DNA of 29,836 nt, from the IMG/VR virus record IMGVR_UViG_3300020438_000179, positions 1 through 29,836 of that record. The stretch is one strand, 5' to 3'. This DNA is from a virus. The notes below the pieces were generated by a model, which saw only the letters and a list, made by a program, of their open reading frames with translations, was not told the DNA's origin and did no database searches. Of this stretch, positions 1-29,836 are shown piece after piece. The position numbers and the translations under genes are program-made. The number at the start of each line of letters is the position of its first letter. The first letter of the stretch is position 1.

Positions 1-169
1 GTCTTAAGTAATAAGAACTGTGTGACACACTAAGTATCAATTAGGGACAGTGTTTTGCGTCTTATGTGTTATCGTGGGGTGGCGTGATGCGTGTTTTAAT
101 AGGGTTCCTAGTTCATAAGCTATAAACGACCCAATTCGACATCTCGATATCACTCTATAAAAAAAATAT
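1..169. other. Left-edge stretch without a supported gene
   Basis: No convincing gene lies here. Frame 1 is open only to a TAA at 31-33, so at most the last ten codons of an upstream gene are present; the other two forward frames stop within the first few codons. A short ATG frame near 87-125 codes for about 12 residues and has no support. The stretch contains an 11-base interrupted palindrome (GTGTG-A-CACAC, 20-30) and an A-rich run just before the first gene. A TTCGAC (135-140) and a TATAAA (156-161) could form a weak promoter, but the spacer is only 15 bases and the boxes lie almost on the start codon, so I do not call one. Confidence 0.5.
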
Positions 170-370
170 TTGATATATAAAACCAAAGGTCAGTCCACGC
201 ATATTGTGAAAAAATCAGATAAATTCCAAACAGTCATAAGGGTCGATAATGTAACTAATGAATACATTATAGCAGTTCCTGAGTCATATGTCAATGAACT
301 CAACTGGTATGAAGATACAGAGGTTGATATAACACTTACAGATAACGGACTTTACATTAACGAAGAATGA
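170..370 (+). CDS. Small AbrB/MazE-like phage protein
   Basis: This is a 66-residue acidic protein. The second half reads like a SpoVT/AbrB (MazE-type) swapped-hairpin element: a V-P-E-S-Y turn around residue 37, then an L-N-W-Y-E-D-T-E-V-D-I segment and a terminal G-L-Y-I strand. That is the order 'IPxxxxxxLgwxxgdxvxvxxxxgglxI' known for this fold. Such domains bind DNA or act as antitoxins, but no partner toxin is visible, so the role is unknown. The only start in the frame is TTG at 170, because a stop lies at 158-160; no clear ribosome-binding site precedes it. A GTG at codon 13 is an alternative. The stop overlaps the next start as ATGA, which supports the gene being real. The fold assignment is inferred from pattern only. 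Confidence 0.6.
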   Translation: MIYKTKGQSTHIVKKSDKFQTVIRVDNVTNEYIIAVPESYVNELNWYEDTEVDITLTDNGLYINEE

Positions 371-534
371 ACACAACCTACCATGTCTACGATGATCATA
401 ATACGCCCGTAGGTGATTTGATTAACCTTGACGAAGAGCAGTTGTTAAAGAAAATTAAAGAGAGAGTTAATAAGTATGACGAATTACGCATAGTTAAAGT
501 AGAAGAAGATGATATGAGTGAAGCTTCGTATTGA
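367..534 (+). CDS. Hypothetical 55-residue acidic protein
   Basis: This short gene begins at ATG 367, overlaps the preceding stop by four bases (ATGA), and ends at TGA 532-534. The product starts MNTTYHVYDD and is rich in Asp, Glu and Lys. A middle segment around residues 21-40 (LDEEQLLKKIKERV) is likely helical. I do not recognise the family. The translational coupling to the AbrB-like gene and an AAGA just before the start argue that it is expressed. Its TGA stop lies inside the -35 box of the promoter for the next gene, so the operon boundary is here. The function is unknown. Confidence 0.65.
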   Translation: MNTTYHVYDDHNTPVGDLINLDEEQLLKKIKERVNKYDELRIVKVEEDDMSEASY

Positions 535-559
535 CTAAGCATATATAATCTGTTATAAT
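531..559 (+). promoter_or_regulatory. Near-consensus sigma70-type promoter
   Basis: TTGACT (531-536) is followed by a 17-base spacer and TATAAT (554-559), with TG at 551-552 giving an extended -10. A second TATAAT at 544-549 has poor spacing. Transcription would begin near 566, about 15 bases before the glycosyltransferase ATG at 581. This is the best host-type promoter in the window, whereas the other boundaries carry T4-late-like boxes. The -35 box overlaps the stop codon of the upstream gene. Confidence 0.75.
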
Positions 560-580
560 ACTGATGTCTACCTAAACATT

Positions 581-1336
581 ATGGCTAAAGGATTTACTGT
601 AAAGGCGAAAAACCCGCCAAAGAAAACAGAGGAAGAATGGGACTACGATAGAGCATGGGAAATAGTTAAAGGCAAATCTGTTGTCTTCTGTATGCCTGGT
701 CGTGGATGTTCATATATCTTCCTTAAGAATTTTGTACAACTCTGCTTTGACTTGGTGCAGCATGGAGTTAGTATACAAATATCTCAAGACTACTCATCAA
801 TGGTAAACTTTGCAAGATGCAAGTGCCTTGGTGCGAATGTATTAAGAGGACCAGATCAAATACCTTGGGATGGTAAGTTGCAATATGATTATCAGTTATG
901 GATTGATAGTGATATTGTATTCAATACTCAGAAGTTCCTACAACTAGTTCTTATGGAGAAGAACATTGCAGCTGGTTGGTATATGACAGAAGATGGTCAA
1001 ACCACTTCCGTTGCTCACTGGTTGGATGAGGATAACTTCCGTAATAACGGAGGGGTTATGAATCATGAGACTGGTGAAACCATGTCTAAGCGTAACAAAC
1101 CATTCTGTGTCGATTATACAGGATTCGGATGGGTTCTTATCAAGCATGGTGTGTGGGAGCATGATAAGATGAAGTATCCGTGGTTCGCACCTAAGATGCA
1201 AGTCTTTGAATCTGGAGAGGTACAAGACATGTGTGGAGAGGATGTCTCGTTCTGTCTAGATGCTCTCGATGCTGGATTCGATATCTGGTGTGACCCTCGT
1301 ATCCGTGTAGGGCATGAAAAGACCAGAGTTATATAA
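581..1336 (+). CDS. Putative GT-A-type glycosyltransferase
   Basis: The product is a 251-residue soluble protein that looks like a single-domain nucleotide-sugar transferase of GT-A (GT2-like) type. A strand V-V-F-C-M-P-G-R (about residues 34-41) opens the fold. W-I-D-S-D (107-111) supplies a DxD metal and nucleotide-sugar site. Near the C-terminus G-E-D (219-221) and then D-P-R-I-R-V-G-H (H245) match the usual acidic catalytic pair and late histidine of the superfamily. Donor and acceptor cannot be read from sequence; host surface glycan or virion protein are possibilities. It has its own sigma70-like promoter, no clear Shine-Dalgarno, and starts ATGGC. Its end overlaps the next gene by 23 bases. 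The fold is fairly certain; the substrate is unknown. Confidence 0.75.
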   Translation: MAKGFTVKAKNPPKKTEEEWDYDRAWEIVKGKSVVFCMPGRGCSYIFLKNFVQLCFDLVQHGVSIQISQDYSSMVNFARCKCLGANVLRGPDQIPWDGKLQYDYQLWIDSDIVFNTQKFLQLVLMEKNIAAGWYMTEDGQTTSVAHWLDEDNFRNNGGVMNHETGETMSKRNKPFCVDYTGFGWVLIKHGVWEHDKMKYPWFAPKMQVFESGEVQDMCGEDVSFCLDALDAGFDIWCDPRIRVGHEKTRVI

Positions 1337-1532
1337 TATAACCATAGAAGGAGGAGAGATCTATACAGGTCTCTCAGAGGAGCAGTTCATGGATAAAATG
1401 GTGGAACTATCTCAGTGTTATTATGAGACTGGGTATCCATCACCAAATCTTATTTCACATCAAACTTACAATGGCAGTACTTTACACGAGTCCGACAGGG
1501 ACAACAATTCAGACAACACCGAAGAAGACTAG
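1314..1532 (+). CDS. Hypothetical 72-residue protein
   Basis: The gene starts at ATG 1314 inside the last codons of the glycosyltransferase gene, with TAGGG a few bases upstream as a possible ribosome site. The first 45 residues look folded: MKRPELYNITIEGGEIYTGL suggests a beta hairpin, followed by a helix around residues 22-37. The tail is Asn/Asp/Ser-rich and ends in E-E-D, and probably is disordered. The last 62 bases also encode the start of the next small gene in another frame, so the tail sequence is under double constraint. I recognise no family. The tight overlap suggests coupled translation with the glycosyltransferase. Confidence 0.65.
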   Translation: MKRPELYNITIEGGEIYTGLSEEQFMDKMVELSQCYYETGYPSPNLISHQTYNGSTLHESDRDNNSDNTEED

Positions 1533-1614
1533 GCAAGGCAATGGTAAGAATACCAAATATGCCTCTACATCCCGTAACTCGGCTCGTAAACCTTATAGAG
1601 GACAAGGCAAATGA
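1471..1614 (+). CDS. Hypothetical 47-residue basic protein
   Basis: The chosen start is ATG 1471 (ATGGCAGTA). A frame extension back to 1423 gives unlikely sequence and no ribosome site. The product (47 residues) is strongly basic and low in complexity, rich in Thr, Ser, Lys, Arg and Gly, for example R-N-S-A-R-K-P-Y-R-G-Q-G-K at the C-terminus. This suggests a disordered nucleic-acid- or protein-binding peptide. It overlaps the preceding gene by 62 bases in a different frame and the next gene by ATGA at 1611-1614, which is the main support. The function is unknown. Confidence 0.55.
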   Translation: MAVLYTSPTGTTIQTTPKKTRQGNGKNTKYASTSRNSARKPYRGQGK

Positions 1615-1838
1615 TAGGACCAGGTGAATATCTAGCGGCGGCGAGTCTCGATCTCAATGAAGCATGGAACCTCTCATGGGGTGAGGGTATACAGTTTATA
1701 CTCGTACTTGCTTTTGTATACTGGTTAAAGGTAAAGATCGATACAAGGGCAGGACTTGGGAAGAAAAAGTTAAGACAGTTGAAAACTGTTATAAAGGACG
1801 CTATACTAGAGACACAGATAAAAACAGGAAAACCATGA
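1611..1838 (+). CDS. Small single-pass membrane protein
   Basis: The product has 75 residues. A hydrophobic stretch at about residues 27-39 (I-Q-F-I-L-V-L-A-F-V-Y-W-L) can cross a membrane once. It is followed by a positive C-terminal part (K40 onwards, with G-K-K-K near residue 50) that by the positive-inside rule would face the cytoplasm. The rest is amphipathic helix. The start overlaps the upstream stop as ATGA, and AAGG lies seven bases before it. The stop overlaps the next start, again as ATGA. Such small phage membrane proteins may act in lysis or superinfection control, but no holin-specific feature can be seen, so the role is open. Confidence 0.6.
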   Translation: MIGPGEYLAAASLDLNEAWNLSWGEGIQFILVLAFVYWLKVKIDTRAGLGKKKLRQLKTVIKDAILETQIKTGKP

Positions 1839-1984
1839 GTGATGATTTGAATCGTATTGCAAATGCACTAGAGAGAATTGCAGACTTCTATGAAAAGGGT
1901 CTGCATGTTGATATCGATCATGCACATATAGATGACATAGGCGAAATACATGGTGATGTAGTTACGCATCCTAAACAGTTCTAA
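1835..1984 (+). CDS. Hypothetical 49-residue His/Asp-rich protein
   Basis: A short gene starts with the ATGA overlap at 1835-1838, with AGGA about eight bases upstream, and ends TAA 1982-1984. The N-terminal half (MSDDLNRIANALERIADFYE) should be an amphipathic helix. The second half alternates His and Asp (H-V-D-I-D-H-A-H-I-D-D-I), an unusual composition that could bind a divalent metal; this is speculation from composition only. The stop codon lies within the CTAAATA box that starts the next transcription unit. I recognise no family. Confidence 0.6.
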   Translation: MSDDLNRIANALERIADFYEKGLHVDIDHAHIDDIGEIHGDVVTHPKQF

Positions 1985-1987
1985 ATA
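1981..1987 (+). promoter_or_regulatory. Late-type promoter CTAAATA
   Basis: CTAAATA followed by AC matches the T4 late (gp55-type) box TATAAATA except at the first bases. The CTAAATA form is reported for T4-like cyanophages. No -35 box is visible. It overlaps the TAA of the upstream gene (1982-1984) and lies 22 bases before the ATG of the DUF2997 gene. Confidence 0.6.
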
Positions 1988-2009
1988 ACACACACTGCTT
2001 TTTTTAATT

Positions 2010-2216
2010 ATGGCATCCCAACAGACTGTTAAGTTTACTATTAAACAAGATGGTACTATTGCTGAACAAGTAATTGGTGCGAAAGGAAACGAATGTATGC
2101 TAATTACTGAAAGGATTGAAAATAGGATTGGTGATGTAGTAAGTAGAGAATTTAGTCCTGCTTTCTATGAGACTGAAGCTGTTGATGAATATGTACACGA
2201 CTCAGAGGGATGTTAA
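2010..2216 (+). CDS. DUF2997 family protein
   Basis: The product has 68 residues and matches the small DUF2997 family of cyanobacteria by pattern: a start of V-K-F-T-I-K-Q-D-G-T, then E-Q-V-I-G-A-K-G-N-E-C (about residues 19-29), a helix with I-E-N-R-I-G, and a late S-R-E-F-S-P-A-F-Y. The family function is not established. In cyanobacteria it sits beside DUF1257 (Ycf35) genes, and here the DUF1257 gene follows directly with TAA immediately before ATG, so the pair has been kept intact. No Shine-Dalgarno is present; the leader before ATG is T-rich. A late-type promoter lies just upstream. The host-derived origin is inferred from the family distribution. Confidence 0.8.
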   Translation: MASQQTVKFTIKQDGTIAEQVIGAKGNECMLITERIENRIGDVVSREFSPAFYETEAVDEYVHDSEGC

Positions 2217-2609
2217 ATGTCACACTTCACTACAATAAAGACTAAGCTAAAAGAGCGTCCTTATTTAATTGAAGCATTAGAACTATTACAATATAATGTT
2301 AAAGAAGATCAAGAATTGGTTATTGCAAACCCAGATCACGCTGAGAATCATCCTGTGGTTCATGCGGAAATTGCTATATCAGAAGATATTGGATTTCGTT
2401 GGAATGAAACAACGGAATCTTTTGATCTTTATTGTGATCGTGGTACTTGGAATCTTAATGTTCCTGTAGAAAGGTTTATTGATAAGGTGAATCAACAATA
2501 CTCAAGAATGTCAATACATAACATAGCAAAAGAAGAAGGATTTGAAGTATTGGAAGAGTGGGAAATGGATGATAATAGTATCGAATTGGTTGTCACTAGA
2601 TGGAATTGA
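2217..2609 (+). CDS. ycf35: DUF1257 (Ycf35-like) protein
   Basis: The product has 130 residues and begins MSHFTTIKTKL, the typical start of the Ycf35/DUF1257 family of cyanobacteria and plastids, followed by Y-L-I-E-A-L-E-L-L-Q-Y. The centre contains D-I-G-F-R-W-N (about residues 56-62) and F-D-L-Y-C-D, also typical. The full length agrees with the family. The biochemical function is unknown. AGAGGG about eight bases upstream is a good ribosome site, and the gene is contiguous with the DUF2997 gene. A late-type promoter suggests expression together with structural genes, although the family points to a cytoplasmic role in the host rather than a virion part. It is likely an auxiliary host-derived gene. 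Confidence 0.85.
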   Translation: MSHFTTIKTKLKERPYLIEALELLQYNVKEDQELVIANPDHAENHPVVHAEIAISEDIGFRWNETTESFDLYCDRGTWNLNVPVERFIDKVNQQYSRMSIHNIAKEEGFEVLEEWEMDDNSIELVVTRWN

Positions 2610-2619
2610 GAAAATAGGG

Positions 2620-2627
2620 TATAAATA
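2620..2627 (+). promoter_or_regulatory. T4-type late promoter TATAAATA
   Basis: An exact TATAAATA box (T4 late consensus) lies in the 42-base gap between ycf35 and gene 25. Transcription should start near 2632, giving a leader of about 20 bases before ATG 2652. The leader has no Shine-Dalgarno, but it contains the 8-base palindrome CACATGTG (2636-2643). The box would drive the wedge operon 25-6-7. Confidence 0.8.
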
Positions 2628-2651
2628 ACCTTTGACACATGTGCCAATATA

Positions 2652-3050
2652 ATGGCAGATATAAAATCTAAATCCTATAAAGATATTACTCTCGACTTTG
2701 TACCAAATCCTGTAACAGGTGATTTGAATGTAATAAAGAATGAGAGAGCAATAATGCGTTCTGTTAGAAACTTAGTTCAAACTAGGTTGCAGGAACGCTT
2801 CTACAATCCAGAATTAGGGTCAGATGTGTATGATACATTATTTGGTTTCTGCGATGTTGCTACAGGAAGTGTTCTTGCAAGAGACATAAAAAGTCTTTTA
2901 TCTCTTTGGGAACCAAGAATTGATGAGATTATAGTAGAAGCAGATCCAAGACCTGATTTAAATGAATTTGAAATAACTATTTCATACGAAATAGTAGGTG
3001 AACCATTAGCTAGGTCGTCATTTTCGTTCATTTTAGAAGCAACTAGATAA
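2652..3050 (+). CDS. 25: Baseplate wedge subunit gp25
   Basis: The product has 132 residues, the same length as T4 gp25, and belongs to the gp25-like family (sheath-initiator or 'gp25-like lysozyme' fold, related to type VI secretion TssE). The N-terminus has the family's D-x-x-L-D-F pattern followed by I-K-N-E-R-A-I and a helix with V-R-N-L-V-Q-T-R. The E-P-R-I signature (in L-W-E-P-R-I, about residues 85-90) is present and in T4 helps hold gp25 to the inner tube and gp6. In the virion it caps the wedge next to the central hub and starts sheath assembly. It begins ATGGC behind the TATAAATA promoter, and gene 6 follows after four bases. Confidence 0.93.
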   Translation: MADIKSKSYKDITLDFVPNPVTGDLNVIKNERAIMRSVRNLVQTRLQERFYNPELGSDVYDTLFGFCDVATGSVLARDIKSLLSLWEPRIDEIIVEADPRPDLNEFEITISYEIVGEPLARSSFSFILEATR

Positions 3051-3054
3051 AAAC

Positions 3055-4974
3055 ATGCCTGTAACTAAGTTTACTAACCTTGATTTTGATCAAATTAAGG
3101 CTCAAATAAGATCTTATCTTAGAGCAAACAGTAATTTTACTGATTTTGACTTTGAAGGATCAAATATATCGATGCTAATTGATATATTGGCGTATAACAC
3201 CTATATTTCAGCGTTCAATAGTAATATGGTAGTGAATGAATCCTTCTTGGATTCAGCTACATTAAGAGAAAATGTCGTTTCTTTGGCAAGAAATATTGGA
3301 TATGTACCTAGATCTCGTAAATCTGCTCAAGCAATTATAAATTTCAACTTCAAATTCAACGGAAATAGTAATACTGTCAAATTAAGGAAAGGTTTAGTTT
3401 GTGTTGGTGCTCAAAATAACACTTCTTTTACATTTTCGATACCAGAAGACATAACTGTTGTTAGTCCAATAGATGCTGGAAGCAATATTTTAACAAATCC
3501 ACCAAGAACAGCTGTATTTAACAATTTAAGTGTATATCAAGGTACACTTTTAAAGAAATATTTTAATGTAAACTCCAGTTTAGATCAAAGATTTATATTA
3601 GATAACTCATTTATTGATACTGCATCAATTAGAATCTTTGTAAGGAAGTCTGGATCTACTTCTGGGTTAGAATATTCAAAAATAGACAATATTACAAGCG
3701 TAAATGAGAAATCCAATATCTATCTTATACAAGAAATAAAGGATGAGAAGTATGAATTGCTATTTGGTGATGGATTATTTGGTAAAAAATTAGAAAATGG
3801 TGATATCATTGAAGTTAGTTATATTATTACTGATGGAAAAGCAGGAAATGATGGTAAAAACTTCTCATTTAGTGCTGAAGCAGTAGATGATGCTGGAAAT
3901 CCTCTTTCTGCATCACAAAGTCCTGTTATAACAACGATTCAAACTGCCAAGGGAGGCGGTGATATTGAAGGTATAGACTCAATTAAGTATATTGCACCTA
4001 GAGTCTATTCATCACAGTACAGGGCGGTTACAGCAAAGGATTACGAAGGTATTATACAGAGTGTTTTCCCTGATGCAGAGTCTGTTTCAGTGATTGGTGG
4101 GGAAGAATTGGATCCTCCTGAATTTGGTACAGTTATTTTAAGTGTAAAACCTCGAAATTCTACTTTCTTATCCGATTTTACTAAAGTTCAGATACTAGAA
4201 AAGTTAAAAAGTTACTCAATTGCAGGAATTAACCAAAGAATAGTAGATCTCAAGGTTATTTACTTAGAACTTGATGTTACTGCATATTATAATTCAAATA
4301 TTTTCAGTGATAAAGATGGTTTAAAGTCTCAACTTACTGATTCTTTGACAACTTACGGAAAATCTACTAATTTAAATGCATTTGGTGGTAGATTTAAGTA
4401 TTCTGATGCTTTAAAAGTTATAGATGAAACAAATAGTGCATTTACATCAAATATTACAACTCTAACTATAAGGAGAGATCTAAAACCAGTATTTAATACC
4501 TTTACACAATACGAATTATGTTTTGGTAATGCTTTTCATGTTAATCCTAAAGGTAAAAACATAAAAAGTACTGGATTTACCGTTGAAGGTAATGGTAATA
4601 CTGTTTACTTTACAGATCTTCCACATTCAGACGGAAAAACAGGAGATATTGCTGTAATTCAGTTAACTGAATTATCAGGAGATAATGCACCTGTCATTAT
4701 TCCTTCAGCTGGGACTGTTGATTATGTAAAAGGTGAAATTATCATTAATACTATCAATATTACAGGAACTTCTCGTGCTTCTGGTTTGATTGAGATTCAA
4801 GCATATCCAGAATCAAATGATGTTATTGGATTAAAAGATTTGTTCCTTCAATTAGACATGTCTAATAGTGCGATAAATATTGTGAGAGACACCATATCTT
4901 CTGGAGAACAAATATCTGGAATTGGATATAAAGTCACATCTAGTTATTCAAACGGCTCCATCATTAGATCTTAA
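3055..4974 (+). CDS. 6: Baseplate wedge subunit gp6
   Basis: The product has 639 residues, near T4 gp6 (660), with the baseplate J-like order. The N-terminus has I-K-A-Q-I-R-S-Y-L (15-23), D-F-D-F-E-G-S-N-I-S-M-L-I-D-I-L-A-Y-N-T (about 31-50) and then V-N-E-S-F-L-D-S-A-T-L-R. These equal the T4 'DYDFEGSRLNVLCDLLAYNT' region in order and type. The central part has the A-P-R-V-Y-S-S-Q-Y-R-A-V-T-A-K-D-Y-E segment (about 315-332) and L-K-S-Y-S-I-A-G, hallmarks of gpJ/gp6 proteins. In T4, dimers of gp6 form the inner iris of the baseplate and change conformation on contraction. The gene is tightly linked to gene 25 and to the giant gene (gap of six bases), so it is likely translated from the same late mRNA. 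Confidence 0.92.
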   Translation: MPVTKFTNLDFDQIKAQIRSYLRANSNFTDFDFEGSNISMLIDILAYNTYISAFNSNMVVNESFLDSATLRENVVSLARNIGYVPRSRKSAQAIINFNFKFNGNSNTVKLRKGLVCVGAQNNTSFTFSIPEDITVVSPIDAGSNILTNPPRTAVFNNLSVYQGTLLKKYFNVNSSLDQRFILDNSFIDTASIRIFVRKSGSTSGLEYSKIDNITSVNEKSNIYLIQEIKDEKYELLFGDGLFGKKLENGDIIEVSYIITDGKAGNDGKNFSFSAEAVDDAGNPLSASQSPVITTIQTAKGGGDIEGIDSIKYIAPRVYSSQYRAVTAKDYEGIIQSVFPDAESVSVIGGEELDPPEFGTVILSVKPRNSTFLSDFTKVQILEKLKSYSIAGINQRIVDLKVIYLELDVTAYYNSNIFSDKDGLKSQLTDSLTTYGKSTNLNAFGGRFKYSDALKVIDETNSAFTSNITTLTIRRDLKPVFNTFTQYELCFGNAFHVNPKGKNIKSTGFTVEGNGNTVYFTDLPHSDGKTGDIAVIQLTELSGDNAPVIIPSAGTVDYVKGEIIINTINITGTSRASGLIEIQAYPESNDVIGLKDLFLQLDMSNSAINIVRDTISSGEQISGIGYKVTSSYSNGSIIRS

Positions 4975-4980
4975 AAACGG

Positions 4981-7900
4981 ATGATCGAAACATATAGCCC
5001 ATTATCTTCAAGAGTAAAGACCTATCAGGTAGTTGCTGATCAAACTCCAGAGTTTGCTGTTGCGGAAAATCCTCTTCTAGAGAATTTTTTAGAACAATAC
5101 TATATTTCTCAAGATTACCAAGGTGGACCTGTAGATATTGGAGAGAATATTGATCAATATATCAAACTTGATAACTTAACAAAAGATGTTATATCAGGTA
5201 TAGTATCAACTTCTTCGGATATTGATGTTACTGACGATACTATTACTGTTGCAACCAATACTAAAGGGTTTCCATCAGAATGGGGTCTTTTAAAGATTGA
5301 TGATGAGATTATTACATATACAGGAGTAACTGAAAACAGCTTTACTGGTTGTATTAGGGGATTTAGTGGAATTACCACATATCATGCTGAACAGGATGTT
5401 AAAAATTTAAAATGGACAGATAGTATTGCTGCATCTCATGTATCAGGTTCAAGTATACAAAATTTAAGTGCATTATTTCTTCAAGAATTTTATGATAAGT
5501 TAAAAGCGCAATATTCACCTGGTTTAGAAGGTGTACAGTTAAGTCCTACTTTAGATGTTAATAATTTTGTAAAAGAAGCAAGAAGTTTATATGAATCTAA
5601 AGGTACTGACGAATCTTTTAAGATTTTATTTAAAGCATTGTTTGGTTTAGAACCAAAAATCAATGATCTTGAAAAATACCTTATAAAACCATCATATGCC
5701 AATTATTTAAGAAGACAATCTTTTGCTGTACAGGTAGTTTCGGGAGATCCAAATAAGTTAGTAGGTCAAACACTGTATCAAGACAATGAGATAGGTAATT
5801 TATTAGTAAATCAAGCTAGTGGACCTATTTCTGAAGTTGTGCAGATCAGAGATGACTATTATCGTATTTCTGTCTTTATTGGATATGATGATAGGGACTT
5901 AATTCAAGGTTCATTTGTTGTACCAGGAAGAACACAAGCAATTGGTACTATTGGGTTAGGAGCAACAGTAATAACTGTTGATTCTACTATTGGATTTGGT
6001 CAAACTGGTATTATTGAGGTTGGGGTATCCACAGAAACCGATTATCAACAATTAACTTACACTGAAAAAACAATAAATCAATTTATTGGTGTAACTACTA
6101 CAACAAAGGATATATCATCTACTAAAAATATCTTTACACCTACCATTGTATATGGTTATGAGGATAATGATATCTCAAAACCAGTTAATATGAAAATAAC
6201 TGGTGTTTTAAGTAAATTTGATTCTCTTGAAGATTTATATGGATTATCTGAGACTTCTAAGATTAATGTTAAGAACCTTGGAAGATTTATCACCAATCCT
6301 CAAATAGGAAAGACCTTTGAACAGATTTTCTTCAATTCTTGGGTATACAATACTAGTACAAGGTATTTGATTGATGATTTAACTGGTTCCACATTTACTT
6401 TATTGGGTGAAATTGAAAAATCTAGTTTAAAGGTTGGTGATAGGATTGAATTGTTAATAAGAAACACAGAAACTGTTGTTGCAACAGAATTAATTGTTAC
6501 TTATGTCAATACTACCAATAACTCTATTAGTGTATCTGGTACTTTCACGACTACAGCTGGATTATCATATGATATAAGAAGAATACAAGAAAAAGCAATA
6601 AGTAGTATAGTTCCTATTGTTGGTGGTCAAAATCAAATTTTATCTAGTGTTTCTAATACTTACATTTTAGATAAGAAGTATTCAGAAAGTAGTAAAAAAG
6701 AAGGATTTGTAGCTTCTAACTCTATTCCATCATATTCAATTGATACTGATAAAGTACATGCTACTTTAACGAATCCATCAGTATCTGGTGGATCATGGGA
6801 TGGATATCAGACTTTAACTAACAAATATACCACTATTTCCTTTCCACAGAATGTTCCATTCAGAACAGGTGAAGAAATTGCTTATGTTCCAGTAGGAAGT
6901 ACTACTCCTATTGGTGGGTTAACTGCAGATTCATATTTTGTAGAAGTATTAGCGCAAAAGAACAAAATTAAATTATATCCTTCAAGATCTTTTATTCCAT
7001 CAGGAATTGCAGTTGAATTTTCTCCTCCAGATACTTTAACTGGATCTCACGATTTTGTTAGAGTTGAGCAAGCAAGAAAATCAATTTTTCCAGCTAGAAC
7101 TCTTAAAAGGTTTATTCTTGACCAAGATTTAACTAAAGGCACTCAACAAAAGACAACTTCTGAAAGAACCTTAGATGGTAATACAGGAATGTTGATAAAT
7201 GGTGTAGAAATCACCAATTATAAGTCTGACAAGTATATTTACTATGGTCCTTTAAATTCATTAGATATTGTCAATGCTGGTACTGAATATGATGTTCTCA
7301 ATCCACCAAGTATAAGTATTGAGGATAATAATACAGGAATTAATACTGCATATGGTAAATTATCAATTGGCGGTTCAATTACTGATGTTTTAATTGATCC
7401 AGTTGATTTTGAAGTTAAAAAAGTTATTTCTATCGATATACATGGTGGTAATGGTAGTGATGCAAAAGCACAAGCAGTAACAGAATTAAATTATAGATTA
7501 TTTACATTTAATGCAAAATCTTTTTATAATGGAGGTAATATTGATGCTTTAGATGGAAAAGGTGGAAGATTTATAATGGATAAACCACATTATTATAAAT
7601 CTGGTGATAGAGTAGTTTATAGTGCTAATAATAATAATGTAGTTGGACTCCACACTGCTGCAGCTGTTGGTGTAGATACTTCTTTAGTTGAGGGTCAATC
7701 TTATTATGTTGGTGTGACAAGTGCAACTATATTTAAGTTGTATAGAACAAAATCTGATGCTGTTTCTGGTATTGCTAATACTGTAGGATTTGGTACAACT
7801 GCTACTGATTTAAATAGTGGTATTCATCAATTTAGAGATTATCATACTAAGAGGCGCATATCTAGAGTTAATATGCTAGATGGTGGGTCTGGATACACTA

Positions 7901-10900
7901 ATAAGACAATTTCTGTTTTACCTACAGGAATTAGTACATCTAGAGACTTTATTGAATTTGACAATCATGGATTTGAAAATGGTCAAGTAGTTCATTATGG
8001 TATATCAACTAGCGTATCAGCTTCTCCTATTACTGGATTAGCAGTAACTTCACAGTATCAAATACTAACTCTTGATGAGAATAGATTTAGATTATGCTAT
8101 TCTGGTATTGCTACAACAAGAATTCCCGATAAAACAAATTATAAAAACAAAGAATATGTGAGATTTACTGGTATTGGAACTGGTTATCAACATTTTTCAT
8201 ATCCTCCAGTAACTGTTGATGTTAATGTTATTACAGATTCAGATACTCCAGTAGTTCTAGAATCAAATCCCATTGTTCGTGGTAAGGTTGTAGGTACTGT
8301 ATTATATGATAAAGGTAGAGATTATGGATCTAATATTATCAATTTTGAAAAAGCACCTTCAGTTAATGTAAATTATGGTGCATTTGGACAAATTGGATTG
8401 ATTGTAGTTAATGGAAGAATTATTGATGCATTTGTCCAAAGTAGAGGATCTAATTATGATGGTCCTCCTGATTTAACAGTAGTTGGTGTTGGTAGTGCTT
8501 TTGGTGCTAAACTTCGTGCTGTTATGGATGGTAGTGAGATATCATCAGTTATTGTATTATCTTCAGGAGTTGGATATGCTTCATCTACTACAAGTGTACA
8601 AGTAAAAGCTCCAGGAGATGCTGCAACATTATCTACAAGAGTTAGATTACTAGTTGCTAATAAAGTTGAAACTAGTGGAACATCCAATGGTGATTATCTA
8701 ACTCCAGTTGACGGTGGATTAGCTGTAGAATCAGTTGCTTATGGAGCAACCGTTAGAAATGCGTTTGGTGATAATGGAGGTGGACATTCTCCTATAGTTG
8801 GTTGGGCATATGACGGAAATCCCATATATGGAGCATATGGTTTAACTGATGTTGATAATATTCAGTCTACATCAAAAAGAATGAGTTCTTCTTATAGACT
8901 TGATAGTAGCAAAGTTTATAATAGACCATCTTTAAGTGAGTATGAAGCAGGATTTTTTGTAGAAGATTATTATTATGACTCAAATGGAGATTTAGACGAA
9001 CATAATGGTAGATTTACAAAAACTCCAGATTTTGAAGAAGGAATTTATGCATATTTTGCAACTATTGATATTAATAGTACTCCACAATTCCCATATTATA
9101 TTGGTGACACTTTTAGAGGATTTCCTTTAACAGTTAATACTGTAGCAGGTGAAAAAATTAAACAAAGTAATTATGATTTTGAAAATTCAAATTTAGTACG
9201 AAATACCTTTCCATATAAGATGTTTGGAGATGGAGTTTCTTATGATTTTGTATATCAACCATATAAACAGATTCCTAATGTTGCAACACCTAATAGAATC
9301 AATATTGGTTCAGTAGAAAGTCTAAACATAACATCTCCTGGTACAGGATACACTATAGGAGCAAAAATTAATTTTATTGATGATGGTACTGGTGGAAGTG
9401 GTGCAAGTGCTTTTGTTAATTTACTGCAGGGTAAAGATATTAATAAAATTGACACAACATTTGAACAATATACTAATGTAGTTTTTGAATGGAGAAATAA
9501 TAAAGTTATTGGTCATTTTGATCCAAATCATTCATTGAATCTTAATGATTATGTTCAAGTTGCTGGATTATCAACTAGCATCAATAAACTTAATAATTCG
9601 CATACTATTAGTTCTTTAAATATTTCATCCACTCTATTAGAAGATGGATTTGTTGGAGTTACTACTGATATTAGAGTTCAATATATTCCACCAACAGTTT
9701 CAACTGGTGCTACAATTGGATTTTCAACATTAACACCATCTTCGGTAGGAATTGGAACAACTGTACAAATAGGACAAGAAACTGCTAGAATTCTTAATAT
9801 ATTTAAAGATGATGGAGTTCTAAGAATTCGTAGATCATCTGGAGTTGCTACTTCTGGTATAATTGGATTAGGAGTGTCATATTATGCTGATGAAATTGAA
9901 ATTCCTTTAGTTACTGATAAATTTGAATCTACACCTAATAGAAAGATATATTTTAATGCTGAAGAATCGGTTGGAATTGGAACAACTGTAGGACAAACAA
10001 TAACTAGAAATTATCAATATATTGGAGTTACTAAATCTAGATCTTTAAAGACTCAAGAAATATATTTGAAAGAACATGGTCTTAAGACTAATGATGTTTT
10101 AAATTACACAAAAGCTCCTAGTGGAACTACTTTAGGAATAAAAACTGATGGAATTGGAAATACTTTCAATATACCATCTATAGTTTATGCTGTAAGAAAG
10201 ACTGAAGATACTATCGGTGTAAAAACTACCAAAACATCCAATGATGTATTTTTTGTAGTTGGTGGTGGTGATTATAATGATGCTCTTTTTGAGGTTGTAC
10301 CAAGTAAGCAAGTTACTGGAAATGTAGAGAAAATTACATCTACTATTCAAACTGCAGAAAATCATGAATTACAAAATAATGATAATATTCAATTAATTGT
10401 CCAACCTGGTCTTTCTACTGGTATTGGAACAACAACTTTTGCAACTGTTAAAGTTATTGATGATTATTTAATAATTAATCCTCTTAGTGTTGAACCATCT
10501 GGAATAAACACAGTTAATAATAGAATTACTGCATATCAACATAATTTAATAACTGGTGATAAAGTTTTATACTATGGATCTAATCTTCCTGGTGGAATTT
10601 ATCAAAGAGAATATTATGTTGTTAAAATTGATGATAATACGATTCAATTAGCGAATACTCTCAAAGAAACTCAAGGAACTCCTAATGTTGTTGATATTAC
10701 TGGTGTTGGTATTGGGTCTTGGAGTATTAATCCAATTAACCCACAATTAAGACCATTTAGAAGTAATGATATCATATTTGATATGAGTGACCCTAGTTTA
10801 GTAGATAATAATTTAAAATTCTATTATGATAGTAATTTCTTTAATGAATTTGTTGGATCTGGCACAAGTCTTGGATTTGAAATAGTTGGTGTTAGTACTT

Positions 10901-13900
10901 TAGCAACTGTTGGTGTTGCATCAACAAATCCTAATTCTGATAGTCATCCAACTATAACAGTTAAATATTCTGAAACTTCTCCAAAAATATTATATTATAG
11001 TTTATTCACTAATGCTGGTATTAGTACAGCTGATGATACAGTTTTTAATGGTTCTCAAATCAAGTATATTGATAGTTCATATACTTTAGATTATCCAGTT
11101 ACAAGTATTGGTGATACTACATTTACAATCAATTTAAAATATAAACCAGAATCTTTAAATTATAAATCTTTAGATTGTAAAATATTAGAATATACAACAA
11201 CATCTTCTAATGTTACAGGTGGTATTTCCTCAACACAAATAATTAATCCTGGATTAAATTATGCTAGACTTCCTGGTATTAGTAGTATTGGTGACCGTGG
11301 AATAAATGCTACTGTAATTGCTCAGTCTACTGAAATTAATAAATTAGATAGTTTAACCGTTCCTGATGATGTTTATGGTTATCCATCCGATAGAACTCTT
11401 CAACCAGATGCTTTTGTACCTAGAGTTGTTAATATAGACAGTTTTGCAACTATTGATGAAGTTAAGGTAATTGATGGTGGTAAATTCTATATCAATGCTC
11501 CTTCTTTGGTTTTATTTGATAAATCAGATGGTAGTATTATTGATAGTGGACTCATTGTTTGTGAGTTAAGCGATTCTGCTGTAACTAAAGCAACTGTTTC
11601 TGTACCTCCTATTGGTCTTTCTAATAATGACTTTGGTATTGCTCCAATAAGAAATAGTAATGGAATTAGTATTATCAATGTTCAAGCAGCTGCTGGTATA
11701 CTAACTGCTACAATTACTACTCCAGTTTTAGGGTATGTAACAGAACCAATAGTAATTGGTGACAAATTATTAGTAGAAGGCATTGGATATGATGCTGGAA
11801 GTGGTGATGGATATAACTCTGGTGATTATAAGTTCGTTCCATTTGAAGTTACTGATTATAATGATGCCGTTAACCCAAGAGAAGTCACTTTCAATTTAAA
11901 TGGTATTTCTACAAATCCTGGTACTGGAGCAACAGTTTCCTTTGGATTTGGTCAATTAACACAAGCTAATTTTCTTGCTCAATTTGAAGTTGTTAAAGGT
12001 GCTTCTAAATTTATTGAAAACGAACCATTTAAAAGAAACAATAATCCAATAGCAGATGTTGCTTTAGACTTTATTGATTCTAATGCTGCTAAGATTATTG
12101 TTAGTGGTGCAGAACCTCTTGAAATCAATGATATATTAACTGGTAAATTGAGTGGTTCTTCATGTAGAGTAATTGGAATTCAAGAGTTTAATGGAAGTTT
12201 TGATATAGCATCTTCTGTTAAAACATTAGTTGGTTGGAGAGATAATGTTGGTATTATTAATGATACTAATCAAGTATTGCCTGATAATGATTATTATCAA
12301 AATCTTTCTTATGCGATAGAGAGTCCTAAAACTTATGAAGATTTAATCACCTATGTTAATGATATAGTTCATCCATCGGGATTGAAGAATTTTGCTAACA
12401 CTGAAGTTATAGCAAAAGGTCAACCTGGTGACACAAATATTCCAGCAGAAGATGCTGGTGGTTTGGTTCTTGATTTTATTGGTGATCCACTTAGAGTTGA
12501 TTCAATATATCCATATGATTTAGCAAGAGATTTTGAATCTCAGGGTAATATCTCTAAATTTATAGAATTGAGAAATACTCGACTTTCTGACTTTATTTTA
12601 AATAAAACAAACAGAGTTCTTAATATTGATGATATTAGTTCTAAATTTGTGTCTAATGAGTCTAATGATTTAACTGATTCTAGGACAGTTGCTACTTATT
12701 CTGGGGGTAGGTACTTCCAAAGGTTCTTAACACAAACTGTACATCAAGCAGAAGATCCTGCTAAGAATCATTATCAACTTAATGAATTTATTTCAGTAAC
12801 TGTTGATGAAAGCACTTATTTACTTCAAAAGCAAGATTTAACTAATTGGAATCAAGTTGTTGGTCTTGGTACTGGATATGGAACTTTTGATACAAATTAT
12901 TCACAAGCGTTATCACAAACTCAATTAATTTTCCGTCCTAATGAACCATTTGACACTGATTATGAAGTTAAGTCACTACAGACTAATTTCTCAGATTCTC
13001 TAGGTGTTGGTTCTTCGGCATTTGGACATTTCAGATTAGAAGGTGGTAATACACAGATTAGTGCTGCTAGTACTTTAGGAACTTCTACTACTGGTAATAT
13101 ATTTGGAATATCTACTACATCATCACAAGCTGCTATTGTACAATTATTAGTAATTGATGAAGAAGGTGCTAAACAAGTTGATTATTTGGAATATGCACTT
13201 ATGCACAATGGTGTTGACACATATCTAACTGAATTAGCAGCATTTAACTCAAAACAAAATTTAAGTGGATTATCTGCTCCTCAGTTTATTGGTACAGTAA
13301 CATCTAAGATTGAAAGTGGGTTGGTTAAGTTTGATTTTGAAAATGGTCGTACAAATACTGTTAATGTTAAATTTAAGTCAACTATAGTTGATCCTTCTAC
13401 TGTTGGTGCAGCTAACTATAGATTTAAAATTCCATTTACACCAGATGGTACAGAAAGAACTGCAAGACTTGAAGTTACAAGTCAAGCAAAATCTGGTATT
13501 GCAACAGTAGTTGGTTTAACAAGTATTACTGATCTATCTGTCAAATCAACAATTCATGTTGGTTACGGTGAAACTCAATCTTTACATCAAGTTTATCTAT
13601 TATCTGATCCAGAAAAGAGTATGACTTTTATAAGTGAAACTCCTTTGGCAGCAGTTGGATCTACTAGTGGTATAGGTACATTTGGATCTACTTATAGATC
13701 AGATGGTACTTATGGATTGGAATTCCATCCATCTGTTTCTGGTATTGTAAGTGTTTCTGCTTATAATGAAGTATTATATAAAGATCTAGATCCTAATGGT
13801 ACTATAGAAGGTATTGGTGAATTAAATTATGGAGAAGTATATGAAAATGTTGCCCAACAAATATATTTGGGTATTAATAATAGAAATGTTAAATCATTCG

Positions 13901-16900
13901 ATTTAAATTATAATGGAATTCCAATTTATGCTCGTGAAACAAATATTGCAGATAATACTGAAATAAATCGTTCAACTGGTGTGTTTAACCAAATACATTT
14001 CTTCTCTAATACTGAACAATTATCATACCTTCCAGATTCTAACCTTATTGGTATTGGTGGATCTGCATTAATCTACAGTACTGGTGCAGGTGTAACTGGA
14101 TATCTTCCATCTACTGTATACACTATTAAGGATAACAATCAACAATATAGGATTGCTTTAACAGAGAATGATGCAATAGCAGGTCTTGGTGTAACCTTCC
14201 TTGAAGGTACTGGTACTGGTAATAAGCATAGATTCTCTATGAGAAAGAGAGATTCTAAGTCAATGATCTCTATTAGTGGTCTTGTACAAAAACCATTATC
14301 ATACACTTCAATTAATTATGATTTAAATGTTCCTGTTTCTGGATTTGTAACTGCATTTGTATTGAGTGGTATTTCTTCTGTAACTTCTGGAGACTTACTT
14401 AAAATTGAAGATGAATATTCTATTGTAAGAACTGTTGGTTTTGGTACAACTACTATTGGACCAGTTGTAGGAATTGGTACATGGACACTTGTAGAAGTAG
14501 AAAGAGGCGCAGTTGGTACTGCTGCTACAGTACATGCATCTGGTCAAACAGTTAGACTCTTTAGAGGATCTTTCCAAATTTTAGATAGTCAAATACATTT
14601 CACTCAAGCACCTCTTGGTGGTGATAAAGGAATAGTTAACTCTGCTAACTTACCATATGCTAGAGCATCATTTGGTGGTAGAACATTCCTCAGAAGAGAC
14701 TATGAGAAGAACCAGATATTTGATGATATGTCAGAGAGTTTTGATGGATTGGAAACTACTTATCCATTAACTTCTATTGGAGTTGCTGTTACTGGTATTG
14801 GATCAACAGGTGGTAATGGAGTATTATTCATCAATAATATCTTCCAAGCACCATATAGTGAGAATAATACTAGTGCTAATTTCAGGATTCAAGATAATCC
14901 TTCTGCAGGTATTGCTAGTGTTCAATTTACAGGTATTAGTTCTGTAGGATTTGAAACTCCAATAATAGACATAGGAGATATTAATGAGAATCAACTTCCT
15001 AGAGGTGGTGTAATAATTTCTGTTGCATCAACACCAGGTAGAGGATATGCACCATTTGTAGGTGCTAAAGTAAAACCAATAATCAACTCTTATGGAGTTA
15101 TTCAAAGTATTGTTGGTGTTCCGACAACGGGATCAGCTGTTGCTATTAGTACTGCAACTTATAATAATATTACTGGTATTATTGAAGTTACTACATTAGC
15201 ACCACATAATCTTAAGATCGAAGAACCAGTTAAGTTGGAAGGTTTAGAATTTGCTTGTAGTGGATATGGTAATACTTTAGGAATTACTTCCTTTGTTTAT
15301 GATCACATAAGCGGTATTGCTACTATTATTACTAATGCTGCTCATGGATTTACTGATCCAAATCTAATTGGTATTGCTACAGGTTCTCTTACCTTTACTT
15401 GTGGTATGGATAGTAATGCCACTAACCATGTTTATCCTAGAGTTGGAGATCCTATTCATGATAAGTTATTAGAAGTTCGTGCAGTAACAGATAATACATT
15501 TGATGTATTTGTTGGTATTACAACTAATGTTGGTTATACACCTACAAATGCCATCTATGATGCTAATGCTGGTATTATGACGATGACTATACCTAACCAT
15601 AATATTATGGCAGGTAGAAGTATCAAGATTAAGAATAGTTCACTTGACTTTAAGTGTGCTATGGATGGCACTAGTCAGACAAAATCATATCCTAGATCTA
15701 CAGACCCTGTATATGATACCGCAATTTCTGTTGCCTCTACTACTGCTACTGGTATTGCTATAACTGTAGGAACATCTCCTATTGTTAATTATGATATTAG
15801 TACTGCAACTTATACACCTTCCACTGGATTCCTTTCTCTTGACATCGGATCTCATACATTAACGGAAGGAACTTCTATTAAGTTAAAGACAGAATCGCTT
15901 ATTTTCCGTTGCAATACAGATAGTTATATTTCAACTCACACATATCCACGCAATATTATTGACACTCAAACTGTTAATGGCGCAGTTTATGATGCAAATG
16001 CTGGTATAATGACCGTCACAGTTGTACCTGGCGGCAGACTTATTCACGATGGAGACTTTATCAAGTTTGATAATGACTCTATTTCCTTTAAGTGCGACAT
16101 GGATGGCGGTACATCAACTAAAACATATCCAAGATCATCTGATCCTGTTAGTGGTAAGTGGTTACCTATTACAGGCATCACAACCACCTCGTTTAGTGTT
16201 GAAGTAGGTAAGTCACCTATAGAACCTTTTGGCATCACCTCGGCGGTTTATGACCCCACTGCTGGTATTGTAACAGCTACTATCGGTGATCATAATTTCA
16301 TGACAGGTGTTTCTATCCAAATTTCACCTGAATCTTTATCATTCCGATGTGGTTTAGACACTTATCAGAGTTTGCATTATTATCCAAGATCTAGCGATCC
16401 TGGATTTACAACTGCGGTTTCTATTGCTTCTACAAGCGCAAATACTATTTCATTCCAAGTTTTAGCGTCACAACCATCTACAAATATTTCAACACACCAT
16501 TTTGTACCGCATAATGGACTAACTGCTGAATCTGGTACGCAATATGATGGTGCTGTTGGTGTCATGACAGTTAGATCTGCTAATCACGGTCTTACCAATG
16601 GTGATTGGGTTCTATTTGATACTGGTTCAGTTACCTTTACATGCGCTAAAGATGATTATAGCACAACTCATGCATATCCTAGAGAAACAGATCCTTATAG
16701 TGGAAAATGGACACAGGTATCGCATGTAACTACAAATACATTTAGAGTAGATGTTGGAATATCTCCTGATACTTCAGATCATATATTCTCTTCTGGTGTA
16801 ACAGGTGGTATCACAAGATCTCAAATTCATGGTGGTGGTGCTTATGGACATACCTTCCAAGCTGCTGGTGTTGGTAGTATGGATCAGAAGCGTGATAGAT

Positions 16901-19395
16901 CATTTGACCAAGCAATAGGTATTCACTCAGTTAGTGGTAATGTTATTACCCTTCAAGTTGGTGTTTCTACTGATACCAGTGAGCATCGTTATGATATTAT
17001 GGCAGGTCATGAAGCAACTGATGCGGTCATCAGTGGTGGTGCTTATGCACATACATTCCAAAGTGCTTTATCTGGCGCAGTTCAGTATGGTGGAAACTAC
17101 CCTCATAGTTTTGTAAGTTCTGCTGCTAACCCACTTCGCATTGATACATGGGCAGGTACTGCATTGACTCCAACAAATGCTGTATACAATCCTATTTCTG
17201 GAGTTCTACAATTTACAGTTCCTAATCATGGATTAGTGAAACCAGAAAACTTTAAGTTGTCAGGTATTGGTGTTACTTGTGTATATGGTGCTAAATCATA
17301 TCCAAGTGGTGTTCAGGGTTACTTCTACACAGTAAGAGAATCTATCAACTCAACTAAGTTTACTACTACAGTTGGAATGTCTACTGTTTCTCATCAATAT
17401 GTGAGTGGTGGTGAAGTTAGAACAGGTATTACTACTAATATATTCCCAGATTATGATCAACAATTGGATGTAACTACTATTCTTTCAACTAAGAAATTTA
17501 GAGTTAATGCTGGTCCAAGTACTATCCCACATTCATATGTAACTGGTGGTACTGCTTCTCCTTACTATGATTTAACATTTGGATCTGGATATACAACAGA
17601 TCTTGGTACAATTACTGCTATAGGAGCATCTGATTCTGTTGGATCTGGTGCAAATATTACTGCAGTAGTGGGTGCTGGTGGATCATTAATATACACTCTT
17701 GTAAATGGTGGCGCAAATTATACTGAAGATACAGTTATTAATACATTGCAACCATCTGGTGAACTTCTAAGTATTGAAGGTAAGTTTAGATTAGGACTTG
17801 GAAATACTACAACTACTGGTGTTGGATGTTCTATTACTGTTGACATCGTAGGATTAACTACAAATTATGTTGGATATTCTACCTCACCAGAATTTGAATT
17901 ATTTGAAGTTTCTAAATGGAACTTAGCAAAAGCTGGATATGGATTTAAGAAAGGTGATAAGTTTGGTGTAGCTGGTCTATCAACAGATCCTAATGCAGGT
18001 GATCTATTCATGCCATTTGAAATTGAAGTTATTGATATATTCAATGATGATATATCAGCTTGGCAGTTTGGTAATTTAGATTATATTGATAATATTAGAC
18101 CTTTCCAAGATGGTGAAAGACGGAGATATCCTCTTTATTATCAAAATCAGTTAATTAGTTTTGAGATTGATAATAACGATCCAGATTCTAGACAGATCGA
18201 TCTTGCACCTGTTCTTTTGATATTTGTTAATGGTGTTCTTCAAGAACCAAATAAGCATTATACATTCAATGGTGGAACTTCGGTTAGTTTTGAAACTGCT
18301 CCAACTGTAAATGACGATGTATTCATATTCTTCTATAGAGGAACAATTGGTACAGATAGTATGTTATTTGATGTTAACGAACTTATTAAAGAAGGTGATT
18401 CAGTCGAATTGTTTAAGAGTTCTGAACTTGAAAGAAACAATGTTGTAAAAGATAATAGTAATTTTGCACAAAGAGAAGCTCGAATTGTTAGTAGAATTGC
18501 TACAGCATCTGTTGTAGAAACACCATTCTATCAAGGTGGTGGTGTTAATAATAATGATTATAAACCATTAAGATGGAATAAGCAAAAAATTGATAAAGTT
18601 TTTGCTGGTGGATTAGTTTCTAAAGCAAGAGATTCTCAGGAAGCACAGATCTATCCAAATGCTAATGTTATTGCATCTTATGCATCAACTGATACATCGT
18701 TATTCGTTGATCATACAGAATACTTTAGAGATCTTGATGGTCAATTAACTGATGATTTTGGACTTTATGTTTATGGTGTTGGTGTTGGTACAACTGCACA
18801 AGCAGGGGTTAACTGGGAGATTTGGAATGATATTGATCCTTTGAATACCGATGTTAAGGGATATACTGGTTTAATTACTGGTATTACAACTTCTGTTGGT
18901 ATTGGTACTGATCTTGCAATTGTATTCCAATTAGACACTAACAACTTAGTTAATAGTGAAAATGCTTCATTCGTTCAAGACTTTAAAGAAGGATATCCAT
19001 TTAAAGTCTACGCATCAGGAGTGACACCTGCTGCTGGAGTGATAACTAGTACTGATACACATGATTCTGATAGTATTGGTATTAGTACCTTTGAAGTTGA
19101 TAATATATACTATGCACATTCACTATCATGGGACGGAAGTGCTAGAACAGGTGTTATAACCTGCAATATCCATTCTGGAACTGATATAACTGGATTAGTT
19201 GGTGTTGGATCAACTACTCATCCTGCAGCGAGATTTACATGGGGACGCTTCTCTTCAGCATTAAGAGATGCCAATTACCCAGTTTCTCTAACAGCTAAAG
19301 GACTTGATTATAATCATGACTTGGACAAGTGGCCAATTGTACAAAGGCGCAATATTGGTCTTAGAAATACTGGAGCCTTCAATAAAACCTTATAA
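4981..19395 (+). CDS. 7: Giant gp7-like baseplate wedge/virion structural protein
   Basis: This single unbroken frame gives 4804 residues, over four times T4 gp7 (1032). The first ~340 residues (A-V-A-E-N-P-L-L-E-N-F-L at about 27-38, then helices and D-E-S-F-K-I-L-F-K-A-L-F-G) are the conserved N-terminus of cyanophage gp7-type proteins, which should anchor it in the wedge between gp6 and gp8. The rest is a chain of beta-rich modules. It includes an E-I-I-T-Y-T/R-G module (about 79-140, again 3124-3192), many G-x-G-Y glycine modules, a YHYH-like domain (1262-1380), a repeat array with periodic F-x-C (3391-3939, 4066-4144), three G-G-x-Y-x-H-x-F motifs (3954, 4021, 4038), and near the C-terminus an F-V-N-G-V-L-Q-E-P segment with an F-F-Y-R-G-T turn. 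The protein is probably displayed on the baseplate periphery. The gp7 identity rests on the N-terminus and the position between genes 6 and 8. The function of the large extension is unknown. Confidence 0.8.
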   Translation: MIETYSPLSSRVKTYQVVADQTPEFAVAENPLLENFLEQYYISQDYQGGPVDIGENIDQYIKLDNLTKDVISGIVSTSSDIDVTDDTITVATNTKGFPSEWGLLKIDDEIITYTGVTENSFTGCIRGFSGITTYHAEQDVKNLKWTDSIAASHVSGSSIQNLSALFLQEFYDKLKAQYSPGLEGVQLSPTLDVNNFVKEARSLYESKGTDESFKILFKALFGLEPKINDLEKYLIKPSYANYLRRQSFAVQVVSGDPNKLVGQTLYQDNEIGNLLVNQASGPISEVVQIRDDYYRISVFIGYDDRDLIQGSFVVPGRTQAIGTIGLGATVITVDSTIGFGQTGIIEVGVSTETDYQQLTYTEKTINQFIGVTTTTKDISSTKNIFTPTIVYGYEDNDISKPVNMKITGVLSKFDSLEDLYGLSETSKINVKNLGRFITNPQIGKTFEQIFFNSWVYNTSTRYLIDDLTGSTFTLLGEIEKSSLKVGDRIELLIRNTETVVATELIVTYVNTTNNSISVSGTFTTTAGLSYDIRRIQEKAISSIVPIVGGQNQILSSVSNTYILDKKYSESSKKEGFVASNSIPSYSIDTDKVHATLTNPSVSGGSWDGYQTLTNKYTTISFPQNVPFRTGEEIAYVPVGSTTPIGGLTADSYFVEVLAQKNKIKLYPSRSFIPSGIAVEFSPPDTLTGSHDFVRVEQARKSIFPARTLKRFILDQDLTKGTQQKTTSERTLDGNTGMLINGVEITNYKSDKYIYYGPLNSLDIVNAGTEYDVLNPPSISIEDNNTGINTAYGKLSIGGSITDVLIDPVDFEVKKVISIDIHGGNGSDAKAQAVTELNYRLFTFNAKSFYNGGNIDALDGKGGRFIMDKPHYYKSGDRVVYSANNNNVVGLHTAAAVGVDTSLVEGQSYYVGVTSATIFKLYRTKSDAVSGIANTVGFGTTATDLNSGIHQFRDYHTKRRISRVNMLDGGSGYTNKTISVLPTGISTSRDFIEFDNHGFENGQVVHYGISTSVSASPITGLAVTSQYQILTLDENRFRLCYSGIATTRIPDKTNYKNKEYVRFTGIGTGYQHFSYPPVTVDVNVITDSDTPVVLESNPIVRGKVVGTVLYDKGRDYGSNIINFEKAPSVNVNYGAFGQIGLIVVNGRIIDAFVQSRGSNYDGPPDLTVVGVGSAFGAKLRAVMDGSEISSVIVLSSGVGYASSTTSVQVKAPGDAATLSTRVRLLVANKVETSGTSNGDYLTPVDGGLAVESVAYGATVRNAFGDNGGGHSPIVGWAYDGNPIYGAYGLTDVDNIQSTSKRMSSSYRLDSSKVYNRPSLSEYEAGFFVEDYYYDSNGDLDEHNGRFTKTPDFEEGIYAYFATIDINSTPQFPYYIGDTFRGFPLTVNTVAGEKIKQSNYDFENSNLVRNTFPYKMFGDGVSYDFVYQPYKQIPNVATPNRINIGSVESLNITSPGTGYTIGAKINFIDDGTGGSGASAFVNLLQGKDINKIDTTFEQYTNVVFEWRNNKVIGHFDPNHSLNLNDYVQVAGLSTSINKLNNSHTISSLNISSTLLEDGFVGVTTDIRVQYIPPTVSTGATIGFSTLTPSSVGIGTTVQIGQETARILNIFKDDGVLRIRRSSGVATSGIIGLGVSYYADEIEIPLVTDKFESTPNRKIYFNAEESVGIGTTVGQTITRNYQYIGVTKSRSLKTQEIYLKEHGLKTNDVLNYTKAPSGTTLGIKTDGIGNTFNIPSIVYAVRKTEDTIGVKTTKTSNDVFFVVGGGDYNDALFEVVPSKQVTGNVEKITSTIQTAENHELQNNDNIQLIVQPGLSTGIGTTTFATVKVIDDYLIINPLSVEPSGINTVNNRITAYQHNLITGDKVLYYGSNLPGGIYQREYYVVKIDDNTIQLANTLKETQGTPNVVDITGVGIGSWSINPINPQLRPFRSNDIIFDMSDPSLVDNNLKFYYDSNFFNEFVGSGTSLGFEIVGVSTLATVGVASTNPNSDSHPTITVKYSETSPKILYYSLFTNAGISTADDTVFNGSQIKYIDSSYTLDYPVTSIGDTTFTINLKYKPESLNYKSLDCKILEYTTTSSNVTGGISSTQIINPGLNYARLPGISSIGDRGINATVIAQSTEINKLDSLTVPDDVYGYPSDRTLQPDAFVPRVVNIDSFATIDEVKVIDGGKFYINAPSLVLFDKSDGSIIDSGLIVCELSDSAVTKATVSVPPIGLSNNDFGIAPIRNSNGISIINVQAAAGILTATITTPVLGYVTEPIVIGDKLLVEGIGYDAGSGDGYNSGDYKFVPFEVTDYNDAVNPREVTFNLNGISTNPGTGATVSFGFGQLTQANFLAQFEVVKGASKFIENEPFKRNNNPIADVALDFIDSNAAKIIVSGAEPLEINDILTGKLSGSSCRVIGIQEFNGSFDIASSVKTLVGWRDNVGIINDTNQVLPDNDYYQNLSYAIESPKTYEDLITYVNDIVHPSGLKNFANTEVIAKGQPGDTNIPAEDAGGLVLDFIGDPLRVDSIYPYDLARDFESQGNISKFIELRNTRLSDFILNKTNRVLNIDDISSKFVSNESNDLTDSRTVATYSGGRYFQRFLTQTVHQAEDPAKNHYQLNEFISVTVDESTYLLQKQDLTNWNQVVGLGTGYGTFDTNYSQALSQTQLIFRPNEPFDTDYEVKSLQTNFSDSLGVGSSAFGHFRLEGGNTQISAASTLGTSTTGNIFGISTTSSQAAIVQLLVIDEEGAKQVDYLEYALMHNGVDTYLTELAAFNSKQNLSGLSAPQFIGTVTSKIESGLVKFDFENGRTNTVNVKFKSTIVDPSTVGAANYRFKIPFTPDGTERTARLEVTSQAKSGIATVVGLTSITDLSVKSTIHVGYGETQSLHQVYLLSDPEKSMTFISETPLAAVGSTSGIGTFGSTYRSDGTYGLEFHPSVSGIVSVSAYNEVLYKDLDPNGTIEGIGELNYGEVYENVAQQIYLGINNRNVKSFDLNYNGIPIYARETNIADNTEINRSTGVFNQIHFFSNTEQLSYLPDSNLIGIGGSALIYSTGAGVTGYLPSTVYTIKDNNQQYRIALTENDAIAGLGVTFLEGTGTGNKHRFSMRKRDSKSMISISGLVQKPLSYTSINYDLNVPVSGFVTAFVLSGISSVTSGDLLKIEDEYSIVRTVGFGTTTIGPVVGIGTWTLVEVERGAVGTAATVHASGQTVRLFRGSFQILDSQIHFTQAPLGGDKGIVNSANLPYARASFGGRTFLRRDYEKNQIFDDMSESFDGLETTYPLTSIGVAVTGIGSTGGNGVLFINNIFQAPYSENNTSANFRIQDNPSAGIASVQFTGISSVGFETPIIDIGDINENQLPRGGVIISVASTPGRGYAPFVGAKVKPIINSYGVIQSIVGVPTTGSAVAISTATYNNITGIIEVTTLAPHNLKIEEPVKLEGLEFACSGYGNTLGITSFVYDHISGIATIITNAAHGFTDPNLIGIATGSLTFTCGMDSNATNHVYPRVGDPIHDKLLEVRAVTDNTFDVFVGITTNVGYTPTNAIYDANAGIMTMTIPNHNIMAGRSIKIKNSSLDFKCAMDGTSQTKSYPRSTDPVYDTAISVASTTATGIAITVGTSPIVNYDISTATYTPSTGFLSLDIGSHTLTEGTSIKLKTESLIFRCNTDSYISTHTYPRNIIDTQTVNGAVYDANAGIMTVTVVPGGRLIHDGDFIKFDNDSISFKCDMDGGTSTKTYPRSSDPVSGKWLPITGITTTSFSVEVGKSPIEPFGITSAVYDPTAGIVTATIGDHNFMTGVSIQISPESLSFRCGLDTYQSLHYYPRSSDPGFTTAVSIASTSANTISFQVLASQPSTNISTHHFVPHNGLTAESGTQYDGAVGVMTVRSANHGLTNGDWVLFDTGSVTFTCAKDDYSTTHAYPRETDPYSGKWTQVSHVTTNTFRVDVGISPDTSDHIFSSGVTGGITRSQIHGGGAYGHTFQAAGVGSMDQKRDRSFDQAIGIHSVSGNVITLQVGVSTDTSEHRYDIMAGHEATDAVISGGAYAHTFQSALSGAVQYGGNYPHSFVSSAANPLRIDTWAGTALTPTNAVYNPISGVLQFTVPNHGLVKPENFKLSGIGVTCVYGAKSYPSGVQGYFYTVRESINSTKFTTTVGMSTVSHQYVSGGEVRTGITTNIFPDYDQQLDVTTILSTKKFRVNAGPSTIPHSYVTGGTASPYYDLTFGSGYTTDLGTITAIGASDSVGSGANITAVVGAGGSLIYTLVNGGANYTEDTVINTLQPSGELLSIEGKFRLGLGNTTTTGVGCSITVDIVGLTTNYVGYSTSPEFELFEVSKWNLAKAGYGFKKGDKFGVAGLSTDPNAGDLFMPFEIEVIDIFNDDISAWQFGNLDYIDNIRPFQDGERRRYPLYYQNQLISFEIDNNDPDSRQIDLAPVLLIFVNGVLQEPNKHYTFNGGTSVSFETAPTVNDDVFIFFYRGTIGTDSMLFDVNELIKEGDSVELFKSSELERNNVVKDNSNFAQREARIVSRIATASVVETPFYQGGGVNNNDYKPLRWNKQKIDKVFAGGLVSKARDSQEAQIYPNANVIASYASTDTSLFVDHTEYFRDLDGQLTDDFGLYVYGVGVGTTAQAGVNWEIWNDIDPLNTDVKGYTGLITGITTSVGIGTDLAIVFQLDTNNLVNSENASFVQDFKEGYPFKVYASGVTPAAGVITSTDTHDSDSIGISTFEVDNIYYAHSLSWDGSARTGVITCNIHSGTDITGLVGVGSTTHPAARFTWGRFSSALRDANYPVSLTAKGLDYNHDLDKWPIVQRRNIGLRNTGAFNKTL
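5215..5400 (+). repeat. E-I-I-x-Y-T/R-G module, copy 1 (within the gp7-like gene)
   Basis: Residues about 79-140 of the giant protein run D-D-T-I-T-V ... L-L-K-I-D-D-E-I-I-T-Y-T-G ... F-T-G-C-I-R-G-F-S-G ... H. The pattern is a beta strand, then I-x-x-E-x-I-x-Y, a variable hairpin, and R-G followed by a T/S-rich turn and His. It recurs in the same protein (14350-14556) and in the DUF4815 protein (27105-27320). Similarity is at protein level only. Confidence 0.6.
8764..9120 (+). other. YHYH-like domain inside the gp7-like protein
   Basis: Residues 1262-1380 have the ordered signature of the YHYH family (PF14240-type): G-G-G-H-S-P-I-V-G-W-A-Y-D-G-N-P-I-Y-G at 1266-1284, a Y-x-L/acidic stretch, L-D-E-H-N-G-R-F-T-K-T-P (1338-1349), G-I-Y-A-Y-F (1354-1359) and F-P-Y-Y-I-G-D (1370-1376). 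The eponymous tetrapeptide appears here as Y-A-Y-F, so the central histidines are replaced. The family function is poorly known; here it would be a structural or ligand-binding module. This is recognised by motif order from memory, not by a search. Confidence 0.65.
14350..14556 (+). repeat. E-I-I-x-Y-T/R-G module, copy 2 (within the gp7-like gene)
   Basis: Residues about 3124-3192 carry G-D-L-L-K-I-E-D-E-Y-S-I-V, a long hairpin, then V-E-V-E-R-G-A-V-G-T-A-A-T-V-H-A-S-G. It is the second copy of the module seen near the N-terminus of the same protein. The R-G-x-x-G-T-x-A-x-x-H ending is clearer here. Confidence 0.6.
15151..17412 (+). repeat. Eight-unit degenerate repeat array with periodic cysteine
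   Basis: The units follow the pattern Y-D/N-x-x-x-G-I-x-T-x-T-(I)-x-x-H-x-x-x-x-G-x-S-I-K-x-x-x-x-S-L-x-F-x-C-x-x-D-x-x-x-x-x-x-Y-P-R-x-x-D-P, then a variable tail ending V-G-x-S-P. The unit cysteines fall at residues 3426, 3474, 3559, 3644, 3705, 3790, 3888 and 4100. Spacings are 85 for units 1-2, 2-3 and 4-5, but 61 between 3 and 4, where the tail segment is missing, and 98 between 5 and 6. The first and last units are degenerate. A separate segment with G-G-x-Y-x-H-x-F motifs (residues 3940-4050) interrupts the array before the last unit. Confidence 0.8.
16831..17112 (+). repeat. Three G-G-x-Y-x-H-x-F motifs
   Basis: Residues about 3951-4044 of the giant protein carry G-G-A-Y-G-H-T-F-Q, then G-G-A-Y-A-H-T-F-Q and G-G-N-Y-P-H-S-F (tyrosines 3955, 4022, 4040). 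Histidines are aligned in each copy. They lie between unit 6 and the last unit of the cysteine array. Short basic and acidic segments (K-R-D-R-S-F-D) separate the first two. Confidence 0.65.
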
Positions 19396-19398
19396 ATA
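19391..19398 (+). promoter_or_regulatory. T4-type late promoter TATAAATA over a stop codon
   Basis: Exact TATAAATA, followed by CC. The TAA at 19393-19395 inside it is the stop codon of the giant gene. It lies 34 bases before the gene 8 start (ATG 19433) and should give a leader of about 30 bases. It likely ensures gene 8 and DUF4815 transcription independently of the 14-kb upstream gene. Confidence 0.8.
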
Positions 19399-19432
19399 CC
19401 AAAATAGTAAGACCACTCATTAGAACATTGCA

Positions 19433-21010
19433 ATGGCAGCAATTATAACCGATCAATTTAGGATTATCAACGCTAATAACTTCATGGATGATGTTACTAG
19501 CGGAAATAACTCTTACTATGCTTTTCTTGGATTAGCAAATCCTACGGTATCGGGATTCGGAAGGACAGATACTTGGAATAGTACTACTGTTCAACCACCA
19601 TCACCTGTTGATAGTATCGATTACAATAACCATGTATACGATACTATGTTATTTGGAAGGAAAGTCTTTCCTGGTGATGTTAGAAGGTTGATTAGAAAAG
19701 TTACTTGGACTAAAGGTACATCATATGACATGTATCGTCATGACTATAGTACGACTAATCGTTCTCTAGTTTCTAACTCAAGTAGACTTTATTCCGCAAA
19801 CTACTATGTTATGAACAAAGACTATAGAGTCTATGTTTGTATTAATAATGGTTCTGCTGGTATTTCAACTATTGCTAGTGCATCTCTTGATGAACCTACA
19901 TTTACTGATCTTGAACCATCATCTGCTGGTGTAAGTGGTGACACTTACCTTTGGAAGTATATGTTCACAGTTCCCCCTGCGGATATTGTGAAATTTGACT
20001 CTACTGAATATATTGCGGTTCCTAATGAATGGGAAACCACTACTAATGCTGATGTTAAAGTTGTTAGAGAAAATGGAGATTCTGATACTAATAATAACCA
20101 AATTAAAGTAGTATCAATTGATGAGGCAGGAACAGGATATAGTTTTCTTTCCAGTCCTATTGAGGTTGATATTATTGGTGATGGTACTGGAGGTAAAGTT
20201 AGGATACTAACTAATACTCAAGGACAGGTTATTTCTTCCCAAGTTACTAATGGTGGAAAGGGTTATAGTTATGCTCGTGTTGATCTTTCTTCTATAAATG
20301 GTGCTGCTACCAAATTTGCTAAGTTATCACCTATTATTCCTCCTTCAAAGGGGCATGGTTTTAATGCTTATAAAGAATTAGGAACTGATAAAGTTTTAAT
20401 CTACACAAGATTTGATGCTTCATCATATGATTTTGCATCGGATACCAAATTTGCTCAAGTTGGATTGATTAGAAACCCAACTGCAATTGGTGTAGCTGGA
20501 ACTAATTACTTACAAACTTCCGAGTTTTCTGGATTGAAATCACTTAAATTTACTGGTGATACTACACAAGTTCTTGGTATTGGTACACAGATTGAGCAAA
20601 GTATTTCTGGAGTTGGTACTGCCAGAGGATATGTTGCTTCATATGATGTTGACACTAAAGTGATAAAGTACTTCCAAGATAGAAGTCTTTCTTATAATCA
20701 ATCAATATATGATACAACAGATAGTAAAGAAGTTAACGATCAAGCTCCTGTAATTAACTTCCAATCTGGTGCTTCTGCAGATTCAGTTACTAGCACTGCT
20801 TTTAGTGTTAGTGTAGATTCTACATTTAGTGGTATTTCAACAACTACACCTGCTGGTAAGGTTGTTGATTTAGGCGTTCAGTTTACAAATGGTATTGCTG
20901 AAGCTGAGATAAATAAGAGGAGTGGCGAGATCATCTACCTTGATAATAGACCTTCTATTACAAGAAATGTTCGTCAAAAAGAAGATATCAAAATCGTATT
21001 AGAATTCTAA
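19433..21010 (+). CDS. 8: Baseplate wedge subunit gp8, enlarged
   Basis: The product has 525 residues against 334 in T4. Both ends match T4 gp8 in order. The N-terminal third has D-T-W-N (about 43-46), Y-R-V-Y-V-C-I, and G-D-T-Y-L-W-K-Y-M-F-T-V-P-P followed by E-Y-I-A-V-P (about 191-196). The centre has F-A-Q-V-G-L-I-R-N-P (340-349). The C-terminus has G-E-I-I-Y-L-D-N-R-P and ends in V-L-E-F. Two insertions explain the extra length. One (residues ~199-300) has G-x-G-Y glycine modules like those of its giant neighbours, and one (~350-495) is Thr/Ser-rich. gp8 is a wedge dimer that in T4 contacts gp6, gp7 and gp10. It starts ATGGC without a ribosome site, behind a late promoter; the next gene follows after four bases. 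Confidence 0.88.
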   Translation: MAAIITDQFRIINANNFMDDVTSGNNSYYAFLGLANPTVSGFGRTDTWNSTTVQPPSPVDSIDYNNHVYDTMLFGRKVFPGDVRRLIRKVTWTKGTSYDMYRHDYSTTNRSLVSNSSRLYSANYYVMNKDYRVYVCINNGSAGISTIASASLDEPTFTDLEPSSAGVSGDTYLWKYMFTVPPADIVKFDSTEYIAVPNEWETTTNADVKVVRENGDSDTNNNQIKVVSIDEAGTGYSFLSSPIEVDIIGDGTGGKVRILTNTQGQVISSQVTNGGKGYSYARVDLSSINGAATKFAKLSPIIPPSKGHGFNAYKELGTDKVLIYTRFDASSYDFASDTKFAQVGLIRNPTAIGVAGTNYLQTSEFSGLKSLKFTGDTTQVLGIGTQIEQSISGVGTARGYVASYDVDTKVIKYFQDRSLSYNQSIYDTTDSKEVNDQAPVINFQSGASADSVTSTAFSVSVDSTFSGISTTTPAGKVVDLGVQFTNGIAEAEINKRSGEIIYLDNRPSITRNVRQKEDIKIVLEF

Positions 21011-21014
21011 ACCG

Positions 21015-24000
21015 ATGCCACAACAGACTAACCTGAATATAAGTCCGTATTACGACGATTTTGACAGGAGCACTAATTACCATAAAGTTCTGTTTAAACC
21101 AGGATTTCCTGTTCAAGCTAGAGAACTTACTAGTTTGCAATCTATTTTGCAAAACCAAGTTGAACAATTTGGTAGTCATGTTTTTAAAGAAGGATCTGTT
21201 GTTATTCCTGGTGGTGTAACTTATGATGGAAATTATTTTGCGGTTAGATTAGATCCTACACATTTAGGAACAGATGTTGAAGTTTATATAAAAAATCTTT
21301 TAGGAAAAAGAATTAAAGGGCAGTCTTCAGGCATTACTGCTAAAATTATCAATTGTGTTCTTGCTTCAACATCTATATCATCAGATCCAACATTATATGT
21401 AAAATACCTTTCTCCTGGTCCTAGTGGATCATTTGATTTTTTCAATGATTCAGAATTAATATTATTAGAAGAACCTGTTACTTATGGTAATACTACATTA
21501 AATACTGGTTCAACTATTGCATCTACTATTTCACAGGATTCTTGTCTTTCTGGTTCTGCAGTATCTGTCCAAAGTGGTGTATATTTTGTAAGAGGTGCTT
21601 TTGTAAGAGTTAATCAACAAACTCTTATTCTTGATCAATATGATAATAAACCATTTTATAGAGTTGGATTACAGGTAGTAGAAACGGCAGTTAATGCTAA
21701 AGTAGATCCAACATTATATGATAATGCTAAAGGATTTTCAAACTTTGCTGCTCCAGGTGCAGATAGATTAAAGATAGAACTTAAACTTGCGAAGAAATCA
21801 ACTAGTGATTTTGATGATACTGATTTTATTGAACTTATTAGAGTAAGAGCTGGTACTGTTGTAAAAGAAATTAATAGAACTAGTGAATATAATTTAATTA
21901 AAGATTATTTTGCTAAGAGGACATTTGATGAATCTGGAGACTATACAACAACTCCTTTCTTTATTAGTGTTCTTGATAGTTTAAATGATAGAATGGGTAG
22001 TGAAGGTATCTACTATGCTACTGAATCTACAAGACAAGGAAATACACCTAATGATGATCTTGCATGTGTCAGAGTCTCTCCTGGTACTGCTTATGTGAAA
22101 GGATATGAGTTTGAAACATTAGGGGAAACAATTGATTGTGAAAAACCCAGAACTACTTCGGATAAGATAGAAGAATCATTCTCATTCAGACTAGGTAATA
22201 GACTTAGATTGAATGGTGTTTCTGGAATTACTACATTTAGAAATACTATTGATTTACAAACTGGTATTAGTAGTGAGACAATTGGTGATGCTAAAGTTTA
22301 TAACTTTGGTTTAGTAGATTCTAAGTATAAGGATAATACAACTGAGTTTGATGCTTATTTGTATGATGTTCAATTATATACAAAATTATTGATTAATGCT
22401 AATGTATCTAATGATGAGGTTATACAGTCAGCTTTTGTTGAAGGTTCAGAAACTGGTGCTACAGGATATACAATAACTGCTGGTGCTGGTTCAAGTACTC
22501 TCACATTAACTCAAGTATCTGGTAAATTCCAACCAGGTGAAAAAATTACTTTTAAGAGTAACCAAAACTTATCTAGAATTGTTGATAAAGTAATTGCTTA
22601 TGATATGAATGATGTTGAAAATGTTCAACAAGCAAATACATTTTATGGTAAAAAGAAATTAGATCAAGTAGTTCCATATAATATTGGTGATTCTGATGTT
22701 CGTATAACCACTGGTGGTGTTTGCACTTCTACTGGTAAGACATTTGAGAGGTTTAAACCTGGTGATGTAATCATCTATTACAGGTCTAATCAATCTGTAC
22801 CTAATCGTAATGTTGTTAGTCTTGTTGCTAATGATGGTAGCAATATGACAGTTGTTGCATTGACTACTAATCCTAATTTGTTTACTGGAAGTCTTCCAGG
22901 TAGTACTTTTGAAGGTAGAATTTATAAAGGAGAGCAAAAATTAAGCAATGAAGAAAATGCTGGATTATATTTACCCCTTCCTAAGAAAGATATTGCAGAT
23001 ATTGATTTTACTGGGGCGCAACTTTACATTTCTGATCAAGTAACGGGTGAAGTAACTGATGCAAATGGAACTTTAGTTGTTAATACTAGTTCACTTAGCG
23101 TTGATGATTGTAACTTTGTATCATTTGATCAGGAAAGGTATCAAGTTCAGTATAATAGTGGTGTAGTTGCATCTGTTACTCAAGACCAAGTTACAGTAAC
23201 TGATGATGTTTTAACAATCAGTGGTTTAAACTTCTCACAAACTGGAGTGAGAGTTAATGTAACTGTTGCTAAAAGTAATATTAAAAATAAAGTTAAAGAA
23301 TATAAGAGAAGTCAAGAAATTGAAATAGTATATTCATCTAAAGATTTATCAGGATCTACTGCAAATAACACTATTGACGATGGATTGACCACTAGTGGTT
23401 TATATGGTATTAGAGTACAAGATGAAGAAATTTGTTTAAACTTCCCAGATGTATCAGAAGTTATAGCTGTTTATGAATCATTAGATAAGAATAAACCAAT
23501 TCTAGATCAATTGGTGTTTAGTTCTACTGATCCTATTTTCCAAAATGCAATTGTTGGAGAAACTATTGTAGGAGAAAATACAAATGCAGTTGCAAGAATA
23601 GTATCTGTCAATGCAGGTAGTAGCAGTATTAGTATTGTATATGAAACTACAGATAAATTCCAATTATTAGAAACTCTTTTATTCCAAGAATCTAATTCAA
23701 CTGCAACTCTCCAATCATCAATTCAAGGAAAGTATAATAATGTAACTGATGCATTTACTTTAGATAAGGGTCAAAGAGATCAGTTCTATGATTATTCTAG
23801 ATTATTAAGAGTTAATAATGGTTATATCCCATCTAGAAAACTTCTAGTTGTTTTGGATAGATACGACATACCAGCTGCAGATACTGGTGATATATTTACA
23901 GTTAATAGTTATGATGCTGATAGATTCAAAAAGAATGTTCCTACCATAGGTAAATCTGGAGTAAGAGCAACAGATACTCTTGATTTTAGACCTAGAGTTG

Positions 24001-27000
24001 TAGAGTTCACTCCTAATAGTGCTGCTGTATCTCCTTTCTTCCCGTCAAATAGAAATACAATTCAATCTGGTAATAGGATAGTAACTCCTAATGAAAATTC
24101 TAGATTTAAATATAAGCATTATTTTGGAAGAATGGATAAAGTTCTTCTCAAATCTACTGGTAATATAATAGTACAAAAGGGAGAACCATCATCTAACCCT
24201 AAACCACCTGCTGATGATCCTAGTGCAATGACACTTGCTACAATTGTGTGGCCACCGTACTTATATAAAACTTCAAATGCTAGGGTATTTTTAATCGATA
24301 ATCGTCGTTATACAATGCGTGATATCGGTGCTATAGAAGATAGAGTTGAGAATTTAGAGAAAGTAACATCTTTATCATTGTTGGAACAGAAAGTTGCAAC
24401 TTTACAAGTTAGAGATGCTGATGGATTAGATAGATTTAAGAGTGGTTTCTTTGCAGATTCTTTAAAGAGTAGAGATTTTGTTGATGTAGCATCCCCAATA
24501 GATATTGATTTGCAAAGAGGATATATGCGTCCTTTGACCGATATCAATTCTATTGATATGCAGGTATTACCTGCCACACAACAGAGTCCTGAAACATTAG
24601 ATTACAACGAAAACTTTACTTTGTTGGATGATAAAGCTCAGAAAACGGGTAGGATGATTACGCTAAAATATAAAGATACTGAATTTGTATCTCAAAATTT
24701 TGCAACTAGAGTAGAAAACCTTAACCCATTTTTAGTTTATAGTTATATTGGTGATTTAAAATTAAGTCCAACTAGTGATAATTGGATCAATACTCATAGA
24801 ACACAAACTCTTTCAACTCAAGTTATTAGAAGAACTTCATTTGATCCTAGAGTTTCTGTAACTAATGTTGATGGTGGATTTGGTGATGACGAATTAAGAT
24901 CAAATACAACTGATAGTATCCAAAAAGTAGAAAGAGATGATATAACATCCAGAAATACTTACATTGCTAGTGAAGAATTTGATCCATTTATTAGATCTAG
25001 AAATATTGAATATAATGTAAATGGATTAAGACCAAATTCTAGGTTCTTTACATTCTTTGATGAATTAGGAAATGTTGATGTAGTTCCTAAAATTATTGGT
25101 ATAGAAAATGTTATTGGAGCATTTAGTGTTGGTGAAACTATTACTGCATTAGTTAATGGAGAGACTTATAGATTTAGACTTTGTAGACCTGATCATAAGT
25201 CTGGACCATTTGCTACACCTGAAATAACATATGAAGTTAATCCTTTAGATAGAAATGAGACATTGCCTACAGCTTACTCTCAAGGATCCACAGTATTGAA
25301 TATTGACACTACTTCTCTTTCTGCTCAAGCACAGGGAGATTTCTTTGGATATCTTCCTGTAGGAACTATTGTTTCTGGTGAAACTAGTGGTGCTCAAGCA
25401 TCTATTGCTACATTAAATCTATTCTCTGATCCTTATGGTGATGTTACTGCTTGTGTATGGATTAGAGATCCATTCGCTACACCTGCTCCACTTGCTAGAG
25501 TAAGAACTGGTGAAAGAGAATTTAAGGTAACATCCAGTTCTGTTAATGCTCAAGGATTAAGAGGTAGTACTGCTATATCATCTGCACAAGCAATTTATAC
25601 TGCAGTTGGAACTACAAGAATAGTACAGACTGATGTTAGTGTTACAACTTTAGAAACTACGACAATACAGAGAGATATAAGTCTGACTTTCGTAAACCGA
25701 AGACCACCCCCACCACCACCACCTCCTGCCCCTGTTATTATTAATAACACAAGAGTTATTGATAATACAGTTACTAATATTGTACAACAAACTATTGAGA
25801 TTGATAATACTCGCACTATTATTCAACCAGTAGAGATACAAGTTCCTGCTCCTCCACAAGCGGAAGAGAATGATGACCCATTGGCACAATCCTTTAAGGT
25901 TGATCAATATGGTGCATATGTAACTTCTGTTGATGTTTTCTTTGCAACAATGGCTGATCCGTCAGTTCCTGCGTTTGTAGAATTGAGAACAATGGAATTA
26001 GGATTCCCAACACAAAAATTGGTATCTCCAGATGCAAGGGTAACCTTAACATCTAATGATATTAATTTGTCTACTGATGCTTCAGTTCCTACTAGAGTAA
26101 CATTTAGTTCTCCAGTATATCTTGAACCATATACAGAGTATGCATTGGTTGTAGGTGCTCCTACAAACACATATGAGGTCTTTACAGCAGAGATGGGACA
26201 GACTGCGCTTAATGCACAATCTTTACCAAGTGCTGCAGGAAGAGTATACTCAAACCAGTTCTCAGTTGGTTCTTTATTCAAATCACAAAATGCTTCTACT
26301 TGGACTCCATGCCAGTTTGAAGATATCTGTTTTAAATTGTATAGAGCAGAGTTTACTGAATCTAATGCTGTAGTTACATTCCAAAATCCACCGATTAGAC
26401 CCAATAATGGTATATTGCCAGTATTGAATAAAAATCCATTGGAGGCACTTCCTAAGAAAGCTGCTCTTGGAATTACAACAACTACTAATGCTGGTCTTAT
26501 TGGTACTGTATTTGTACCTGGTAGAAAAGTTGGTGATGCTTCTGCAAATTATCGATATGGATATATCGAATCAGTTGGTGGACCAGTTCAGACTGGTGGT
26601 ACTCTTGCAGTTGGTGTTCAGACAAATGGTAGTAACTATGGAACTCCATTATCAGGATCTATTAATACATATGCTATTACAGGTCAAGGTTCTGGATTAA
26701 AGTTAGGTGTAACTGTTGGTACTGGTGTATCAGGAATTACTCAACTTACTATTCAGGATGATGGTCAAGGTTATCAAGTTGGTGACATTGTAGGAATCGT
26801 TACTGCTGAAATGAGTGGTAGTGGTTCAGGAGTTAAAATTGGTATTAATTCTCTTGGTGGTTTGGATACATTGTATCTAACTGATATCCAAGCAGAAGAA
26901 TTTACTAATACTCAAAATGTCAACTACTTCCATGAACTTGGAACTATTGTTGATTCTGGTACAGATGTAACTAGGTATGATGAGACAGGTAATCTCAATA

Positions 27001-28334
27001 CGGGTGAATATGTCAAAGTATCTTATTTCAATCATGGAATGTATGGTACTGGTAATAAAGTTGCAATTAGTGGAGTATCCCCAAATACTTTACCAACAAC
27101 AACTTCAACCATAGTTAACTCTACAACAAGTAGTATTGCTATCGGAGATAGTACTGGATTTGATGTATTTGAAGGAGTACAAGTTAGTGCTGCTAATACT
27201 GGTTATGCAATTCTTAATAACGAAATTATTTCTTATACAACTGTTGGTATCAATACTTTAAGTGGTATTGTTAGAGGTGTCAATAACACCCAGTCTATTA
27301 ATCATTCTCAATCATCAAATATTCAGAAATATGAATTTTCTGGAGTAGGTTTGGGTAAGATTAACACTGAACATGATGTCGAAGTTGTTGAAAAGAATAT
27401 GGATGATTTTGTTATTAAGATTGATAGGGAAGGTAGAACTACTGACATTTCTGGGTTATCTCAACCTCAGCTGTCATTTGCTAGTAATGTTCATGGTGGT
27501 GGTGCTAATGCACATGCATCTAAGAACATTCAATATGATACCATAACTCCAGTATATGATATAACAGTACCAGGTCCAACTGATACTGCTAATCTAAGCA
27601 TCAGAACTGTTAGTGGAACTAGTATTGATGGCAATGAGCAATCATTTGTTGATCAAGGATTTGAGAATTATATTCTCAATCAACCTACTAATCTTTTAAC
27701 TACAAGAATAGTTGCTTCTGAAATTAATGAAAATACAAGGTTAACAAATCTCTTTAGGAATAGATCTCTAACAACTAGAGTTGCTATGAATAATGGTGCT
27801 GATGGAAACTCCTTTAGTTCCCCGATGATTTGTTTAGATACAATGGCAATCAAGTTCTCATCAAATAGACTTAATAAACCTATATCTGATGATAACTATG
27901 CTCATGATAAGAGTGCTAATAGTCTCATTGGAGATAAGCATACTTCATATTATGTTTCTAGACCAATTTACATTAAACAACCTGCAACTTCTTTGCAAGT
28001 TATAATTGATGCTTACAGACCTGCATCTACGGATTTCAGAGTTCTGTATAGTATTATCAGAGGTGATATTGATCAGAAGTTTGAATTGTTCCCTGGCTTT
28101 TTAAATAGCGTTGATACTACTGGTGATGGATTTGGAGATACGGCAATTGATCCTAATAAGAATGATGGCCGTCCTGATAAATTCATTAATCCAACTGGAA
28201 ACTTTAATGAGTATCAATACTCTGCTAATGATTTAGAACCTTATACTGGGTTTGTCATTAAGATTGTATTTAATGGTACTAATCAAGCTGAAATTCCCAT
28301 TATCAAGAACATTAGGGCATTAGCACTAGCATGA
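21015..28334 (+). CDS. Large DUF4815-type tail structural protein
   Basis: The product has 2439 residues. The N-terminus (S-P-Y-Y-D-D-F-D, V-L-F-K-P-G-F-P-V-Q-A-R-E-L-T-S-L-Q-S-I-L-Q-N-Q-V, then F-K-E-G-S-V-V-I-P-G-G) is the typical opening of DUF4815 proteins of cyanophage tails. A conserved R-R-Y-T-M-R-D-I-G-A-I-E-D-R-V helix lies near residues 1097-1111, followed by D-G-L-D-R-F-K-S-G-F. Eight prolines (1564-1571) and an I/V-N-x-x-T-rich stretch divide it from the C-terminal third. That third opens with D-D-P-L-A-Q-S-F-K-V, carries an E-I-I-x-Y-T/R-G module (about 2031-2102), and ends with the common cyanophage segment I-D-A-Y-R-P ... N-D-G-R-P-D ... I-R-A-L-A-L-A. Position after gene 8 suggests a role analogous to gp9/gp10 (wedge periphery, fibre attachment); this is inference. 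Its stop overlaps the next start (ATGA). Confidence 0.85.
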   Translation: MPQQTNLNISPYYDDFDRSTNYHKVLFKPGFPVQARELTSLQSILQNQVEQFGSHVFKEGSVVIPGGVTYDGNYFAVRLDPTHLGTDVEVYIKNLLGKRIKGQSSGITAKIINCVLASTSISSDPTLYVKYLSPGPSGSFDFFNDSELILLEEPVTYGNTTLNTGSTIASTISQDSCLSGSAVSVQSGVYFVRGAFVRVNQQTLILDQYDNKPFYRVGLQVVETAVNAKVDPTLYDNAKGFSNFAAPGADRLKIELKLAKKSTSDFDDTDFIELIRVRAGTVVKEINRTSEYNLIKDYFAKRTFDESGDYTTTPFFISVLDSLNDRMGSEGIYYATESTRQGNTPNDDLACVRVSPGTAYVKGYEFETLGETIDCEKPRTTSDKIEESFSFRLGNRLRLNGVSGITTFRNTIDLQTGISSETIGDAKVYNFGLVDSKYKDNTTEFDAYLYDVQLYTKLLINANVSNDEVIQSAFVEGSETGATGYTITAGAGSSTLTLTQVSGKFQPGEKITFKSNQNLSRIVDKVIAYDMNDVENVQQANTFYGKKKLDQVVPYNIGDSDVRITTGGVCTSTGKTFERFKPGDVIIYYRSNQSVPNRNVVSLVANDGSNMTVVALTTNPNLFTGSLPGSTFEGRIYKGEQKLSNEENAGLYLPLPKKDIADIDFTGAQLYISDQVTGEVTDANGTLVVNTSSLSVDDCNFVSFDQERYQVQYNSGVVASVTQDQVTVTDDVLTISGLNFSQTGVRVNVTVAKSNIKNKVKEYKRSQEIEIVYSSKDLSGSTANNTIDDGLTTSGLYGIRVQDEEICLNFPDVSEVIAVYESLDKNKPILDQLVFSSTDPIFQNAIVGETIVGENTNAVARIVSVNAGSSSISIVYETTDKFQLLETLLFQESNSTATLQSSIQGKYNNVTDAFTLDKGQRDQFYDYSRLLRVNNGYIPSRKLLVVLDRYDIPAADTGDIFTVNSYDADRFKKNVPTIGKSGVRATDTLDFRPRVVEFTPNSAAVSPFFPSNRNTIQSGNRIVTPNENSRFKYKHYFGRMDKVLLKSTGNIIVQKGEPSSNPKPPADDPSAMTLATIVWPPYLYKTSNARVFLIDNRRYTMRDIGAIEDRVENLEKVTSLSLLEQKVATLQVRDADGLDRFKSGFFADSLKSRDFVDVASPIDIDLQRGYMRPLTDINSIDMQVLPATQQSPETLDYNENFTLLDDKAQKTGRMITLKYKDTEFVSQNFATRVENLNPFLVYSYIGDLKLSPTSDNWINTHRTQTLSTQVIRRTSFDPRVSVTNVDGGFGDDELRSNTTDSIQKVERDDITSRNTYIASEEFDPFIRSRNIEYNVNGLRPNSRFFTFFDELGNVDVVPKIIGIENVIGAFSVGETITALVNGETYRFRLCRPDHKSGPFATPEITYEVNPLDRNETLPTAYSQGSTVLNIDTTSLSAQAQGDFFGYLPVGTIVSGETSGAQASIATLNLFSDPYGDVTACVWIRDPFATPAPLARVRTGEREFKVTSSSVNAQGLRGSTAISSAQAIYTAVGTTRIVQTDVSVTTLETTTIQRDISLTFVNRRPPPPPPPPAPVIINNTRVIDNTVTNIVQQTIEIDNTRTIIQPVEIQVPAPPQAEENDDPLAQSFKVDQYGAYVTSVDVFFATMADPSVPAFVELRTMELGFPTQKLVSPDARVTLTSNDINLSTDASVPTRVTFSSPVYLEPYTEYALVVGAPTNTYEVFTAEMGQTALNAQSLPSAAGRVYSNQFSVGSLFKSQNASTWTPCQFEDICFKLYRAEFTESNAVVTFQNPPIRPNNGILPVLNKNPLEALPKKAALGITTTTNAGLIGTVFVPGRKVGDASANYRYGYIESVGGPVQTGGTLAVGVQTNGSNYGTPLSGSINTYAITGQGSGLKLGVTVGTGVSGITQLTIQDDGQGYQVGDIVGIVTAEMSGSGSGVKIGINSLGGLDTLYLTDIQAEEFTNTQNVNYFHELGTIVDSGTDVTRYDETGNLNTGEYVKVSYFNHGMYGTGNKVAISGVSPNTLPTTTSTIVNSTTSSIAIGDSTGFDVFEGVQVSAANTGYAILNNEIISYTTVGINTLSGIVRGVNNTQSINHSQSSNIQKYEFSGVGLGKINTEHDVEVVEKNMDDFVIKIDREGRTTDISGLSQPQLSFASNVHGGGANAHASKNIQYDTITPVYDITVPGPTDTANLSIRTVSGTSIDGNEQSFVDQGFENYILNQPTNLLTTRIVASEINENTRLTNLFRNRSLTTRVAMNNGADGNSFSSPMICLDTMAIKFSSNRLNKPISDDNYAHDKSANSLIGDKHTSYYVSRPIYIKQPATSLQVIIDAYRPASTDFRVLYSIIRGDIDQKFELFPGFLNSVDTTGDGFGDTAIDPNKNDGRPDKFINPTGNFNEYQYSANDLEPYTGFVIKIVFNGTNQAEIPIIKNIRALALA
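25704..25727 (+). other. Eight-proline hinge in the DUF4815 protein
   Basis: Residues 1564-1571 are eight consecutive prolines, flanked by R-R and A-P-V. Downstream come repeats of the type V-I-x-N-T / I-D-N-T (about 1574-1608) and a second proline patch with P-A-P-P. Together they form a stiff spacer separating the N-terminal ~1560 residues from the receptor-like C-terminal part. Confidence 0.8.
27105..27320 (+). repeat. E-I-I-x-Y-T/R-G module in the DUF4815 protein
   Basis: Residues about 2031-2102 have S-S-I-A-I-G-D ... A-I-L-N-N-E-I-I-S-Y-T-T-V ... L-S-G-I-V-R-G-V-N-N-T ... I-N-H-S. The order matches the two copies in the giant gp7-like protein. A G-x-G-Y segment (I-Q-D-D-G-Q-G-Y) lies a little upstream, near 26750-26790. 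Confidence 0.6.
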
Positions 28335-28528
28335 TAAGGGTTGAAGGACACACAGATCTCTATAGAGATGAGAAAACTGGGGCTATCATAAATGATGATA
28401 GCTCTGGTTATTCTGCTTATATGAAAGCAAAAGAAAAAAAATTGTTAGAAAAAAAAGAACTAGATACTATGAAGCAAGAAATTTCTGAGATAAAAGAAAT
28501 GCTTGCTAAAATAACAGAAAAACTATGA
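28331..28528 (+). CDS. Hypothetical 65-residue coiled-coil protein
   Basis: The N-terminal half (MIRVEGHTDLYRDEKTGAII) looks like a small beta element with G-Y-S-A-Y near residue 26. Residues 32-65 form a charged, Lys/Glu-rich helix with leucine and isoleucine at heptad-like spacing, likely a coiled coil. The start overlaps the DUF4815 stop as ATGA and the stop overlaps the next start as ATGA, so translation is coupled. The position suggests a baseplate or tail assembly factor. The family is not recognised. Confidence 0.7.
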   Translation: MIRVEGHTDLYRDEKTGAIINDDSSGYSAYMKAKEKKLLEKKELDTMKQEISEIKEMLAKITEKL

Positions 28529-28713
28529 GAGACCCAAGAGTAGAACACCTAAGATTTCTTCACGGTGATGATTGTGTACCTACACAAATAGCTGATTTGG
28601 GTGATATGGAAATACTAAGAAATGATATAGATCGGTTAGATAGAAAATTCGATCAGGTAACTCAAGTACTGCAGGAAGTTCTAACGGAGATAAAGAAACT
28701 AAATACCTTATAG
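28525..28713 (+). CDS. Hypothetical 62-residue coiled-coil protein
   Basis: The first 25 residues contain H-L-R-F-L-H-G-D-D-C-V-P-T. Residues 27-61 form an amphipathic helix (I-L-R-N-D-I-D-R-L-D-R-K-F and V-L-Q-E-V-L-T-E-I-K-K-L), again a probable coiled coil. Being joined to the preceding coiled-coil gene by ATGA, the two may form a heteromer; that is inference. A CTAAATA promoter box for the next operon lies within its last codons. The function is unknown. Confidence 0.7.
   Translation: MRDPRVEHLRFLHGDDCVPTQIADLGDMEILRNDIDRLDRKFDQVTQVLQEVLTEIKKLNTL
28699..28705 (+). promoter_or_regulatory. Late-type promoter CTAAATA
   Basis: CTAAATA followed by CC, within the last five codons of the 62-residue gene and 28 bases before ATG 28734. 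It has the same form and placement as the box at 1981-1987 and would start the tail-fibre operon. The leader has AAAAAG just before the ATG, a weak ribosome site at best. Confidence 0.6.
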
Positions 28714-28733
28714 GATAATAGTAATGTAAAAAG

Positions 28734-29075
28734 ATGGCAGTATATGTCTCTAACTTACAGATTGAACAAGGGTCTGATTTTGAACATTTATTTTCTCTAG
28801 GTGATAACGATAATAATACTACCTTGGATCTGACTGGATACAGTGTCGCTTCTAAGCTCCGCAAATGGGCTGGAAGTAATACAGCTTATTCCTTCACATC
28901 ATCTGTCTCTAGTGCTACAGATGGTCAGATCACTATATCTATGACCGATAGCACAACAAATACCATCAAACCAGGAAGGTACATATATGATGTTGTTGTG
29001 ACAGAATCTTCTTCGGGTCTCAAAACGAGAATTGTTGAAGGTCAAGTCCTAGTTAGACAAGGGGTAACAAGGTAA
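28734..29075 (+). CDS. Small beta-domain tail/baseplate protein (BppU-N-like)
   Basis: The product has 113 residues with predicted alternating strands: a start of A-V-Y-V-S-N-L-Q-I-E-Q-G-S-D-F, then L-D-L-T-G-Y-S-V-A-S-K-L-R-K (about 31-44), I-T-I-S-M-T and I-K-P-G-R-Y-I-Y-D-V-V-V-T (about 78-90). This order (E-Q-G, L-T-G-Y, P-G-x-Y-x-Y-D) is seen in Ig-like N-terminal domains of phage baseplate upper or tail-fibre adaptor proteins. It starts ATGGC and its stop overlaps the next gene as TAATG. It probably connects the baseplate and fibre; the assignment is by pattern only. Confidence 0.65.
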   Translation: MAVYVSNLQIEQGSDFEHLFSLGDNDNNTTLDLTGYSVASKLRKWAGSNTAYSFTSSVSSATDGQITISMTDSTTNTIKPGRYIYDVVVTESSSGLKTRIVEGQVLVRQGVTR

Positions 29076-29290
29076 TGCCATCATTAAGAATTGGTACTGG
29101 CAGCCAAGTAAAGGTTATTGCCAGCGGCTCTTTAGGAGGCGGCGGTGGTGGGGGTAAACTAGTTTTACTTTCAGATGTTAATGCTGCAAGTTTAACTAAT
29201 GGTAGTTTTTTAGTCTATGACTCAGCATCTGCCAAGTTTATAACTCAAACTAATTTACCATCTACTACTATTGATGGAGGGGAATACTAA
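29075..29290 (+). CDS. Small tail-fibre-associated protein with Gly linker
   Basis: The product has 71 residues. A short beta N-terminus (PSLRIGTGSQVKV) is followed by seven glycines (21-27) and then L-S-D-V-N-A-A-S-L-T-N-G-S-F-L-V-Y-D-S-A-S-A-K-F. The L-S-D-V ... L-x-Y-D-x-x-x-x-K-F pattern is common in phage tail-fibre shafts and their attachment proteins. AAGG lies four bases before the start, and both ends overlap neighbours as TAATG, so it is co-translated with them. Likely a fibre connector or collar protein; the exact role is unknown. Confidence 0.65.
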   Translation: MPSLRIGTGSQVKVIASGSLGGGGGGGKLVLLSDVNAASLTNGSFLVYDSASAKFITQTNLPSTTIDGGEY

Positions 29291-29836
29291 TGTCGGCAAC
29301 GATTCTATTAAAAAGAACGAGAGGAACTTCGCCTCCTACTGCAGCACCTGTTGGTACTGGTGTATCCTTTGGTGAATTAATATACACTTATGATACTACA
29401 AATGTAGGTGCTGGTAAGTCTTATAAAAAATTATATATTGGTCATCCAGACGGAAATACTTCTGCTCCAATAGCAATCGGTGGTGAATATTACACCGATA
29501 TGTTACCAGAGAACCCTGCTGACTTTGGTAAGCCAACTGGATCTAAGGCAGTTATTCTTAACCCCTCAGGACAGATAAACACCTGGAGTGTCGCTACAGA
29601 CCTTCTAGTAGGTGCTGCAGCCACTGTATCAGGTAATCTATCTGTTGCTGGTAATCTTGATGTTACAGGCGATTTAACATATGATGAAGTAAATGCAAGA
29701 AACTGGAATATAAGTGGTGTAGGTACTATCCCTACTCTTTATGTAACTGACATTACTGACACTCTTAACCTACAAAGTAAGGTAGGTATTATCAGTGCTC
29801 TTGCTGGTGTTGGTGCTACATATAACGATTTTAATT
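29290..29836 (+). CDS. Tail-fibre-like protein, 3' end beyond the window
   Basis: The frame is open from ATG 29290 to the window end (182 complete codons), so the gene is partial only because of the window. A strong ribosome site, GGAGGGG, lies eight bases upstream. The N-terminus has L-L-K-R-T-R-G-T-S-P, then F-G-E-L-I-Y-T-Y-D and K-L-Y-I-G-H-P-D-G, P-I-A-I-G-G-E-Y-Y. This G-E-L-x-Y ... L-x-I-G ... I-x-I-G-G order is typical of cyanophage tail-fibre or tail-collar starts. Later residues (V-S-G-N-L-S-V-A-G-N-L-D-V-T-G-D-L) form regular G-N-L/V-x-V-x-G turns as in trimeric beta-shafts. It would be the receptor-binding or side fibre. Confidence 0.75.
   Translation, partial: MSATILLKRTRGTSPPTAAPVGTGVSFGELIYTYDTTNVGAGKSYKKLYIGHPDGNTSAPIAIGGEYYTDMLPENPADFGKPTGSKAVILNPSGQINTWSVATDLLVGAAATVSGNLSVAGNLDVTGDLTYDEVNARNWNISGVGTIPTLYVTDITDTLNLQSKVGIISALAGVGATYNDFN

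Follow-up and report, generated by a model that had tools for sequence, protein, structure and literature searches.

A DUF2997-Ycf35 gene pair in T4-like cyanophages, possibly an accessory factor of a host AAA+ ATPase

A T4-like cyanophage carries, directly before its baseplate wedge genes, two adjacent genes of families known from cyanobacteria. This raises the question of whether the two products work as a unit, and on what part of the host they might act. We examined the window, by which we mean the whole 29,836-base virus record, together with related loci from viruses and cyanobacteria.

The gene pair and its linkage in viruses

The features around the pair are collected in Table 1. Both proteins match their Pfam families over the full profile, DUF2997 with 52.7 bits against a cut-off of 24.1 (positions 1-47 of 47) and Ycf35 with 64.2 bits against 22.2 (positions 1-103 of 103); neither matched in NCBIfam. 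The two frames touch on the same strand, with the TAA at 2214-2216 abutting the ATG at 2217. A preliminary description had reported such a pair in front of the wedge genes, and the open reading frames, the Pfam matches and the gp25 and gp6 genes that come next confirm it. Directly after gp6, positions 4981-19395 hold one frame of 4,804 aa.

Table 1. Features of the window around the DUF2997-Ycf35 pair.
Feature	Positions	Strand	Basis or remark
Small companion gene, 49 aa	1835..1984	+	phrog_35332 (PHROG); His-rich conserved C-terminus; directly 5' of the pair
Late-type promoter motif TCTAAATAAC	1980..1989	+	21-30 nt before the DUF2997 start; overlaps the companion-gene stop codon
DUF2997 gene, 68 aa	2010..2216	+	PF11211, E 3.8e-14; phrog_23133, E 2.2e-20
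Candidate Shine-Dalgarno-like AGAGGG for the Ycf35 start	2204..2209	+	Within the DUF2997 gene end; read off the sequence
Ycf35 (DUF1257) gene, 130 aa	2217..2609	+	PF06868, E 1.5e-17; phrog_20456, E 8.9e-35
Late-type promoter motif TATAAATAAC	2620..2629	+	Before gp25, between the pair and that gene
gp25 baseplate wedge gene (flank)	2652..3050	+	PF04965; phrog_261
gp6 baseplate wedge gene (flank)	3055..4974	+	PF21379; phrog_219

IMG/VR scans with four queries confirmed 357, 12, 46 and 139 relatives, from which 80, 12, 46 and 80 loci were fetched. The viral set comprised 220 sources, made up of the window and L001-L219; five of these 220 are repeats of a place already covered. DUF1257 was present in all 220, and DUF2997 in 214, always upstream on the same strand (209 of 215 without the repeats); in the six loci that lack it, the contig ends only 5-80 nt before DUF1257. 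The converse test was seeded with a DUF2997 alignment and covered 80 of 251 loci, many from the same contigs. DUF1257 lay downstream in 79 of these, and the remaining locus is cut inside DUF2997. The spacing is mostly an overlap of -1 to -80 nt, or 0, and three contigs (L101, L105, L122) have an ORF of about 160 aa between the two genes, which by eye resembles a 2OG-Fe(II) oxygenase. Among 50,697 phage records, the identical 15 were found for DUF2997 and for Ycf35, namely P-SSM2, P-SSM5, P-SSM7 and marine viruses from single-cell data, with no Synechococcus phage by name among the 15. The earlier claim that the genes are kept as a unit is thus strongly supported in viruses, and frequent separation in phages, the observation named as speaking against it, was not found in the fetched viral loci.

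A homologous adjacent pair is already on record as T4-GC 174 and 175 of P-SSM2 and P-SSM7, annotated only as hypothetical proteins and located beside gp43 or psbA, whereas the pair in the window precedes gp25. The available part of PMC13131479 notes that DUF2997 is present in some viruses. In the literature on Ycf35, DUF2997, Ycf46 and Fed7, as far as the accessible portions of PMC4284462, PMC13131479, PMC8875361, PMC5940233, PMC8141849, PMC3037559, PMC7496141 and PMC7283877 extend, we found no description of the phage pair and none of a connection between DUF2997 and the AAA family.

Insertion sites, promoters and descent

We sorted the 215 viral loci by flanking families, with site names taken from one representative each. 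The pair occupies at least nine neighbourhoods (Table 2), plus 13 loci elsewhere, and a Ycf35 tree of 158 rows requires at least 46 site changes (shuffled mean 107). With cellular homologues, a patchy distribution among phages and a variable position, the pair has the marks of a host-like auxiliary cassette. It resembles psbA, hli, talC and other cyanophage auxiliary genes, which the available text of PMC3037559 covers, in being host-type, patchy and variably placed; unlike them, it is of uncharacterised function and consists of two genes kept together.

Table 2. Neighbourhoods of the pair, and loci with NNTAAATA within 70 nt upstream of DUF2997.
Neighbourhood	Viral loci (of 215)	Loci with NNTAAATA
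DNA polymerase gp43 block	41	14 of 34, mostly closer than -25
Head closure and tail sheath stabilizer	32	10 of 28
gp25/gp6	30	18 of 24 distinct loci, nearly all near -30
Tail tube/UvsY	21	4 of 13
nrdB/NAD synthetase	19	5 of 12
psbA	19	0 of 13
Terminase	19	12 of 14
Cytidyltransferase	11	1 of 10
Transaldolase	10	0 of 8

The companion gene travels with the pair in part: phrog_35332 lies within 150 nt 5' of it in 58 of 203 viral loci, spread over eight of the nine named site classes. By blastn it occurs in 7 phage records, and the P-SSM2 copy is located away from the pair. A tblastn search with the 49-aa protein gave no match, perhaps because of the low-complexity filter. In the window, the 3' end of the companion gene runs into the late-type motif.

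Motif counts for the window as a whole are unremarkable, with TAAATAAC observed 3 times against 3.5 expected and TATAAATA with one mismatch 85 times against 120. The motif upstream of DUF2997, TCTAAATA, is one mismatch from TATAAATA and is alone no rarer than chance in this A/T-rich window, but it is positionally common at the gp25 site. Its weight comes from the recurrence of that position in 18 of 24 gp25-site loci. Over all sites, 66 of 166 distinct viral loci have NNTAAATA in the 70 nt that precede DUF2997, compared with 9% in base shuffles. Since the counts differ by site (Table 2), the late-type promoter appears to go with the site; the motif was not seen at the psbA and transaldolase sites, so expression in late infection would not be general. 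The suggestion in the preliminary description that the products act during late infection would therefore hold only for some insertion sites, such as gp25 and terminase, and not for psbA and transaldolase. The same data bear on whether the pair could be a virion or morphogenesis factor, as its place before gp25 and the frequent motif at the gp25 and terminase sites would suggest. We consider this very improbable, given that the same pair is also found beside DNA polymerase, nrdB, psbA and transaldolase, at the last two of which the motif is missing.

To follow descent, we used a Ycf35 tree of 73 rows (38 viral and 35 cyanobacterial), from which 11 long or odd rows of 84 were left out. The viral sequences form one side of a branch with support 100/99 and are not nested among the hosts. 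The 84-row tree was set aside; in it the very long branch of L373 was placed inside the viral rows, which for this reason needed 2 changes. In the DUF2997 tree (72 of 87 rows), support for the viral rows was 42/76, with no contradiction of a single viral group. Distance matrices of the phage DUF2997 and Ycf35 proteins gave a Mantel r of 0.246 (2 of 2000 permutations came out as high), compared with 0.50 for the two halves of Ycf35, and 6 of 37 phage rows had a nearest neighbour common to both trees. The two trees are thus weakly congruent in phages; either alleles may recombine while the genes stay neighbours, or DUF2997 may be too short to tell. Independent acquisition, the other observation that would speak against a retained unit, was accordingly not found for Ycf35 within the 73 rows retained, and for DUF2997 the answer is less firm. 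As a separate observation, the Ycf35 of L086 (2841-3215) looks mosaic, with an N-terminal half close to P-SSM2 and a C-terminal half close to the window.

Median dN/dS values were 0.09 (580 pairs) and 0.16 (136 pairs), biased low because the pairs were preselected at 85-98% protein identity. Viral and host proteins share 37-45% identity. One could suppose that the pair is a passenger that does nothing for the phage, since only the 15 records noted above hold it, compared with 578 records whose match extends over 80% or more of the gp6 of the window (2,327 match it at all). With low dN/dS, even from a biased sample, and adjacency kept through the many site changes counted above, we find this hardly credible.

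A predicted joint fold

We modeled the two proteins as a single 199-residue chain by reading the TAA as Gln, using an alignment of 79 rows, of which 21 were read-through pairs. The AlphaFold2 model of the joint chain reached a pLDDT of 90.9 and a pTM of 0.86 over the 199 residues, with low values only at the joint, and DUF2997 is predicted to have a beta-beta-alpha-beta topology. Ycf35 with the joining residue makes up 131 of the 199 residues (0.66), so a DUF2997 that floated freely would make a pTM of 0.86 difficult to attain. As a control, a chain of Ycf35 read into gp25 had a pTM of 0.48; pLDDT in the first Ycf35 block fell from 92 to 79 and in the last blocks from 96/97/96 to 77/75/68, so that confidence dropped at the terminal strands of Ycf35. 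The alignment included only 9 gp25 rows and the gp25 part was itself poorly folded, which makes this an imperfect control. Two earlier alignments had been dropped, one for the joint chain in which all 60 DUF2997-only rows were misplaced onto Ycf35, and one for the control in which 10 of 11 gp25-only rows were misplaced.

Foldseek gave no match in the PDB at E 0.001 and one among viral models (A0A7S5REL3, E 6e-4), and Ycf35 had no sequence relatives in the PDB at E 10. The best rows from VIA-align were 6xyb (Z 9.0), KCTD1 (8.7) and the GFRP complex (6.2), and the top PDB alignments extend across the two domains (residues 3..197). Because Z values of this size are close to those of models without a match, we claim no fold family. 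Judging from the predicted model, DUF2997 and Ycf35 most likely act as one heterodimer. The earlier proposal that the two products act together is supported, at the level of a prediction, by the joint fold and by their constant adjacency.

Candidate partners in the cyanobacterial host

Among 146 genomes of the cyanobacterial phylum, DUF1257 occurs in 74 and DUF2997 in 87. DUF2997 lies within 350 nt upstream in 62 of the 64 genomes with a full-length-type DUF1257, and in the two others 1.7-1.9 kb away. The other ten DUF1257 genomes include one with the genes adjacent (G018, L363), seven in which the genes fall on different contigs or are separated by 45 kb, and two without DUF2997. The statement that the pair is known from cyanobacteria is borne out by these 62 genomes and by the available part of PMC4284462, with the reservation that seven further genomes of the same search have the genes apart. 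Long "fusion" frames with DUF1257 or DUF2997 (L349, L350, L363, L233) were rejected by eye as open-frame artefacts of G+C-rich DNA. The 557-aa frame of L351 (3602-5272; G099:C71), with a C-terminal DUF1257, looks like a real fusion; its N-terminal part is helical and NTPase/HEAT-like by eye, with no Pfam match. In L364 and L366, DUF2997 adjoins a gene that resembles glutamate-cysteine ligase, as judged by Pfam on one representative.

The available text of PMC4284462 describes a cyanobacterial operon duf2997-ycf35-fed7 ("cluster g") and the induction of fed7 by low iron, high light and low Ci, and that of PMC8875361 reports a SigD dependence common to fed7, ssl1263 and ycf35. The commonest order in our bacterial loci (70 of 168) has a HEAT_PBS gene before DUF2997-Ycf35 and a 4Fe-4S ferredoxin after it, each identified from one representative, and the ferredoxin fits the fed7 of that operon. 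The phage pair is like the operon in having the same two families adjacent with DUF2997 first. It differs in that fed7 is absent: in the window the next gene is gp25, no Fed7 match was found in the ORFs of the 220 viral loci, and the pair has moved among phage neighbourhoods. In other host loci, DUF2997 or Ycf35 paralogues stand beside an AAA+ ATPase, Hsp70, GrpE (annotated in L301) or GUN4-like proteins.

We built a profile for the N-terminal part of this ATPase from loci beside DUF2997 or Ycf35. The family is presumably Ycf46 (Slr0374), which would fit a printed operon description. The profile matches 93 of the 146 genomes, comprising 87 of the 87 with DUF2997 and 6 of the 59 without (Fisher p 1.9e-33, not corrected for kinship). 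Fifteen genomes hold DUF2997 and the AAA gene but no Pfam DUF1257, and in the ten of these that were fetched the AAA gene is at most three genes from DUF2997. A short DUF1257 paralogue, confirmed as DUF1257 by Pfam in the two tested, follows a same-strand AAA match by 0.9-1.1 kb in at least 49 of the 57 genomes that carry it; on inspection, two of the remaining eight (L398, L402) also have the AAA gene adjacent. All 12 fetched loci, which were largely picked from the 57-genome list, likewise have the paralogue behind the AAA gene. DUF1257, DUF2997 and AAA share one block on all four plasmids inspected of 14 hits, and a Leptolyngbya plasmid has DUF1257, DUF2997, AAA and Ycf34 in one row. The cyanobacterial plasmids L302, L303 and L304 carry such blocks with WGR-domain genes, one with Ycf34 and one typed as conjugative. 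In L370-L378 except L373, which come from small genomes of the phylum, the neighbours of DUF2997 are the AAA ATPase and either a radical-SAM protein or an uncharacterised one, and DUF1257 is absent. Exactly one such AAA gene is present in seven of eight genomes (three Prochlorococcus and five small relatives). The AAA gene was not found in the 220 viral loci searched, so with Fed7 also missing there, the link of the phage pair to either is indirect. In the portions of the published work available, the slr0374 (ycf46) operon responds to iron, high light, oxidative and other stresses, and red-algal plastids retain ycf34, ycf35 and ycf46 in one common marine/freshwater pattern.

Our best guess for the partner of the pair is the Ycf46-like ATPase, and Fed7 could be a further partner or an alternative one. 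In what is available in print, the slr0374 operon and fed7 respond to overlapping stresses. The pair might instead work only with Fed7 as an auxiliary of iron or redox stress, the task of the host operon, and the AAA association would then reflect paralogues and shared ancestry. The operon, the HEAT-DUF2997-Ycf35-ferredoxin order and the joint SigD dependence argue for this. The 15 genomes with DUF2997 and AAA but no Pfam DUF1257, and the DUF1257 paralogue behind the AAA gene, argue against it, and on balance we think it unlikely.

We tentatively favor, with somewhat less than even confidence, the explanation that T4-like cyanophages carry the pair as an auxiliary cassette and that its products form a heterodimer which assists an AAA+/ferredoxin stress machine of the host. 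The two-gene cassette would be of cyanobacterial origin. DUF2997 is predicted to pack on the edge strands of Ycf35, and the resulting heterodimer may serve as a small accessory or adaptor factor of the host Ycf46-like AAA+ ATPase and, in the host, also of the neighbour-encoded 4Fe-4S ferredoxin Fed7. The phage would bring the accessory pair only and use the host's single ATPase copy, and the aim may be to keep up or redirect the host stress response during infection. The cassette would move among many sites and take the expression class of each, as with the putative late-type promoter in the window. A phage pair that mimics the host factor could also act as a decoy or inhibitor that shuts the machine down, which would suit accessory proteins that lack their own ATPase or ferredoxin in viral loci and have diverged from the host. 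We judge this quite improbable in view of the low dN/dS of both genes, their full-length domains and neighbourhoods that include the auxiliary metabolic genes psbA and transaldolase.

Beyond the accessory-factor explanation, we put forward a bolder and more doubtful idea: DUF2997, Ycf35 and the Ycf46-like AAA+ protein might form one previously unrecognised stress machine, extending from cyanobacteria to algal plastids, whose regulatory heterodimer cyanophages steal as a mobile cassette to command the host ATPase. Ycf35 and Ycf46 are long-standing unassigned reading frames of cyanobacteria and algal plastids. That phage Ycf35 is kept only with DUF2997, together with the predicted heterodimer and the phyletic tie to the AAA+ family, would turn three uncharacterised genes into one testable complex, and suggests a stress pathway whose control may pay off for phages while they infect abundant ocean cyanobacteria.

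Follow-up and report, generated by a model that had tools for sequence, protein, structure and literature searches.

The C-terminal part of a giant protein encoded in the baseplate operon of a putative T4-like marine virus contains an array of eight related units with one cysteine each, and homologous units are spread among marine cyanophages, where the cysteine is kept in nearly every copy. On balance, we lean toward the view that the barrel modules form an accessory string at the periphery of the baseplate, serving as a spacer or an adhesion arm, and that the cysteine of each module faces inward and has a structural role.

The giant protein and its eight-unit array

The window, that is, the whole stretch of DNA that was analyzed, is the 29.8 kb virus record IMGVR_UViG_3300020438_000179 (29,836 nucleotides). 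The open reading frame (ORF) carrying the array is flanked by gp6 and gp8 in the baseplate operon, the position of gp7 in T4-like phages, and residues 9-3653 of its product match the baseplate wedge subunit family phrog_2885 (E about 0). The order gp25-gp6-gp7-gp8 is that of P-SSM2 (gp7, PSSM2_111, 5,195 residues; about 36% identity over the first 2,340 residues), and the gp7 region of S-SSM7 is likewise similar in gene order. Over the first 2,340 residues, the nearest named relatives come from Synechococcus and Prochlorococcus phages, whose gp7 proteins are 34-39% identical to this region. The only match to coliphage T4 gp7 itself is to PF23786 (Baseplate_wedge), with an E value of 5e-4 that is below the cut-off, and a DUF4815/VrlC-type giant protein is encoded after gp8 in the window. 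According to a 2020 study, these phages have no T4 gp7 but VrlC in its place (PMC7029224), so that 'gp7' is perhaps no more than a positional name. From the operon order and the nearest relatives, we therefore call the product of the giant ORF the gp7-position protein of a putative cyanomyophage-type virus.

Table 1. Baseplate genes and array units in the window.
Feature	Position in window	Strand	Evidence
gp25 baseplate wedge	2652..3050	+	phrog_261
gp6 baseplate wedge	3055..4974	+	Pfam Gp6-like_1st, phrog_219
Giant baseplate-wedge protein, gp7 position, carries the array	4981..19395	+	ORF, 4804 aa; phrog_2885; P-SSM2-like gene order
Unit 1, truncated, N-terminal part, Cys3426, no YPR (residues 3382-3433)	15124..15279	+	HMM iE 7e-5, profile 4-49
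Unit 2, canonical, Cys3474	15259..15507	+	HMM iE 2.5e-26
Unit 3, canonical, Cys3559	15517..15762	+	HMM iE 3.6e-29
Unit 4, shortened, without the C-terminal two strands, Cys3644	15772..15975	+	HMM iE 1.9e-21, profile ends at 64 of 82
Unit 5, canonical, Cys3705, His replaced (GGR)	15952..16200	+	HMM iE 4e-25
Unit 6, canonical, Cys3790	16210..16455	+	HMM iE 3.8e-26
Unit 7, canonical, Cys3888	16510..16749	+	HMM iE 5e-29; weak E1_FCCH match at 16561-16620
Unit 8, degenerate, Cys4100, no Asp at +3, YPS (residues 4057-4131)	17149..17373	+	HMM iE 1e-9
gp8 baseplate wedge	19433..21010	+	Pfam Phage-Gp8, phrog_438

An HMM built from the units themselves detects eight of them in residues 3382-4131, six canonical and two degenerate, so that the count of eight in a preliminary description of this DNA holds if units 1 and 8 are included. 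The cysteines at 3426, 3474, 3559, 3644, 3705, 3790, 3888 and 4100 are spaced by 48, 85, 85, 61, 85, 98 and 212 residues; the cysteine positions, the exact 85-residue period and the single spacings of 61 and 98 are thus as first described. Chance periodicity can be ruled out: three cysteine pairs exactly 85 residues apart have a probability of about 5e-6 under random placement, and self-similarity windows of the protein score up to 113 versus at most 48 in shuffled sequences.

The motifs noted earlier are present in most but not all of the units. The acidic residue three positions after the cysteine is Asp in all six canonical units and is missing from unit 8; the histidine, said to occur in each unit, is replaced in the unit of Cys3705; and YPRxxDP is intact in five of the six canonical units, that of Cys3644 having YPRNIID. 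The 61-residue spacing corresponds to unit 4 minus its two last strands, the end of this unit overlapping unit 5. At the DNA level, the unit copies are only about 70% alike, which indicates that the duplications are old.

Two further features of the gp7-position protein are worth recording. One is a set of three short repeats of the pattern GG(A/N)Y(G/A/P)H(T/S)F lying between unit 7 and unit 8 (window 16831-17115, gp7 residues 3951-4045), and two of their DNA copies (16832-16866 and 17033-17067) are 89% alike and hence younger than the cysteine units. In the middle of the protein lies a YHYH domain (PF14240, E 9e-25; window 8785-9084, gp7 residues 1269-1368), which has been linked with host recognition or predicted to be a zinc or metal-dependent hydrolase (PMC7029224, PMC7824862). 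Upstream of gp25, an ORF at window positions 581-1336 matches phrog_1574 (unknown function) and, weakly, a phrog glycosyltransferase.

Spread of the units among marine phages

The profile search and the counting of units proposed in the preliminary description show a widespread unit in arrays of variable size. Searches with tblastn found the array in 243 phage records, all from Synechococcus phages, Prochlorococcus phages, cyanophages or marine viruses, with the unit-bearing proteins annotated as gp7, tail fiber, short tail fiber, YapH or structural, and at least 515 viral contigs encode the unit. The number of units per protein ranges from 1 to 33 among the relatives. The P-SSM2 and S-SSM7 gp7 proteins and the proteins of P-RSM6 and P-RSM4 carry 7 to 21 units, every unit that spans the cysteine column having the cysteine, and in P-SSM2 gp7 the array occupies the same region as in the window protein. 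More broadly, the gp7 proteins of marine cyanophages differ in the number and order of units, and some are without the array: S-SRM01 and ACG-2014f have gp7-position proteins with no units at all, and the units of the S-T4 protein are mostly partial, so that the array is accessory to gp7. In other giant proteins, the units are accompanied by LamG lectin domains.

A scan of 84,980 genomes yielded five loci, in one Prochlorococcus genome and in metagenome-assembled genomes (MAGs) of other groups, mainly from marine sources; these are probably phage contigs. Long unit arrays occur in four MAG contigs labeled Planctomycetaceae, Euryarchaeota or Rhodobacteraceae (L075, L076, L078 and L079), with 33 units in a single ORF of L076, labeled Euryarchaeota. 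These four are probably misbinned phage contigs.

Neither Pfam nor NCBIfam has a model for the unit, and an NCBIfam search gave no match. In the literature that we found, the cysteine repeat of gp7-position proteins is not described, and in the sources available to us it is undescribed as a domain. It is a very abundant module of marine phage virions. Among the other database matches, an iota-carbonic anhydrase sequence match (E 0.003) was rejected as a chance hit, given that no single stretch was significant and later matches were without the cysteine. Weak matches to Phycobilisome (PF00502) occur in the giant cyanophage virion proteins L117:1-12228 and L129:1-11768; that in L117 has an E value of 2.6e-6 with no single significant stretch, and a repeat artefact is possible.

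Gain, loss and possible shuffling of units

Relatives differ by whole units, in line with the duplication and loss of units that had been proposed: arrays of close relatives consist of 8 (the window, L003 and L004), 9, 10, 11 or 15 units. In a tree of the units, copies group by array position across contigs, which rules out recent tandem duplication in the window phage; many forks are weak, given that only 78 columns are available. The register 85-85-61-85-98 is fixed across many contigs of close relatives, so the shortened and lengthened units that were seen as the spacings of 61 and 98 are real, but they are not recent events in this phage. Four relatives (L005, L022, L009 and L018) have extra units on the N-terminal side. 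The window, L003 and L004 lack a unit that relatives have near residue 3945, with a spacing of 212 replacing spacings of 141 and 176; deletion is the simplest reading, the alternative being recombination.

In L033, L032, L038 and L039, full units are immediately preceded by N-halves without the cysteine (Y-D-P-x-T-G ... H-G-L) and immediately followed by C-halves (x-Y-P-R-x-x-D-P-x-S-x-K-W), so half-units seem to have been shuffled. The N-halves repeat the N-terminal hairpin with its histidine and without the cysteine; the HGLxxGD hairpin may therefore be part of the general barrel, with the cysteine hairpin as a special addition.

Predicted fold of the unit

Models from AlphaFold2 for a pair of units (pLDDT 87.5) and for a single unit (pLDDT 89.2, pTM 0.75) predict an all-beta domain of seven strands, in which a helical turn of three residues directly follows the cysteine. 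Compared with known structures by VIA-align, the pair model is most similar to E1 FCCH domains (Z 6.7, rmsd 2.2, 65 aligned), whereas for the single unit the FCWL1 phage head-to-tail protein (6.0), E1 FCCH (5.8) and endosialidase barrels (5.2-5.6) are tied; the phi92 and endoNF endosialidase barrels score Z 5.3-5.6 across models. The next matches are EF-Tu domain II, riboflavin synthase and ATPase barrels. All of these Z-scores are under 8, and a Foldseek search of the unit models against the PDB gave no match with E below 0.001.

Profile searches point in the same direction at similarly low levels. When 125 units were compared with Pfam, the most common matches were E1_FCCH (PF16190; 9 units) and End_beta_barrel (PF12195; 6 units, best E 0.0079), all of them weak. 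For E1_FCCH, the gathering score is 29.5 bits, the best sum being 27 bits over the 4,076 residues of L117 and the window scoring 13 bits. Although the two independent routes agree, the Z-scores and the E1_FCCH bit scores are below the level of family membership and the End_beta_barrel E values are weak, and we accordingly claim only a likeness. Taken together, the models and profiles point to an EF-Tu-domain-II-like beta barrel, nearest to E1 FCCH and endosialidase barrels, with an added cysteine hairpin of the pattern S-L-x-F-x-C-x-x-D ... H/K-x-Y-P-R-x-x-D-P. The HG[LF]xxGD hairpin fits the E1 FCCH profile weakly; no counterpart of the cysteine hairpin is apparent there, and the function of this eukaryotic E1 enzyme is not shared. 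End_beta_barrel comes from phage endosialidases, which like the window protein are phage tail proteins, but no sialidase domain was found, and the tandem array and the cysteine hairpin set the window protein apart. This barrel assignment would provide a first structural handle on the giant baseplate proteins of cyanophages.

Conservation and predicted orientation of the cysteine

For an unbiased estimate of conservation, the HMM was masked at the cysteine and seven other motif columns, and 695 non-redundant units (under 80% identity) were gathered. Column 47 is Cys in 693 of these (99.7%), followed or matched by Gly19 (99%), Pro59 (97%), Tyr58 (96%), Arg60 and His28 (94% each), Tyr14 (93%), Asp50 (89%) and Asp63 (88%), with column 56 being His in 68% and Lys in 25%. 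Only two units, those at L129 residues 2078-2144 and at L141 residues 1416-1478, lack the cysteine; both have also lost the entire hairpin as far as YPR and carry Asn in place of His28. Self-similarity being genuine and the cysteines being conserved in homologs, neither of the objections anticipated in the preliminary description applies. No residue of the domain is more strictly conserved than the cysteine, and this poses a simple, testable question of tail chemistry, namely, whether it is a free thiol, a metal ligand or a cross-link.

Exactly one cysteine is present in 917 of 960 distinct units (96%), which rules out a disulfide within the unit, and the cysteine is kept in all 202 isolated units; hence it would act inside its own unit or together with a partner that is not part of the array.

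Mean-field direct coupling analysis (DCA) of the 695 units indicates strand pairs at columns 10-14/20-25, 12/45, 43-46/55-57, 35-38/69-71 and 69-72/78-82. Because L43, F45 and C47 alternate with exposed T44 and T46, C47 is predicted to face inward, and the strand directions suggest that it lies at the same barrel end as His28, Asp50 and His56. Columns 50-56 and 49-56 are coupled, as are, weakly, 28-47, with the couplings among near-invariant columns resting on very few sequences and that of 28-47 on two.

Possible roles of the array and its cysteine

Under the favored reading, small beta-barrel modules would be inserted in the C-terminal part of the gp7-position protein, and at the baseplate periphery they would lengthen it into a spacer or an adhesion arm for host contact, the number of modules shifting as whole units are gained and lost. 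Within each barrel, the cysteine, which stands at the end of the inward-facing strand register L43, F45 and C47, would play a structural part: at one end of the domain, it would form a polar cluster together with His28, Asp50, His/Lys56 and Tyr58. A peripheral arm fits the location in the baseplate operon, the fiber annotation of sister proteins, the LamG neighbors and the YHYH domain.

Over such divergence, Ala, Ser or Val can usually take the place of a buried cysteine with a purely structural role. The cysteine of the units, in contrast, is kept as strictly as the conserved glycine, which argues for a specific chemistry, and we tentatively entertain, as the less probable case, that it has a chemical activity or binds a ligand (a metal site with His28 and Asp50 or a new intradomain covalent bond would be examples), with up to 33 sites per protein. 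If so, marine cyanophage tails would bear long strings of such sites. The units contain no conserved Gln or Lys column of the kind expected from the thioester (conserved Gln) or isopeptide (Lys with Asn/Asp) motifs of adhesins, and both domain types were rejected on this ground.

The specific proposal that each unit binds a metal ion through Cys47, His28, Asp50 and often His56, giving a string of sites with an outcome like that of the T4 gp37 iron sites, appears doubtful to us. The frequencies of these four residues, the couplings of column 56 to 49 and 50 and of 28 to 47, and the joint loss of cysteine, YPR hairpin and His28 in two units are all compatible with it, and metal sites have been proposed in marine phage fibers (PMC11705849). 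However, His56, the likeliest additional ligand, is Lys in a quarter of the units, His28 is lost in about 6% while the cysteine stays, and, conversely, His28 is retained in 59 of 83 N-halves without the cysteine and so is not tied to it; the 28-47 coupling comes from the two sequences mentioned above. With the HxH iron-binding fibers of the T4 gp37 type, the units share repeated conserved histidines, here in marine phage tail proteins, and possible metal sites, but they differ in being centered on a cysteine and in their predicted closed single-chain barrel, and HxH is absent from the unit column frequencies. The early hint that the conserved Cys, His and Asp bind metal or link chains has thus found no support so far.

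It is improbable, in our view, that the cysteine is covalently linked to another virion protein, such as a neighboring baseplate protein, and locks the baseplate until contraction. Such bonds have precedents in the disulfide-linked contractile tail and baseplate of phage Milano (PMC10811340) and in the gp10-gp7 disulfide suggested for T4 (PMC3004832), and the one unpaired cysteine per unit would suit them. Yet the same cysteine stays fixed across proteins that carry anywhere from 1 to 33 units, in units that stand alone and in virion proteins of different kinds, so that a dedicated single partner is hard to imagine, and the strand pattern predicts that it points inward. Links between identical chains would be less natural here, given that T4 gp7 is a monomer present once per wedge, in six copies per baseplate (PMC3004832).

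Head-to-tail Cys-Cys bonds between neighboring units of one chain, which the regular 85-residue spacing in part of the array might bring to mind, are very improbable, because the isolated units keep the cysteine and so have no need of a bond to the next unit, and unit numbers, odd and even, and spacings vary freely.
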